Assembly (NCBI GenBank): GCA_026390735.1
Contig: JAPLFJ010000007.1
Location: 1-64,000, forward strand
Length of the DNA: 64,000 nt
Direction: 5' to 3'
From: Ignavibacteriota bacterium
GTDB taxonomy: Bacteria > Bacteroidota > Ignavibacteria > Tepidaquicellales > Tepidaquicellaceae
In this document: in pieces, positions 1 through 64,000 of the stretch
How positions within the stretch are numbered: the first letter of the stretch is position 1
Layout of the letters: every line of letters begins with the position of its first letter
Program-made: the position numbers and the translations under genes
The notes under the pieces: model-generated
Databases searched by the model: none
Told to the model about the DNA's origin: nothing
What the model saw: only the letters and a program-made list of their open reading frames with translations

Positions 1-162
1 AAATTTTAAGTTCATTGACTGAATATAAAACTTATTAGAACTTTTTAAATTCAAATCGATCCTGGCATAAATCTTCATAACGCACATATATTATTATAAG
101 TTAAAACTTTAACTACTTTTTAAACGGGACAGTAGTGAAACATTTTAATTAATTTAACACAG

Positions 163-870
163 ATGATGAAAACAATAATAATAAGCTTTTTAACAATGAT
201 GTCCGCTCTGTTAATGATTTCCTGTTCTGAAAATACGGTAAGCCCGACAGGAACAACTGCAAACGGATACATATCTGACAAAGTTGAAAACTGGACTCTT
301 GGAAATCAAACAATCAATGCATCGATTTGCATTCCCGGAAGTTATTCATATGCAGACTTAGGTACAGGACAGATAAATTCTGCGGGTATATTTTCAATAG
401 GGTTTACCACACCTGCCAGTGAATACCTCACTGGTATTGACAACCTTTTCAATGAAGGAACAGAGGTCCACGTCAAAGTAAATTCTTTAAACACAAAATA
501 TGCCATACTTGTACTGACAGCAAGGGATGGAAACGGCAATATAACAGGTCTTATTGAAAGAAGAAACTATACAGACAACATAACCGATAATTCATTCTAT
601 ACGGAATATGTTTATTTTAATGAGGACATAACGCTGGCCGGGACAAAATTGCACGAATATGCAGCAGACACAACTTTCTCTGAATATAACGTAAATTCTA
701 AAACAGGTTGGTCAACTTTAAGCTGTATGTTTACAAAATTCACCCCTACATATATCTCATATAAAATTTCAAACACAGAGCCACAAGGCGCTAAATGGTA
801 CTATTTCGATGTAAACGATAAATCAACTGGTGTAAACTTCAGGCATAAACATCCGGCATTATTCAAATAA
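163..870 (+). CDS. Putative lipoprotein, function unknown
   Basis: The 235-aa product starts with a short basic N-region, a hydrophobic stretch and a lipobox-like LMISC with the Cys near residue 21, so it is probably an exported lipid-anchored protein. The rest (residues 30-235) is rich in Thr, Asn and aromatic residues and looks beta-rich and extracellular; I recognise no domain. It carries no T9SS sorting domain. It stands alone: the 162 bp before it hold no gene, and a strong terminator follows 9 bp after the stop. The start follows from the signal peptide; ATG codons at 163 and 166 are equally possible. Export is fairly certain, function is not. Confidence 0.75.
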   Translation: MMKTIIISFLTMMSALLMISCSENTVSPTGTTANGYISDKVENWTLGNQTINASICIPGSYSYADLGTGQINSAGIFSIGFTTPASEYLTGIDNLFNEGTEVHVKVNSLNTKYAILVLTARDGNGNITGLIERRNYTDNITDNSFYTEYVYFNEDITLAGTKLHEYAADTTFSEYNVNSKTGWSTLSCMFTKFTPTYISYKISNTEPQGAKWYYFDVNDKSTGVNFRHKHPALFK

Positions 871-878
871 ATATTTGC

Positions 879-910
879 GGCCCCTTACTTAATGCGGTAA
901 GGGGCCGTTT
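879..910 (+). terminator. Rho-independent terminator
   Basis: A perfect 10-bp stem, GGCCCCTTAC / GTAAGGGGCC (879-888 with 897-906), encloses an 8-nt loop and is followed by GTTT. It sits just after the lipoprotein gene and isolates it from the peptidase gene. The T-tract is short, so it is strong as a hairpin and moderate as a terminator. Confidence 0.75.
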
Positions 911-998
911 ATGAATATAAAACAAACTTTTATCAATTTATGTTAAATCCGATTTTCTTATATTAGTATTTTTATAATCGAAACTATTTAAACACTAA

Positions 999-2375
999 AT
1001 GATAAAATATTTTAAGTACTTCTTAGCTTCTATACTTATACTAACGGGGTTTAATGCTTATTCGCAGGATGTGGATTCAGCAGTAATACGAAACCTGTAT
1101 TCGGAAGCACTTACCAGTAATATCTCATACGAAAACCTGCGCGAGTTATGCAAAAATATCGGAGGAAGACTTACAGGCTCAAAGCATGCAAACGATGCAA
1201 TAAAGTTTATCGAAGGAAAACTTAAGGGGATGAACCTTGATAATGTTTATCTTCAGGAACTGAAAGTAAGAAACTGGGAACGCGGCGAAAAGGAAGTTGC
1301 CAACGCTATGACTAAAAAGGGACGTGTAAACTTTAATGTTTGTGCACTGGGAATTTCTGTCGGTACAGGCGACAAAGGTCTCACAGGAAAAGTTATTGAA
1401 GTTAAAAGCTGGGAAGAACTTAAGAATCTCGGTAAAGAAAACATAGAGGGCAGGATTGTGTTTTTCAGCAGAGCAGCAGACCAGAAAGGGTATACAACGG
1501 GATATGGATACGGAAGTTCGGTTGACCAGAGAGTGAAGGGTGCTGTTGAAAGCGCAAGATACGGAGCCATAGGCGTTATAGTAAGGTCGGCAACTGTTGC
1601 GTATGACGGATATCCGCATACAGGGGTTATGAGATACAACGACTCACTCACGAAGATTCCCGCGATAGGAATTTCAACAAAGGAGTCTGATATTCTAAGC
1701 GGATTGCTTAAAGAAGATAAAGACCTGGAATTTTATTTCAGGACAACCTGTCACCAGGATGCAGATGTTAAATCTTTTAACGTAATAGGTGAAATAAAGG
1801 GAAGTGAGTTTCCAGAAGAAGTAATAGTTGTGGGCGGACACGTTGATTCATGGGATTTGGGAGAAGGTGCACATGATGACGGAACAGGAATAGTACAATC
1901 GATGGAAGTTCTAAGATTATTTCAGTCAATCGGAATAAAGCCTAAACATACGATAAGGTTTGTTGGCTTTATGGACGAGGAAATTGACCAGAAGGGCGGA
2001 AGAAAATATGCAGATGCTGTAAAGAACAAAAACGAGAAGCACCTTGCTGCTATAGAATCTGACGGCGGAGGCTTTACCCCGCATGGCTTTTCATTCGAGG
2101 CAAGCGACGCTCAAATTGAGAAACTCAAAAGCTTCCAGAAATACCTTGAACCGTACTGGATGCATCTGTTCGTTAAGGGCGGAAGCGGAGTAGATGTTGG
2201 TTTCCTGAAGGAATCAGGAGCGGCGCTGATAGGACTGATTGTGGATTCGCAGAGATATTTCGATTATCATCATTCTGCTAACGACGTATTTGAAAATGTT
2301 AACAGAAGAGAAATGCAGCTTGGAAGTGCTTCGATGGCTGCATTGATTTACTTAATAGATAAATACGGAATATGA
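999..2375 (+). CDS. Secreted M28-family Zn metallopeptidase (carboxypeptidase Q-like)
   Basis: This is a 458-aa exported aminopeptidase or carboxypeptidase that hydrolyses peptides outside the cytoplasm. Seen: a signal peptide ending near NAYSQ (residue 23); a protease-associated-like insert (about 130-240); and the co-catalytic zinc motifs GGHVDSWD (about 278-285), AHDDGTG, the FMDEEID glutamates, IESDGG and a late YHHSANDVF histidine. All expected M28 metal ligands appear present, so it should be active. Length and order fit the family of plasma glutamate carboxypeptidases. Its stop overlaps the start of tag by 4 bp (ATGA), so the two are translationally coupled although functionally unrelated. 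Exact substrate specificity cannot be read from the sequence. Confidence 0.9.
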   Translation: MIKYFKYFLASILILTGFNAYSQDVDSAVIRNLYSEALTSNISYENLRELCKNIGGRLTGSKHANDAIKFIEGKLKGMNLDNVYLQELKVRNWERGEKEVANAMTKKGRVNFNVCALGISVGTGDKGLTGKVIEVKSWEELKNLGKENIEGRIVFFSRAADQKGYTTGYGYGSSVDQRVKGAVESARYGAIGVIVRSATVAYDGYPHTGVMRYNDSLTKIPAIGISTKESDILSGLLKEDKDLEFYFRTTCHQDADVKSFNVIGEIKGSEFPEEVIVVGGHVDSWDLGEGAHDDGTGIVQSMEVLRLFQSIGIKPKHTIRFVGFMDEEIDQKGGRKYADAVKNKNEKHLAAIESDGGGFTPHGFSFEASDAQIEKLKSFQKYLEPYWMHLFVKGGSGVDVGFLKESGAALIGLIVDSQRYFDYHHSANDVFENVNRREMQLGSASMAALIYLIDKYGI

Positions 2376-2956
2376 AAAAAGAAAACAAAGATTGCACGTG
2401 GCCGTCAAACAATCCTTTAATGATTGAATACCACGACAAAGAATGGGGAGTACCTCTTCACGACGACAGGAAACTGTTTGAGTTTATTATTCTCGATGCG
2501 TTTCAGGCGGGGCTTAGCTGGAACACCATTATTAACAAGAGAGATAACTTCAGAAAAGCATTTGATAACTTTGACATTGTTAAGATTTCAAAGTACAGCG
2601 AAAAGAAATATGAGTCATTAATGAATGATGCGGGAATAATCAGAAACAGATTAAAGATTCGGGCAACCATCACAAACGCAAAAGCATTTCTGCAGGTACA
2701 AAAAGAGTTCGGAAGTTTTGACAAGTACATATGGCAATTCACGGGAGGGAAGACTATAGTAAACAAATGGAAAACGCTGAAGGAATTACCGGCAAAAACA
2801 AAAGAATCGGACGCAATGAGCAAAGACTTACTGAAACGCGGGTTTAAGTTTGTGGGCTCAACAATTTGCTATGCCTTTATGCAGGCAGCAGGAATGGTGA
2901 ATGACCATATAGTAAGCTGTTCGAGGTATAAAGAAGTGAAGGTGGCGAAGAAATGA
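2372..2956 (+). CDS. tag: DNA-3-methyladenine glycosylase I
   Basis: This cytoplasmic base-excision enzyme removes 3-methyladenine from alkylated DNA. The 194-aa length is typical. Seen: the N-terminal Cys within CTWPSNNP, the HDKEWGVPLHDD motif, the FQAGLSW segment that forms the base pocket, and C-terminal VNDHIVSC. In this family an N-terminal Cys and His and a C-terminal His and Cys bind one zinc, and all four are present. The start ATG overlaps the TGA of the upstream peptidase gene, and no separate promoter is visible. No recognisable hairpin follows; about 180 bp separate it from the next gene. The assignment is solid. Confidence 0.95.
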   Translation: MKKENKDCTWPSNNPLMIEYHDKEWGVPLHDDRKLFEFIILDAFQAGLSWNTIINKRDNFRKAFDNFDIVKISKYSEKKYESLMNDAGIIRNRLKIRATITNAKAFLQVQKEFGSFDKYIWQFTGGKTIVNKWKTLKELPAKTKESDAMSKDLLKRGFKFVGSTICYAFMQAAGMVNDHIVSCSRYKEVKVAKK

Positions 2957-3134
2957 ATTTCTGTAAATAAAGAGTTTATAAAGTACAATTCTGCAGGACA
3001 TTTAACGAAAAAACGATTCACAATTAATCAATATATTTCGATATTGAGAAAGTTTTCTCATTTTTCAAACTGATAATTTTGTTTAATAATTATATGTTTG
3101 TATTACTCATTTAAGAAACAATCACCCAAATAAT

Positions 3135-4406
3135 ATGAAAATAATTTTAACTTTCCTGGTAATAGTATTACTGTACGGAAATCTGAACGCCCAGTGGGCA
3201 GAGCTCAACTCAGGCGTTACAACAACGCTTTACAGCATATCGGCTGTAAGCAATGATTATGCATGGGCTTGCGGAGCAAACGGAGTTGTTATCAGAACGA
3301 CAGACGGCGGAACAACATGGACAAATGCATCGTCACCTGTATTAAGACCGACAATGACGTTTTATAATGTATTGGCAAACAGTTCAACAAAAGCATTTGT
3401 TGCGGGTATGAATGCAGCAGGCGATTCAACTTTTGTTTTTATGACATTAACAGGCGGTACAAACTGGGCTGTGGTTTTCAGTCAGGCGGGGGGCTTTGTA
3501 GATGGAGTATGGACATCGGGAGGTCTTGACGGTTTTATGTTCGGCAATCCGGTTGGAGGCAACTGGTCTTTATATCAGACAAACTCTGCAGGCGGAGGAT
3601 GGTATTCTATTACACCTGCTTTGCCACAGGCGGGTGCCGAAGCCGGTTACAACAACACATTTGCTGTATTTGGCACAAGGGTTTGGTTTGGAACAAACAG
3701 CGGGAAGATTTATTATTCCACTAACAGCGGTAGCACTTTCACGGCACAGAACTTAGGGGTTGCATCGGATACAGCAATGTCAATGTGCTTTAACGGACCA
3801 GGCTTAGGTCTTGCAAGCGCAAACAGTAAATTATTCACGACAACAAATGCAGGTATAAACTGGGCACAAATATCAATTCCGGGAACGCAGACAATCAGCG
3901 GCTTAGCAGGATACTCTTTAAAGTGGTTTGCTGCAAGAGGAAAAGACATTTATTACTCAACTAATCAGGGGGCAAACTGGATTTTACAATACTCAGCCCC
4001 AGGAACATCCACATATTCACAGATAGTTTCATCCAGGGTTTCGGCCGGAACCAGCATTGCGTTTTTTGCAATCCGTTATAACGGCGGTATTTCAAAATTA
4101 CTTACTACAACTGGTATAAACAAAGTTGGAGACGAAATACCTTCAAAATTTGATCTGGCTCAAAACTTCCCTAATCCGTTTAATCCTGTAACAAAGATAA
4201 AGTATCTGGTTGCAAAGAACTCAAATGTAAACATTACCGTGTTTGATGTAACGGGGAAAGAGGTTTCATACTTAATAAATGAATTTCACACCGCAGGAAC
4301 ATACGAGATTAACTTTGATGGCAGCAAACTAACAAGCGGAATATACTTCTATAAAATGACAGTGAATGATTTTTCTTTAGTTAAGAAAATGACACTTATT
4401 AAATAG
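3135..4406 (+). CDS. T9SS-sorted YCF48/BNR-like beta-propeller protein
   Basis: The 423-aa secreted protein has a signal peptide ending near NLNAQ (about residue 20). Repeats with the signature TTDGGTTW / TNAGINW / TNQGANW span about residues 25-330, as in YCF48-type and sialidase-like beta-propellers. A T9SS type A sorting domain occupies about 340-423, beginning FDLAQNFPNPFNP and ending MTLIK. By analogy the domain directs transport through the outer membrane and is removed or used for anchoring. The propeller ligand is unknown. It is monocistronic, with its own upstream gap and a downstream hairpin terminator shared with the convergent gene. A TATGTTTG at 3093-3100 resembles a Bacteroidota -7 element, but no -33 box is correctly spaced. 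Confidence 0.88.
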   Translation: MKIILTFLVIVLLYGNLNAQWAELNSGVTTTLYSISAVSNDYAWACGANGVVIRTTDGGTTWTNASSPVLRPTMTFYNVLANSSTKAFVAGMNAAGDSTFVFMTLTGGTNWAVVFSQAGGFVDGVWTSGGLDGFMFGNPVGGNWSLYQTNSAGGGWYSITPALPQAGAEAGYNNTFAVFGTRVWFGTNSGKIYYSTNSGSTFTAQNLGVASDTAMSMCFNGPGLGLASANSKLFTTTNAGINWAQISIPGTQTISGLAGYSLKWFAARGKDIYYSTNQGANWILQYSAPGTSTYSQIVSSRVSAGTSIAFFAIRYNGGISKLLTTTGINKVGDEIPSKFDLAQNFPNPFNPVTKIKYLVAKNSNVNITVFDVTGKEVSYLINEFHTAGTYEINFDGSKLTSGIYFYKMTVNDFSLVKKMTLIK

Positions 4407-4431
4407 AAGAATAATTGACAAGGAAGTTTTT

Positions 4432-4458
4432 AAAAGCCCCGTTTATAACGGGGCTTTT
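4432..4458. terminator. Bidirectional terminator between convergent genes
   Basis: AAAAGCCCCG (4432-4441) pairs perfectly with CGGGGCTTTT (4449-4458) around a 7-nt loop. A-tract and T-tract flank the stem, so it can end transcription from both the T9SS gene (plus strand) and the cpcT-like gene (minus strand), whose stop lies 6 bp away. Confidence 0.88.
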
Positions 4459-4463
4459 GATTA

Positions 4464-5111
4464 TTAGTTGTTTACCTTCCTAAATATATATCCACCCTTG
4501 GTGGCTCCCCAGACCTGTTCTTCATTTTCGTTAAATCCCCTGTCCCAGCTCTTCATTCCGTCTTTGTTTATAATAACTTCACTTGAGGCATACTTTGCGT
4601 TACGCAAATCACTTTCACAGCCCTTACCTTTTGTACCACCCGAGAATGAACCGTCATCATTCTTAACAAGAAAGACTGAACAGCCTTTTCTTTCTGTTAA
4701 ATCAGAAGGGCTTAATTCTTCAAGTGGGTTATCTTTCTTCCACTCGCCTGCATATTTTAACGGCTCAGAGAAGGTGAATACTTTGCTTTCAAACGAACCG
4801 TCTGGCAGCTGAGAGACCCTGTATACTCTTTGCCTGTATGGTTTATCCATCTTCGAGGCAACAGCCTGTTCCACGTAAATCCAGTGAGCATTCGAACGTA
4901 TTGTCCACATTGGTTTCATCTGAAGGCGTATGTCAAAATAGCTGGTGTCGGTTTTTGACTGCTCTTCGCTTGAGAATGAACCCTGCATATAAGATACTAA
5001 TAACGCCAGGTCGGGCATATTGTCTTTCTGTGAATCATCAGCAATTTTTATCTGTGCATTAAGTTTGCAGGTCAATACGATAAGCAGGAACACTATTATA
5101 TACTTTTTCAT
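4464..5111 (-). CDS. CpcT/CpeT-family protein (exported)
   Basis: The 215-aa product begins with a signal peptide ([12 protein letters not shown]...LNAQ). The body matches the CpcT/CpeT family pattern: [41 protein letters not shown]. In cyanobacteria that family attaches bilins to phycobiliproteins. Here there are no phycobiliproteins and the protein is exported, so a chromophore-lyase role is unlikely; members of unknown function are common in Bacteroidota. Its start codon overlaps the purE stop by 4 bp, making it the last gene of the minus-strand run 8878-4464. Family assignment is firm, function open. Confidence 0.82.
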
Positions 5112-5605
5112 TTTTTGCTTTTACTGATTTTCTTATTCTTATTTAAAGATTCTTTTTCAATTTCCTTTTTAAACTTTATAACTTTAGCCAACACTTTTTT
5201 ATCTGATGCACCTATAATTTCAACGGCAAGAAGTGCTGCATTCTTTGCATTATTAATTGCGACTGTTGCGACAGGAACCCCATAAGGCATTTGCACGATT
5301 GACAGTAAAGAGTCGAGTCCTTTTAATGCTTTTGTTTCAACAGGAACTCCTATAACCGGAATCGGTGAATACGCTGCACACATTCCCGGAAGATGGGCTG
5401 AGCCGCCAGCCCCTGCAATGATTACTTTAATCCCGCGTTTGTAAGCGTTCTTCGAGTACGATGCCATTAAATCAGGAGTGCGGTGAGCCGAAGTAATCTT
5501 TACTTCATATGCTACATTGAATTTATCAAGAATCTCTGCTGCCTGATTCATAACGGGTAGGTCTGAATCAGACCCCATAATTATTCCAACTAATGGTTTA
5601 GACAT
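5108..5605 (-). CDS. purE: N5-carboxyaminoimidazole ribonucleotide mutase
   Basis: PurE moves the carboxyl group of N5-CAIR to C4, giving CAIR in de novo purine synthesis. Seen: the N-terminal [10 protein letters not shown] nucleotide loop, the SAHRTPD active-site motif (about residues 40-46), [12 protein letters not shown] and the PVIGVPV segment. The 165-aa length fits, with a Lys-rich tail (about 147-165) longer than usual. It follows the PP2C gene by 12 bp and overlaps the cpcT-like gene by 4 bp. No purK is adjacent, so the source of N5-CAIR must be encoded elsewhere. High confidence. Confidence 0.97.
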
Positions 5606-5617
5606 ATATAATTAAAT

Positions 5618-7066
5618 TTAATTTCTTGAAAGAACCAGAATGCTGATATCATCAACCTGTTCAGCACCATCTGAAAACTTATTTACATCTTTAATTAAGC
5701 CGTCCAGCAAATCAGACGGTGTTCCTGAAGTGTTTTTGTAAAGAAAGTCTTCGAGTCTTGTAAACCCGTATTCATTTTTTACATTATCCATTGCCTCTAT
5801 TATTCCGTCAGTATAGAGCAATAGTTTATCACCCTTTTTGAAGTCAAAAGTCACAAGATTATCTTCTTCATCTGAAATAAAATTATCAACTGCGCCGAGC
5901 GTAATACCGTGTCTTTTAATCTTAAAGAGTTCGTGTGATTCTCCCGATATCTTATACGGAGGCAGGTGGCCTGCGTTAAACAAAGTACACTTGTTATTTT
6001 TAGTGTCGATAACAGCAAATACAGCAGTAACAAACATCTTCCTGTTCTGTGTACGGCGCACCATCTTATTCAGTTTGACTAATACTTCCTTCGGGTTTGA
6101 AGTATCTTCAAGAATTAAATGCATACAACTTCTCAGGCCCGAAAGAAGCAAAGCACTTGCAACACCGTGTCCGGAAACGTCACAGATAAATATTCCTGTT
6201 AAATCATCATTAATGTTAAAGTAATCATAATAGTCACCACCGACTTCACTTGCAGGAAGAGAGGTTGCAGCTATCCTTAAATCGCCGATACTCTTCCGGC
6301 TTTCGGGCAGCATTGACAACTGAATCTCGCGTGCATAGTCCAGTTCCTTCTTCATCCTTAAGGTTTCCGAGTGGCGCTTGAAGTAAACATCGTATTCCCT
6401 GTTAAATTTTTTGTGCCTTTTGTTTTCCGATGAATACGAAATAACAAAACAAAGCAGAGTAGTAATGAACATAGGAATTTTACCCGTTATTCCGAAATCC
6501 TGAAAGAAAATCAGGTCTGTCAGAAGAGGCAGACCAATTGCCAGCGAGAACAGTTGAATCTGGTCGCTCTTTGGAAACCTGAAGAAAATAAGTGAAAGCA
6601 CAAAGAAAATAACGATAGTAGCGGTTCCTGTCTTTTTCTGGTCTATTGTAATATCAAAATTCTGGTCATCCTGGTTATCATTGTTCTTTAGTTTTTCAAC
6701 CCTTGCCTTATTGTCCGCAACGGGCTTCTTTTTTTCTATGAAGTCCTGAAGTATTGCGGAAAGAAGAAACAGTATTAGTGCCGTAACAAACAGTATAAAG
6801 ATTTTCCTTCGGATGGTTTCAACAGAAAATATACGGTTGTAAAATATCCTTAATAAAAGTGAAACAATAAACGCTGTGAAGTTTGAGTAAGAATCATAAT
6901 CTACGCTCCCGTCGAAGAAGGTGGTAATAGTAATGAACCCTGTAACGATTGAGAGTATAAGTATAAAAGTTCTCAGGGATGAAAAGTTCTTTTCATCCTG
7001 ATGAATCCTGTATGAATCCTCTTTGGAGTGTTCCAGGTATTTATCGAATTCAAATGCTGTTACCAT
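5618..7066 (-). CDS. Membrane PP2C/SpoIIE-type Ser/Thr phosphatase
   Basis: The 482-aa protein couples an N-terminal membrane domain with a C-terminal PPM phosphatase (RsbU/SpoIIE type). Such proteins dephosphorylate anti-sigma-factor antagonists or similar STAS proteins. Seen: several hydrophobic helices between about 30 and 215; a linker with the helix DYAREIQLSMLP (about 240-250); then catalytic metal motifs EVGGDYYD, CDVSGHGVASAL, FNAGHLPPY, LYTDGIIEA and DDISIL. All acidic metal ligands look intact. No HAMP, GAF or PAS domain is visible, so the signal is probably sensed by the membrane part. It lies 9 bp after the yggX-like gene. No STAS partner is encoded in the window. Confidence 0.9.
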   Translation of the reverse strand: MVTAFEFDKYLEHSKEDSYRIHQDEKNFSSLRTFILILSIVTGFITITTFFDGSVDYDSYSNFTAFIVSLLLRIFYNRIFSVETIRRKIFILFVTALILFLLSAILQDFIEKKKPVADNKARVEKLKNNDNQDDQNFDITIDQKKTGTATIVIFFVLSLIFFRFPKSDQIQLFSLAIGLPLLTDLIFFQDFGITGKIPMFITTLLCFVISYSSENKRHKKFNREYDVYFKRHSETLRMKKELDYAREIQLSMLPESRKSIGDLRIAATSLPASEVGGDYYDYFNINDDLTGIFICDVSGHGVASALLLSGLRSCMHLILEDTSNPKEVLVKLNKMVRRTQNRKMFVTAVFAVIDTKNNKCTLFNAGHLPPYKISGESHELFKIKRHGITLGAVDNFISDEEDNLVTFDFKKGDKLLLYTDGIIEAMDNVKNEYGFTRLEDFLYKNTSGTPSDLLDGLIKDVNKFSDGAEQVDDISILVLSRN

Positions 7067-7075
7067 TCGTATGAA

Positions 7076-7351
7076 TTATTGTTCGGGTTTGTATTCACCC
7101 GGTAAATCTCCGCCGGTACCGAAGAAAAACTCAGTCATCTGGTCCATAAATATTTTATCGGTATCGGGGTTTGAAAGGTCAAGTCTGTATTCGTTAACTA
7201 TCATCTTAAAATAATCAACAAACAATTTAAACGCCTCTTTTGATACATTATCATATACCCTTTGTCCCAGTTCTCCCTGAAGGGGAAGCCTGTCGAGTCC
7301 GGGCAGGTCTTTATTTAATTTAACACAATGAACTATTCTTGGTTCTGCCAT
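7076..7351 (-). CDS. YggX-like Fe(II)-trafficking / oxidative-damage protection protein
   Basis: The 91-aa product matches the YggX family in size and pattern: an N-terminal VHCVKL with the single conserved Cys (residue 9), GLDRLPLQGELGQRVYDNVSKEAF, then an acidic helical C-terminus. YggX proteins protect iron-sulfur enzymes from oxidants and probably handle labile iron. The gene lies between the 5'-nucleotidase (3-bp gap) and the phosphatase (9-bp gap), so co-transcription is near certain, although no functional link is obvious. The N-terminal part is more diverged from the enterobacterial proteins than the GELGQRVY region. Confidence 0.85.
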   Translation of the reverse strand: MAEPRIVHCVKLNKDLPGLDRLPLQGELGQRVYDNVSKEAFKLFVDYFKMIVNEYRLDLSNPDTDKIFMDQMTEFFFGTGGDLPGEYKPEQ

Positions 7352-7354
7352 ATA

Positions 7355-8878
7355 TTATTTTGTTTTTTCGTCTATTAGTCTATTTTCAAATACGTTGTTT
7401 ATTACTTTTTGTTGCTTAACTGCTTCGAGTAATGCATCACGGTCAATAACGTTAGTATCGACGGCTTTTATTTCTTCTCCGAAATCACCGAAATATTTCT
7501 TTGCCTGTGCGGCAGTATAACTATTTGTAACAATTGAATAATCCTTATCCATTTCAAGAGGCTTACCGTTTATTTCAATCGATTTAATAAAACTGTCCGA
7601 CTGATCGCTTAGCAAAGATGAGTTAACTATAATTTTCATTCCTGATTCGATAATCATATCATATCCGCTGAGTTCTTCGTCTTTTGCAGACATACGGATA
7701 TTGTTTGCCATCATTTTCTTTACGGTAGAACCTTTAACAGTGAAGGTCATAATGTTATTTCCGAAAGGATTTATTTCCCAGATATCGCCAACTGTTATAT
7801 TACCTTTTAACATATCTTTTCTAATACTTCCGGCATTCATAAAGGCAATGTCGGTTTTAAACATGGTACGTAAGGCATCTGCATTCCACTGTCCGCAATT
7901 ACCTTTTTTCCAGTCAATATCAAGTTTACCGATAACTTTTTTCATTTCAGGTTCTATTGAAGCAAGCATTTCATTCACTTTGTCTCCTGCCGTTTTATCG
8001 AATATTGCAGAATCAAGAACGGTTTCGTTTAATTTACCGAAATAACTTACTACTGTGTCTTTTTCTATATCAACTTTTAAATCAAGTTTGCCGAGAAACT
8101 TACCGTATGAACCTGCCTGAACGATAATTATACCATCAACAACTTTTGGTTTATAAATAGGTGTATGAGAATGTCCGCCAACGATTATATCAATATCATG
8201 AAACTTCTTTGCGTAAACAGTATCTTTGTCAGCACCGTTATGCGAAAGAAGAACTATCAGGTTACATTTTTCCTTTTTTAATACTTTAAGGTTTGCAGTA
8301 ATAACTGAATCGGTATTTAACACTACTAATGAAGCAACATTCTTTGGGAGAGTCAGAGATTTTAAATCTTCTGGAGACACACCTATAATACCAATTTTAA
8401 TCCCGTTCTTTTCTTTAATTACGTATGATTTCCCGAAAGTCCTCTGTTCTTTTGGTAAATAGAGATTAGCAGAAAGTACATCGAAGTTTGCTGTCTTCAG
8501 ACCTGAATCGAGAACGGCTGCGCCGTAATCAAATTCATGGTTACCTACCACAAAAGCGTCAAGGTTATACATCTTTAAGAGTTCAATCTGCGAAAATCCG
8601 TTGGTAATTGACGAGATAGGACTGCCTTGATAATCATCACCGCCGTTAAGAACGAGTGAGTTCGAGTCTCTGAATTTGTTCAGATATCCAAGTACAGAAC
8701 CTGTACCGCCGACGAAATAAGTGGTGGTTTGTCCGTCTTTTTTCTTTGAAATCTGGTAAGGCACATTACGGGCGTGAAAATCATTCCAGTGTAAGATTGA
8801 TAATTCCCTGATATTATCCTGTGCGAATAAAGATACGCAGGTAAATGTTATTATAATTAATACTATAAGTCTTTTCAT
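7355..8878 (-). CDS. Exported 5'-nucleotidase / 2',3'-cyclic phosphodiesterase (UshA/CpdB-like)
   Basis: The 507-aa two-domain metallophosphoesterase should release phosphate from nucleotides or sugar nucleotides in the periplasm. Seen: a signal peptide ending CVSLFAQ (residue 20); the dimetal motifs HWNDFHARN (30-38), NGGDDYQGSP, GNHEFDYG, LLSHNGADKD and GGHSHTP; then the C-terminal 5'-nucleotidase domain from about 310 with NAGSIRKDM and NPFGNNIMTF. Metal and substrate residues all look intact. It is the first gene of the minus-strand run ending with cpcT-like. The 170 bp upstream separate it from the divergent activator gene; no clear promoter was found. Confidence 0.93.
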   Translation of the reverse strand: MKRLIVLIIITFTCVSLFAQDNIRELSILHWNDFHARNVPYQISKKKDGQTTTYFVGGTGSVLGYLNKFRDSNSLVLNGGDDYQGSPISSITNGFSQIELLKMYNLDAFVVGNHEFDYGAAVLDSGLKTANFDVLSANLYLPKEQRTFGKSYVIKEKNGIKIGIIGVSPEDLKSLTLPKNVASLVVLNTDSVITANLKVLKKEKCNLIVLLSHNGADKDTVYAKKFHDIDIIVGGHSHTPIYKPKVVDGIIIVQAGSYGKFLGKLDLKVDIEKDTVVSYFGKLNETVLDSAIFDKTAGDKVNEMLASIEPEMKKVIGKLDIDWKKGNCGQWNADALRTMFKTDIAFMNAGSIRKDMLKGNITVGDIWEINPFGNNIMTFTVKGSTVKKMMANNIRMSAKDEELSGYDMIIESGMKIIVNSSLLSDQSDSFIKSIEINGKPLEMDKDYSIVTNSYTAAQAKKYFGDFGEEIKAVDTNVIDRDALLEAVKQQKVINNVFENRLIDEKTK

Positions 8879-9050
8879 ATAAAATTGAAATTAATAATTG
8901 AACAAAATACTCAATATTTAAAACATAAAGAATGAAGAAAGGGAATTCAAAATTAAAGGAAAAGCAGAAACAACTCACAGTTTCTAATCGGATATAAACT
9001 ACTTTTATTTTTCTGATCAATAGACTATATTAATCGAAATGTGAAATGTA

Positions 9051-10019
9051 ATGAGCAAATCATTTACTTTAATAGCGCGGAATGCAAAAGTACGGGAGCT
9101 AATTTCCAATATCGACAGAATTGTTGATTCTAACGGTTCGGTGCTTTTAACGGGAGAAACCGGGGTCGGTAAGGAAATTTTTGCAGAATACATTCACAGG
9201 ACAAGCAACAGGGCAAACAAACCATTCGTGAAACTTAGTTTATCAGCAATGCCTGCTGAGTTACTGGAAAGTGAATTATTCGGACACGACAAAGGCGCGT
9301 ACACAAGCGCGGTTGGCGAAAAGAAAGGATTGTTTGAGATTGCAGATACGGGAAGTATTTTCCTTGATGATATTGATGATGTTCCACTTAAGATTCAGAC
9401 AAAACTGTTGAGGGTTTTAGAATCAAGAGAGATACAAAGAGTCGGCGGAACTAAGACTATAAATATTGATGTAAGACTAATCACAGCCTCTAAAATAAAC
9501 CTTAAAGAACTCGTTGAGAAAGGCATATTCCGTTCTGACCTTTTTTACAGAATTAACGTAGTACCCTTTGATATTCCACCTCTGAGAGAAAGGCGGGATG
9601 ATATAGAACCCCTGATTGAATATTTTATAAAACATTTTGATTCGCAAAGGGAAATCAGTATTTCCGGAGAAGCTCTCAAGGCATTCATTAATTATTCCTG
9701 GCCCGGTAACGTAAGAGAATTAAAGAACCACATTCAAAGAATACTTCTGTTTATTAACGAAGAAATTAAACTCTCAGACTTGCCTGCGGAAATACGCAGC
9801 GAAAATCCCATTGACTACATAATGAAAGCCTGTAACAACTGTTATCTTGACGGCGAAATGAATTTTGACCAGATAATTAAATGCCTCGAACACAACCTCG
9901 TTGAACAGGCACTCGCAAAAGAAGAAGGAAACCAGTCAAGAGCAGCTAAAAAACTTGGACTCAGTCTATCAACATTCCGGGATAAACTTAAGAAATACAA
10001 CATAAACACACATAAATAA
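9051..10019 (+). CDS. Stand-alone sigma-54-dependent activator (bEBP), probable hydrogenase regulator
   Basis: The 322-aa protein consists almost entirely of an AAA+ sigma-54 interaction domain (about 5-240) plus a C-terminal Fis-type HTH (about 275-318, ending RAAKKLGLSLSTFRDKL). Walker A is GETGVGKE (35-42). The sigma-54 contact loop is GAYTSA (82-87) rather than GAFTGA, and Walker B reads IFLDDIDD (103-110) where DE is usual. The arginine-finger segment FRSDLFYRIN and WPGNVREL are present. No receiver, PAS or GAF domain precedes the ATPase, so activity must be constitutive or controlled by another protein, as with PspF. It sits directly before the hydrogenase operon, which has a -24/-12 promoter and tandem palindromes, so hydrogenase control is the natural inference. 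Confidence 0.9.
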   Translation: MSKSFTLIARNAKVRELISNIDRIVDSNGSVLLTGETGVGKEIFAEYIHRTSNRANKPFVKLSLSAMPAELLESELFGHDKGAYTSAVGEKKGLFEIADTGSIFLDDIDDVPLKIQTKLLRVLESREIQRVGGTKTINIDVRLITASKINLKELVEKGIFRSDLFYRINVVPFDIPPLRERRDDIEPLIEYFIKHFDSQREISISGEALKAFINYSWPGNVRELKNHIQRILLFINEEIKLSDLPAEIRSENPIDYIMKACNNCYLDGEMNFDQIIKCLEHNLVEQALAKEEGNQSRAAKKLGLSLSTFRDKLKKYNINTHK

Positions 10020-10021
10020 TC

Positions 10022-10058
10022 TGCGGATTCCCGCAACCTTTATACGAAATTTCGCAAC
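10022..10058 (+). promoter_or_regulatory. Tandem palindromic sites, candidate upstream activator sequences
   Basis: Two related 16-mers, TGCGGATTCCCGCAAC (10022-10037) and TACGAAATTTCGCAAC (10043-10058), agree at 11 positions. Each contains an inverted repeat; the second includes the perfect palindrome CGAAATTTCG (10045-10054). Their starts are 21 bp apart, two helical turns. They lie about 50-85 bp upstream of the predicted sigma-54 promoter and begin 3 bp after the activator stop. This is what a Fis-type bEBP enhancer would look like. Confidence 0.6.
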
Positions 10059-10105
10059 ACTCCATCAATAATCTTCACATTTCCTTTTAATTTATCGCTT
10101 ATTTC

Positions 10106-10121
10106 AGGCATAATTATTGTA
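10106..10121 (+). promoter_or_regulatory. Candidate sigma-54 (-24/-12) promoter
   Basis: The sequence AGGCATAATTATTGTA fits TGGCAYR-N4-TTGCW at the -24 GG, the following CA, the spacing and the -12 TTG; mismatches are the first T and the C of TTGCW. Initiation would fall near 10131, giving a leader of about 23 nt before the small leader gene. Position behind a bEBP gene and two tandem palindromes supports it. Confidence 0.6.
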
Positions 10122-10153
10122 GTGTATAATACAATTATTAAACTTACAGAATA

Positions 10154-10351
10154 ATGAATACTGATAAGAGTACATTATCTATTAAGGGTTCAATAGTCGG
10201 GGTTTACGAAAAAGAAGGAAAAATAATTTCGATAATCAAACATGAAGAGGGTATTTTTGAAACAGAATATAAGTTTCCCGAAAATGTTCACCTTGAAGAC
10301 AAGATAAACATAGTAAGCAAGATAGAGAAAATAGATAAACTTTTAAAATAA
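10154..10351 (+). CDS. Small hydrogenase-leader protein, function unknown
   Basis: This 65-aa, highly charged protein (Lys and Glu/Asp rich) has alternating hydrophobic residues that suggest small beta strands (SIKGSIVGVYEKEGKIISII). It has no Cys, His-rich or membrane segment. It is the first gene after the predicted sigma-54 promoter and ends 30 bp before the hydrogenase small subunit, so it is very likely co-transcribed. It does not look like HypC, HyaE or HyaF. Reality of the gene is supported by position and length relative to a short leader, not by family recognition. A chaperone or Tat-proofreading role would be speculation. Confidence 0.6.
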   Translation: MNTDKSTLSIKGSIVGVYEKEGKIISIIKHEEGIFETEYKFPENVHLEDKINIVSKIEKIDKLLK

Positions 10352-10381
10352 ATTATTAAACCTTAAAAAAATGGGGGCAAG

Positions 10382-11497
10382 ATGAGTGACAAACCTCTGA
10401 CAGTCTACGAAGACATGAAGTCCAAGGGTTATTCCCGAAGAGACTTTATAAAATTCTGCGGGATGATGGCAGCGTTTATAGGTGTAGCATCCACAGGAGT
10501 AAGCAAAGTTGTTAAAGCTCTTGAATCAAAATCACGGATGCCTGTTGTATGGTTTCACTTTCAGGAATGTACGTGCTGCAGTGAATCATTTATCCGCAGT
10601 TCACATCCTATGGTAGCGGATATTTTACTGGATAACATTTCTCTTGATTACACACAGACTTTACAGGCACCTGCAGGTTATCAGGCCGAGAAATCATTAC
10701 AGGATGTAATGAAGAACTTCAAAGGTCAGTACCTTATGCTCGTTGAAGGTTCAATCCCGACGGGTGATGACGGAGTTTATTGCTGTATAGCCGGTAAATC
10801 AGCTATCGACATAGTAAAAGAAGCCGCAAAAGATGCCAAGGCTGTTATAGCATGGGGTAATTGTGCTTCCCACGGCTGCGTTCAGGGTGCAAAACCAAAC
10901 CCAACGGGCGCACAACCGGTTCATAAAGTAATTAGCGGAGTTCCGTTAATTAATGTACCCGGATGTCCTCCTATTGCCGAAGTAATGGCAGGAGTAATTG
11001 TTCACTTACTTGCATTCGACAGAATCCCGCAACTTGACGGTTTAAAAAGACCTAAGGAATTTTATTCAAGACGTGTACACGACACCTGTTACCGCAGACC
11101 TAATTACGATGCAGGATTATTCGTTCAGACATTCGACGACGAAAATGCAAAACGCGGATACTGCCTTTACAAGATGGGGTGCCGCGGACCTGTTACTTAC
11201 AACGCCTGTGCCGTTATAAAATGGAACAACGGTGTAAGTTATCCGATTCAGTCGGGTCACGGCTGTATAGGATGCAGTGAAGCAAACTTCTGGGATAACG
11301 GACCATTCTATCAGCACCTTGCGTCATTCCCGGGTTTCGGAATTGAAACTACTGCCGACAAGATTGGTGTAGTTGCCGGTATTGCGACAGCAGCGGGTAT
11401 TGCAGCACACGCAATCACTACAAACATAAGAAAAGGAAAAGAAATAAAAGAAGAAATAAAAGAAAGTGATCACTCACAAAAGGAGGATAATGTATAA
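10382..11497 (+). CDS. hyaA: [NiFe]-hydrogenase small subunit, group 1d-like with six-Cys proximal cluster
   Basis: The 371-aa subunit relays electrons from the NiFe site. A Tat signal SRRDFIKF (Arg19-Arg20) exports the folded dimer. The proximal-cluster region has C63, C65 and C66 (ECTCCSES) plus C161 and C166 (NCASHGC) and C195. This equals the E. coli HyaA set C17/C19/C20/C115/C120/C149, the [4Fe-3S] signature of oxygen-tolerant enzymes. Distal cluster ligands are H233, C236, C261 and C267; medial [3Fe-4S] ligands are C276, C295 and C298 with Pro288. A C-terminal helix (about 328-348) anchors it to the membrane. A strong GGGGG precedes the ATG. The stop overlaps hyaB by 1 bp. Confidence 0.96.
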   Translation: MSDKPLTVYEDMKSKGYSRRDFIKFCGMMAAFIGVASTGVSKVVKALESKSRMPVVWFHFQECTCCSESFIRSSHPMVADILLDNISLDYTQTLQAPAGYQAEKSLQDVMKNFKGQYLMLVEGSIPTGDDGVYCCIAGKSAIDIVKEAAKDAKAVIAWGNCASHGCVQGAKPNPTGAQPVHKVISGVPLINVPGCPPIAEVMAGVIVHLLAFDRIPQLDGLKRPKEFYSRRVHDTCYRRPNYDAGLFVQTFDDENAKRGYCLYKMGCRGPVTYNACAVIKWNNGVSYPIQSGHGCIGCSEANFWDNGPFYQHLASFPGFGIETTADKIGVVAGIATAAGIAAHAITTNIRKGKEIKEEIKESDHSQKEDNV

Positions 11498-13215
11498 TGG
11501 CTAATAGAATAGTAATTGACCCTATTACAAGAATAGAAGGTCACCTGAGAATAGAAATGCAGGTACAAAATGGTAAAGTTGTTGACGCATACAGTTCGGG
11601 AACAATGGTAAGAGGACTTGAGATTATATTAAAAGGCCGCGACCCCCGTGATGCATGGGCATTCACAGAAAGAGTCTGCGGAGTATGTACAACCGTACAC
11701 GCACTCGCATCAGTAAGAAGTGTTGAAGATGCACTCGGAATTACAGTACCTCCGAACGCAGAACTTATCAGAAACCTGATGTTCTGTGCACAATACTTAC
11801 AGGACCACGTAGTTCACTTCTACCATTTACACGCACTGGACTGGGTAGATATCGTAAGTGCTTTAAAAGCCGACCCGAATGAAACATCAAGAATTGCACA
11901 GAGCATTTCAAACTGGCCGAAAAGTTCACCTAAGTACTTCTCCGATTTACAAAAACGTCTTACGACATTTGTAAGCAGCGGACAATTAGGGATATTTGCA
12001 AACGGATACTGGGGACATCCTGCGTATAAATTACCCGCAGAGATAAACCTTATCGGAGTAGCACACTATCTTGAAGCACTTGAATGGCAGAAAGAAATAG
12101 TAAAGATTCACACAATATTCGGCGGCAAGAATCCACATCCTAATTATCTTGTAGGAGGTGTACCTTGTTCAATTAATATCGAAGAAGTTAATGCAATCAA
12201 CTCTGAAAGACTGGCATACGTCGGCACATTACTCAATCAGGCAAAAGACTTTGTCGAGCAGGTTTACATTCCTGACTTACTTGCAGTAGCACCTTATTAT
12301 CTTGACTGGGGTGCAATAGGCGGTGGACTTGAGAATTATCTTTCATACGGAGACCTACCTGTAAATGGGTATGCCGATGTCAGTAAATTCAAATTCCCAA
12401 GAGGCGCAATTCTTGGAAGAGACTTATCGAAGGTGCACGAAGTGGACGGAAAAGATGTCGGACAGGTACAGGAATTCATTAAGCATTCGTGGTATGAATA
12501 TTCAGACGGTGACGAAGCAGGAAAACATCCATGGGTCGGTGAAACCAAATTAAAATACACAGGACCAAAACCACCGTACGACCAGTTGAATGTTGAACAG
12601 AAATACAGCTGGCTGAAGACTCCAAGATGGAAAGGCCATGCAATGGAAGTAGGACCGCTTGCAAGGATGCTTGTAGCCTATGCATCAGGACGCGAAGAAG
12701 TTAAAGATTTAGTCGGTGCCGTCTTAAAGAAATTAGACGTTCCCGTAACTGCCTTATTCTCAACACTTGGCAGAACTGCCGCAAGAGGAATTGAAACTCA
12801 GCTGGTTGCAGGATGGGCAAAAGAATTCTTCGGACAACTTCTTACGAATATCAAAAACGGTGAAACAAGAACTTTTGAAAGTGCAAAGTGGGAACCTTCA
12901 TCCTGGCCGAAAGAGGCAAAAGGTGTCGGTCTTACAGAAGCACCTCGCGGAGCACTTGCTCACTGGATTGTTATTAAAGACCAGAAGATTGATAACTATC
13001 AGCTGGTAGTTCCATCAACATGGAATGCATCACCAAGAGACACGAAGGGACAGATGTCTTCTTATGAATCTGCTTTAATCGGAACTCCTGTTGCAGACCC
13101 GGAAAAACCTCTGGAAATATTAAGAACAATACATTCATTCGATCCGTGTCTTGCGTGCGCAGTACACTTATACGATGAAAAAGGAAAATATGTACACCAA
13201 ATCGATACTTTTTAA
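11497..13215 (+). CDS. hyaB: [NiFe]-hydrogenase large subunit
   Basis: The 572-aa catalytic subunit splits H2 at the Ni-Fe(CN)2CO centre. The four nickel-binding cysteines are C61 and C64 (ERVCGVCT, L1) and C551 and C554 (DPCLACAVH, L2). His557 marks the protease site, so the last 15 residues (LYDEKGKYVHQIDTF) should be removed after nickel insertion by the endopeptidase encoded at 13977. Length and motifs are those of membrane-bound group 1 uptake hydrogenases. AGGAGG at 11481-11486 gives an unusually good ribosome binding site, and the start overlaps the small-subunit stop by 1 bp, so subunit synthesis is coupled. Confidence 0.97.
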   Translation: MANRIVIDPITRIEGHLRIEMQVQNGKVVDAYSSGTMVRGLEIILKGRDPRDAWAFTERVCGVCTTVHALASVRSVEDALGITVPPNAELIRNLMFCAQYLQDHVVHFYHLHALDWVDIVSALKADPNETSRIAQSISNWPKSSPKYFSDLQKRLTTFVSSGQLGIFANGYWGHPAYKLPAEINLIGVAHYLEALEWQKEIVKIHTIFGGKNPHPNYLVGGVPCSINIEEVNAINSERLAYVGTLLNQAKDFVEQVYIPDLLAVAPYYLDWGAIGGGLENYLSYGDLPVNGYADVSKFKFPRGAILGRDLSKVHEVDGKDVGQVQEFIKHSWYEYSDGDEAGKHPWVGETKLKYTGPKPPYDQLNVEQKYSWLKTPRWKGHAMEVGPLARMLVAYASGREEVKDLVGAVLKKLDVPVTALFSTLGRTAARGIETQLVAGWAKEFFGQLLTNIKNGETRTFESAKWEPSSWPKEAKGVGLTEAPRGALAHWIVIKDQKIDNYQLVVPSTWNASPRDTKGQMSSYESALIGTPVADPEKPLEILRTIHSFDPCLACAVHLYDEKGKYVHQIDTF

Positions 13216-13224
13216 GGAGGAAAA

Positions 13225-13902
13225 ATGACACAAACAAACAAAAGAATATATGTCTGGGAATTACCGGTAAGGTTTACGCACTGGGTTAATGCTCTTTGCG
13301 TAGTAACACTTGCCGTTACCGGATATATGATAGGAAGGCCCATAGCTTTTCAAAGCGGTGCCGAAGCTTCTTTTAGTTACTGGTTTGGTACCATAAGATT
13401 CGTTCATTTTACTGCGGCATTTATTTTCTTCTTCAGTTTCGTTTTCAGAATCTACTGGGGATTTGTAGGAAATCAATACGCAAAATGGAATACCTTTCTG
13501 CCACTGAAGAAAGAACAATGGGTTGGAATGCTCCGCGTACTGAAAATTGACGTTCTTCTTATGAAGAGCAGACCTCTGAAAACAATCGGTCACAATTCAC
13601 TCGCAAGTCTTTCATATTTTATTGCATTTCTTGCATTCCTGTTTCAGTGTATTACGGGATTCGGAATGTATTCTGCAATGAGTGATGCTTTCTTCCCGCA
13701 ACTTTTCAGATGGATAGTGCCTCTTATGGGAAGTGATTTTGCGGTAAGGCAATGGCATCACATATTTATGTGGGTCTTTGTAATCTTCACAATCATACAC
13801 GTCTACCTTGTATTCTACCACGACTACGTTGAAGGAAGAGGAACAATTTCTTCAATGGCAGGCGGATGGAAATTCATAGAAGAAGAAAGTCCGGATAAAT
13901 AG
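13225..13902 (+). CDS. hyaC: Ni/Fe-hydrogenase b-type cytochrome subunit
   Basis: The 225-aa integral membrane cytochrome b anchors the hydrogenase dimer and passes electrons to quinone. Four hydrophobic helices are visible (about 20-40, 60-80, 125-150, 175-200). Candidate haem-ligand histidines lie in RFTHWVNAL, RFVHFTAAF and WHHIFMWVF...IIHVYLVFYHDY. Length and order match HyaC. AAGGAGG at 13214-13220 precedes the ATG, and it lies 9 bp after hyaB. A strong terminator follows, so protease and transporter genes are either read through or transcribed separately. Confidence 0.94.
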   Translation: MTQTNKRIYVWELPVRFTHWVNALCVVTLAVTGYMIGRPIAFQSGAEASFSYWFGTIRFVHFTAAFIFFFSFVFRIYWGFVGNQYAKWNTFLPLKKEQWVGMLRVLKIDVLLMKSRPLKTIGHNSLASLSYFIAFLAFLFQCITGFGMYSAMSDAFFPQLFRWIVPLMGSDFAVRQWHHIFMWVFVIFTIIHVYLVFYHDYVEGRGTISSMAGGWKFIEEESPDK

Positions 13903-13921
13903 TATTTATCAAACAATACTC

Positions 13922-13946
13922 AAGGCGGGGAAACCCGCCTTTTTTT
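13922..13946 (+). terminator. Rho-independent terminator after hyaC
   Basis: AAGGCGGG (13922-13929) pairs with CCCGCCTT (13934-13941) around the stable tetraloop GAAA and is followed by a run of T. It ends the structural operon before the protease gene. Confidence 0.9.
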
Positions 13947-13976
13947 ATTAATATATCTTTTGTATTATATCCGCAA

Positions 13977-14438
13977 ATGAAAACTCTAATACTTGGAATC
14001 GGTAACATTCTTCTTGGTGACGAAGGAATCGGCGTTCATACCATAACCGCGCTCGAAGACAAGACCCTGCCGAAAAACGTTGACATACTTGACGGCGGTA
14101 CAGGCGGGTTTCACCTTATGTCTTATTTCAGAGAATATCCTCACATAATTATGATTGATGCCACGATGGACGAAAGACCACCAGGAACTGTTTCGGTTTT
14201 AAAGCCGCGGTTCTCAAAAGACTTCCCGAAATCATTAAGTGCACACGATATCGGATTAAAGGATATGATTGATTCAGTTGCACTTCTTGATAAACTTCCA
14301 GAAATTGACCTGATTACTGTTTCAATAGAATTATTGACGGAAGGTTTATCTCTTGATTTAACTCCGCCCGTAAAAGATTCTATCGGTGAAGTTATTGAAA
14401 AGGTTTACGACTTACTGTCTTTAAAGGGTAAACAATAA
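13977..14438 (+). CDS. hyaD: Hydrogenase maturation endopeptidase
   Basis: This 153-aa protease removes the C-terminal tail of the large subunit once nickel is in place. Seen: the N-terminal GIGNILLGDEGIGVH motif (Glu/Asp nickel-sensing ligand), the IDATMDERPPGT segment and SAHDIGLKDM with the conserved His. These are the expected metal-binding acidic and His residues of the HybD/HyaD family. It follows the hyaC terminator and is 1 bp from the nickel-transporter-like gene, forming a two-gene unit. It is the obvious partner of the large subunit encoded upstream. Confidence 0.94.
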   Translation: MKTLILGIGNILLGDEGIGVHTITALEDKTLPKNVDILDGGTGGFHLMSYFREYPHIIMIDATMDERPPGTVSVLKPRFSKDFPKSLSAHDIGLKDMIDSVALLDKLPEIDLITVSIELLTEGLSLDLTPPVKDSIGEVIEKVYDLLSLKGKQ

Positions 14439-14439
14439 T

Positions 14440-15183
14440 ATGCTTCAGATTATAATAGGAAGTTCGTTGCTGAGTTTCTTTCATGCGCTAATCCCGCATC
14501 ACTGGCTCCCGCTTGCAGTAGCAGGTAAATCCGAGAAATGGTCTGTAAAAGAAACCATAAGAATTACTTTGTTAATCGGGCTTATGCATACATCCAGCAC
14601 TATTATAATAGGGATAGTGGTTGGAATTGCAGGGTATAAATTAACCGGCGTATTTCAGTCATTCGAAAACTTCCTTGCTCCTTCAATTTTAATCGGCCTC
14701 GGCTTATTCTTTGTCATAAGAAACTTCATAAGCGTAGACAAGCATGCACACGATGAACATCATCATCATGAACACGATGAACACCATCTTCATGAACATG
14801 GCGAACACCACGAGCATCACAGCACTCATCACCACGACCACACGACTCACCATCATATGAGCGAAGAAGAGATTAAGATGTTATCCGGAAAGCCTAAACG
14901 TGCCGTAATATCTGCTATAGGAACGATGATGGTTTTTTCTCCGTGCATTGAGATTGAAGCGTTTTATTTCACGGCGGGGAAATACGGATGGACGGGAATA
15001 GCGTTACTGTCCCTGATTTATTTTTTAATAACTATAGTTGTAATGTTGACCTGCGTGTTGTTAGCAAAGAAAGGGCTGGATTACATAAACAAGAAATTAC
15101 ATTTTTTCGAACATTACTCAAAAGCCATAGCAGGATCGATATTAATTATTCTGGGACTGTTATCGGTATTTATACAATTCTAA
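14440..15183 (+). CDS. NicO/UreH-like nickel transporter with His-rich loop
   Basis: The 247-aa protein has about six hydrophobic helices, with SFFHALIPHHWLPLAV near the N-terminus (compare HALEPDH of nickel/cobalt exporters and NicO permeases) and FSPCIEIEAF in the second half. Between them, about residues 105-145, lies a cytoplasmic or periplasmic loop with roughly 22 His among 38 residues, typical of nickel binding. Its place between the protease and the hyp genes suggests nickel supply, or nickel homeostasis, for the hydrogenase. Direction of transport cannot be decided from the sequence. Its stop overlaps the hypE stop by 4 bp tail to tail. Confidence 0.78.
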   Translation: MLQIIIGSSLLSFFHALIPHHWLPLAVAGKSEKWSVKETIRITLLIGLMHTSSTIIIGIVVGIAGYKLTGVFQSFENFLAPSILIGLGLFFVIRNFISVDKHAHDEHHHHEHDEHHLHEHGEHHEHHSTHHHDHTTHHHMSEEEIKMLSGKPKRAVISAIGTMMVFSPCIEIEAFYFTAGKYGWTGIALLSLIYFLITIVVMLTCVLLAKKGLDYINKKLHFFEHYSKAIAGSILIILGLLSVFIQF

Positions 15184-16244
15184 CAAATCCTCGGTAACTG
15201 TTCACCGCTGAGCATATCAAGAATTCTGTTAGAACCCATTAAGTTCTTCAGTGTGACTAATCCTTTTTTGTTTTTCCCTTTCACTACTCCAATTATAGAT
15301 GCATACTTTCCATCGTCTTCTTTCTTAAGTATTTCCAGTGTTTTGCCAGCGTCTTCTTTTTTAACGATAGCAATAAACCTTCCTTCGTTAGCAACATAGA
15401 TTGGGTCGAAACCGAGTATTTCACAAACACCTCTTACTTCTTCGAGAACGTGTATAGACTTCTCTTCAATCTCGATTTCATACTGTGACTGTGAAGCAAT
15501 TTCATTAACACTGCTTCCAAGCCCTCCGCGGGTCAGGTCTCTCAAACAATGAATCCCGATACCTGCATCAATTAATTTCTGAACTACGTGATTTAATGGT
15601 GCGCAATCGCTTAATATTGTACTTTCAATATCAAGGTTTTCTCTTGTTGTCATAATCGCAATTCCGTGCCTGCCTATATCTCCGTTAACAATTATCACAT
15701 CCCCCCCTTCAACACGGGAAGGAGAAACATTAATATCTTCTCTCACGATACCTATACCAGCGGTATTAATAAATATTCCGTCACCTTTACCTTTATCAAC
15801 AACCTTTGTATCTCCTGTAATTATCTGAGTACCTGTTCTTTCGCAGGCATCTCTTATAGATATTATTATCTTTTCTAAATCCTTTATTAAAAAACCTTCT
15901 TCAAGAATCAGCCCAAGACTAAGGTAAAGAGGTTTTGCACCACACATCGACAAATCATTCACTGTTCCGTATACTGCAAGTTCGCCTATATTTCCTCCCG
16001 GGAAGAATACAGGATTTACGACATAAGAATCCGTAGTAAATGCCAGCCTGTGTCCTTCAACATTGAACACAGCGCCATCGTGCTTTTCTGAAGTCATATT
16101 GTTCGAAAGATAATGCATAATCATTTTCTCGATTAAGTTATTCATCATCTTTCCACCGCCGCCGTGAGCCATAGTAATGGCATCGTAATCACTTATCGGA
16201 AGCGGACAACTCATCATACCTGTTGTGTTTTCTTTCTTGTCCAT
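15180..16244 (-). CDS. hypE: Hydrogenase expression/formation protein HypE
   Basis: HypE dehydrates the carbamoyl group on its C-terminal cysteine to thiocyanate, the source of the active-site CN ligands. The C-terminus reads QLPRIC, with the essential Cys as last residue. The N-terminal part has AHGGGGKMM and DSYVVNP typical of the AIR-synthase fold, and GDTKVVDKGKGDG follows. The ORF is open upstream to an ATG at 16292, but the start at 16244 is preferred: it gives a normal 354-aa protein starting MDKKEN and avoids a 40-bp overlap with hypD. It is the last gene of the hyp operon. Confidence 0.95.
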   Translation of the reverse strand: MDKKENTTGMMSCPLPISDYDAITMAHGGGGKMMNNLIEKMIMHYLSNNMTSEKHDGAVFNVEGHRLAFTTDSYVVNPVFFPGGNIGELAVYGTVNDLSMCGAKPLYLSLGLILEEGFLIKDLEKIIISIRDACERTGTQIITGDTKVVDKGKGDGIFINTAGIGIVREDINVSPSRVEGGDVIIVNGDIGRHGIAIMTTRENLDIESTILSDCAPLNHVVQKLIDAGIGIHCLRDLTRGGLGSSVNEIASQSQYEIEIEEKSIHVLEEVRGVCEILGFDPIYVANEGRFIAIVKKEDAGKTLEILKKEDDGKYASIIGVVKGKNKKGLVTLKNLMGSNRILDMLSGEQLPRIC

Positions 16245-16252
16245 TTTATATG

Positions 16253-17344
16253 TTATAATTTTTTCTCTTTGTATAAATAGTAAGCAGAACATGCACCTTC
16301 GGTAGAAACCATCGTGGCTCCGAACGGATGTTCTGGATTACACTTAGTCCCAAACACAGGACAATCAACAGGTTTCTTAATTCCCTGCAGTATCAATCCG
16401 CTGATGCACTCACCCGATTCTTCAACGGAGTAATTCACCACACCGAATTTCAACTCTGCGTCATAATCACTGTACTTTTCTTTTAAACGGAAACCACTTT
16501 TTTTAATCTCTCCGATTCCTCTCCATTTTCTTTCGCATATTTCAAAGACTTCATACATAACCTCCATTGCTTTTGCATTCCCCTCTCTCGTAACCACCCG
16601 TGAGTACTGGTTCTCTGCTTCGTGTCTTCCCTCTTCAAGTTGTGACACACACATTAATATACCCTGGAGAATATCTACCGGTTCAAACCCTGTAACGACA
16701 ATTGGAATTTTATATTTACTGACAATTTCTTCATACTCTTTGTAGCCCATAACCGTACAAACGTGCCCTGCGGCAAGAAATCCCTGAACCAGATTATTCT
16801 TTGAATCTAAAATTGCTTTAATAGCGGGGGGTACCAGGACGTGGGATACAAGTACAGAGAAATTCATAACACCCTGCTGATGAGCAATGAAAACTGCCTG
16901 TGCATTTGGCGGGGCAGTGGTTTCAAAACCTACTGCAAAGAAAACAACTTCCTTATCAGGATTCTGTTTTGCTATCTGCACTGCATCAACGGGCGAATAA
17001 ACAATCCGTACATCAGAACCAACTGCTTTCAGTTTTAATAAATCAGTGTTTGAGCCCGGCACTCTTAGCATATCACCGAACGAACAGAATATTACGTTTG
17101 CTTTTGAAGCAATCTCAATTGCCTTATCAATCTTTTCGATAGGAGTAACACAGACAGGACACCCTGGCCCGTGAATAAGGTTAATATTCGGAGAAATCAG
17201 ATCATCAATTCCGTACTTCACTATAGAATGCGTCTGCCCTCCGCAGATTTCCATTATACTCCATTTCTTCGTTACCTTTTTGTGTATAGCATCTACAAGC
17301 AGTTTGGCTTTATCAGAGTCCCTGTATTCATCAAGGTATTTCAC
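16253..17344 (-). CDS. hypD: Hydrogenase expression/formation protein HypD
   Basis: HypD is the [4Fe-4S] scaffold that, with HypC, assembles Fe(CN)2CO. Seen: CGGQTHSI with Cys34, [10 protein letters not shown] with Cys62 and Cys65, and the C-terminal cluster region with Cys in [10 protein letters not shown] and EGACSAYY. The 363-aa length is normal. The start codon overlaps the hypC stop (ATGA, 17341-17344), which matches the tight HypC-HypD complex. hypE follows 8 bp later. Confidence 0.97.
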
Positions 17345-17574
17345 TCTACATCCCCCATCAGTTTAAGATACTCCATCGTTTTATTTGCTTCTTCTTCATC
17401 TATAATGTTTAAAGCAAAGCCAACGTGTGCGAGTACATAGTCGCCGACCTTTGCTTCGGAAAGGAATGAAATGTTAACAGTCTTAATAGCACCGCCAAAG
17501 CTTACTTTAGCAGACCTTAACTGTGGGTCGTCACCGCTTATTTCGAGTATTTTTCCCGGTACTGCAAGACACAT
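17341..17574 (-). CDS. hypC: Hydrogenase assembly chaperone HypC
   Basis: The 77-aa chaperone carries the Fe(CN)2CO unit from HypD to the large subunit. The ORF is open to an ATG at 17616, but the true start is the ATG at 17574: the mature protein must start MCLAVPGK with Cys2 as the iron ligand. Internal [14 protein letters not shown]-like features follow the family (seen as [12 protein letters not shown]). It lies 7 bp after hypF and overlaps hypD by 4 bp. Confidence 0.95.
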
Positions 17575-17581
17575 ATTTATG

Positions 17582-19843
17582 TTATTTAATTTTTTTAAAA
17601 TAAGAAAAATAAGCAATTTGTCCTAATGAAATACCTCCGTCATTTGCAGGTACTTCCTTATTCCAGTAAACATCGAAGCCGTTTTTCCTGAGTTCTTTTA
17701 TTGAGCTCTCAAGTAAATATTTATTCTGAAAGCATCCGCCGCTTAGTGCAACAATGTTTTCGTTTACACGTTTTGCTATATCAACGATTATGTTAACGAG
17801 CGTATTATGGAATTTTACGGATATTATATTTACTGATAGACTATTCTCTTTGTCATCAATCAAATGTTTAATTACTTCCGTCCAGTCTATTACACTCACT
17901 CCGTTGTCATTTGTTATTGCATACTTATAAGATTCTTCAGAGGAGAAACCTTCGTTTAAAAACTCAAGTTCCATTGCCGCCTGTCCTTCGAAATTAACTT
18001 TCTGCCTTATACCAAGAACAGAAGCAACTGCATCGAACAGTCTTCCCATACTCGAGCATTCAGGCGAATTAATATTCTTCTTAATCATCTGCAGTAATAA
18101 TCCTGCCTCATTACCGGAAACATTGTCAGGTAAATGTTTTATAACTTCATCACCATAAACTTCATACAACAAACCAAAAGCAGATTTATATATTTCCCTG
18201 AACGAACTCTCACCTCCTGGCAAACGGAATTTTTTAATGTGTGCTGTTCTTCTATAACCCGTTTCATCGAACCTGAAAAACTCACCTCCCCAGATAGTCT
18301 TGTCTGTACCAAAGCCCGCCCCGTCCCACGCAATTCCAAGTAACGGACCTTTTAAGCTGTGCTCTGCAATTACTGACAGAACGTGAGAGACGTGATGCTG
18401 TACAGACTCTGTTTTTCTGTAATTATCTACTGCGTACTTGGTTGATATATAATCAGGATGTAAATCAGAAACTATAATCTCGGGTTCTACCTTATAGAGT
18501 TCTTTGAATTTATTAATAGTGCCGCAGAAACTGTTATACTGCTCAACATTTTCGAGGTCGCCAATGTGCTGGCTCATGAATACTTCATTACCTTTTGAAA
18601 CTGCAACAGTGTTTTTTAAATGTCCGCCCACAGCCAGTATATGTTCTTCGTTTCCGGCATTGATAATCACAGGCATAGGGGCATAACCCCTTGCTCTTCT
18701 TAGTATAACTTTTTCGTTCATCACTATTCTTGCGATGGAATCGTCAACGTGTCTGTTTATGGGGCGGTTATGTACAAGGAATAAGTCTGCTATATCTTTT
18801 AGTTTCCTGATTGCTTCATTCTCTTCAATGCAGATAGGTTCATCGGAAACATTCCCGCTTGTAGCAACAATCGGGCATTTCAATCCGTCCATTAATATAT
18901 GGTGCAGAGGAGTATAAGGGAGCATTATACCGAGATACGGGTTTAAAGGTGCAACCTCATCAGGGATTCTGCAATCAACTTTTCTTTTAAGCAGAACAAT
19001 CGGAGACTGGGGTGAAAGTAGTAATCTTTCTTCTTCTTCGCTGACTTCACAATCACTCTTAATGCTTTCAATATTGGGATACATAAGAGCAAAGGGTTTT
19101 TCTACCCTGAGTTTATTTCCGCGTAACCTGTTTACAGCTTTAATGTTCGCAGCATCAACAACCAGATGAAATCCTCCAAGCCCTTTTAATGCTATAATCT
19201 GTCCTTCTTTAACAGCGGCAATAGTTTCGGTGACAGCATCGTTGTTTATACTCAGAACATTCCTTTCGGCATTCCACAGTTCAACGTGCGGACCACAGAC
19301 GGGACAGGCATTTGGCTGTGCGTGAAACCTCCTGTCGTCAGGATTTTCGTACTCTGCTTTGCATTCAGTACACATCGCAAACATCTTCATCGTAGTTCTT
19401 TTTCTGTCATACGGAAGCGAATCAATTATGGAATATCTCGGGCCGCAGTTAGTGCAGTTAGTAAACGGATAAAGATACCGTCTGTTGTTCGGATCAAATA
19501 TTTCGTCACGGCAGTCTTTACAGGTTGCTATGTCAGGTAACACTATTGCATTTGGCGCTCCGCTTAAATTACTTTTCCTTATTTCAAAATCTTTATAATT
19601 ATCCAGGGGAAGTATTTCAACGACGAGATTCTGTATCAAGGATATTGCGGGTTTATCGGATTTAATTCTTTCGGTAAATTCGGCGAGAGTTTCTTCATCA
19701 CCTTCTGCTTCAACAATAACACCCTGCGGATTGTTTAAGACATAACCCTTTAATCCAAGAGAGTTTGCAAGTTTATAAATGAAGGGACGGAAACCAACAC
19801 CCTGCACGGCACCTTTAATCGATATTTTAATTCGTTGCTGCAA
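17582..19843 (-). CDS. hypF: Carbamoyltransferase HypF
   Basis: HypF makes carbamoyl-adenylate from carbamoyl phosphate and ATP and transfers the carbamoyl group to HypE. The 753-aa protein shows the full domain order: acylphosphatase (1-90, GAVQGVGFRPF), two C4 zinc-finger-like segments (about 108-185, CKDC...CTNC and CTEC...CPVC), YrdC domain (about 205-385) and Kae1-like domain (about 390-750, with HHVSHVLSVIAEH and AVGGHLKNTV). All key motifs are intact. It follows hypB by 17 bp in an A-B-F-C-D-E order. Confidence 0.96.
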   Translation of the reverse strand: MQQRIKISIKGAVQGVGFRPFIYKLANSLGLKGYVLNNPQGVIVEAEGDEETLAEFTERIKSDKPAISLIQNLVVEILPLDNYKDFEIRKSNLSGAPNAIVLPDIATCKDCRDEIFDPNNRRYLYPFTNCTNCGPRYSIIDSLPYDRKRTTMKMFAMCTECKAEYENPDDRRFHAQPNACPVCGPHVELWNAERNVLSINNDAVTETIAAVKEGQIIALKGLGGFHLVVDAANIKAVNRLRGNKLRVEKPFALMYPNIESIKSDCEVSEEEERLLLSPQSPIVLLKRKVDCRIPDEVAPLNPYLGIMLPYTPLHHILMDGLKCPIVATSGNVSDEPICIEENEAIRKLKDIADLFLVHNRPINRHVDDSIARIVMNEKVILRRARGYAPMPVIINAGNEEHILAVGGHLKNTVAVSKGNEVFMSQHIGDLENVEQYNSFCGTINKFKELYKVEPEIIVSDLHPDYISTKYAVDNYRKTESVQHHVSHVLSVIAEHSLKGPLLGIAWDGAGFGTDKTIWGGEFFRFDETGYRRTAHIKKFRLPGGESSFREIYKSAFGLLYEVYGDEVIKHLPDNVSGNEAGLLLQMIKKNINSPECSSMGRLFDAVASVLGIRQKVNFEGQAAMELEFLNEGFSSEESYKYAITNDNGVSVIDWTEVIKHLIDDKENSLSVNIISVKFHNTLVNIIVDIAKRVNENIVALSGGCFQNKYLLESSIKELRKNGFDVYWNKEVPANDGGISLGQIAYFSYFKKIK

Positions 19844-19860
19844 CCTTATTTAATTAATAA

Positions 19861-20511
19861 CTATTTTTTAATGTTAGCAAGAATCCATTCGCACCAGTCA
19901 TCTATTCCTGCGCCCGTAGTGGCAGATGTTTCGAACACTTTTAAATCAGGATTAATCATTAACGCATTATCCCTTAATTCTTTTATGTTGCAGTTAACGT
20001 AAGGAAGTAAGTCAACTTTATTAATAATGAGTATGGAAGAATTAATAAACATTTTAGGATATTTCAAAGGTTTATCATCGCCCTCTGTAGTGCTCAGAAC
20101 AACAATTTTATAATCCTCGCCGAGGTCGTATCCCGCAGGACAGACAAGGTTGCCGACGTTTTCAATCACAAGAAAGGATATATCCGACAGGTTAATGCTG
20201 TCAAGAGCATCCTTTACAAGTTTCGCATCCAGATGGCAGCCGCCATTAGTTACAATCTGAACGACGGGAACATTATATTTCTCAACTCTTTTCGCATCGA
20301 GGTCTGTCTGCACATCTCCTTCTATTACGGCAAGGTTTATTTTCCCTTTAAGTTTTTCAATAGTCTTCTCAAGGATACTTGTCTTTCCAGAACCGGGAGA
20401 ACTTACAATATTAATGACAAAAAGTTTATTCTTCTTAAACTCATTCCTGAGCTGTGCAGCAAGTTCGTCATTTTTCTCAAGGACTTTTCTTTCGATTGTT
20501 ATTATACTCAT
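19861..20511 (-). CDS. hypB: Hydrogenase nickel-incorporation GTPase HypB
   Basis: HypB uses GTP hydrolysis to deliver nickel with HypA. Seen in 216 aa: Walker A SSPGSGKT (37-44), the metal-site GGCHLDAKL (Cys92, His93), CPAGYDLGE (Cys124) and NKVD (164-167). It lacks the N-terminal CXXCGC and His-rich extension of some HypB proteins, so it should not store nickel; the neighbouring His-rich transporter may fill that role. It lies 17 bp downstream of hypA and 17 bp upstream of hypF. Confidence 0.96.
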   Translation of the reverse strand: MSIITIERKVLEKNDELAAQLRNEFKKNKLFVINIVSSPGSGKTSILEKTIEKLKGKINLAVIEGDVQTDLDAKRVEKYNVPVVQIVTNGGCHLDAKLVKDALDSINLSDISFLVIENVGNLVCPAGYDLGEDYKIVVLSTTEGDDKPLKYPKMFINSSILIINKVDLLPYVNCNIKELRDNALMINPDLKVFETSATTGAGIDDWCEWILANIKK

Positions 20512-20528
20512 ATTTGTTAATAGTTTTA

Positions 20529-20870
20529 TTAATCCAGTTCAACTTCTGTTACGCGCATTTCGGTACCCGACACAATACTGTTATCGAACCCGCCGCATTT
20601 GTCACACATCCTGATTCCGTTTGAGTTGGTAGTTTCGACCTTACATAGATTACAGTAAAGCACAAACGGAACCTTCTTAATTTCCATTCTTGCTTTCTTA
20701 AAGGGTGTTTCAAGTTTAACGGCATCAAAGCAAAACTGAAGCGAGTCAGCAATAATGCCCGAGAATTCCCCAACCTCCAGAAGAACCGCATTGACCTTCC
20801 CGTAATCCTGTTCCGGGACGTTTTCCTTTATAATTTCTACTATACTTTGCGCTACAGATAACTCATGCAT
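20529..20870 (-). CDS. hypA: Hydrogenase nickel-incorporation protein HypA
   Basis: This 113-aa nickel chaperone has the N-terminal MHELS with the nickel-binding His2 and a structural zinc site formed by C73, C76, C89 and C92 (CNLC...CDKC). It is the first gene of the minus-strand hyp operon. The 241 bp upstream, shared with the divergent kinase gene, show no -24/-12 element that I could find, so the hyp genes may not follow the same sigma-54 control as the structural genes. Confidence 0.95.
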   Translation of the reverse strand: MHELSVAQSIVEIIKENVPEQDYGKVNAVLLEVGEFSGIIADSLQFCFDAVKLETPFKKARMEIKKVPFVLYCNLCKVETTNSNGIRMCDKCGGFDNSIVSGTEMRVTEVELD

Positions 20871-21111
20871 GGATTTAATATAATCGTAAAATCATTTAAT
20901 CTCAATGTTAATTAATTACTCGGTTATTTGTTTTAACAAGCTGTGTTTTGTAATTATTAAGGCGCTCAATAATTCATCTGAAAAGGCGGCTTTAATGCAG
21001 TTAAATTCAGATTTCAATTTCACAATAAATGCTTTACTTTGTTATTACGGGTATGTTTAAGGTATAACATCCGGTAGTTTTTATTTGTACAAACTTTTAA
21101 CCCCTTAAAAA

Positions 21112-23058
21112 GTGATAAATAAAGCAACCGAAGAGGTTTCTCTTCTATTGAACAATGTTGAAAGACTGAAACAGAACAATTTTCTCCTTCGGGCCATTTT
21201 AGAAAGCCCGCTTGGCATGAATATATTTTCCCTTGATAGGAAATACATCTATACATTTTTTACGGAATCCCACAAGCAAACCATAAGAGCAATCTGGGGT
21301 GTTGATATTAAGGTTGGTATGAATATGCTTGACATTATAATGATACCTGAGGACAGAGAAAAAGCGAAGACGAATTTCGACAAAGTATTACAGGGTGAGT
21401 CTCTTATTATAGAAGAGGACTATGGAGATTCAAAACTATTAAGGTCGTACTGGGAAAACCGTTACAACCCTATTTACGATGACACTAATAAAATTATAGG
21501 ATTGACTGTATTTGTAGCAGATATAAGTGTGCGCAAACGAACAGAAGTAGCCCTGAAAGAAAGCGAATCCAGGCTCCGCAGTTATTTTGAATTGCCGCAT
21601 GTTGGCATTACGGTTACATCACAGACAAAAGGCTGGCTTGAAGTAAATTCTGAAATCTGCAATATGCTTGGTTATTCAAAGGAGGAATTATCCAGCCTGA
21701 CCTGGGCGGACTTAACTCATCCTCAGGACCTGAATGCCGACGTAGAACAGTTTAACCGTGTAATGGCGGGGGAAATAGAAACATACTCGCTGGAAAAAAG
21801 ATTTATACGTAAAAACGGCGAAATACTGTGGACAGATTTATCAGTTAGCTGTGTTCGCAAAGATGACGGTTCAATTGATTATATGGTAGCACTGCTTCAG
21901 AATATAACCAAACGGAAAGAGGCAGAAGATGCTTTGCGTGAAAGCGAGGAAAAATACAGAAAGTTAACCGAAAACATGAAAGATGTTGTATGGGTACTCG
22001 ATACCGAGACAATGTACTTCACATACATAAGTCCATCCGTTGAAGAACTCCGCGGATATACGGTGGAAGAAATAATGGCCGAACCAGTTGATGCTGCACT
22101 TACGACCAAAGCAGGGGAAGGACTCAAAGCAAGCATCAGAGAAGAAGCGGAAAGAATGCTGGCAGGAAAAAAATCCTCTGAAGATTTCTTTCTGAATGAG
22201 ATAGAACAGCCATGTAAAGACGGTTCGACAGTCTGGACAGAGGTGTTGACTAAATATTTACTGAATAAAGAAACAGGCCGTGTTGAAGTACATGGAGTAA
22301 CCCGCAACATCAGCAAGCGAAAGAACGCAGAACAGGCATTATTGGAAAGCGAAAAATCTTTAAGGGAACTTAATGCAACGAAAGATAAATTCTTCTCAAT
22401 CATAGCACATGATTTAAGAAGTCCGTTCACATCTATTATAGGGTTCAGTAATTTACTTGCTGACCAGGCAAAAGATAAAGATTATGAGGAAGTTCGCAAA
22501 TATGCAGAAATAATACAAAGTTCTTCAAAACGTGTAATGGATTTGCTTATTAACCTTCTGGAATGGTCGGGTTCACAAACCGGAAGAATGGAACATAACC
22601 CTGAATACGTTGAGCTGGTATCTCTTATAAACGAAGTTACAGAATTGTCAGTTGATATGGCACAACATAAATCAATATCCATAATTAAAACATTACCGCG
22701 CATTGCACCTGTTCAGGCAGATAAAGCAATGATAAGCGCAATAATGCGAAACCTGATATCGAATGCAATTAAGTATTCATATCCGGGCGGTACAATTATA
22801 ATATCAGCTGAAGAACAGGAAAAGGAACTTATTATTTCGATATCCGACAACGGAACAGGAATTGAAGAGAAAAATATACCGAAATTATTCAGAATAGACA
22901 GGAATTTTACAACACAGGGAACATTAAAAGAAAAAGGAACGGGGCTTGGTTTAATATTGTGTAAGGAGTTTGCAGAGGCTCACGGCGGAGAAATACGGGT
23001 TGAAAGTGAAAAGGGGAAAGGAAGCAAGTTTATCTTTACAATCCCAGTTAATAGTTAA
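21112..23058 (+). CDS. Multi-PAS sensor histidine kinase
   Basis: The 648-aa protein starts with GTG; the next in-frame ATG is inside the first PAS domain. Three PAS/PAC units (about 25-145, 146-268, 280-405) carry the typical DITKRKEAE-type linkers. HisKA follows with FFSIIAHDLRSPF (His near 432), then a HATPase domain (about 525-645: NLISNAIKYS, DNGTGI, GTGLGL). No transmembrane helix is evident, so it senses a cytoplasmic signal. It is 27 bp upstream of a second, larger kinase, suggesting a relay. It is divergent from hypA; no cognate response-regulator gene is present, but the neighbour has a receiver domain. Confidence 0.92.
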   Translation: MINKATEEVSLLLNNVERLKQNNFLLRAILESPLGMNIFSLDRKYIYTFFTESHKQTIRAIWGVDIKVGMNMLDIIMIPEDREKAKTNFDKVLQGESLIIEEDYGDSKLLRSYWENRYNPIYDDTNKIIGLTVFVADISVRKRTEVALKESESRLRSYFELPHVGITVTSQTKGWLEVNSEICNMLGYSKEELSSLTWADLTHPQDLNADVEQFNRVMAGEIETYSLEKRFIRKNGEILWTDLSVSCVRKDDGSIDYMVALLQNITKRKEAEDALRESEEKYRKLTENMKDVVWVLDTETMYFTYISPSVEELRGYTVEEIMAEPVDAALTTKAGEGLKASIREEAERMLAGKKSSEDFFLNEIEQPCKDGSTVWTEVLTKYLLNKETGRVEVHGVTRNISKRKNAEQALLESEKSLRELNATKDKFFSIIAHDLRSPFTSIIGFSNLLADQAKDKDYEEVRKYAEIIQSSSKRVMDLLINLLEWSGSQTGRMEHNPEYVELVSLINEVTELSVDMAQHKSISIIKTLPRIAPVQADKAMISAIMRNLISNAIKYSYPGGTIIISAEEQEKELIISISDNGTGIEEKNIPKLFRIDRNFTTQGTLKEKGTGLGLILCKEFAEAHGGEIRVESEKGKGSKFIFTIPVNS

Positions 23059-23085
23059 ACATAAGAAAACAGAAAACATTAATAC

Positions 23086-26000
23086 ATGAATAAAGAAAGT
23101 AAAAAAGAGAACAAAGATAATTTATTTTCAGAAAAAGCAGAGATACAGTTCAATGACTTCTTTGAATCGGCGGCTGATGCTATGTTCATAGCAGAAACAC
23201 ACACCGGTATTATAGTAGAGGCAAACCTGGCCGCTTCGCGACTGCTTTTGCTGCCCCGTGAAAGAATTATCGGCTTACACCAGTCACAATTACACACAAA
23301 GGGAAACAAAGGAAATAACACTGAAGGATTCACAAAACACGAACAGGAAACAAAAGAAATGGCCGCTGCCCATCTAACGACCGGCAATATAATCCGTTCT
23401 GACGGTTCGGAAATACCCGTAGAAATACTGGCTTCAAAAATAACTTACAAAGGGAAATTATGTCTTATTGGTACTTTCCGCGACATCACTGAGCGGAAAA
23501 AGACAGAGGAAGCTTTTATTGAAAGCAAAGAACAGTTCCGAAGTCTTTCAGAAGAAGTACCTGCATTTATTTCCTCTTTCTTACCCGATGGAACCATAAT
23601 ATACTGCAATCAGGCACTTGCATCTATGACAGGCAAGAGCGTTGAAGAGATTACGGGAAAGAATTTCTACAATTTTCTTAATAAAGAGGATTTAAAAATT
23701 GTAAAGAGCTCACTTAAATCACTCACCCCCGAAAATCCTACGGAGAATCATGTACAGTCATATACTACTCCAGAAGGAAAAACATTCTATCAGGAATGGA
23801 GAAACAGAGCATTCTTCGATAAAAAAGGAAAACCCCTACGCTATCTGGCAATTGGGGTTGATGTTACGCAAAGCAAAGAGATTGAAAATGCACTGAGGGA
23901 ATCAGAGAAAAAATACCGTTTACTTTTCGACTCTTCACCAATAGGTATAGGCATTGCAGATTTGGATGGCAAAGTAATTGCAATGAACAATACGATGCAG
24001 GAAATAACCGGGTTTACGATAGAAGAAATGAAGAAAAGGAATGTTCTTGATTCATATATTTATCCCGAAGAACGCGAAAGAATAAAAAAAGATTTAATTG
24101 CTTTGGGAGAAATAAAGGACAGGGAGGCACATTTAAAACGAAAAGACGGTGCGGCATATTTTGCATTGATAAACTTAAACCTGATAGAGTTAGGCGGCAG
24201 AAAATTAATGCTGTCGAATATACGTGACATAACAGAACTAAAGCAGACTTACAATGAAATAAATTTAAAAGAAGAAAGGTTTAATCAAATTGCGGACAGT
24301 TCAGGGATATGGGTCTGGGAAACAGACAAAGACGGATTATTCACTTACGTAAGCAGTACCGAAGAATCTATTCTGGGTTATAAACCGGAAGAAACCGTTG
24401 GGAAAAAACACTTTTACGATTTCTTTGCTCCTGAAATAAAAGAGTCTTATAAAAGCGCTGCATTAGAAGCCTTTTCAAGAAAAGACGTTATCAGTAACTT
24501 TGTAAACCCGAATATTCATAAAAACGGCAAGCGTGTAATTCTTGAGACAAGCGGAGTACCTATACTCGATGAAAAAGGAAATCTTACCGGTTATCGCGGA
24601 GCAGATAAAGACATCACAGAGAGAGAAAATGCCGCGGGAATGCTAAGGTCAAGCGAGGAAAAATTCTCGGTTGCCTTTAAAAACATCCCGGTACTTTTAT
24701 CTATAAGTGAGTTCAACACCGGTAAATATATAGACGTGAATGATAAATTTCTGGAACTGTCCGGGTTCAGCCGTGAAGAAGTTATAGGTAAAACATCTAC
24801 AGAAATCGGCTGGATAAGTAAAGAAGACAGAGAGCTGCTGTTTAATACACTGAAGAAAGCAGGGCGGGTCAATGAACTGGGACTCAACCTTAGCAAAAAG
24901 AACAAGGAAGAAATGCACTGCATATACAATGGTGAGACTTTAATACTGAACGGTGAAAAGTATCTTCTGTCAATGGCACTCGACATAACAGAGCGCAAAA
25001 AAGCAGAGCAGGAGATAGAAAACCTTAACCGTGTTTATTCTGTAATAAGTCATATCAACGAGATGATTGTAAGGACTGAAAGCAAAGATGAATTATTCAG
25101 GAAGGCGTGCGAAATCGCAGTTGAACAAGGAAAGTTCAGGATGTCATGGATTGGCTTAGTTGATGAAAAAGACAAATTAGTAAAGCCGAACACCTGGAGC
25201 GGACACGAAGACGGATACCTTAAAGAGATAAGAAACATATCGATTTTAGGTAATTTTGCAGAAGGATTGGGGCATACTGGAATAGCAGTCAGGGAAGGAA
25301 GAACATTCCACTGTGACGATATTGAAAACAATCCTCTGATGGCTCCATGGAGAGAAAAGGCACTAAAAAGAGGATACCGTTCTTCAATATCCCTGCCATT
25401 AAGATTATTCGGAAAAATGATTGGTGCATTTACTCTTTATGCAGACACACCTGAGTTCTTTGATGACAAAGAAGTTGAATTACTTGAAAAAGTTGCAGAT
25501 GATATTTCATACGCACTCGAGACAATAGAGAACAAAGAGGCAAGAAAGCAGACAGAAGAAGAACTTAGCAGAAGTCACGAGATGTTTTCAAAATTAGCAA
25601 ACCAGGTACCCGGCGTTGTTTATCAGTATCGTTTATACCCTGACGGTCATTCATGTTTTCCTTACTCAAGCCCGGGTATTTATGAAATCTATGAGGTTAC
25701 CCCCGAAGAAGTGAGAGAAGATGCCACACCTGTGTTTGGAAGACTGCATCCGGATGACTTAGAAATGATTACATTCACAATAATGGAGTCAGCCCGTACC
25801 CAGGAAGTTTACCACAGTGAGTTTCGAGTAATCCTTCCGAAACAGGGCTTGCGCTGGCGTTTATGCGATGCAAAACCAGAACTACTGGAAGACGGAAGTA
25901 CTTTATGGTATGGAATCATAACGGATATTACAGACAGGAAAAACGCAGAAGCAGAAATACTGAAGAACCAGTATATGCTGGCAGAAGCAGAAAACATAGG

Positions 26001-27543
26001 TCAAACAGGAAGCTGGACGCATGATGCAAAGACACAAAATACTCAGTGGTCATCAAACATGTACGAAATATTCGATGCCGACCGTAACGAAATACGTATG
26101 CTTGATTACACTTCCTTTCTAGAGCATTTTACACATCCTGAAGACAAAGAAACGGTACTTAAAGAATTTGCAAAGGCACTGAAAAACAAAGATTATTTGT
26201 TTAACACTAATTACCGTATAGTAAAAAGAGACGGAAGTATAAGGATTATACACGCAATAGCAAAGACGATATGGGACGAGAGCGGCGTTCTCACACAAAT
26301 GATCGGATGGGTAGAAGACATAACCAAACAAAAACAAACAGAGAAAGAACTTATACTGGCAAAGGAAAAAGCAGAAGAAATGAGCAGGCTGAAATCAAAC
26401 TTCCTTGCAAACATGAGTCACGAACTCAGAACACCGATGGTCGCTATTATGGGTTTTTCTGAAATATTAAGTAACTCATTAAATGATTCCGAAGAGAAAA
26501 GGTTTGCTGAAATGATACTCAAGGGCGGGAAAAGACTGACAAACACACTGAATTTAATACTTGATTTATCGAGAGTGGAATCAACTAAAATAGAATTCAA
26601 ATTAGAACCGCAAAACATATCAGGTACAATAGAATCTTCTGTAAGACTTTATGAAAAAGAAGCAGAAAAGAAAAAAGTAAAATTAACTTCCGACATAAAA
26701 GGAGTTGTGACAGCAAACATTGACATTTCAATGCTTGAAAAAATACTGGAACACATTATAGAAAATGCCGTGAAATATACAACCGAAGGCGAAATCAAAG
26801 TCACAGCAGAACACGAAAACTTTAATGGCGAAGAGTATACATGCATAAAGATTAAAGATACAGGAATCGGAATACCGGGAAATATGACTGAAATAATTTT
26901 TGAACCTTTCAGGCAGGCAAGCGAAGGCAGGAGCAGGCGTTTCGAGGGAACAGGGCTTGGATTATCGATTGCTAAAAAATATGTTGAACTGATGGATGGA
27001 ATTATCTGTGTTGAAAGCAAACTTGGTGAAGGCACTACCTTTATTTTAAGATTCCGTTCCTGTGCAACTCCGGACGCAGGTATTTACCACAAGGAAGACA
27101 TAATTAAGAATGAAAACAAAAGGAAACAGAGTGGTTCAAAAACAGCGAGAAAAATATTAATCGTAGAAGATGAAGAACTGAACCTCGACATGATTAAGCT
27201 GGCATTAAAGCATATTTGCGAATATGATTCTGTCTCAAGCGGCGAAGAAGCACTGGAGATTGTTCGTAAGAATAATTATTCACTGATTCTTATGGATATA
27301 GGACTAAAGGGAATAAGCGGAAGCGATGCTACTGCAGAAATAAGAAAGATACCCGAATACAAAACAACGCCCATCGTTGCCATCACAGCATTTGCAATGA
27401 AGGGCGACAAAGAAGAGTTTTTTGAAAAGGGCTGTTCGCATTATATTTCGAAACCGTTTGATGTTACTGAATTAAGAAATCTTGTGAAGGAAGCGTTATC
27501 AGGCAATAGGCATTTGGCAATAGAAAGAAAGAGTAGGATGTGA
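23086..27543 (+). CDS. Hybrid sensor histidine kinase with multiple PAS, GAF and receiver domains
   Basis: The 1485-aa soluble hybrid kinase has PAS units at about 25-130, 147-265, 275-390, 400-515 and 520-640, a GAF domain (about 655-815), two further PAS-like units (830-955 and 965-1090), HisKA (NMSHELRTPM, His near 1111), HATPase (about 1215-1330, GTGLGLSIAKKY) and a REC domain (about 1355-1475, phospho-Asp in LILMDIGLKG near 1403). There is no DNA-binding output. The last 15 or so residues (after VKEAL) are encoded by heptamer repeats that continue past the stop, so the tail is probably an accretion rather than a domain. It is co-transcribed with the upstream kinase. Confidence 0.92.
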   Translation: MNKESKKENKDNLFSEKAEIQFNDFFESAADAMFIAETHTGIIVEANLAASRLLLLPRERIIGLHQSQLHTKGNKGNNTEGFTKHEQETKEMAAAHLTTGNIIRSDGSEIPVEILASKITYKGKLCLIGTFRDITERKKTEEAFIESKEQFRSLSEEVPAFISSFLPDGTIIYCNQALASMTGKSVEEITGKNFYNFLNKEDLKIVKSSLKSLTPENPTENHVQSYTTPEGKTFYQEWRNRAFFDKKGKPLRYLAIGVDVTQSKEIENALRESEKKYRLLFDSSPIGIGIADLDGKVIAMNNTMQEITGFTIEEMKKRNVLDSYIYPEERERIKKDLIALGEIKDREAHLKRKDGAAYFALINLNLIELGGRKLMLSNIRDITELKQTYNEINLKEERFNQIADSSGIWVWETDKDGLFTYVSSTEESILGYKPEETVGKKHFYDFFAPEIKESYKSAALEAFSRKDVISNFVNPNIHKNGKRVILETSGVPILDEKGNLTGYRGADKDITERENAAGMLRSSEEKFSVAFKNIPVLLSISEFNTGKYIDVNDKFLELSGFSREEVIGKTSTEIGWISKEDRELLFNTLKKAGRVNELGLNLSKKNKEEMHCIYNGETLILNGEKYLLSMALDITERKKAEQEIENLNRVYSVISHINEMIVRTESKDELFRKACEIAVEQGKFRMSWIGLVDEKDKLVKPNTWSGHEDGYLKEIRNISILGNFAEGLGHTGIAVREGRTFHCDDIENNPLMAPWREKALKRGYRSSISLPLRLFGKMIGAFTLYADTPEFFDDKEVELLEKVADDISYALETIENKEARKQTEEELSRSHEMFSKLANQVPGVVYQYRLYPDGHSCFPYSSPGIYEIYEVTPEEVREDATPVFGRLHPDDLEMITFTIMESARTQEVYHSEFRVILPKQGLRWRLCDAKPELLEDGSTLWYGIITDITDRKNAEAEILKNQYMLAEAENIGQTGSWTHDAKTQNTQWSSNMYEIFDADRNEIRMLDYTSFLEHFTHPEDKETVLKEFAKALKNKDYLFNTNYRIVKRDGSIRIIHAIAKTIWDESGVLTQMIGWVEDITKQKQTEKELILAKEKAEEMSRLKSNFLANMSHELRTPMVAIMGFSEILSNSLNDSEEKRFAEMILKGGKRLTNTLNLILDLSRVESTKIEFKLEPQNISGTIESSVRLYEKEAEKKKVKLTSDIKGVVTANIDISMLEKILEHIIENAVKYTTEGEIKVTAEHENFNGEEYTCIKIKDTGIGIPGNMTEIIFEPFRQASEGRSRRFEGTGLGLSIAKKYVELMDGIICVESKLGEGTTFILRFRSCATPDAGIYHKEDIIKNENKRKQSGSKTARKILIVEDEELNLDMIKLALKHICEYDSVSSGEEALEIVRKNNYSLILMDIGLKGISGSDATAEIRKIPEYKTTPIVAITAFAMKGDKEEFFEKGCSHYISKPFDVTELRNLVKEALSGNRHLAIERKSRM

Positions 27544-27620
27544 GAAGTAGGGAGTAGGGAGAAAGAAGTAAGGAGTATGGAGTAGGGAGTAGGGAGTAGG
27601 GAGTATGGAGTAGGGAGAAA
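27499..27620 (+). repeat. Heptanucleotide tandem array across a stop codon
   Basis: A 7-bp periodicity starts inside the kinase gene with CAGGCAA TAGGCAT TTGGCAA and turns after the TGA stop (27541-27543) into GGAGTAG/GGAGTAA/GGAGTAT units. A block of GGAGTAG, GGAGAAA and GAAGTAA occurs twice. The phase stays largely at 7 bp throughout. Several GGG runs with 4-nt spacers are present. Confidence 0.85.
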
Positions 27621-28064
27621 GAAGTAAGGAGAAGGAATGGAACGCGGATGACGCGGATGACGCGGAAAGAACGGAGGAACACTGATAGAGATTTTTCAGG
27701 GTTAAAGATTTAGAGAAAGAGTAAGGAGTAGGGAGTAAGAAGAGATTAGAGAAGGATTGGAACGCGGGAAGAACAATTATACAGTTACGAGTGAAAATCC
27801 GCCGCGGCGGACAAAATGGCAAGAAAAGATAGAAGAAGAAATGGCACAGCATAAAAGACGATTAGAGCTGATTTTCACTGATTGTTTTTTAGGGTTAAAG
27901 ACAAGAAAAGATAATTCTGGTTTACCAGCGTATGAATTCAGAATTATAAATGATGGATTGAAGAGCAAGAACTTCAGACACGAATTTACACGAATTACTC
28001 AAATTTAAATAACGTTGATTTTTTAGGGTTAGAGATTACCCAGTGCCTCCTTACTTCCTACTCC
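27544..28064. repeat. Mosaic repeat region 1 (no convincing gene)
   Basis: This 521-bp gap holds only repeat modules: GGAGTAG heptamers, a 9-mer module GACGCGGAT (27640-27670), a TTTTTAGGGTTA module (three copies including a variant), a CACTGATTTT-like module, a GCCGCGGCGG stem, and a block around 27924-27998 that recurs near 36530-36590. The right end is a reverse-oriented GGAGTAG array that begins at the stop of the minus-strand gene. The open frame 27757-28008 is built wholly from these modules and is not called a gene. Confidence 0.75.
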
Positions 28065-31000
28065 TTACTTCAGTAAGAGGAGTTTTACGTTGTGAGTGAA
28101 AGAACCGGCTTCGATTCTGGCGAAGTATATACCGCTGGAATAGTTTGAGGCGTTCCAGGTCGCGTCGTACGTGCCTGCCTTAAGGTCTTTGTTGACGAGT
28201 GTTTCCACTTCCCTGCCCATTACGTCATATATTGTAAGTTTTACGAATGAGGCTACGGGGATTTCATATTCAATTTTTGTTGAGGGGTTAAACGGATTCG
28301 GATAGTTCTGCGACATGCTGAATTTCTTCGGTGTTGCAATCTCTACTTCGCTGTTCAGATAATAATATTCAAAGTTACCGTTATAATCTATTTGTTTTAG
28401 TCTGTACGAGTATTTTCCAGAGTTAAGTTTGCTGTCAGAAAACGAATAGTTAGTCGTTGTATTAGTTGTTCCTTTTCCTTTTACAAATCCAATCTTCTCC
28501 CAATTCTGAATTCTGAATTCTGAACTCTGAATTTTCTCCACTTCAAACCCTGCGTTATTAATCTCGGATGAAGTAGACCAGTTAAGGGTAACGGTATTTT
28601 TAACGACACCGGAATTAAATGAATTAAGTTGAACGGGAAGAACACCGCCAGGGTCAGAAATATATATGTCGTCGAAAAAAGCATTATCACCGGATGCAGT
28701 ATTATGATTCCATAAAACGCCAAGATAGTTCAGCGCGGTAGCCGTAAAAGTACTGTTAACGGCGGAAGCACCAATCTGAGTTGTAGTTAAACCAGGGGTG
28801 CTTTGCGGAAATACAGAAACATTGCTTTCAGCAAACAAACTCCAGGTATCTGTTGACGGGACATAAGTAACTCTAACGCTAATGTATTCCGCCCCATAAT
28901 TACCACCTGAAATAATATTCGTAACATTTGCATTTGCGTCAAGCCCGCCTGTAAAATGTACGAGTCTAATAGGGTTTGATGTGCCAGATTGACCGATAAC
29001 AACGGCATATCCATCTCCCGTTGTATAGTTCGAAGTTGTCATCCCAAGTATGAAAGCAATCCCAAAATTACCTGCATCGAATCCTGAGGGGTCTGTACGT
29101 GTATTCCTGAAATTAAAAGCCCATTGAACTGTTACGATAGAATTGCTTAAGGTTGTCGGATAACTGCTTAAGCCCGACAAGTTAACGAGTGCCACTTCCC
29201 TGCCTGCCGTTGTACTGCCCGCCTGAAGCTGGTTTGACAATATCTGCAGACCCGATGCAACAGTTTCTGTCTCAGACCAAAGCAATGATGTAGCACCGGT
29301 TGGTGTACTTCCAAGTGTTGTACTGTTTGCCCTGTTAAAATTATCCAGCAGTACAAGACCGGTCTGAGGTGCGGGCGCAGTTAAAGTTGTTGCATTAACT
29401 GATGGTACTGTGCCGTCGGTTTTATAATTTCTTGAAGTACCGTCGCCATTGTATGAATAAACCTGGAAATAATATTGCGTAGATGAATTCAAGGAAGAGA
29501 ATGTGTACGTTGCTGTTCCGTAAGTCGCATTTATTGTAGCCGAACCTTCTGCGAGCAGAGGGTCGTCCGCATACACAACTCCATCCGTGGGAACAGTGAA
29601 AGAATTTGTAGTACTGCCCAAGATTAAATAGCCCGATGGCAATTGTGAATTAACAACAGCGCCGCTCCACGTGAGTGTTATAGCACTTGTCGTAACATTT
29701 GTAGTGTTTAAGTTTGTAACATAATTTGTCGGCTCAGGCGATAAAACAGGTGTAAGGGTTGTTCCGTTTGCAGAAGGCACAGTACCGTCAGTTTTATAAT
29801 TAATTGAAGCGCCTGTTCCATTATAAGAATAAACTTTAAAGTAATAAGTTGTAGTTGGGTTTAAAGATGAAAACGTGTACTGAGTTGTTCCGTAACTTAT
29901 GTTCATTACGCCGCTTCCGTCTGACAGAGTTGCATCGTCCGAATAAACCATTCCGTCAACAGGTGCAGTAAATGAGTTACTTGTGTTTGCGAGAATCAGA
30001 TATGCAGTGGGAAGCGTTCCTCCGACAGCATTTGTCCAGTTAAGAGAAATATCGGTTGTTGTAATATTCCCTGTGCTTAAATTAGTCACATAGTTTGAAG
30101 GTTCTGTTGCAGGAGTTGAATTCCCTGTAGTTGCGTTTAAAGACGGAACAGTTCCTGTGGTTTTGTAATTACGTGAAGTACCGTCGCCGTTATATGAATA
30201 AACCCTGAAGTAATAAGTCTTATTGTTGCTTAATCCAGAGAATGTATAAGTATCGGCAGCACTGTACAAAACGTTTACAACGGCAACACTGTCAAGTGTT
30301 GCATCATCAGTATAAACAGAACCGTCGATAGGAATGAAATAATTATTCTTGCTGAAGGCCTCGATTAAATATCCTGACGGTGCCTGAGTACCTGTTGCGG
30401 CATCTGTCCAGTTTAGGGTTATCGCATTAGACGAAACAGAACTTGTAAAATTTGACAGATAATTTGTCGGCTCCACGGAATAGGTCGGACTTAATTTTGT
30501 TAAGTCATTAAAGTCTATATAATTTACATATTCAGGATGGTCTATAAACGGATTCCTGTTCTTCTGAACACTTTCGATATAATTATTTCTTTCCACTTCC
30601 CACTTATCCGGCGGGTCGTCCCTGTGCCACTGCAGGAGCGTGTTTACGTCCTGCGGTCCTTCGCTTGCAGAAGGAAGATAATTAGTATTCAGCCAGTTGA
30701 AGTTCCAGGTATAGCCGCCAATATCATCATACCTTACACACATATAAAACAAAGCCCTTGCGGCATCACCCTTATGTACATTTCTGGGTTCATAAACTGA
30801 TTTGCCAGCGGAGTTTTTACCGTATTTTCCATCATAGAAAGAACTTGTAACAGTTGTAACAATTCCGAGCGGGTGATTACTCCTGACACCGTTTGCGCTG
30901 TTCTGATTCAAAGGGAAAAGATGGTGCTGGTCCTGATACTGGTCAGTGCCTGTACCGCCAACGGGCATCCAGCTCTGGCACCAGGTATGTTCACGGCTCA

Positions 31001-31259
31001 TAACAGTCCATGCAAAAGTACCTGTATACTGATATTCCCAGCCGCTGTAAACACATATTACGCCGCGTGTTGAACCGCTTATCAAGTAAGAAGCGTAGTT
31101 AGCAACATTAGTAGGCCCGAAATTGGCATAAGTAATCCTTGTGTACGGGCTTCTGATACGGGTCTTCAAATCAGATACGAGAGTAGCATTGCCAGTATTA
31201 ATAGCAGTATAGTAAGCATCGTTCTGTGCGTAAAGATTAAACGAAGCACAGAAAAGCAC
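28065..31259 (-). CDS. T9SS-secreted endonuclease I with FnIII-like repeats
   Basis: The 1064-aa extracellular nuclease probably degrades DNA for nutrients. The N-terminal 250 residues are endonuclease I/NucM: SREHTWCQSW and QDQHHLFPLNQNSANGVRS carry the metal and catalytic His/Asn residues. Three tandem FnIII-like modules of about 120 aa (about 265-630, each with EPxNYxxN and YYFRVYSYNGDGTSRNYKT) follow, then a lectin/laminin-like domain (about 635-850) and a T9SS type A domain (about 985-1064). The annotated start is GTG, but it lies inside the signal peptide. The frame stays open upstream to 31313 and encodes the missing basic and hydrophobic residues without any ATG, so a rare ATT (31295) or ATA start, or a mutated start, is likely. 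Confidence 0.88.
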   Translation of the reverse strand: MLFCASFNLYAQNDAYYTAINTGNATLVSDLKTRIRSPYTRITYANFGPTNVANYASYLISGSTRGVICVYSGWEYQYTGTFAWTVMSREHTWCQSWMPVGGTGTDQYQDQHHLFPLNQNSANGVRSNHPLGIVTTVTSSFYDGKYGKNSAGKSVYEPRNVHKGDAARALFYMCVRYDDIGGYTWNFNWLNTNYLPSASEGPQDVNTLLQWHRDDPPDKWEVERNNYIESVQKNRNPFIDHPEYVNYIDFNDLTKLSPTYSVEPTNYLSNFTSSVSSNAITLNWTDAATGTQAPSGYLIEAFSKNNYFIPIDGSVYTDDATLDSVAVVNVLYSAADTYTFSGLSNNKTYYFRVYSYNGDGTSRNYKTTGTVPSLNATTGNSTPATEPSNYVTNLSTGNITTTDISLNWTNAVGGTLPTAYLILANTSNSFTAPVDGMVYSDDATLSDGSGVMNISYGTTQYTFSSLNPTTTYYFKVYSYNGTGASINYKTDGTVPSANGTTLTPVLSPEPTNYVTNLNTTNVTTSAITLTWSGAVVNSQLPSGYLILGSTTNSFTVPTDGVVYADDPLLAEGSATINATYGTATYTFSSLNSSTQYYFQVYSYNGDGTSRNYKTDGTVPSVNATTLTAPAPQTGLVLLDNFNRANSTTLGSTPTGATSLLWSETETVASGLQILSNQLQAGSTTAGREVALVNLSGLSSYPTTLSNSIVTVQWAFNFRNTRTDPSGFDAGNFGIAFILGMTTSNYTTGDGYAVVIGQSGTSNPIRLVHFTGGLDANANVTNIISGGNYGAEYISVRVTYVPSTDTWSLFAESNVSVFPQSTPGLTTTQIGASAVNSTFTATALNYLGVLWNHNTASGDNAFFDDIYISDPGGVLPVQLNSFNSGVVKNTVTLNWSTSSEINNAGFEVEKIQSSEFRIQNWEKIGFVKGKGTTNTTTNYSFSDSKLNSGKYSYRLKQIDYNGNFEYYYLNSEVEIATPKKFSMSQNYPNPFNPSTKIEYEIPVASFVKLTIYDVMGREVETLVNKDLKAGTYDATWNASNYSSGIYFARIEAGSFTHNVKLLLLK
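28502..28529 (-). repeat. In-frame CAGAATT heptamer array inside the endonuclease gene
   Basis: Four 7-bp units (AATTCTG three times, AACTCTG once, plus-strand reading) encode QSSEFRIQ just before the NWEKIG motif that precedes the sorting domain. The reading frame through the array is intact. A different heptamer sits at the equivalent site of the neighbouring T9SS gene. Confidence 0.85.
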
Positions 31260-31390
31260 AAATACGAAAATGTATTTTATTAAACCCTTAGTAATATTAA
31301 ACCTGTAATTTATTTATTAAAATATAAAGACCCTTAAATCTTTAAACCCTGTTCTATTATAACCAAAAAACACATATATTCTAAAACAAT

Positions 31391-31424
31391 AAAAGCCAGA
31401 TTTCGTTTCCCCCATCCGGCTTTT
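31391..31424 (-). terminator. Hairpin terminator
   Basis: AAAAGCC..GAT pairs with ATC.GGCTTTT around a loop of about 12 nt, with one mismatch. On the minus strand it follows the T9SS gene ending at 31648 and ends in a T-run, so it probably ends that transcript before the endonuclease gene. Confidence 0.6.
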
Positions 31425-31439
31425 ACAAAACGCCCTTTA

Positions 31440-31647
31440 TTACCAAAACTCCTTTATTGCCTAATCCTTACTTTTTCTTTAATCTCTAACCCTAAAAACT
31501 CTTCTTCTTTTTCTCTGTGTCCTCTGTGTGCTCAGTGGTGAACAATCTTTTCTCTAATTATTAATCCGCGCTCATCCGCACTTTCAGCGTCATCCGCGTT
31601 CCAATCCTTCTTTAATTTCTTACTCCTTACTTCTTACTCCCTACTCC
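31440..31647 (-). repeat. Mosaic repeat region 2
   Basis: Read on the minus strand, this gap begins at the stop codon of the T9SS gene with GGAGTAG-type heptamers, continues with GGAACGCGGATGACGC and GCGGATGAGCGCGGATTAA, a GTTCACCACTGAGCACAC module, then TTTTTAGGGTTAGAGATTAA, and ends with GATTAGGCAATAAAGG. The order of modules matches region 1 and region 3. No gene is seen. Confidence 0.75.
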
Positions 31648-32109
31648 TTACTTAATAACCGCCATCTTCTTCGTCATCACAAAATCCTTTGCCGACGACT
31701 TCGTCATAATACGGTAGAAATAAATCCCGCTCGACAAATCAGAAGCATTAAACTGAACGGTATGGTAACCCGCAGTTCTTGACTCATTAACCAGAGACTT
31801 TACTTCCCTGCCTGTAATATCGTAGAGTGAAATATTCACCTTACTGTCGAGAGGCAAATCGAAATCAATCTTAGTAACAGGATTAAACGGATTCGGGTAG
31901 TTCTGACTAACGTTAAACTTAGCAGGAACGCCGACTTCCACTTCACCGTTAAGCGCGAAATATTCAAAGTTACCGTTATGGTCAATCTGTTTCAATCTGT
32001 ACTTGTATTTACCAGTCTGCAGGTTTCTATCATCGTAAGAATAGTTAGTAGCAGTGTTCGTAGTTCCTTTTCCGCTTACGTATCCAATCTTTTCCCAATT
32101 GCCTGTTGC
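31648..32109 (-). pseudogene. Detached 3' part of T9SS protein (sorting domain, out of frame)
   Basis: The frame is open from 32109 and encodes about 153 residues beginning ATGNWEKIGYVSGKGTTNT, then the T9SS type A domain FNVSQNYPNPFNP...MTKKMAVIK. It is the natural continuation of the 1125-aa ORF upstream but lies in another frame; the nearest internal ATG (31995) is not a plausible start for a secreted domain. The switch in frame coincides with three heptamer repeats at 32101-32121. The domain itself has no stops or decay, so the break is recent, phase-variable or a sequencing error. Confidence 0.8.
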
Positions 32110-35100
32110 CTAATGCCTAATCTCTCTATGTTGAACCCCGCATTATTAATTTCGCTTGTAGTAGTCCAGTTAAGTTTAATATTCCTGCCAGTGACAGAAT
32201 TAGTTAATGATGAGAGTGTAACGGGCATAGCGGATTCATTCTGACCTGAGCCAAAAGGAGAATAGGTTGTTATTCCAGAAGCATACAAAGTGAAATCAAC
32301 AAACTCACCAATCCCTGCTGCTAAATTTGCAGTTCCTGCTGTTACCCAGGAATTATTATACAGATGCCATAATTGAGCATACGTATTTCTGTTTGCTGTA
32401 AAGTTTGTACCTTCCTGTGATGTCAACCATCCCACTCTTAGTTTTGTATTGCTTGAAGCCGGACCATTAACATTCCACTTTAGTTTTAATCTGTCTGCAC
32501 CGCTGTTTGTTCCTGAAACATCTGGTTCGACATTAATAGTATAATCACCTGTAGAGCCGGAATTTGTAATCCAAACCGGGGAGTATGCATCAGCGGTTCC
32601 GATTGGGAATAATATTTCGGTGTTCACAGCAGGATTTCTTGTAAGAACGCCTGTTGAATTTGTTACAATATAATTTGAAGCGGACACCCCTGAAACAGTT
32701 GCACTGCTTCCAAGCGTTAGATTGTTTGCGCCAAGATTTAATTTTCCGTTAGTGAAAGTGAGTGTTCCGTTGACGGTAGTATTACCAGCAAGCGTTACAT
32801 TAATACCAGAACCATTTATTGTTAAATTTCCATATTCTGTTAATGGGAGTTGTGATGATGTAGTAACCGTTTTATCATAATCAGTGATTGTTATATCGTC
32901 GATATTAATTTTTGTAGAGCTGGTTGTTTTTAAAATCTTAAACCTTACTGCTCCTGGTTGATTTACACTGAATGTAGTCGGTGTTAAAGTTGCAGTTGTA
33001 GAAACCAGCGCTCCAACATTTGACCATGTTGATCCCCCATCAGTTGATTTTTGCAATTGCCAAGTACAAGTAGCATCGGTACCATAGCTTGCACTATTGA
33101 TTGTAATATCTCTAGCCCCATTTGTCAAATCAAAATTCATTTTAATGTATCCGGCCGTCTGCATTCTTACACTCCAGGTGTTGTTTTTCTTATCATTTGT
33201 TAAATTCCCAATTAAAGCGTCTGACATTTCCCAACTTCCCATAGTACAAACAACAGAACTTACTGCATACGACCCTTTTGTCCCTGCCTCAAAATTTTCA
33301 AAGAATGATGCAGGTGTATTTGTTACTTGTGAATTAGGGTTGTTGGTGCCTGTTGTTAATAAGAACTTTGAGTTCAAACCTGTATTGTTATATTCATAAA
33401 CCCTGAACCAATAAACGGTTCCTGCCGTAAGGCCTGTTACAGATACTGTGTTACTTGTAGAATTGTAAATACACTGTTCGCCAGAACCCGAATACGTGGT
33501 TGACGTTGTTATTGTAGCACCATCAACAGGGTCAGTAAAACTATTTGATGTATTCATTAAAACTACTCTTTTATCTCCGTTACCGCTAGTCCAGTTAATA
33601 GTCATGGAAGTATTTGCAACCGTTGGAAATGTTATTGCAGACGCCTGAGTAGTTGGCGCTATTTTTAGTGTTGTGGCATTTGCTGTTAAGCCGGCAGAAT
33701 AGAAATTATAAGCATCATAAGAAAATGTTTTATAATAGACAGTCTGGAAAGGAGAAAGACTTGTATGGTTAGTTAATGAAGCGGCAGTACCTTTATACCA
33801 GATAGTGCCTCCGGCAAAAGCCTCACCCTGAATACCCGGGGCAACGCCATCTGTAGGAGTGGAGAATGTTCCTGTTGCATTATATATAACAACTATGTTA
33901 TTCCCATTAGTATTTGCAGTGGATGTTAAATTAATTTGAGAAGAACTTTCTGTAACAGCCGTAAATGAGATAGGGTCTGATGGAGAAACCCCTGTTCCGC
34001 TTAATGCAACATTTGGATCATTCGCGCCAGTACTTGTATGTGTAATGTTTCCGGAATACGATGTAATTGCTGTAGGTTTAAATCTTACATATATTGTAGT
34101 TGAGTTTACGGTTCCACCCGTTTGAGTCAAAGTAATCGTACCAAGATTGGCAACAAAATTTGCACCTGAATTTGTGGATATTTCAAATCCACTCGGAGGT
34201 GTCAATACAATATCGGCAGTTAAATTTGCTCCCAACACAGTATAATTTAATTCAACCGAAGTTGTGTTAACGGGAACATTGCCAAAACCAGAGATTGAGC
34301 CTACCGAAATTGTGGGTGATGAGGCGGTTAACGTTGTTTGAGAATTAGGATTATTTGATGCAGTTGCTGTATAAAATGTAGTTGTAGAACCAGTTCCGTT
34401 ATATTCAAATATCTGAACCCAATAAGTTGTGTTTTGATTTAAGTTTGATAAATTCACTGTATTGCTGGAACCATTATAAATACAATAATAGCCGGAAGTG
34501 CTAAGTTGTGTTCCTTTAGTCATCCAGTCATTACTGGCGGTATATGTTACTCCATTAGTTGGATTTACTATACTCCCTTGATTTGATTCCCTTACAAATA
34601 CCGCCCTATTACTTCCATTGCCGCTCGACCAATTTACTGTCATTGAGCTTGTTCCAACCGATGGAAAGGTGATTCCAGATGCCTGAGTTGTTGGAGCAAC
34701 AATTACTGGCCCAACTATATCAGCCCAAGTAGTTGCAACTCTAATACCATCCAATTTTAGCGCTGGCGCGGCAGACGAAGATCCTTGTCTTAAACCAACA
34801 GAACCAATACTAGCGAGATCCGCCGGAGTATCTGTACTTATTGTCCAACCTGTAACAGGTTCGGCGGCATTTAATGTTGGATTAATGTAAATAGCTGATA
34901 TATCATTTGTTGTACCAGCAACCACTGTATATTTTAATACTAACAGATAAGTTGTACCTGTGGTATAGCTATATGGTGTAAAAATAGCCGTTCCAATTAG
35001 TCCGGCCCTTGATATCCCGAAAGCAAAGTTAGTCGTAATGGCATCCTTTTTAATGAAAACCCTACCGTGATATGTCGTACTCATTGTTGCTCCCCCAAGA

Positions 35101-35453
35101 TGAAAGAAGTAATCTCCTGTTGTTTGGGACGAAGTAACATTTATTAAACAAGATGCATAAATAGATTCTGAGGTTTGCGCAGTAAAAGTCTTATTTACAT
35201 CCTGTCCCGTGTTTGATAATGTAGTTTCTAATCCGGTTCCTGAAGATAAATAGCCAGCATAAGATATTGTAGATGCTGTAACCATCACAGTTGGACTGGC
35301 TGTTGAACCTGTGAGATTCCACCCATTAGCTGTTAAATCTGTTCCAACAGTATAACTAAAATTTTCATTTAGCAAGGGTGTCTGCCCCCAGCCCACATTA
35401 GCAAAAACGGTAAATAATATAACGACCAGTAAAAATTGTTTAATTTGTTTCAT
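32076..35453 (-). CDS. Large secreted FnIII-rich protein, sorting domain lost by frameshift
   Basis: The 1125-aa product has a signal peptide ending NVGWGQ (about residue 23), a N-terminal domain of about 220 aa resembling a carbohydrate-binding or laminin-like fold, and FnIII-like modules with PTTQASxITFPxVxxxSMTVNW (about 250-370 and 600-715). Between them is a TSYSGNITHTSTGA-type module (about 380-490); a beta-rich domain and the YSPFGSGQNE segment lie near the end. It stops at GKRLDT without the T9SS domain, which follows in another frame. As it stands it would be exported to the periplasm but not sorted. A hairpin follows the combined gene at 31391. Confidence 0.85.
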   Translation of the reverse strand: MKQIKQFLLVVILFTVFANVGWGQTPLLNENFSYTVGTDLTANGWNLTGSTASPTVMVTASTISYAGYLSSGTGLETTLSNTGQDVNKTFTAQTSESIYASCLINVTSSQTTGDYFFHLGGATMSTTYHGRVFIKKDAITTNFAFGISRAGLIGTAIFTPYSYTTGTTYLLVLKYTVVAGTTNDISAIYINPTLNAAEPVTGWTISTDTPADLASIGSVGLRQGSSSAAPALKLDGIRVATTWADIVGPVIVAPTTQASGITFPSVGTSSMTVNWSSGNGSNRAVFVRESNQGSIVNPTNGVTYTASNDWMTKGTQLSTSGYYCIYNGSSNTVNLSNLNQNTTYWVQIFEYNGTGSTTTFYTATASNNPNSQTTLTASSPTISVGSISGFGNVPVNTTSVELNYTVLGANLTADIVLTPPSGFEISTNSGANFVANLGTITLTQTGGTVNSTTIYVRFKPTAITSYSGNITHTSTGANDPNVALSGTGVSPSDPISFTAVTESSSQINLTSTANTNGNNIVVIYNATGTFSTPTDGVAPGIQGEAFAGGTIWYKGTAASLTNHTSLSPFQTVYYKTFSYDAYNFYSAGLTANATTLKIAPTTQASAITFPTVANTSMTINWTSGNGDKRVVLMNTSNSFTDPVDGATITTSTTYSGSGEQCIYNSTSNTVSVTGLTAGTVYWFRVYEYNNTGLNSKFLLTTGTNNPNSQVTNTPASFFENFEAGTKGSYAVSSVVCTMGSWEMSDALIGNLTNDKKNNTWSVRMQTAGYIKMNFDLTNGARDITINSASYGTDATCTWQLQKSTDGGSTWSNVGALVSTTATLTPTTFSVNQPGAVRFKILKTTSSTKINIDDITITDYDKTVTTSSQLPLTEYGNLTINGSGINVTLAGNTTVNGTLTFTNGKLNLGANNLTLGSSATVSGVSASNYIVTNSTGVLTRNPAVNTEILFPIGTADAYSPVWITNSGSTGDYTINVEPDVSGTNSGADRLKLKWNVNGPASSNTKLRVGWLTSQEGTNFTANRNTYAQLWHLYNNSWVTAGTANLAAGIGEFVDFTLYASGITTYSPFGSGQNESAMPVTLSSLTNSVTGRNIKLNWTTTSEINNAGFNIERLGIRQQAIGKRLDT
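32101..32121 (-). repeat. ATTAGGC heptamer array at a frameshift
   Basis: On the minus strand the units are ATTAGGC (32115-32121), ATTAGGC (32108-32114), AACAGGC (32101-32107), followed by a decayed AATTGGG (32094-32100). The upstream ORF runs through in one frame to a stop at 32076; the sorting domain is in the frame one base earlier. One extra unit, or two fewer, would join them. Confidence 0.85.
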
Positions 35454-35749
35454 GAGGATTATAATTTGAATTTTTTAATATCGTTTGGGAATAATTATGG
35501 GCGGCTGACTGAATACACGGAAACACGGGAAATGCCTGTAAGTGCGGGGCGGACAGAGACTGCCCTGCTGTGTTTATATAAATCTGTTCAGGATGAAAAA
35601 GATGACCCATAGTATTATTGATGAAATAATTTGTTTTGTCTGATTCAAAAATAGTTATTAATATGTTCAGCAGTGTTTTCATAATGTTATGGAATTGTTA
35701 TGCGTTGCTGCCAGCGAAGAATATACGGGATAAGATGAAGATGAATTAG

Positions 35750-35890
35750 TGGTGATGAAAAAATGACAAAGAAATAGTGATGATAAAAAAGTGATGACAG
35801 AAAAAGTGATGATAAAAAAGTGATGATAAGAAAGTGATGAAAGAGAAAGTAATGATAAGAAAGAGATAAAGAGAAAACGGAATAAAGAAA
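35750..35890 (+). repeat. 14/15-bp degenerate tandem repeat
   Basis: Units of the form AGTGATGATAAAAA (14 bp, some 15) repeat about seven times with small changes (AGTGATGACAGAAAA, AGTAATGATAAGAA). Fourteen is twice the heptamer period seen elsewhere. The minus-strand frame across it is low-complexity and not a gene. The flanking 35454-35750 holds nothing I can identify. Confidence 0.7.
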
Positions 35891-35936
35891 ATAATGAAAG
35901 AGAATTACGTACGGACAATAAAAGAGAAGTGGCTGT

Positions 35937-35999
35937 TCCCGGACTTTGCAGTCCCAGGTGGAGCCGGGATGAATCTTTGTACGATGATGAATGTATCCC
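35937..35999 (+). other. Overlapping inverted repeats, possible structured RNA
   Basis: TCCCGG (35937-35942) can pair with CCGGGA (35964-35969); GGACT (35941-35945) can instead form a tight hairpin with AGTCC (35950-35954); GGGAT (35966-35970) can pair with ATCCC (35995-35999). The stems share bases, so they are mutually exclusive. I match it to no known riboswitch. The following 36000-36360 contains nothing recognisable. Confidence 0.35.
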
Positions 36000-36365
36000 C
36001 TTTACAAGGATTGCCCTAAACGATTTTTCCAATCGGCAAACAATTTTATAAACCCTTTATAAAATAGAACCTGATTATAGTGAGGTTTTAATACGGAAAT
36101 CTTTTTATGGTGGCCGCTTGCGCATTGTGGTCAGATAAAAAAGAACCCTTTCGTACTTAAAACCTGTAAACCTTTTTAACAAAGTAATAGGTATTTGTAT
36201 AACCCTTTTGATGAATGATACTTATTACTTTCGTAAATTGCGAAGAATGGATAGGAGTTTCACCGTATATTATGCAGGCGATAAGATGTTGATACGGGGG
36301 ATTGATTTGGGGGTTAAGCGATTGGGTTTTTCTTTTGTGTATTATATGTATGTGCGGGTAATTTT

Positions 36366-36960
36366 AGGGAGTAATGAGAAAGAAGTAGGGAGTAAGGAGT
36401 AGGGAGTAAGGAGAAAGAAATTAAAGAAGGAATGGAACGCGGATGACGCTGAAAGAACGGATGAACGCGGATTAAAGATTAGAGAAGGAATGGAACGCGG
36501 ATGACGCTGAAAGAACGGATGTAAAAACAATTATGAATTCAGAATGATGAATGATGAATTGAAGAGCAAGAACTTCTGACACGAATTAACAAGAAAGGAA
36601 TTAAAAAGTTGTTTAGGGTTAGAGAAAAGATTAAAGAAGAGATGTCCACGACTCCTTTTAAGAGCATAAAGGAATGACAACGTGTGAATAAGAGAATTAA
36701 TATATGCTAATTATGCGAATTAAACGAATTAGAGATTTTTCAGGGTAAGATCAAAATTAGTAAGGAGTAAGAAGTAAGGAGTATTGAGAAATTAAGGAAG
36801 GAATGGAACGCGGATGACGCGGGAAGAGCGGATGAAGAGCAATTATGAATTCTTCCACCACGGCGGACGCAAAGAACGCGGAATTATGAATGATGAATTA
36901 AAAGAATAAAGATAGAGATATACTACAAAGCAGTTATGAGGAGAAGAGAAGGAAAGGAAT
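36366..36960 (+). repeat. Mosaic repeat region 3
   Basis: Two rounds of the same series occur on the plus strand: GGAGTAG/GGAGTAA heptamers, GGAATGGAACGCGGATGACG, GAACGGATGAACGCGGATTA, ATGATGAATGATGAATT heptamers, a GAATTAACACGAA-like module, TTTAGGGTTAGAG, then again heptamers (36758-36790) and the GACGCGG module. A CCACGGCGG segment parallels CCGCGGCGG in region 1. No coding sequence is supported; the frame 36208-36402 ends inside a heptamer array. Confidence 0.75.
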
Positions 36961-36972
36961 GGGGCGGGGAGT

Positions 36973-37650
36973 TTATGTGAGGAGGGATTCGGTTTTGAAG
37001 TTGGTGGTCCAGTATACTTCTTTGGATGTTGTTTTTGTGAGGGCGAAGAATATTACGGCTTTGTTGTACAGTGAGATTTCTGCGGAGTATGTGTTGCTCA
37101 TGATGAACTGAAGAGTTTTGTTTTCTGATGTGATTCCGTCGTTTACTATGAGTGTGTCTTTTATGAAATAATGGTTGCTGCCTGTTGCGGGATTCTTCAG
37201 GTCGTAGAGGAATATTAAGAGGCAGGCGTTGTATGGTTGTGTGATGTTCTGAAAGTTGTCTGTGTTGAAATCGATTTCAAACTTTTCGCTGGTTAAGGAA
37301 AATGAGTTTACGGTTAATCGCTTGCCGATTGGTACGATATCGTTTTTGATTGTGAGACGGTCTGCCTCAACAGATTTCGCGTTGAACTTTATGATTTTTG
37401 TGTATGCGCTTCTGCCTTCGAGGTTTGATGAATTCCAGACTTCCTTTATTCCCGGAAACCATAATGCGTTAGTAGAAAGCAGTGAAGCCATTCCGAACTT
37501 TCCCCTGTTCTTAACAGATTTTTCCGTGTAACTTATTTTCTGATTATGCGGTCTCGTGTATATGATAACTTTACCGCCGATATTCCTGAAAACCATATTT
37601 CCGAGTGTGCCCGAAATATTCCCTATTACACTTTTTGTTATTTCTGCCAT
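36973..37650 (-). CDS. DUF6266-like protein, function unknown
   Basis: The 225-aa protein begins MAEITKSVIGNISGTLGNMVFRN and continues with GGKVIIYTRP and SVKNRGKF, which resembles the DUF6266 family of Bacteroidota (xxGxSGKxGNVVxxxxxGxxxxRxxP...). No signal peptide is seen. The remainder is mixed alpha/beta with no known motif. It lies alone between repeat regions, with five 11-bp iterons 52-106 bp upstream of the start. Context and isolation suggest an acquired accessory gene. Family match is by pattern only. Confidence 0.7.
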   Translation of the reverse strand: MAEITKSVIGNISGTLGNMVFRNIGGKVIIYTRPHNQKISYTEKSVKNRGKFGMASLLSTNALWFPGIKEVWNSSNLEGRSAYTKIIKFNAKSVEADRLTIKNDIVPIGKRLTVNSFSLTSEKFEIDFNTDNFQNITQPYNACLLIFLYDLKNPATGSNHYFIKDTLIVNDGITSENKTLQFIMSNTYSAEISLYNKAVIFFALTKTTSKEVYWTTNFKTESLLT

Positions 37651-37701
37651 TGTTTTAACTCCTTATGTTTAAGATACCTTTAAAGCATACACCCGACAAG
37701 T

Positions 37702-37756
37702 CTTATCGAATATATTTCAGATATATATCGCATAAATATCGTATGTATATCGCATA
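37702..37756 (-). repeat. Five tandem 11-bp iterons upstream of the DUF6266-like gene
   Basis: Exact 11-bp spacing: CTTATCGAATA, TATTTCAGATA, TATATCGCATA, AATATCGTATG, TATATCGCATA. Units 3 and 5 are identical; units 1 and 2 each match them at 8 of 11 positions. The period equals one helical turn, so a protein could bind all copies on one face. Confidence 0.7.
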
Positions 37757-37842
37757 TATTTACTGACTAAAGGCAGATTAGATAGAAACGGGATAACAAT
37801 CAAGAGAAAAGACAGGAGGCAGATTTTATGCGGGGGTTAAAT

Positions 37843-37872
37843 AAAAAAAAAGGCGGACTGGGTAGGTCCGCC
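37843..37872 (-). terminator. Hairpin with T-tract on the minus strand
   Basis: GGCGGAC (37852-37858) pairs perfectly with GTCCGCC (37866-37872); read on the minus strand it is followed by nine T (37851-37843). It looks like an intrinsic terminator, yet no minus-strand gene lies in the preceding kilobase, so the transcript may be non-coding or the site may serve read-through from 38877. Confidence 0.55.
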
Positions 37873-38129
37873 CCTCATTGCGAAAAGCAATTAAGTAAAG
37901 GGTAACAATGAAAATAATCATTGTTGGGGTATAACATGAAAAAAACTAATCACAAAATTGATTTGGGGAAATCAATTATTGTAATGTCCAAAAATGGGAA
38001 TTATTTGTTTAAGATGCTACGATTAATCTGTAAATGATAAATATATGATATAAGAGGTGTTATTTTTAGTTTAAATGATATGGGATATTTGATTTTACAG
38101 TATTTAAAAACGAAATTACAGATAATAAT

Positions 38130-38420
38130 AGAGAAAAAAGTAAAGAGTAAGGAAGTAGGGAGTAAGGAGAAATGAGTAGGGAAAAAGAAGTAAGGAAGTA
38201 AGGAGAAAGCAATTGGCACTATAAAAGGATTGGAACGCGGATGACGCGGGAAGAACGGATTAGAAGAAGAGATGGCACACTGATTTTAATGATGAAAAGC
38301 TGATTTGCACTGATACAAAATACTTAGGAATGGAACGCAGATTTACACTGATTGAACTGATTTTCACGGATTTTAAAGTATTGAATAATTATAGATTTAT
38401 TTTAAGTTACTTAGAAGAAT
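38130..38420 (+). repeat. Mosaic repeat region 4
   Basis: This region carries heptamer-like GGAGTAA/AAGTAGG units (38139-38210), GGATTGGAACGCGGATGACG, then ACTGATTTT/GCACTGAT and TTACACTGATTG modules. Downstream, near 38480-38515, a segment ending AATTCTGGTTTATCATCG repeats a piece of region 1 (27913-27935). No gene is seen in 37651-38558 apart from a doubtful 33-codon frame at 37936-38037. Confidence 0.7.
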
Positions 38421-38558
38421 TAGAAAAAAATATCTGCTAATTACGCTATATTAGAGATAAAGGCGTATAGGGTTAAGGGTTAATAATTCTGGTTTATCAT
38501 CGTATGTATTTATAAATTAAGGTTTCAGATTCTCAGGTAGAAAACCCCGGTCACTCTT

Positions 38559-38780
38559 CCGACAACATCAATCAAATATGACATAACGAATAGCTCATTC
38601 GTAAAACTTACATTTTATGATGTAACAGGAAAAGAAGTGGAAACACTCGTAAACGACAATATGCAGGCATGCAGGTACGAAGCAACTTTAAACGGAGCAA
38701 GTTATGCCAGAGGAATGTACTTTGCGAAGATAGAAGCAGGGAGTTACTGGCATATTATAAAGATGGCGATGGTGAAATAA
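38559..38780 (+). pseudogene. Stranded T9SS sorting-domain fragment
   Basis: Seventy-three sense codons and a stop read through without interruption as PTTSIKYDITNSSFVKL...GKEVETLVNDNMQ...IIKMAMVK. The DNA is nearly identical to the 3' end of the T9SS gene at 57295-58119. The preceding NYPNPFNP part is degraded, and there is no start or upstream gene. It is a recent duplication or the remnant of a deleted gene. Confidence 0.88.
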
Positions 38781-38876
38781 TAAAGAGTATTTTATCTCCT
38801 GACCGGGGGTTGTTATTCTAACGCCGCCTGTTTTTATTACTGTATCCTTTGAGTGAAATATACTATAAATGAAGTA

Positions 38877-40778
38877 TTATTTTTTCTCTTTATTCTGCTG
38901 CCAGTATCTGGAATCTGTTTCACCAGGTTCAAGGAAAATGCTTTCATCTTTTACTGCTTTATTATACATCTCAGATTTATCAGGGGCAATATACCACAAA
39001 TGAAGTAATGACTCCATTCCTGTTTCCCTGTCCAGGATGCTTTCCGGATATCCGAACTTATTCTGGAACACAATACGATGATAAGGAGCATACCAGGTAA
39101 GTATATATCCTACGTATTCACAAAGCAGGCTGTCAATATTCCGCACAATACTTATTCTATCGTTAAAGTTAAAAGTGTTATTATAACTGACACAAAGTTC
39201 ATCTATCTTTTTGTCATTTATTCCTGACCAGTTAGCATTGTTCTTCAGATCAGCAAGTTTCGAACCATACATATTCTCGGGGTTTGGTATTTGTGAACCT
39301 GACCAGGCAGCAGTTATAAGAGAAAAACCTTTTTCATTACCTGCCTGTGTGGATGCTGCACCATCAAGTTTTGTAAGGTTAAGTTTTATACCGACCTTTT
39401 TTAAATCTTCCTGAAATATTGTCAGGTATATATCTTCTCCATGGTTGTATATTATGTCAGTTTCGAACACTTTACCATTTTTTACAAGATAACCGTCCTG
39501 ATTTTTTTCAGTCCATCCTGCGGATGATAACAGCATTGCAGAAGAGTCCAGATTACAACCTATGTGAGGATTTGAAGAATTTTCATAAACACTTCCCGGG
39601 AAGTAGGAGTTCATTAATGTGTATGCGTTATCAAACAGTTTCTCGTTTAGTTTCTTTCTGTCAAAAGCGTAAGCAAGTGCTTTTCGTACTCTGGCATCAT
39701 CAAACGGTTTAATCTTTGTGTTAATACATATACCAGAAATACCTGCAGGATATTCGTTAAAGACCCTTTTCTTCAGAATAATTCCACGCTTTATTTTATC
39801 GAAATTATAAGCTGTGTTCCATTCAGAAGCTCTGTTTACCCTGAGGACATCAATCTCTCCCTTTTTTAATTTTTCCAGTTTAAGCAATTCATCATTCAGG
39901 AAAATAAAATTAATTACGTTGAAGTTATTTTTTCCTGTATTGAATTTCAGTTTCTCTCCCCAGTAATCTGTTATTCTTCTTATCTTTAAAGATTGTCCTT
40001 TTACGATGTCTTTATCCAGAAGCGCATAAGGGCCGCTGCCAGGTATAAAACTGTACTGATATTTTTCCAGATAGCCTTTTCCAGATAGATTATTAATATA
40101 ATGTGAGGGTAATATTTTTATGTCAGTTGCTATTGCGTCGAAAAGTCTCCAGTCAGCATTCTTTGATTTAATTGAGAAAATATACTTACTATCTGCAACC
40201 GGCTCTTCATAAGAACTCATTAATTCGTTAAGATACGGTTCTAAAATATCCTTATCAATTAATAATTTCCATGTTGCAATAAAATCATCTGAAGTGACTG
40301 GTTTACCGTCAGCCCATCTGGCATCGGGATTAATACGGAAATAAAATGTCATCTTGTCATCTGAAACCTTCCAGTGTGTTGCAAGTGACGGGACAAACTC
40401 TGAGGTTACAGGGTCTTTATCAAGCAGTGTTTCATAGAAAAGTTTTCCTGTAAAAGCGTTGAAACCATTATTAGCATCTTTTCCGTAAGGTCTTAGAGTA
40501 ACAGGGAAATCAGGCAATGAGATATTTATATTTCCGCCTTTAACAGCGCCAGGGTTTGCGGATGAATTGTAATTGTTGTTTGTTTCCCATCCTTCGCCTT
40601 TAAATCCTTTTCCTCCTGATTCAGGTGAAACAGAAGAATCCGCGCCAAGAGGTATATCGAATACTTTTAACGATACCGGTGCGTTGTCGTAGTCGGATAC
40701 CGAACTTTCTTTCCTGCTGCATCCTGAAAATAACAGCATCAGCAATGTTAATAATAATATGTTTTTATTAGTCAGCAA
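38877..40778 (-). CDS. Oligopeptide/dipeptide-type ABC transporter substrate-binding lipoprotein
   Basis: The 633-aa solute-binding protein (family 5) starts with a lipobox LFSGC (Cys about residue 20). After a linker, the SBP_bac_5 fold spans about 105-560: THWKVSDDKMTFYFRINPDARWADGKPVTSDDFIATWK, then AYAFDRKKLNEKLF and the GYLVKNGKVFE insert. Ligands are usually peptides, sometimes nickel or sugars. No permease or ATPase genes adjoin it. Its start overlaps the end of the upstream TPR-like gene by 7 bp, so the two are co-transcribed. Because orphan binding proteins are common in Bacteroidota, the transporter is probably encoded elsewhere. Confidence 0.88.
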   Translation of the reverse strand: MLTNKNILLLTLLMLLFSGCSRKESSVSDYDNAPVSLKVFDIPLGADSSVSPESGGKGFKGEGWETNNNYNSSANPGAVKGGNINISLPDFPVTLRPYGKDANNGFNAFTGKLFYETLLDKDPVTSEFVPSLATHWKVSDDKMTFYFRINPDARWADGKPVTSDDFIATWKLLIDKDILEPYLNELMSSYEEPVADSKYIFSIKSKNADWRLFDAIATDIKILPSHYINNLSGKGYLEKYQYSFIPGSGPYALLDKDIVKGQSLKIRRITDYWGEKLKFNTGKNNFNVINFIFLNDELLKLEKLKKGEIDVLRVNRASEWNTAYNFDKIKRGIILKKRVFNEYPAGISGICINTKIKPFDDARVRKALAYAFDRKKLNEKLFDNAYTLMNSYFPGSVYENSSNPHIGCNLDSSAMLLSSAGWTEKNQDGYLVKNGKVFETDIIYNHGEDIYLTIFQEDLKKVGIKLNLTKLDGAASTQAGNEKGFSLITAAWSGSQIPNPENMYGSKLADLKNNANWSGINDKKIDELCVSYNNTFNFNDRISIVRNIDSLLCEYVGYILTWYAPYHRIVFQNKFGYPESILDRETGMESLLHLWYIAPDKSEMYNKAVKDESIFLEPGETDSRYWQQNKEKK

Positions 40779-42286
40779 TATTCGTTTTTTAGTTCTTCAA
40801 GCCTGTCCATTAACCATCCGAGACCGTAATTATTACTGTCTTTGTTATCGATAACCTCTTTGTGCAGAGATTTTATCATCTTTTTATCAGGTTTTAGTTT
40901 CAGTTCAAAGATGGGTACATAATATTTTAAAAAAGCATTGCATGTCTTTACGTTAAAATCTGTTTCATCAGAATGTTTTTTCAGAAAATTCTTCAATGAA
41001 TCCACAACTTTCAGTGCATCTACAAAATTATTCAATTTATACAAAAACTTGAGGTGTGTAATCTTTAAGCTGATTTTATACATCTCAGGAATTGTTTTTA
41101 TCTTATTAATTAACACAAGTGCTTTCTTAAAATCACCTTTGTTTGCATATATCCTGGCATAGCAAAAATCATATATTCCCTGTCTCTCGTCGGGATGAAG
41201 CAATTTTGAATAAAGAACAACAAAAGATTCCGCCCACTCAAGTTCTCTTGCTTCTATACTTGTATTAAAAGTATTCATAAACAGAACGTGATGTATGTAC
41301 TTGATTTTCGTCCCTGAGGCAATGTACTGAGAGGAAAACATTTCCGAACTGACAAAGAACTTACAGATTTCAAATTTATACTTCATAAAAGCACTGTTCC
41401 CGCCTTCAATTTTATTGTTGCAATAATCGTTCAGGCAGGCAAATAATGTTGAGGATAACTCACCAGAGATATTTTTGTGATTATTGTATAAATAATCTCT
41501 TGTTTTGAAGAATACATCATCATCAGCAGAATTAGTACCTATTTTATAATTATTGTAAAGAAGAATCAGAATATCTTTGTACGGAAACTCATATTCCGAG
41601 ATTTTACTAATAACATTATCGATGAATTCATCGTTCAGAACTTCTTTCAGAACATTATACTCAGGTTTGTGATTATAAAAGTTTTCATAGTTGTACATCT
41701 CGCGTTTACCTGCCATAAAGGAAATCAAACCTTCCAGAAAATTAATCAGGGTAAGGTTTTCACTGCTTTTACCTGCATTGTGGTAATCAGACATTAAATA
41801 ATAATATTCAGTTTTTATATTTCCCAGTTCTTTCAATGGTACAACAGACTTATCATATGGCAGTTCACTAATATCCTTCTCAAGGCTGGTACTGACAGTT
41901 TTCAGGTAATCGAAACAACCTCTTTCAAAAAGAGTTTCAGCAAGTATTGTTTTTCTTCTGATTTTATTACTGCTAATCATTTTATGAATAAGGTATTCCT
42001 CGAGTACGATACTAAGTTTAGATAATCTGTTGAGGAATACTTTCTGATTGAGTTTGCTTTTGCCGAATGCTTTCAGGTGAATATATTCATTCGTAAGTTT
42101 CGGATGATTAAACTCAGGATGAAATTTTTTCAGTTCTCTGACTAAATGTTTATAATTCTTTCCTTCATTGAAATATATTGAGGTAAGAAATCTTTCAAAT
42201 TCTTTTAATTCCTGTTTTGAAAGAGAAGACAAAAGTTTAATTAACTTTGATTTTTTAATCATAGAGTAAAATATGAAATAATTCAT
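40772..42286 (-). CDS. Helical-repeat (TPR-like) cytoplasmic protein, function unknown
   Basis: The 504-aa, Lys-rich, all-helical protein lacks a signal peptide. The N-terminal segment LIKLLSSLSKQELKEFERFLTS-type pattern (about 12-35) is found in a Bacteroidota family with an N-terminal helical module and C-terminal TPR-like repeats. TPR-like helices are visible near 380-440 (YARIYANKGDFKKALVLINKI, KFLYKLNNFVDALKVVDSL). Starts at 42286 or 42262 are both possible; the second removes an odd MNYFIFYS prefix. It is translationally coupled to the peptide-binding lipoprotein, suggesting a shared regulatory or scaffolding task. Confidence 0.7.
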   Translation of the reverse strand: MNYFIFYSMIKKSKLIKLLSSLSKQELKEFERFLTSIYFNEGKNYKHLVRELKKFHPEFNHPKLTNEYIHLKAFGKSKLNQKVFLNRLSKLSIVLEEYLIHKMISSNKIRRKTILAETLFERGCFDYLKTVSTSLEKDISELPYDKSVVPLKELGNIKTEYYYLMSDYHNAGKSSENLTLINFLEGLISFMAGKREMYNYENFYNHKPEYNVLKEVLNDEFIDNVISKISEYEFPYKDILILLYNNYKIGTNSADDDVFFKTRDYLYNNHKNISGELSSTLFACLNDYCNNKIEGGNSAFMKYKFEICKFFVSSEMFSSQYIASGTKIKYIHHVLFMNTFNTSIEARELEWAESFVVLYSKLLHPDERQGIYDFCYARIYANKGDFKKALVLINKIKTIPEMYKISLKITHLKFLYKLNNFVDALKVVDSLKNFLKKHSDETDFNVKTCNAFLKYYVPIFELKLKPDKKMIKSLHKEVIDNKDSNNYGLGWLMDRLEELKNEYC

Positions 42287-42446
42287 TAATAAAAAATCAA
42301 AATAATAGGGGTGGAATTAAAGATTTGTAACGTACTGATAATACAGGTAATAGTAGTGCTGTCAAATACCTGGAAAGCGGTGATAATTCAAAAAACATAG
42401 TTTGTTAGTCAGACGCGGTATCGCTAATTTATGAGTAATTATCATT

Positions 42447-42490
42447 ACCTCTAGTATAGAGGTACAACCTTTTCGGTGGAAGTACAACCT
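42447..42490 (+). promoter_or_regulatory. Operator-like repeats upstream of the TrmB gene
   Basis: ACCTCTAGTATAGAGGT (42447-42463) is a perfect 7-bp inverted repeat around GTA. It overlaps the first of two direct repeats GTACAACCT (42462-42470 and 42482-42490), 20 bp apart. The composite lies 58-101 bp before the start codon, well placed for autoregulation by the encoded regulator. Confidence 0.55.
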
Positions 42491-42547
42491 CTGATAAGGG
42501 ATATAATAAAAGACGGGTTAGTAAAAAATGTTTAAAAGGGATTTAAA

Positions 42548-43417
42548 ATGAACTTAAATGATTTAACTACGAAACTATTACCTTTGGGTATCACTGGCAG
42601 GGAAGCAGAGGTATATATTGCATTGTTAAAGAATAGTGCTTTAACCGCTACCGAAATATCCAAGATTACTTCTGTATCGCTTAATAAGATATATGAAGTG
42701 CTTCAAAACCTCGTAAAGAAAAAGATGTGTACTGAGAATTATCTGAATGGCGTAAAACTGTTTCGCTGTATTGAGCCCAAAATTGCCTTTCAGAATATTT
42801 TCTCTGTTTATCAGGAGGATATTAACAGAAAGAAAGCACTTTACAAGGAAGAACTTGAAGATAGTTTGAATAGTCTTTACAGTCAGGATAAAAACAGTAA
42901 TAATCCTCTGGACTATATTGAAGTGGTAAGCGACAGGGGACAAGCAACTGACAGGTTTCTCACAATTCAAGCGAACGCAAAAAAGGAAATACTATTCTTC
43001 AGCAAACCTCCTTATGTCAACAGTCAGAGCCTTGGAGGTAATATAGAAGAAATTGAAAACGTCTGCAAAAGTAATGTAAGCGTAAAAAGCATTTATGAAT
43101 GCGGTTCAAACGAATCAAGAGAGTACAAGGAAAATCTACTTAATGTAATTGAGCACTACGAAAGTTTAGGGGAAGAATCAAGAATTATTGATGCTTTACC
43201 CGTTAAGCTTGTAATCGTTGATGAGAGTATCTCGATTTTTTCATTAATCGATAATGTAGCATTTAATCCTCAACTGACGACTATGATTGTACATCATCCT
43301 GTTTTCGCATTATCCCAGAAAACACTTTTTGAGGTTTACTGGAATAAGTCTATAACAATAGATGAATATAAGAGAGAGTATCTCAGCCTTTTAAGTAAAG
43401 TTGTATTACAAAATTAA
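42548..43417 (+). CDS. TrmB-family transcriptional regulator
   Basis: The 289-aa DNA-binding protein has an N-terminal winged helix (about 8-75: GITGREAEVYIALLKNSALTATEISKITSVSLNKIYEVLQNL) characteristic of TrmB, followed by a short coiled-coil (about 90-120) and a C-terminal phospholipase-D-like effector domain (about 125-285). TrmB proteins in archaea sense sugars; bacterial members regulate various operons. It precedes the surface-protein cluster by 24 bp and is transcribed with it, so it probably controls that cluster and itself through the repeats upstream. Confidence 0.88.
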   Translation: MNLNDLTTKLLPLGITGREAEVYIALLKNSALTATEISKITSVSLNKIYEVLQNLVKKKMCTENYLNGVKLFRCIEPKIAFQNIFSVYQEDINRKKALYKEELEDSLNSLYSQDKNSNNPLDYIEVVSDRGQATDRFLTIQANAKKEILFFSKPPYVNSQSLGGNIEEIENVCKSNVSVKSIYECGSNESREYKENLLNVIEHYESLGEESRIIDALPVKLVIVDESISIFSLIDNVAFNPQLTTMIVHHPVFALSQKTLFEVYWNKSITIDEYKREYLSLLSKVVLQN

Positions 43418-43441
43418 AACCAAATTATAATTAATAAAACT

Positions 43442-45442
43442 ATGGAAACAAAAAATCTATTTAAAGCAGTTGTCTTATTCTGCATTATTATGTTTGCAAC
43501 AAGTACTTTCGCAAACAATATATCTTTAAGTAATTTCAGTCTTGCAAGCAGGAACTTAGCTGAGCATTCTGTGATGGTAAAGTTCGATATAAGCTGGGAA
43601 AATTCCTGGCGTACTTCTGCCTCTCCATACAACTGGGATGCAGCCTGGATATTCGTAAAATACAGAGTAGGTACAGGTGCCTGGAGACACGCCTGGCTGA
43701 GCAATGCGGGGCATATCAACCCGACAGGGAGTACAATATCCACAGGACTTCTCAGACCCGACACTACATACAATGCAACAACAAATCCCGGATTAGGCGT
43801 ATTCTTTTACCGCGATGCTGACGGAACGGGTACATTCACAAAAACCGGTGTACAGTTAAAATGGAATTACGGTGCAAACGGAGTTGCGGACAATGCAATA
43901 GTTGATTTCCGTGTTTTTGCAGTTGAACAGGTATACGTACCATTCGGGAGTTATTATTTGGGAAGCGGAAGCACTGGAGGTTCTACGTATCAGGAAGTGG
44001 CACCTTTTTATAAATATCCTACAGTAACTAATCCATATCAGGTAACGAGCGAAGATTCAATCAGCGTCGGCGCCTCAACCGGAAAGTTGTATTACGCTGC
44101 GGGCGGCAATAACAGCGGTGACAGAAAAGGACCTATACGTGCAAACTTCCCAAAAGGTTACAATGCTTTTTACTGTATGAAATATGAAGTCTCACAGCAG
44201 GAATATGTGGATTTCTTAAACAGTATTCCAAGTGCATACGCAACAGTTCATTATAATGGTAACGCAGGACTTGCCAGATATAATATTACAGTTTCTGGAG
44301 GAGTCTACAGTACAACAACGCCATGCGTTGCTGTAAATTATTTATCATGGAATGATTTAACATCGTATCTTGACTGGAGCGGTTTGAGGCCAATGACTGA
44401 ACTTGAATTTGAAAAAGCATGCAGAGGAACTGCATATCCTGTTCCGTTTGAATGTGCCTGGGGTACTCCTTATGCCGCAGGAGGTGCATACGGTATTATA
44501 GGTACTCTGTATACATTAAATGGTGCAGGTTCGGTCAGTGAAAATATTGTCAATAACTACAACGCAACAAATTATGTTTCTGCTCCTGGTGCTTCTTCAT
44601 CAGATTCGGCAATTTATACTTCAGCACCATCGGCCTCTTCTTTGTATAGAGTTGTTACTGTCACAAGTACAGCAGGTCTGGCAGTCGGTATGTATGTAAA
44701 AGTAGTTGCTGGTACCGGTGCTTTTGCCCCGCATACTTTTGTTTCAGCAATTACTGACGGTACACATTTTGAAATGTCAGATTATCCTTCAACAGTACTT
44801 TCAGGTGCTACAATCTGCGGTTATCCGCCTTTAACTGTATCAAGTACAACAGGTCTTTTCCCAGGTATGGTTCTAAGCGTAACGGCTGGTACAGGTACAT
44901 TTATTACAGGTACAATGGTAAGTAAAATTATTGATGCAACACATTTTTATGTTACTGATATGCCATTAGTTCGACTGACAGGAGGAACGACAGTAATTAC
45001 AGGTTATGCTGGCGGAAATTGCGCCTGGTACATGACAATGTACGAAGTTAATTTAGGCGGCGGAATTGCAGGCCCAGTAAGGGTAGGGATTTTTGCAGGA
45101 AACCCTCTGAATACAGGAAGGTTATCCTCAGGTGCATCATTTTACGGTATAATGGAATTGAGCGGTAACCTTGCAGAGCGTCCGGTGTCTGTAGATTCTA
45201 TCGGAAGAAAATTCACAGGTTTGCATGGTGATGGCTATCTTGATTCATTAGCCAGTACAAATATTGGTTGTGCGAATGTACCTTTCTGGCCGAATGCAAT
45301 AACGGGAATAGGTTCAGGATTCCGCGGTGGTGCGTGGAGATACACTAATGATACCCAGGTTTCCGATCGTCTAATGGCAGGAAATGGCGTTAATAACTGG
45401 GGCTCTGATAACGGCGGACGCGGAGTTCGTACTGCACCTTAA
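43442..45442 (+). CDS. Secreted FGE/SUMF1-type domain protein
   Basis: The 666-aa protein has a signal peptide ending STFAN (about residue 25), a beta-rich N-terminal domain (about 28-190: FDISWENSWRT, WDAAWIFVKYR) common in Bacteroidota surface proteins, and a SUMF1/formylglycine-generating-enzyme-like domain starting FYCMKYEVSQQEYVDFLN (about 243) and ending GFRGGAWRY...GRGVRTAP. Within it, about 400-530, two tandem copies of a 55-60 aa insert (VTSTAGLAVGMYVKVVAGTGAF / VSSTTGLFPGMVLSVTAGTGTF) interrupt the fold. No T9SS domain is seen. The catalytic cysteines of true FGE are not evident, so a structural or binding role is likelier. Confidence 0.82.
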   Translation: METKNLFKAVVLFCIIMFATSTFANNISLSNFSLASRNLAEHSVMVKFDISWENSWRTSASPYNWDAAWIFVKYRVGTGAWRHAWLSNAGHINPTGSTISTGLLRPDTTYNATTNPGLGVFFYRDADGTGTFTKTGVQLKWNYGANGVADNAIVDFRVFAVEQVYVPFGSYYLGSGSTGGSTYQEVAPFYKYPTVTNPYQVTSEDSISVGASTGKLYYAAGGNNSGDRKGPIRANFPKGYNAFYCMKYEVSQQEYVDFLNSIPSAYATVHYNGNAGLARYNITVSGGVYSTTTPCVAVNYLSWNDLTSYLDWSGLRPMTELEFEKACRGTAYPVPFECAWGTPYAAGGAYGIIGTLYTLNGAGSVSENIVNNYNATNYVSAPGASSSDSAIYTSAPSASSLYRVVTVTSTAGLAVGMYVKVVAGTGAFAPHTFVSAITDGTHFEMSDYPSTVLSGATICGYPPLTVSSTTGLFPGMVLSVTAGTGTFITGTMVSKIIDATHFYVTDMPLVRLTGGTTVITGYAGGNCAWYMTMYEVNLGGGIAGPVRVGIFAGNPLNTGRLSSGASFYGIMELSGNLAERPVSVDSIGRKFTGLHGDGYLDSLASTNIGCANVPFWPNAITGIGSGFRGGAWRYTNDTQVSDRLMAGNGVNNWGSDNGGRGVRTAP

Positions 45443-45494
45443 TTTAATCAATAAACTATAATAATATTATTAAAAAAATATAAATATAAAATAT

Positions 45495-45911
45495 ATGAAA
45501 AAGATAATAGTAAGTTTAATAATGTTAGTTTTGCTTCCTGTATTGCTTCATGCACAGTTCTCAGGAGGAAACGGCAGAGGAGATTTTATGCTTCAGTCAC
45601 TTACAAACCCTCTCACAGGTACTGAAAATGGGAACACAACTGTCCCGGGAACATATTCACTCGAACAAAATTTTCCGAACCCGTTTAACCCTACAACAAA
45701 CATAAAGTTCAGCGTTGCGAAATTAAGCTTCGTTAAAATTGTAGTGTTTGATGTTCTTGGACGTGAAGTTCAGACTCTCGTTAACGAAAAGATGAATACA
45801 GGTTCTTATGAGGTTTCTTTCGACGGGTCTTCATTATACAGCGGTGTTTATTTTTATAAAATATCTTCGGGTGAATTTTCTCAGGTTAGAAAAATGGTAC
45901 TGATAAAATAA
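45495..45911 (+). CDS. Short T9SS protein
   Basis: The 138-aa product is little more than a signal peptide (ending LLHAQ, about residue 20), a 35-residue Gly/Asn-rich linker and a T9SS type A domain (about 55-138, EQNFPNPFNPTTNIKF...RKMVLIK). A mature part of about 35 residues is unusually small, so it may be a peptide cargo, a modified surface peptide or a remnant of a larger protein. The domain is very like that of the subtilase encoded next. Gap to the next start is 36 bp. Confidence 0.85.
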   Translation: MKKIIVSLIMLVLLPVLLHAQFSGGNGRGDFMLQSLTNPLTGTENGNTTVPGTYSLEQNFPNPFNPTTNIKFSVAKLSFVKIVVFDVLGREVQTLVNEKMNTGSYEVSFDGSSLYSGVYFYKISSGEFSQVRKMVLIK

Positions 45912-45947
45912 TTTCTGAATCTAAAATAGTTGACAGCTGAGAGTAAA

Positions 45948-48113
45948 ATGAAAAATTATAGAATGAAAATGGGTTTTATACTTCTGGCATTTATGCTGGT
46001 ATCAGGTATTGTCTTTCCTGCGATAAAACCTTTTTCTGAAAAGATTGGTCCCGGACTGAAGAAATTAATGAGTTCTTCAGAAGATTCAAAATTCACCGTA
46101 TATATATTTTTGAAAGATAAGGGCCCTGATGTACAGAAATATCTGTCAAATCCTTTGTCGCTGGTTTCTCAGCGATCACTTTACAGGCGGGCTAAAGTTC
46201 TTCCTGCTTATAAACTTGTTGATTACACCGATGTTCCGTTATATAATCTGTACGTTAACAGCATAAGCAAAAAAACGATTAAAATAAGACACGAACTTAA
46301 ATGGTTTAATTGTGTATCAGCTGAGGTTTCTGTACAAAATCTTAAGGAACTTGTAAAACTGAACTTTATAACGGAAGTTGAACTTGTTGAAAGGTATAAA
46401 GTTATGCCCGAAAGCACAGAACTCCTTAAAGCATCTTACAGTCCAAGTCCTGTATTCAGATATAATCCAAATGTTGATTCCTTAGACTATGGTTCCTGGG
46501 GTGCTACACAGGATACAATGATTAAAGTAAACCGTGTTCATAATGACGGTATATTCGGACAGGGAATAATAATTGCCAACTTTGATGGTGGATTTTCTAA
46601 AATTGACCATGAAGTATTTTCCATTCTTCCAACGGTTATCTGGAAGAAACGTGATTTTGTTGAAGGCTTTCCCGATTCAGTAGGCGCAAGTCCTCACGGA
46701 CTGGCAACATTCTCACTTATTGGCGGATATAATCCCGGAAGCCTTATAGGACCTGCATTCAGATCAGTGTACGTTTTATGCAGAACTGAAAACGAAAGTT
46801 CAGAAACTCCGTCTGAAATGGATAACTGGAGCGCTGCAGCTCAATGGGCTGACAGCCTCGGAGTTGATATCATTACCAGTTCTATAGGTTATGTTACATT
46901 CGATGTTCCTTATACGAGTTATACCTGGAGAGATATGAATGGAAAAAATATGCTTATATCAAGAGCCGCTACTCTTGCATCAAGAAAAGGAATAATAGTT
47001 TGCAATGCGGCAGGAAACAGCGGCGACAGTACTCATAACACACTCGGCGGACCTGCTGATGCAGATTCAATAATTACAGTTGGAGCAGTTACAGGAACAG
47101 GAATAAGAGCTCCTTACAGTTCAGTCGGTCCGACTACTGATTCAATAAATAATATACCTGCGCCGAGAATAAAGCCAGATGTAATGGCAATGGGCACACA
47201 TAACTGGGTAGCATCTGAAGGCGGGTACAATAATTTCGGCAGTGGTACATCGTGGTCTTGTCCGATGGTTGCAGGTGTTGCAGCACTAATGCTTTCAGCA
47301 AATAAGAACCTTACTCCAATTCAGGTGCGGGCATTAATGACTAAATTTGGCAGCAACAGCAGTACTCCGAATAAACTTATGGGATGGGGAATTGTTAATG
47401 CCAAATCTTCTGTTGATTCGGCAAGAAAAATGGATAATGTGGTACCTGTAATAATACACACTTTACCTTTTACTGCTACTACAAATACGGGTGCACTTAC
47501 GTTTAAAGCAAGAATTTTTGATAACGGAATAATACGCGGTACAAGAACAGATGAGGCACCAAGGATATATTACAGAAAGAATTCAGGAAGCGGGTGGTCT
47601 GCTTATTCATCTGCAAATTTTAATGAAGTAAGCATAGATACTTTCAGTTTCCAGATTCCTGGCAGTGCTTTGAATACACAGGTAGAATATTATTTTGCAG
47701 CACAGGATATAGCACTTCCAAACGCATTGATATCAACTTTGCCTTCAGGTGGCAGCGGAATTAATCCTCCGGGTACAACATCACCACCAGTAAGGTTTTC
47801 ATTTCTTGTTGCCAATCCGTCAGGAATATCGGGTAACGAAGAAAAACCGAATAGGTTCGGTTTGTACAGTAATTATCCTAATCCGTTTAATCCAACAACT
47901 AATATAAAATTCGATATTGCTAAGTTATCAATAGTTAAAATCGTAGTGTACGATGTACTCGGAAAAGAAGTCCGGACTCTTGTAAATGAATCATTGAATC
48001 AGGGTTCTTATAAAATATCGTTTGACGGTACATCGTTATACAGCGGTGTATATTTTTATAAAATATCGGCAGGGGATTATTCCGATGTAAGAAAAATGCT
48101 TCTTATAAAATGA
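45948..48113 (+). CDS. T9SS-sorted subtilisin-like serine protease (S8)
   Basis: The 721-aa secreted protease has a hydrophobic signal (GFILLAFMLVSGI), a propeptide (about 35-150) and the S8 triad: Asp in NFDGGF (about 212), His in SPHGLATF (about 250) and Ser in GSGTSWSCPMVAGVAALM (about 434). Asn in NAAGNSGDS is the oxyanion residue. A beta-sandwich (about 500-620) and a T9SS type A domain (about 635-721) follow. The frame opens at a TTG at 45930, but ATG 45948 begins a normal signal peptide. The substrate may be neighbouring surface proteins or environmental protein. Confidence 0.92.
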   Translation: MKNYRMKMGFILLAFMLVSGIVFPAIKPFSEKIGPGLKKLMSSSEDSKFTVYIFLKDKGPDVQKYLSNPLSLVSQRSLYRRAKVLPAYKLVDYTDVPLYNLYVNSISKKTIKIRHELKWFNCVSAEVSVQNLKELVKLNFITEVELVERYKVMPESTELLKASYSPSPVFRYNPNVDSLDYGSWGATQDTMIKVNRVHNDGIFGQGIIIANFDGGFSKIDHEVFSILPTVIWKKRDFVEGFPDSVGASPHGLATFSLIGGYNPGSLIGPAFRSVYVLCRTENESSETPSEMDNWSAAAQWADSLGVDIITSSIGYVTFDVPYTSYTWRDMNGKNMLISRAATLASRKGIIVCNAAGNSGDSTHNTLGGPADADSIITVGAVTGTGIRAPYSSVGPTTDSINNIPAPRIKPDVMAMGTHNWVASEGGYNNFGSGTSWSCPMVAGVAALMLSANKNLTPIQVRALMTKFGSNSSTPNKLMGWGIVNAKSSVDSARKMDNVVPVIIHTLPFTATTNTGALTFKARIFDNGIIRGTRTDEAPRIYYRKNSGSGWSAYSSANFNEVSIDTFSFQIPGSALNTQVEYYFAAQDIALPNALISTLPSGGSGINPPGTTSPPVRFSFLVANPSGISGNEEKPNRFGLYSNYPNPFNPTTNIKFDIAKLSIVKIVVYDVLGKEVRTLVNESLNQGSYKISFDGTSLYSGVYFYKISAGDYSDVRKMLLIK

Positions 48114-48192
48114 TACTACAATTAATCAATATATACGAATAATATATTAATTTGAAAAATAATATTAGAAAAATAAACTTTGAAATAACATT

Positions 48193-51100
48193 ATGAAAAA
48201 GTTATTTACTTATCTGTTTTTTACGGTTATAATGGCAATGTCATTTGCAATGAGTGCAAGTGCTCAGGTTGATGTAGCATCTACAGGCGGCACGCCGACT
48301 GCAAGTTATACAACATTAAAAGGTGCGTTTGATGCCATCAATGCAGGTACACACACACTGGTTATCACTATCGGGATTTCAGGGAACACTACCGAGACCG
48401 ACTCTGCCGTTATAAATGCAAGCGGAACAGGTTCGGCACTGTTCTCAAGTATAGTGATAAATCCCACGGGAGGTGCGGCAAGAACCATTACCGGTGCAAT
48501 AACCGGACCGCTGATTTATCTGAACGGAGCGGATAACGTAACAATTGACGGTTTAAATACAGGAGGTAATTCTTTAACTGTATCGAATACTGCTACAGGT
48601 GTTTCAAGTACTGTTAAGTTTATGAACGATGCTTCTTATAATTTTTTACAGAATTGCACTATACTGGGTTCGACTACGAGTTATGGAGTGGTTTATTTCT
48701 CTACGGGTACTGTTACGGGTAATGACAGTAATACGGTTAATTTCTGCAACATAGGACCTGCTGGCACAAACAGACCCCTTACTGGAATCTGGTCGCTTGC
48801 CACGAGTACAGCGATTGACAATGCTTATATGTCTGTAACGAATAACAACATATACGATTATTTCAGTGCTACTGCAGCGACAAGAGGTATAAACTTACAG
48901 ACAGGTAATACAAACTGGACAATTACAAACAACAGATTATACCAGACTGCTACAAGAATATATACTACTGCTGCAACACATTACGGAATAAACATTGTTT
49001 CAGGTTCGGGTTATACAGTTACAGGTAATGTCATAGGGTTTGCAAATTCAAGCGGAACAGGTACAACGAACCTCGTTGGAAATACTGTGGCTTTAACAGG
49101 TACATTCCCGAGTGCTTATACAACAACAGGGACAGCGAATGCAACAAGATACACAGCCATAAACTGTAATTTCACTGCCGGAGGAACTGTATCAAACATA
49201 CAGGGAAATACAATAGCCGGATTTGCTTTGTATACATCCAGCGGAGCTACAACGGCAAACGGTATTTTCTGCGGTATCAGTATAATAGCCGGTAATGTTA
49301 ATGTAGGAACGACTTCGGGTAATACTATAGGTGCAACGACAGGTCAGAGTTCAATATATGTTGCCACTACAACGGCAGCTGGTGTTGTAGTCGGGATTTA
49401 TTCAACAACAATAAACACTGTAACAATAAAGAATAATAATATCGGAGCGATTGACGCAGTAGGTACGTTAGCTACTAACTGTGGTGCTTTTATGGGAATA
49501 GATGCTGAAGGCATAGGAGCAGTATATGACATAAGCAATAATAACATCGGTAACGCTACGGCTGATAATATAAGGAACGGATATACTTTATCAGGTACAA
49601 GTCTGTCAAATGCAGGGATTCTTACAACCACTACAGGTACAGGTGTTTTAAACGGTATTTATACTACAGGTTCAGGTGCCACATGCAGAACATCTCTTAA
49701 TACTTTGCGCGGCTGGGCTACTTCTACTACTGGTGGCATTAATATATTCGGAATACAAAATAAAGGAGGTTGTGCAACTTCTATCACAGCCGATAGTAAT
49801 TCCTTTGGTACATCTGCGACAGGATGGATAAGGTTTGCTTTTGCAAGCGCCAGCAATCTATACGGAATACAGATAAATCCGTCCGCATTCATTACTTATA
49901 ATAATTTTTCTATTCAGAATAACGATTTTCAGGGTATTACTTATTCTGTAGTAAGTACAGGGACTGTTACTTTGCTTTCTGCTTCAGTTGTTACAAGCAA
50001 TGGTCAGGCACTGAACAATTGTGCTATAAACAATAATACATTTACAAACCTGAACCTGAATATAACAACAGGTTCAATAACATTTATAACTACTAGCTAC
50101 AATGTATTAGCAGGCGGCATAGAAAACGTAAATGGTAATTCTATAGTTGGTACTTTTAATAAATCCGGGGCGGGGGGTGCAATCTGGATTATGAATGATG
50201 GTGCTGGTTCTGTTCCGACCGCAGTAATTAACGTTACAAACAATAATTTTTCAAACATAACTGTTGCAGGTTCAACAGCGATTTATGGAATATACAATTC
50301 AAACGGTGCCACACCCGGTCCGAATAAAAGTTTTACGGGTAATACATTCAGCAACTGGACGTGTGCTACTGGTGCTATATTAGTTATCTCAGTTGACTAC
50401 GGAGGGAGTAACGGAGGCAACGGCAATTATATCTACAACAATACTATCTCAAATATCACTACAACTACGGGTGCCATAACAGGAATAGTCACAAATTCAT
50501 TTGGTGGCGGTAATACTGAATTGTATACTGTTGCAGGAAATACAATATCAGGATTTACTTCTACTTCAGGAGCAATTATTGGTATAAAAACCGTTTCAGG
50601 AACAGGGATGAAGGCAAATGTGTATTCGAACAATATCAGTAATTTAAAGACAACTACAACGGGTACGATTGTCGGAATATCTTCTGCGTCAGCAACAGCA
50701 AATATTTATTCAAATACTATTACCGGTTTACAGAATACGGGAACAGGTGCTTCTATATACGGAATCACAGCATCAGGCAGTCCGTCAATCGTGTACTCAA
50801 ATACTATCAATACATTCACTTCTGCCAGTACAACAGCAATCGTTGCAGGAATAAGCGTGTCAGCAGCAACTTCCAATGTTTATTTAAACAAAATATATAC
50901 TTTATCTAACGTCGGCAGTGCTACAGGCGTTACTAACGGTATTATGATTACATCGGCATCTACACAGTCAAAAGTATACAGGAATAAAATTTACGACCTT
51001 ACGACAAGCGGTGCATTTTCAACTACACCCGGAGTTAACGGAGTTGTTATTAGTGGAGGAACTTCTGTTTTAGCTTACAATAATCTTGTTGGTGATTTAA

Positions 51101-54100
51101 AAGCACCTGCGTCAACATCGCCTGATGCAATAAGGGGAATCAGCGTAACTTCAACTACTGCTTCAACAACATATGGTATTTATTACAATACTGTATATAT
51201 GACAGGTACATCGAGTGGAACAGGATTTGGTACTACTGGTATATATCATACTGCGAGCACAAGCCCGACTACTGCAACCCTTGACCTTCGTAATAATATT
51301 ATCGCAAATAATTGCACGCCTACAGGTTCGGGACTGGTTGTGGCATTCAGGAGAAGTGCAGGAACAACAGGTATGCTCTTTAATTATGCAAGCACATCTA
51401 ATTTCAATGATTTTTATGCAGGTACACCAGGTGCAAATAACCTTATATACAACGACGGAACAAGTTCTGCAATATTACTGAATGATTTTAAAACAGGTGT
51501 GTATCCCGCAGGTACGGTGGCTAACAGGGATTCTGTTTCTGTTACAGAAAATCCTATTTTCCTTAGCACAACCGGTACAGACGCAAATTTCCTCCATATA
51601 AACAGTGCCACAGCATCACAGCTCGAAAGCGGCGGTGCAACTATTGCTACTTATACTTCTGATTTTGACTCAACAGCAAGGTATCCGAATACGGGATATC
51701 CTTTAAATCCAACATATCCACCTACGTCACCAGATATCGGTGCAGTAGAATTCGGAGGAATACCTTTAAAAGTGAATCCTCCTTTGATTGTGTATACACC
51801 TTTCTTAAATACAGCTTCTGTTACATCAAGAACTATTGTAGCCACTATTACCAGTGTTAATGGTATTCCTGTATCCGGGACAGGTATGCCAACTCTGTAT
51901 TTTAAGATTAATGCAGGTTCATATACACAGGTTGTTTCAACAATTTATGCAACTAACCAGTATCAGTTTGTCTTATCAGGTACTTTTAATCCGGGCGATA
52001 CAGTGTCTTATTACTTTGTTGCACAGGATAACGCATTACCTCCGAACGTCATTGCCTCTCCATCGGCAGGTGCGTCAGGATATGCTGCTAATCCGCCTTC
52101 GGCATCGGTTCCGCCAACAACTCCGAATATATATTATATAGTTACACAACCTGCACTTACAGGGGATTATACTGTTGGTTTAACATTGTACAATAAAATA
52201 TCAGGAAGAAATATATCATTCGCAAAAGTTGTCAGTAAAGTGATGAAAGAAGTACCCGTAACGGAAACTGAGCAGGGAGTAAAAGATAATGGAACTTCCG
52301 AATCAGGATTCGCAGTTAACTCAAAAGGAAAGAAAGAATTAAGGGAAGTGGATGAAGTTAAATGGGTGCCGATGGAAAACGGAAGGGAATACACTGATGA
52401 CTTATTCATTAAGAAATCTGAAAATCCGAATTTCAGTTACCCTGCAGGTGTGAACGGTATTTATGCAAGCATCACTGCAGCCGTGAATGACCTTAACCTA
52501 AGAGGAGTCAGCGGTAATACAAGATTTTTATTAAATGATGCGGTTGATTCTACGGAGACATTCCCGATAACTGTGAACGTTGGTAATGCAAATTTACCCG
52601 GCTCATCGGCAACTGTTACTATTAAACCTAACACAGGTGTCATTGCTTCGGTTTCGGGATCGTCAACATCTACAATGTTTAAAATATTTAACACAAACTA
52701 TGTAACCATTGACGGTTCAAACACAATGAACGGTACTACGCGTGATTTAACAATAACAAATAATTCCGTAACAACTCCTTCTGTTATCTGGATTGGTTCT
52801 TATCTTACTACTCCAATAACAAATACAGTTGTGAAAAACTGTAATCTTATTAATGGAGTTAACACAAGTTCTGCATTCATAATTTCTGAAGGTACAGTAC
52901 TCGGTAATCCCGGATATTTTAATAATATAACAGTTCAGAATAACACTATACAGAGAGCATACTACGGTATATATGCAATCGGTTCTGTTCTTACCGGAAA
53001 CGGTTCAGGTACGCTTATTACAGGAAATGATTTAAACGTGGCAGGTACAAATTCAATAAGGATTGGCGGTATTTATGCTCAGGGTCTGAATAGTGTAACT
53101 GTATCAAACAATAATATCGGAAATATCCTTAACGCTAACCTTGAAAGTCCGAAAGGAATCTGGTTTGCAACAGGTACTAACAGCGGAACAATTTCAGGCA
53201 ATAACATAACAACATTATCGCTTACAAATGTTGGTGCGGCAGCATTGACAGGGATTTATGTGACACCCGGAAGTACTGCAACAAGTATCAGCGTGACCAA
53301 TAATACTGTTTCTGCTTTCTCAAACTCAGGTACTGCAGCGACTTTTGCGGGTATTTATACTACAAGTCCTAATACAAGTGTTACAGGCAACACAGTTTCA
53401 GGTCTTACACAACTCGGTGCAGCAGCATACTGGGGTATTTTTCAGACTGCTACTGTAAACGCAAGTTGCTCAAACAATACTGTCTCAGGTTTAACAACTG
53501 CGACGACAGGTATATCAACGGGAATAAATATACTTGGAGTGAGTACAGGCGTTACAGTTTCAAAGAATAAGGTTTATAACATTAAGCAGACAAATGCAAC
53601 GGGTTATACTGCAGTCGGTCTGGCACTGGCATCGTCATCATCTGTATCGAATATAGTTGTTTCCAATAATCTGATATACGATGTAACAGGAAATGGTTTT
53701 GCATCTCAGACAATAAGCAACGGATACGGTATAAATATTTCGAGCGGAGCAGGGTATAAGTTGTACTATAACACAATTAACCTGGCAACTAATCAGACTC
53801 TTGCAACAGGGGTCCCTGCCTGTTTACTTATAGGTAGTACGGTTACGATTGCAAATGCTCTGGATATAAGGAATAATATATTTTCAATCCCTGCAACAAT
53901 CGGTACGAACAGATACGCTGTTTTATGTAATGCAGTGAGCACGGTTTTTCAATACATAAATAACAATGATTACTATACTTCAGGAGCAAACGTAGGATAT
54001 ATCGGAGCAACAAACAGAGCAGACCTTACAGCATGGAAAACGGGAACGGGAAAGGATTCACTTTCTGTTTCGGGTGACCCGAGATTCGTAAGTGCTACAG

Positions 54101-57100
54101 ACCTGCACATTATTAATTATGTGCCTTCTCCTGTTAACGATGCAGGTACTCCTGTTTCAATCATTACTGACTACGACGGAAATACAAGGGATGCAGTAAT
54201 GCCCGATATTGGTGCATACGAATATGCTCCGCTGGCTCCTACTCTCGTTAGTCCTGTGAGTAATTCTACTGCAAATAATTTATCTCTGAACCTTGTATGG
54301 ACAAAGCCAATTGGAGCAATTGCATACAATCTTATAGTTGCAACAGATGCAGGATTTACAAATATCATTAAGCAGGATACAACATTGACCGATTCTCTTT
54401 ACACAGTCTCAAACCTGAATATGCTTACAACATATTACTGGAAAGTCAGTGCGAACATATACGGATGGGGAGCATTCAGCAGAACTTCCAATTTCAAAAC
54501 AATAGGTTCACCAACAGGTGTTGTTCTTAACCTGCCTGCAGACAATGCAATAAATCAGCCGACGACCGTAACGTGCAGCTGGTATAAAGCTGCTGATCAG
54601 ACTTTCCAGAAAAACAAAGCCAAAGGAAATTCTCCTGAATCAGGGCCACTGGCTGTTTCAAACTACTGGTTAGAATATTCAGTTGATTCATCATTTGCAA
54701 CAGGGGTTACCGTTGACAGTACATTAACAGACACAACAAAAGTACTTGCGGGTCTGAATAATCTTACACATTATTACTGGAGAGTGAAAGCAAAAAATCA
54801 GGCAGGATGGAATGCTTACGGTACTAAATGGAGTTTCACTACGATTATCAGTTCACCAGGTGCGCCTTCACTGATAAGTCCGATTAATAATGCAGCTTCG
54901 CTGCCTCTGTCTCTGGATTTATCCTGGAATAAAATAAATACTGCAGACTTTTACAATGTTCAGGTTTCAACCAACCCCGGTTTTACTAATATTGTGGTTA
55001 ATGACTCTGCAAGCGTGGATACAGTTAAGTCCATTTCAGGACTTAATCTCCTCACAAATTATTACTGGAGAGTAAGGTCTTATAACGTGAGCGGATGGTC
55101 TGCTTTCAGTAATTCCTGGACTTTCAAAACACTTGGTACTGCTACTCAGGTAGTTTTATCTTCTCCATTAAACGGAGCAATAAATGAACCTTTGACATTA
55201 ACCTGCAACTGGTTTAAAGCAGTTGATATGACAAACAAGTTGACTACTATAAACGGCAAAAATGGAAAGACTAACAACGGAAAAACGGACAACGGACAAC
55301 GGACAAGGAACAACTATGATTCTCCTCTTGCAGTTTCAAGTTACTGGTTTGAATACGGAACGGATTCGACTTTTGCAACTGTACTGTTCAGAGATTCAAC
55401 ACTGACAGACACAACAAAAATCTTATCCGGTCTAAGTTACTCTGCAAGGTATTACTGGAGAGTTAAGGCGAGCAATCAGATTGGATGGGGTGCATTCAGC
55501 AGCAACTGGTATTTCACAACCGCTCCGGATATCCCTGCGGTGCCGACATTAGTGTCACCTGCAAATAATTCAGTTGACCTTTCAGTTGTACCTGCACTTG
55601 ACTGGAACGATGCAGCGTATGCAGCAAATTACAGATTACAGATTTCAATAAGTCCGGCTTTTACACCAATCGCATACGATACTACAGGAGTTGTTCTTTC
55701 GCAGATTACTGTCCCTTCGGGAAAACTTACTACGAACAAACAGTATTACTGGAGAGTCAGTGCAACAAATTATACAGGTACAAGTGGTTATTCGACGGTA
55801 TGGAATTTCACAACTGCTCCGAATTCTCCGAACGTACCTGTGCTTTCTGCTCCTTCAAACGGTGCAACAGGTCAGCCGACTACGCTCAGTTTCAACTGGT
55901 TTAAAGCAGTTGAAACAATGTTGGACAATAAAACAAACAACGGACAACGAACAACGAACAAAGGAGATTCTCCTGATGGAATCAGTAAATACTGGTTTGA
56001 ATACGGAACGGATTCAACACTTGCAACATTTATTGCAAGGGATTCTTCTCTTACTGATACGACGAAAACCTTAACCGGTCTTGCAAATTATTCAGTATAC
56101 TACTGGAGAGCGAAAGCAAAGAATCAGACGGGCTGGAGTGGATTCAGTGCAATTTGGAAATTCACGACATTGCTTCCTGTTCCTGCAGCGCCTGTTCTTG
56201 TTTCACCTGCAACCAATACTACAGGTTCAACTCTGATCCCAGATCTCACCTGGAGAAAAGTAACTTATGCCGTAAGTTATAAGGTACAGGTATCCGCGGA
56301 CAGTTTATTTACGACTTCATTACTTGATACTATAGGTGTATTGGATACTACTTTTACTCTGGCAGCCGGTAAACTTACAGGAATGACTAAATATTTCTGG
56401 AGAGTAAGTGCTGTTAACGCAAGCGGAGCCGGTGTGTGGTCATCAGTATGGAATTTCAAAACTCTACAAAACCTGACACTAAACCTGAAAGTACTTCTTG
56501 AAGGATTCTGGAATGGTTCAAATCAGGTATCAGATTCGGTAACTGTTTATCTTGCAAATTCCACAGCACCTTATGCTTTTACAGACAGTGCTAAACTTGT
56601 TCTGTCAACATCAGGAACCTGTTCACCGAACTTTACAAAAGCGACAAACGGAAATTATTACATAGTGATAAAACACAGGAACCATCTTGAAACGTGGAGT
56701 AAACTTGCCAAATCATTCGTAACGAATGTTGCAGTAACTTATGACTTCTCAACAGCGGCAACACAGGCATTCGGCGATAACATGAAACAGGTCGGAAGTG
56801 TATGGGTACTGTTCGGCGGTGACGCAAACAAAGACGGTTCCATCGATGCAAACGACATCGGAATCTTTATAACAGAATTCGGTTCTCTTGGATACTTAAG
56901 AAGTGACTTCAACGGTGACCAGGACGTGAATGCATCAGACGTACTTATAATCTCGAACAACTTCGGTCTGATAAAGATTGTACCGGGCGGAGAACCTTTA
57001 GCACCTGAAACAAATAAGAATAAAAAAATGCAGTTCGAAAATACAATTAAATCAGGTAAGGATGTTCAAAAGCCTGTAAACAAAAGCAATACCGAAGCAG

Positions 57101-57129
57101 AGAATAAAAATAATAAATCCAATAAGTAG
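48193..57129 (+). CDS. Giant beta-helix/FnIII surface protein with C-terminal dockerin-like repeats
   Basis: The 2978-aa exported protein (signal ends SASAQ, residue 25) contains two large right-handed beta-helix regions (about 30-1190 and 1420-2005) built of NNN/TxxGNTISGxT-type rungs, joined by a beta-sandwich and a charged linker (about 1200-1410). About six FnIII-like modules (about 2016-2760) with YYWRVKAxNxxGWxxFSxxWxFxT follow. A pair of dockerin type I-like calcium repeats, GDANKDGSIDANDIG and DFNGDQDVNASDVL (about 2875-2915), precedes a Lys/Asn-rich tail. There is no T9SS domain. Heptamer arrays (55284-55311 and 55939-55966) add insertions at equivalent loops of two FnIII modules. 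A terminator follows 14 bp after the stop. Confidence 0.88.
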   Translation: MKKLFTYLFFTVIMAMSFAMSASAQVDVASTGGTPTASYTTLKGAFDAINAGTHTLVITIGISGNTTETDSAVINASGTGSALFSSIVINPTGGAARTITGAITGPLIYLNGADNVTIDGLNTGGNSLTVSNTATGVSSTVKFMNDASYNFLQNCTILGSTTSYGVVYFSTGTVTGNDSNTVNFCNIGPAGTNRPLTGIWSLATSTAIDNAYMSVTNNNIYDYFSATAATRGINLQTGNTNWTITNNRLYQTATRIYTTAATHYGINIVSGSGYTVTGNVIGFANSSGTGTTNLVGNTVALTGTFPSAYTTTGTANATRYTAINCNFTAGGTVSNIQGNTIAGFALYTSSGATTANGIFCGISIIAGNVNVGTTSGNTIGATTGQSSIYVATTTAAGVVVGIYSTTINTVTIKNNNIGAIDAVGTLATNCGAFMGIDAEGIGAVYDISNNNIGNATADNIRNGYTLSGTSLSNAGILTTTTGTGVLNGIYTTGSGATCRTSLNTLRGWATSTTGGINIFGIQNKGGCATSITADSNSFGTSATGWIRFAFASASNLYGIQINPSAFITYNNFSIQNNDFQGITYSVVSTGTVTLLSASVVTSNGQALNNCAINNNTFTNLNLNITTGSITFITTSYNVLAGGIENVNGNSIVGTFNKSGAGGAIWIMNDGAGSVPTAVINVTNNNFSNITVAGSTAIYGIYNSNGATPGPNKSFTGNTFSNWTCATGAILVISVDYGGSNGGNGNYIYNNTISNITTTTGAITGIVTNSFGGGNTELYTVAGNTISGFTSTSGAIIGIKTVSGTGMKANVYSNNISNLKTTTTGTIVGISSASATANIYSNTITGLQNTGTGASIYGITASGSPSIVYSNTINTFTSASTTAIVAGISVSAATSNVYLNKIYTLSNVGSATGVTNGIMITSASTQSKVYRNKIYDLTTSGAFSTTPGVNGVVISGGTSVLAYNNLVGDLKAPASTSPDAIRGISVTSTTASTTYGIYYNTVYMTGTSSGTGFGTTGIYHTASTSPTTATLDLRNNIIANNCTPTGSGLVVAFRRSAGTTGMLFNYASTSNFNDFYAGTPGANNLIYNDGTSSAILLNDFKTGVYPAGTVANRDSVSVTENPIFLSTTGTDANFLHINSATASQLESGGATIATYTSDFDSTARYPNTGYPLNPTYPPTSPDIGAVEFGGIPLKVNPPLIVYTPFLNTASVTSRTIVATITSVNGIPVSGTGMPTLYFKINAGSYTQVVSTIYATNQYQFVLSGTFNPGDTVSYYFVAQDNALPPNVIASPSAGASGYAANPPSASVPPTTPNIYYIVTQPALTGDYTVGLTLYNKISGRNISFAKVVSKVMKEVPVTETEQGVKDNGTSESGFAVNSKGKKELREVDEVKWVPMENGREYTDDLFIKKSENPNFSYPAGVNGIYASITAAVNDLNLRGVSGNTRFLLNDAVDSTETFPITVNVGNANLPGSSATVTIKPNTGVIASVSGSSTSTMFKIFNTNYVTIDGSNTMNGTTRDLTITNNSVTTPSVIWIGSYLTTPITNTVVKNCNLINGVNTSSAFIISEGTVLGNPGYFNNITVQNNTIQRAYYGIYAIGSVLTGNGSGTLITGNDLNVAGTNSIRIGGIYAQGLNSVTVSNNNIGNILNANLESPKGIWFATGTNSGTISGNNITTLSLTNVGAAALTGIYVTPGSTATSISVTNNTVSAFSNSGTAATFAGIYTTSPNTSVTGNTVSGLTQLGAAAYWGIFQTATVNASCSNNTVSGLTTATTGISTGINILGVSTGVTVSKNKVYNIKQTNATGYTAVGLALASSSSVSNIVVSNNLIYDVTGNGFASQTISNGYGINISSGAGYKLYYNTINLATNQTLATGVPACLLIGSTVTIANALDIRNNIFSIPATIGTNRYAVLCNAVSTVFQYINNNDYYTSGANVGYIGATNRADLTAWKTGTGKDSLSVSGDPRFVSATDLHIINYVPSPVNDAGTPVSIITDYDGNTRDAVMPDIGAYEYAPLAPTLVSPVSNSTANNLSLNLVWTKPIGAIAYNLIVATDAGFTNIIKQDTTLTDSLYTVSNLNMLTTYYWKVSANIYGWGAFSRTSNFKTIGSPTGVVLNLPADNAINQPTTVTCSWYKAADQTFQKNKAKGNSPESGPLAVSNYWLEYSVDSSFATGVTVDSTLTDTTKVLAGLNNLTHYYWRVKAKNQAGWNAYGTKWSFTTIISSPGAPSLISPINNAASLPLSLDLSWNKINTADFYNVQVSTNPGFTNIVVNDSASVDTVKSISGLNLLTNYYWRVRSYNVSGWSAFSNSWTFKTLGTATQVVLSSPLNGAINEPLTLTCNWFKAVDMTNKLTTINGKNGKTNNGKTDNGQRTRNNYDSPLAVSSYWFEYGTDSTFATVLFRDSTLTDTTKILSGLSYSARYYWRVKASNQIGWGAFSSNWYFTTAPDIPAVPTLVSPANNSVDLSVVPALDWNDAAYAANYRLQISISPAFTPIAYDTTGVVLSQITVPSGKLTTNKQYYWRVSATNYTGTSGYSTVWNFTTAPNSPNVPVLSAPSNGATGQPTTLSFNWFKAVETMLDNKTNNGQRTTNKGDSPDGISKYWFEYGTDSTLATFIARDSSLTDTTKTLTGLANYSVYYWRAKAKNQTGWSGFSAIWKFTTLLPVPAAPVLVSPATNTTGSTLIPDLTWRKVTYAVSYKVQVSADSLFTTSLLDTIGVLDTTFTLAAGKLTGMTKYFWRVSAVNASGAGVWSSVWNFKTLQNLTLNLKVLLEGFWNGSNQVSDSVTVYLANSTAPYAFTDSAKLVLSTSGTCSPNFTKATNGNYYIVIKHRNHLETWSKLAKSFVTNVAVTYDFSTAATQAFGDNMKQVGSVWVLFGGDANKDGSIDANDIGIFITEFGSLGYLRSDFNGDQDVNASDVLIISNNFGLIKIVPGGEPLAPETNKNKKMQFENTIKSGKDVQKPVNKSNTEAENKNNKSNK
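55276..55311 (+). repeat. AACGGAC heptamer array inside the giant gene, copy 1
   Basis: Three exact AACGGAC units (55284-55304), flanked by AACGGAA (55276-55282) and AAGGAAC (55305-55311), encode an Asn/Lys/Thr-rich stretch between WFKAVDM and SPLAVSSYWFEYG. The frame is preserved. Confidence 0.85.
55939..55966 (+). repeat. AACGGAC heptamer array inside the giant gene, copy 2
   Basis: AACGGAC, AACGAAC, AACGAAC and a decayed AAAGGAG sit at the same place in the next FnIII module of this type, between WFKAVET and SPDGISKYWFEYG. The frame is preserved. Confidence 0.85.
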
Positions 57130-57142
57130 TTAGTAAAAGAAT

Positions 57143-57181
57143 AAACTTCCATTCCTGTCCTTTCGGGGATGGAAGTTTTTT
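57143..57181 (+). terminator. Rho-independent terminator after the giant gene
   Basis: AAACTTCCAT (57143-57152) pairs perfectly with ATGGAAGTTT (57169-57178) and is followed by T. It separates the giant gene from the three T9SS genes downstream. Confidence 0.85.
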
Positions 57182-57294
57182 AAAGAAGTTACAAAGTAAT
57201 CCACCAAACAAGACGGCGGACCTACGGCAAGGTGACAAGAAATAACAAATAAAGAATTGAAAATTAAATTATTAAATAACATAAAACAAAGATT

Positions 57295-58119
57295 ATGAAA
57301 AAGATAATAACCATAGTACTGCTCTTGATTGTGATGGTGAACGTATCACCTGCACAGAAGGTTACATTCTCGTTTGGCAACAGGTCGATAGCAGCAGGAA
57401 TACTGTCTTACGACTTAATAGCAACAGTCCCAAGTGGTCAATACTGGGCAGTAGGTGCTGCAACGATAAGACTGAACATCAGTCCTAATCCTTCAACAGG
57501 GCTTACAATACATCCTGATAATCCTGTAATAAACCAGAACCCGAACATAAGTTCAGGCGGATATCAGCCGTTAAAAACACTTGCTGCATCCCCGACTATT
57601 ATGAGTTTTAACATATTAACTTTTAATACGAGTGGATTCTACAGGTTTAACCCGGGAACGTACACACTTGGAAAAGTAAGGTTTGACGTAGTAGGTTCAT
57701 TCGTAACAGACTCAATCAAGTTCAGGGTCAATCCACCGTTTACATCTGCATTAACGACAGTAAACGATTCAACGGTAGCACTTGTGTACCCGACAAATTT
57801 CACTATAATAAACCCGACAATCACAGGTACAGGAAATAACGTATCGGAATTACCGAAGGAATTTAAACTTTACGAAAACTATCCAAACCCGTTTAATCCT
57901 ACTACATCAATCAAGTATGACATTGCGAATAACTCATTCGTAAAACTCACAGTTTATGATGTAACAGGAAAAGAAGTGGAAACCTTAGTGAACGACAATA
58001 TGCAGGCAGGCAGGTACGAAGCAACTTTCAACGGAGCAAATTATGCAAGCGGAATGTACTTCGCGAAGATAGAAGCAGGAAGTTACAGGCATATAATTAA
58101 GATGGTAATGTTGAAATAA
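57295..58119 (+). CDS. T9SS-sorted cohesin-like protein
   Basis: The 274-aa secreted protein has a signal peptide (ends SPAQ, about residue 20), one beta-sandwich domain (about 22-180) and a T9SS type A domain (about 190-274, FKLYENYPNPFNPTT). The beta-sandwich has a hydrophobic pattern (YDLIATVPSG, GTYTLGKVRFDVVG) reminiscent of cohesin domains, but no diagnostic residue proves it. It follows the dockerin-bearing giant gene, which makes a cohesin-dockerin pair an attractive hypothesis. Its 3' end is the apparent source of the fragment at 38559. Confidence 0.8.
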   Translation: MKKIITIVLLLIVMVNVSPAQKVTFSFGNRSIAAGILSYDLIATVPSGQYWAVGAATIRLNISPNPSTGLTIHPDNPVINQNPNISSGGYQPLKTLAASPTIMSFNILTFNTSGFYRFNPGTYTLGKVRFDVVGSFVTDSIKFRVNPPFTSALTTVNDSTVALVYPTNFTIINPTITGTGNNVSELPKEFKLYENYPNPFNPTTSIKYDIANNSFVKLTVYDVTGKEVETLVNDNMQAGRYEATFNGANYASGMYFAKIEAGSYRHIIKMVMLK

Positions 58120-58136
58120 TCTCACAATATTCGATA

Positions 58137-60977
58137 ATGATTAAGCAAGATATGAGAAAAGTTATTTCTGTTTTTGTAATATTGATAATTGGGTATATAA
58201 CTTTATCCGGTCAAAAAATTGACGACAGGATTTGGAATTCAGATCCCAGAATAATGTCTGTAATTCCTTCGGGGGAATACAAAGGAATGCTTCCTTTAGT
58301 TTCTCCTGTCACAAATAAATTGTTTACTGAGCCTGTCACATACTATACACCGGCTGGAAATCTTACGGTAAGTCCTAATTTCAGAGTCCATCCGTCAACA
58401 ACGGTTCAATCGGAAGTCCCGATTACCAGACATCCGACAAATCCGCAGATATTATTCGGGAGTTCAAATGCTGCAGCAATGTCAGGCGGTACTTATCTTG
58501 CACTTTTAAGTGAAGGATGTTATGTCTCTACTAACGGTGGCACGAACTGGTTTGGTTCAGATACAACAATGGCTTACCCGATTACAAACCACGGTGGTGA
58601 TCCTGCTCCTGCTATAGGTCCTAATGGTTATTTCTATCAGTCATATTTGGGATACTCTGTTAAAGGTATTTATGCATCTTATTCAACCAATTATGGCTCG
58701 ACCTGGGCAAATTCTACTACTATTGTTACAGGTTCACAGGATAAAAATCATACCTTTGTAAACGACGTTCCTTCCAGTCCGTATTATGGGAGAGTATATG
58801 TTACATGGTCATTATTTACAGCAACTCTTCCAAATTGTGTAGTTGCATATTCATCCAATAGCGGTGCAACTTATTCAGGAGTTATAAATGTAGGTACATC
58901 TCCCGCAAGTCATTATCAACAGGGCGTTAACGGCGGTACTATGCCAAACGGCGATGCTGTAATATGCTGGCAGACTCCAACGAATACAATGCCATATACA
59001 GGTGATTATGTTGGTTTTGCAAAATCTACAGATGGCGGAGTTACATGGAACGCTAATAATAATGTTTATAATTGCAATGGTATAAGAGGAAACTTATTTG
59101 CTGCGAATATCAGGGTAAATGATTTTCCGTGGATGGGAATAGATAAAACAGGTGGAACAAGAAATGGATGGATTTATATAGTAACAGCAGAGAAGAATTT
59201 ATCCCCTGCAGGATCCGATGCTGATATTGTAATGCATAAATCTACTGATGGCGGAACTACATGGTCTGCAGGCGTCAGAGTAAATCAGGATGCATTAAAC
59301 AACGGGAAAGCTCAGTATATGCCTGCTTGCAGAGTTGATGAAACAGGTGGCCTTGATGTAATTTATTATGATAACAGAAATGTATCTGGCGATTCTGTTC
59401 AGGTTTACGTCTCGCGTTCAATTGACGGTGGTTCAACATTCTCTGATATTCGTGTTTCAGACCATAATTTTAAACCAGGTTCAATAGCAGGTTTGGCAGT
59501 AGGTTATCAGGGTGACTATATTGGTATAACTTCTGGTAACAGTAAAATATTTGCTTACTGGGCAGATAATTCAACGGGTATTTACCAGGCGTGGTTGGCA
59601 ACTATTGATATTGGCCCTTCTATTACTCATACTCCTCTGAATAATACTGAACAGATTTCAGGAAACAGACTTGTAAGTTGTACTATTTTACCAGCAGGTT
59701 CGGGAATAAATCCGGGTTTGACAAAACTATATTATGCAAAAAACGGAACAGCATGGTCTAATATTAATTTGACGAACTCAGGGACAAACTGGTCGGCAAA
59801 TCTTCCTCTTTCAGGAGCAGGTATTTATAATTACTATATAACCACTGCTGATTCACTTTCAAGGACAGTTACATCTCCGGAAAATGCTCCTGCAATCTAC
59901 AACACTTTTATTGCTGACGCTGATACTGTTAAACCACATATTATACATACACCTCTTCAAAATATTTCGAAACAATCCTGGCCTGTAAGTGTTACGGCTT
60001 CAGCGTATGATAATATAGGTTTAGATTCTGTTTGGGTAAGGTGGTATAAGGGAAATTCACCGTCGGTAATAAAACAGTTTAAACTTAATTTTGTTAGCGG
60101 TACAAATTATTCCTCTTTATTTAATTCTTTGAATGCTGATGTAAATACAGGAGACTCAGTTTTCTATCGTATTGTAGCTCAGGATGTTTCTTCAAATCAT
60201 AATAAAGATTCCACAGTAATGTATAAGTTTGCAATTACAAATGTATTTTCTAATTATGTTTGCAGAAATGTTTTTATTCCAATAAGGGATACAATTAATT
60301 CCTATGATAGTTTTCAGGTTGGAACTCATCTGAATATACTAAAGGTTAATTTCACGATGGTAGATTTGGTTCATACCTATGACGGCGATGTTTTATTTTC
60401 TCTCAGGTCACCTTCAGGAACAGAAGTTGTGCTTTCTGCTTATAACAGTGGCGGCCTTTTTGGTGCAAACTATGCAAATACTGTGTTTAATGATTCAGCA
60501 ACTGTTCCAATCTCTGGTGGGTTAGCACCTTTTACGGGAACATTTAAAGCAGATAGTTCATTGTCGGCTTTTTCTGGTCAGGATGCATACGGATGGTGGA
60601 GATTTAGGGTCTTTGATGCTGCTGTTTCAGATACAGGGCATATAAGCCAGTATTGTGTTCAGATATTGACACCGGGTACTATTACAGGTACTAATAATAA
60701 TGGTATTGTCCCGTCGTTGTATTCTTTGTCACAAAACTATCCGAATCCTTTTAATCCTGTTACTAAAATAGATTTTTTGTTACCAATACCGGATTTTGTT
60801 ACTCTGAAAATTTATGATATACTCGGAAGAGAAATTAAGACACTCGTGAATGAGCCTAAATCAGCAGGTAAGTATTCAGTTGATTTCAATGGTTCTGAAT
60901 TCACAAGCGGTATATATTTCGCAAGGCTAGTAGCTGGAAATTATAAAAATATTATCAAGATGATTCTATTAAAATGA
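58137..60977 (+). CDS. T9SS-sorted BNR/sialidase-like protein with P-domain
   Basis: The 946-aa secreted protein carries a signal peptide (ends TLSGQ), sialidase-like BNR motifs (STNGGTNWFG, STDGGVTWN, STDGGTTWS, SIDGGSTFS; about 75-480), a central beta domain (about 490-700), a proprotein-convertase P-domain (about 709-860: HTYDGDVLFSLRSPSGTEV, GWWRFRVFDAAVSDTG) and a T9SS domain (about 865-946). P-domains usually stabilise or bind partners. The first Met (58137) or Met6 (58152) could be the start. It lies 17 bp after the cohesin-like gene. Confidence 0.88.
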   Translation: MIKQDMRKVISVFVILIIGYITLSGQKIDDRIWNSDPRIMSVIPSGEYKGMLPLVSPVTNKLFTEPVTYYTPAGNLTVSPNFRVHPSTTVQSEVPITRHPTNPQILFGSSNAAAMSGGTYLALLSEGCYVSTNGGTNWFGSDTTMAYPITNHGGDPAPAIGPNGYFYQSYLGYSVKGIYASYSTNYGSTWANSTTIVTGSQDKNHTFVNDVPSSPYYGRVYVTWSLFTATLPNCVVAYSSNSGATYSGVINVGTSPASHYQQGVNGGTMPNGDAVICWQTPTNTMPYTGDYVGFAKSTDGGVTWNANNNVYNCNGIRGNLFAANIRVNDFPWMGIDKTGGTRNGWIYIVTAEKNLSPAGSDADIVMHKSTDGGTTWSAGVRVNQDALNNGKAQYMPACRVDETGGLDVIYYDNRNVSGDSVQVYVSRSIDGGSTFSDIRVSDHNFKPGSIAGLAVGYQGDYIGITSGNSKIFAYWADNSTGIYQAWLATIDIGPSITHTPLNNTEQISGNRLVSCTILPAGSGINPGLTKLYYAKNGTAWSNINLTNSGTNWSANLPLSGAGIYNYYITTADSLSRTVTSPENAPAIYNTFIADADTVKPHIIHTPLQNISKQSWPVSVTASAYDNIGLDSVWVRWYKGNSPSVIKQFKLNFVSGTNYSSLFNSLNADVNTGDSVFYRIVAQDVSSNHNKDSTVMYKFAITNVFSNYVCRNVFIPIRDTINSYDSFQVGTHLNILKVNFTMVDLVHTYDGDVLFSLRSPSGTEVVLSAYNSGGLFGANYANTVFNDSATVPISGGLAPFTGTFKADSSLSAFSGQDAYGWWRFRVFDAAVSDTGHISQYCVQILTPGTITGTNNNGIVPSLYSLSQNYPNPFNPVTKIDFLLPIPDFVTLKIYDILGREIKTLVNEPKSAGKYSVDFNGSEFTSGIYFARLVAGNYKNIIKMILLK

Positions 60978-61031
60978 TGCGTATAAAAACGAAATTGGTA
61001 CGAAATAAAATATATATATTATACTAAAACT

Positions 61032-63488
61032 ATGAAAAAATTAATTATTTCCTTCATGCTTCTTTTAGTTCCAGTGATAATTATTGCACAGGACCTTCGA
61101 ATACAAAACAATGTATATGACAGAGCAGAAGATAATATCCAAAACCGAAATTCATTAAAACGGGAAAGATGGTTCTATGAACAGAGAATGTATCCCAATA
61201 ATTTCATCCCCGATGGTGCTTATGAAAAAGCCGAAAATCAAAGAAATGAATTACGTTCATCAAATGGTTTTCAGTATGATAGATTAGTGTCCTGGCTTCC
61301 TTTGGGTCCGACTCCGGGAAATTATCCTAATTATGGTAACATTTCTTCAAGGATTACTACAGCTGTTTACGATCCGGTTAATCCGAACACAATATACATT
61401 GGGGCTGCATTTGGTGGTGTATGGAAATCTACAGATAGCGGACTTAACTGGACTGCTAAGACTGATAACGAAATATCTTTATCTTCCGGAGCGCTTGCCA
61501 TTGACCCTTCAAACAATAATATTATATATTACGGAACAGGTGAAGCTACTTACAGTTCTGCTTCATATTACGGAAGAGGTCTGCTTAAGTCAACTAACGG
61601 AGGCGATAACTGGACAAGTTACAGAAACGGTCTTCCTTCCGGCACTTATTTCTCGCGTTTAGTGATTCAGCCAGGTAATTCTTCTTATCTTCTTGCTGCA
61701 CTTGGTACAGGCGGACTTTATAAAAGTACTAACGCAGGCCTGAACTGGTCACAGGTTATCACAGGCAGATGCGATGATGTTGTATATTCTCCTGATGGTA
61801 CAAAAGCATACGTGACAGGCAGCGGAACAGGTTATATGATATCTGTTGACGGAGGTGTCATATTCACAACAGGCACTTTTCCAGTTGCAATGGGAACACG
61901 CAATCATATAGCAATCTGTAAATCTGCTCCTTTGATTCTATACGTTTCAAAATACAGTGGTTCTACTATATCTATCTATAAATCTACAGACGGTGGTTTG
62001 AATTTTTCTCAAGTATCTACTGGTTTTAATTTTAACGGTTCACAGGCATGGTACGATTTTTATATGCACGTAAATCCTTTTGACCCAGACTGCGCATACG
62101 TTGGAGCCGTTGATATTTTCAGGACAATTGACGGCGGAGTTTCATTCGCAAATATTACAAACAGTTATAATTTTGGAAATGTTCATGCAGACCAGCATAA
62201 TGTGACCTTTCATCCGACTGACACAAATAAAATGATTTGTGTCTGTGACGGGGGAATATGGATTTCATCCGACCGTGGGACTACGTGGATTAACCGGAAT
62301 GCAGGTCTGACTCTTACTCAATTTTACAGAATTGCTTCTGACCCAGGTAATCCGTCAAACATTGCAGGTGGAACTCAGGATAATGGTACTCAGATGACAT
62401 TCGGCACTTCCGAATGGTCTGCAGTATTTGGCGGTGACGGCGGGGAAGTATGTTTTAACCCAAAAAGTCCAAATTATGTACTTGGTGAAATGCAGAATAA
62501 TTTTATGATGCGTTCTGACGATGGAGGGTATTCATGGCATTCAGGAACAGGAGGACTTTTCGGAACTTCAGCTTTTGTTGCTCCGATTATTGCACATCCT
62601 GATTCATCCGGTATATTTTATACTGCTACCAGCAGTTTATTTAAGACTGTAAACAATGGTGCAAACTGGTCTTCAATATCTTCCGGCCTCGTTGGAGTTG
62701 TAAGGATACTGGCTATATCTAAATCCAATGCTAACGTAATTTTCGCCTCGATTGGAAGCGTGGTTTATAAATCTTCTAACAGGGGTTATACTTTTGATTC
62801 AACAAATACAGGTCTTCCAATAAAAACAGTCACAAGCATAAATGTGCACCCGGATTCTTCTGACGTTGCTATTGTTACGTATTCAGGATTCGGCGGCTCA
62901 AAAGTTTATAAAACCACAAACGGAGGAACATCGTGGTTTAGCATTCTCGGAAACTTACCTGATACTCCTGTTAACGACGGATTTATTTTCCATCCGGGAT
63001 TTTCTACGAGTGTTTATTATCTTGCAACTGATGTTGGGGTATATACTTCTACTAACTGGGGTGCTAACTGGACAGAAATTGCAGACGGACTTCCTAACAC
63101 CGTTGCAATGCACCTGGATTATAATAATCTAACAGGTAAACTCCGTGTTGGAACACACGGGCGCGGTGTCTATGAACTTTCTTCACCTTTAACTGGTATT
63201 TGCAATTATAGTAATTCCGTACCCACAAAATATTATCTTTCTCAGAATTACCCTAATCCTTTTAATCCGGTTACAAAAATATCTTTTGCAATAGAGAGGT
63301 CGGGTTTTGTAACTTTAAAAGTATATGATTGCATTGGCAAAGCAGTCTCAGAACTTGTAAATCAGTACATGAATGAGGGAAGATATGAATATACTTTTCG
63401 CGGGGATAAACTTAACAGTGGAGTTTATTTCTATAAATTGACTGCTGACGGATATTCCGAAACGAAACGAATGATGCTTATAAAGTAG
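61032..63488 (+). CDS. T9SS-sorted VPS10/BNR beta-propeller protein
   Basis: The 818-aa secreted protein has a signal peptide (ends IIIAQ), an Arg/Asn-rich leader (about 20-85), then about ten BNR repeats of the VYKSTNxGxNWxxx type (about 100-720: GVWKSTDSGLNW, LLKSTNGGDNW, GLYKSTNAGLNW, IWISSDRGTTW, LFKTVNNGANW, VYTSTNWGANW). That is enough for two propellers, as in VPS10/sortilin-like exo-acting proteins. A T9SS type A domain (about 740-818) ends it. Enzymatic residues of a glycosidase are not evident, so binding is as likely as hydrolysis. It is the last gene of the cluster. Confidence 0.88.
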   Translation: MKKLIISFMLLLVPVIIIAQDLRIQNNVYDRAEDNIQNRNSLKRERWFYEQRMYPNNFIPDGAYEKAENQRNELRSSNGFQYDRLVSWLPLGPTPGNYPNYGNISSRITTAVYDPVNPNTIYIGAAFGGVWKSTDSGLNWTAKTDNEISLSSGALAIDPSNNNIIYYGTGEATYSSASYYGRGLLKSTNGGDNWTSYRNGLPSGTYFSRLVIQPGNSSYLLAALGTGGLYKSTNAGLNWSQVITGRCDDVVYSPDGTKAYVTGSGTGYMISVDGGVIFTTGTFPVAMGTRNHIAICKSAPLILYVSKYSGSTISIYKSTDGGLNFSQVSTGFNFNGSQAWYDFYMHVNPFDPDCAYVGAVDIFRTIDGGVSFANITNSYNFGNVHADQHNVTFHPTDTNKMICVCDGGIWISSDRGTTWINRNAGLTLTQFYRIASDPGNPSNIAGGTQDNGTQMTFGTSEWSAVFGGDGGEVCFNPKSPNYVLGEMQNNFMMRSDDGGYSWHSGTGGLFGTSAFVAPIIAHPDSSGIFYTATSSLFKTVNNGANWSSISSGLVGVVRILAISKSNANVIFASIGSVVYKSSNRGYTFDSTNTGLPIKTVTSINVHPDSSDVAIVTYSGFGGSKVYKTTNGGTSWFSILGNLPDTPVNDGFIFHPGFSTSVYYLATDVGVYTSTNWGANWTEIADGLPNTVAMHLDYNNLTGKLRVGTHGRGVYELSSPLTGICNYSNSVPTKYYLSQNYPNPFNPVTKISFAIERSGFVTLKVYDCIGKAVSELVNQYMNEGRYEYTFRGDKLNSGVYFYKLTADGYSETKRMMLIK

Positions 63489-64000
63489 AAATATGTACTT
63501 GGATAAAATTGATGAAAAACACGGTTGAGGTTTGGTGAGAAAAATATAAGTTGCGGAGACTTCATTGAAATTGCATTTATTGCAGGTTCTATTATTGAGT
63601 TTTATCCAACATTAACCAAAACAGGAAGTAATTTCTGCTATATTCAGAACTGTGAAAGAAAAGAGTGCTAAAGTTCAAAGAAGCCAATTCCGGATGTCGG
63701 TTTCAGAAAAACTCAATTGTAAGATATAAAAGATATTAATTATAATGTCCATTATAATCTAATTAGTAACAGACAATCGAATAAGGATGAATAAGTAAGG
63801 ATTCAATTAATAGATTTCTCAAATGAGCAGATACATATAAAAGTGTATCTGCTTTTGTTTTTTATTTTGGGATGATTAATAATTTACTATTGACAATTAG
63901 AATAAAATTTATTAACTTTAATATGTGCAATAAAGGATCAGAAATGATAATATTTGTTTATTTAACATTATATTCAATATCTGTATAATCAATAATTTAT
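63489..64000. other. Intergenic tail, no convincing gene
   Basis: The last 512 bp hold one open stretch (about 63523-63672, possible TTG start) reading GDFIEIAFIAGSIIEFYP...CERKEC, which looks like the tail of some protein but has no recognised family, and a hairpin at 63826-63864. Beyond this, AT-rich DNA contains a TTGACA at 63890-63895 without a convincing -10 partner. Confidence 0.4.
63826..63864 (+). terminator. Rho-independent terminator
   Basis: AGCAGATACA (63826-63835) pairs perfectly with TGTATCTGCT (63844-63853) around an 8-nt loop, followed by a T-rich tract. It lies 340 bp past the last gene, so it either ends a long 3' tail or a separate short transcript. Confidence 0.85.

Follow-up and report, generated by a model that had tools for sequence, protein, structure and literature searches.

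Does the heptamer array at which a T9SS cargo gene is broken switch its product between a sorted and an unsorted form, or does it record a single slip in a family of repeats? The gene lies on the minus strand of the window, by which we mean the whole 64,000-nucleotide stretch analysed here, and belongs to a draft genome of 4.0 Mb in 69 contigs (G000). The features discussed below are collected in Table 1.

Table 1 Features at the target gene and its neighbouring paralogue (window positions)
Feature	Positions	Strand	Details
5′ part of T9SS cargo gene, 1125-aa ORF with FN3-like repeats	32076..35453	-	PF16656 39.9 bits, fn3 20.9 bits; out-of-frame end just past heptamer array
FN3-like beta-sandwich domain and start of sorting region, frameshift-split	31867..32228	-	array encodes connection between two adjacent strands
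Heptamer array ATTAGGC ATTAGGC AACAGGC AATTGGG, hairpin loop	32094..32121	-	3 units + terminal AATTGGG
-1 frame, rest of hairpin domain and sorting domain	31648..32109	-	stop-to-stop open; no start or signal peptide attached in assembly
T9SS type A sorting domain (Por_Secre_tail)	31690..31899	-	residues 68-137 of 150-aa translation
Second heptamer array, GAGTAAG/GGAGTAG type	31619..31652	-	starts at stop codon of -1 frame
Neighbouring T9SS cargo paralogue (endonuclease I, FN3, sorting domain), intact	28065..31259	-	
AATTCAG array in equivalent loop of neighbouring paralogue	28502..28533	-	4 units + AATTGGG, in frame
Heptamer array at stop codon of neighbouring paralogue	28047..28069	-	

Two reading frames meeting at a heptamer array

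The 1125-aa ORF opens with MKQIKQFLLVVILFTVFANVGWGQ, which is signal-peptide-like when judged by eye, and its C-terminus reads ...INNAGFNIERLGIRQQAIGKRLDT before a TAA at 32076. Directly before this stop, the minus strand reads GAGAG ATTAGGC ATTAGGC AACAGGC AATTGGG AAAAG, an array of four units, two identical and two degenerate, with a TRF score of just 30 (for 32107-32121). The -1 frame, bounded by a TAG at 32112-32110 and a stop at 31648, translates as NWEKIGYVSGKGTTNTATNYSY...NYPNPFNP..., and its reading across the array (NWEKIGYVSGKGTTNT...) leads into a T9SS type A sorting domain at its end, recognised above the cut-offs by both TIGR04183 (44.0 bits, cut-off 23) and PF18962 (51.1 bits, cut-off 27) and absent from the 1125-aa frame. 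An earlier note on this DNA had described a secreted protein that runs into ATTAGGC-type heptamers and stops at 32076, with the intact sorting domain in another frame, and the frames and profile matches bear this out. PorU, the T9SS sortase and the component of the system that was searched for, is encoded in the genome (912.8 bits, cut-off 420).

The two frames overlap by about 10 codons and are joined by +7 or -14 bases at the array, i.e., by the gain of one unit or the loss of two. This arithmetic, also put forward earlier, is right, and two in-frame paralogues carry exactly one more unit. The unit is not a multiple of 3, and its copy number sets the reading frame, as would be required of a contingency locus. 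The shift needed is -1, which together with the overlap could accommodate a programmed -1 ribosomal frameshift that yields the full protein from the gene as it is; however, the overlap contains zero sites of the X XXY YYZ form and the paralogues encode the equivalent junction in one frame, which makes this explanation highly improbable. Separate expression of the -1 frame was also considered and rejected, since by our reading its product would have no signal peptide.

A predicted loop in an FN3-like domain

The break divides the domain that precedes the sorting domain. Columns 29-122 of its profile (A1) match 31867-32151 and columns 1-42 match 32103-32228, and the two matches are in different frames. 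AlphaFold2, run on an alignment of the domain, predicted strands at residues 16-38 and 48-59 with a loop at about 37-47 (mean pLDDT 83.8), and a Foldseek search with the predicted domain returned FN3 matches, the best in the PDB being titin FnIII (TM 0.61/0.74). The stretch encoded by the array is thus placed between adjacent strands of a beta-sandwich, and a hairpin-loop connection that tolerates inserted units is therefore plausible on the basis of this model.

In-frame paralogues in the same genome

According to a profile survey, this domain occurs at full length about two dozen times in the genome; apart from the target, which alone is split across two frames, each of the strong matches lies within one open frame. 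Two of the paralogues (L064 and L065) carry the heptamer family of the target at the equivalent codon position with exactly one more unit and in frame, as exemplified within this pair by AGTAGGC ATTAGGC AATTGGC ACCAGGC AATTGGG. Because they share both the family and the position, the coincidence of array and frame break in the target is not due to chance. Further paralogues have the same layout of four units plus a terminal one, built of other heptamers (AGTTAAG, AATTCAG and AACAGGN), and three (L066, L073 and L074) have TCAGAAT/TTAGAAT units and one codon fewer. Since the in-frame paralogues carry 4 plus 1 units, the target is one unit short of the working layout. Altogether, 12 of the 13 heptamer-bearing copies are in frame and the target is the sole broken one, where the count covers L064-L069, L071-L075 (L075 being the most degenerate), L081 and the target and leaves out L070. 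The paralogues are diverged (74% alike at best), too far for the immediate ancestor of the target allele to be recognised among them.

A scan of about 1.25 Mb for ORFs split at 7- or 14-bp arrays returned the target and four other rows, one opposite an intact gene and three short and AT-rich, and thus no other convincing broken coding gene within that scope. L178, a candidate second broken array, was rejected, as an intact gene lies on the strand opposite its match. The target contains no further stop or frameshift downstream of the break, and its differences from L076 fall on the three codon positions as 31/16/78 (dN about 0.19, dS about 2). Judged by this codon pattern, the downstream frame appears to have been under purifying selection for most of its history, as expected of a young break; a recent loss, a reversible state or a consensus error would fit alike.

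Seen in one assembly, the 7-base difference would look no different if it came from a mixed population or from an error in the consensus. That the true gene is in frame and the break an error of consensus or assembly draws some support from the draft state of the genome, from the otherwise intact target gene and from three contigs of two relatives (G004 and G020) that end at the loop, so that assemblers evidently struggle there. On the other hand, the change amounts to exactly one repeat unit, the array of 28 bp is far below read length, and twelve similar arrays in the same assembly are in frame; we therefore regard such an error as unlikely.

The heptamer population of the genome

The commonest TRF period was 7, with 36 arrays in 851 kb of the target genome and 16 in 200 kb of a congener, and counts of exact runs placed periods 7 and 14 far above the neighbouring periods, an excess of period 7 over other periods that is characteristic of a dispersed family. 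Exact copies of the 14-mer TAGGCATTAGGCAA number six in the 4.0-Mb genome, where simple base counting would predict about 0.03, and zero in eight relatives; allowing one mismatch gave 11 occurrences versus 6 for a reversed-pattern control, which is little difference. Heptamer units are thus present at several unlinked places, TAGGCATTAGGCAA at six and the GAGTTAAG family at many. As in a dispersed family, the arrays are mainly intergenic near gene ends, the target array itself being coding: 14 of 44 intergenic arrays lie within 15 bp of a stop codon and 4 near a start. Arrays at the 3′ end follow 6/59 T9SS genes versus 3/472 other genes (Fisher p = 9.5e-5); by eye, several more T9SS genes have weaker 3′ arrays. 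The target loop has 20 identical bases in common with the array 3′ of another T9SS gene (L245). Units are more alike within an array than across genes at the equivalent position (distance 1.5 versus 3.8; 0/5000 permutations as extreme); slippage, exchange or replacement therefore renews the units on long time scales.

Several further arrays were noted along the way. At one of the TAGGCATTAGGCAA sites, a DnaJ-like gene (L250, G000:C58 about 170865) takes its last codons and stop (ALGNRH) from an ATTAGGC-type array that overlaps its 3′ end. The window contains intergenic arrays of the GGAGTAA/AGTAGGG type at 27531-27635, 31619-31652, 28047-28069, 36365-36417, 36759-36783 and 38139-38209, three of which start at a stop codon or no more than about 15 bp from one, and 9-mers such as ACGCGGATG adjoin some of them (27642-27666 and 36808-36835). 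ACAACGG and AACGAAC arrays lie within a 2981-codon open frame of the window (55251-55314 and 55932-55961). Elsewhere in the genome, five surveyed regions on contigs C1, C65, C33 and C55 (L122, L145, L149, L150 and L156) hold many T9SS cargo genes with arrays in the loop and at the stop codon, the units differing. One of these regions (L156 6022-7570, G000:C55) contains a 1629-aa open frame with three AGTTAAG arrays about 710 bp apart in one frame, each with a long GAACAAC array (about 13 units) after it, and a 400-bp AGGAAGT array of about 57 units lies at L146 176-576 (G000:C65 about 20.2 kb).

The loop across relatives

Among 126 distinct copies of the domain drawn from the family, 25 have loops with a lag-7 identity of at least 0.55, other lags giving 0-2 and shuffling leading to an expectation of 0.76. 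Heptamer loops are present in the target genome and in four relatives (G004, G005, G013 and G020), with unrelated units such as AATTGAA, AATTGAT, AGGTCAA, GTCAGAC and TTCAATG; this survey comprised mostly high-scoring, full-length matches, so that broken copies in the relatives are under-counted. Two copies in G005 have 7 units plus the terminal one, three more than usual, with the frame preserved. An orthologous heptamer loop in the sister species G020 and G005 has flanks 88% identical and is of equal length. The contig ends at the loop in G004 and G020 were examined as a sign of length polymorphism and set aside, since two of them share an identical end sequence, so that the assembly break can be put down to sequence repeated among paralogues. 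A partial domain in G020 (C57) was likewise dismissed as a candidate for a broken array; its frame is interrupted upstream, and no heptamer array is found at that place. The genome and viral contig collections scanned for a near-identical or same-species locus yielded no orthologue of the target, and a search of the loop with a DNA pattern of one heptamer type, too strict as written, gave zero matches.

Comparison with known heptamer systems

The neuO gene of the E. coli K1 phage CUS-3 is a coding switch whose 7-nt unit is repeated 3-53 times; of 64 genomes, 65.6% have it OFF (PMC13001214). Strains of Haemophilus influenzae carry about 13-24 heptamer units in the hmw1A promoter (PMC8262952). 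The target resembles both in its 7-nt tandem unit, and neuO also in that a change by one unit shifts the coding frame; it differs from both in that its units, about 3-4 in number and degenerate, lie close to the gene's 3′ end, and in that nearly all paralogous arrays are in frame. A true contingency locus, in which frequent heptamer slippage toggles between sorted and unsorted protein and the assembly has caught an OFF lineage, would agree with the frame-shifting unit, with the intact and selected remainder of the gene and its sorting domain, with the turnover implied by the homogenisation of units within genes, and with the two seven-unit copies in G005. Against it, at a neuO-like OFF rate the probability of finding no more than one off-frame array among 13 is P = 2.4e-5, a comparison of different genes rather than alleles, which speaks for the family and not for the target gene alone. 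Moreover, only two adjacent units are identical, far from a long near-perfect tract; the orthologous array of G020 and G005 is unchanged in length between the two species; an off-frame length is seen in 1/13 homologous arrays, which are other genes and not alleles of the target; and the sequences scanned showed no second allele. The literature search found nothing relevant on phase variation or tandem repeats in connection with T9SS.

We thus consider a frequently toggling locus improbable and the switch reading of the target array weakly supported; the target gene alone may still switch at a low rate. What stands of the switch proposed in the earlier note is the change by one 7-nt unit relative to the in-frame paralogues and the sorting domain that would be lost with it; the repeated toggling is disfavoured by the 12/13 loops in frame and the short, imperfect tract.

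The STRR of cyanobacteria are dispersed heptameric repeats. So are the TAACTGA repeats of Beggiatoaceae (PMC4679880). In Xanthomonas and Nostoc, the heptamers GGGAATC and GGGGA(C/T)T are often found on the sense strand no more than 50 bp from a stop codon (PMC4692102). The arrays described here are like all of these in being short, lineage-specific and present in many copies; they differ in that one genome carries several unrelated heptamers, and in that many arrays are coding, within one fixed loop of T9SS cargo and with a copy number that preserves the frame. As in other T9SS type A cargo (TIGR04183/PF18962), the C-terminal sorting domain follows FN3-like domains and PorU is encoded in the genome; the target allele differs in having this domain out of frame.

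Possible exchange of sorting cassettes

The sorting domain has an array on either side, in the loop and at the stop codon, and these arrays might act as joints for exchange or conversion of a sorting cassette between paralogues, with occasional out-of-frame products like the target. As a hint of this, heptamer-loop paralogues (L064/L065/L066/L073/L074 and L069/L071) differ at a smaller share of four-fold sites in the sorting half than in the half before the loop, for example 9/38 versus 9/12, both based on few sites, and in two non-heptamer pairs the divergence of the two halves is alike. One loop is identical (27/27) between two genes, the flanks of which are 67% and 85% alike. We hold such a role of the arrays in exchange to be quite unlikely.

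Proposed origin and meaning of the break

Combined with the above analysis, the best explanation, to which we assign a probability of about 0.6, is that a dispersed, frame-selected heptamer array has recently lost one unit, which would disable sorting and be reverted only rarely. The array would belong to a lineage-private heptamer population that is dispersed at the 3′ ends of genes and in a single, tolerant hairpin loop of T9SS cargo. Selection probably holds the number of units in this loop in frame, at 4 plus a terminal AATTGGG-like unit and occasionally at 7 plus 1. In the target gene, one unit would have been lost recently, most likely by strand slippage or by unequal exchange between near-identical units. 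The loss is most likely real. With its sorting domain out of frame, the gene would encode a protein cut short before the T9SS sorting signal and most likely not sorted. Another change in unit number could restore the frame, which is expected to be rare given the short, imperfect tract.

To our knowledge, heptamer arrays are over-represented in many bacterial genomes and have no accepted role. Here, in several genera, heptamers of differing sequence recur in frame at a single codon position within a large exported protein family, a natural experiment on the birth, homogenisation and selective filtering of heptamer repeats, with the clear prediction that the number of units in the loop is 1 mod 3, to which the target is the one exception. 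Unrelated heptamers in one T9SS cargo loop and at stop codons form a wider pattern that is more interesting than the single break, and the target looks like a single recent slip in a spreading repeat family rather than a routine on/off switch.
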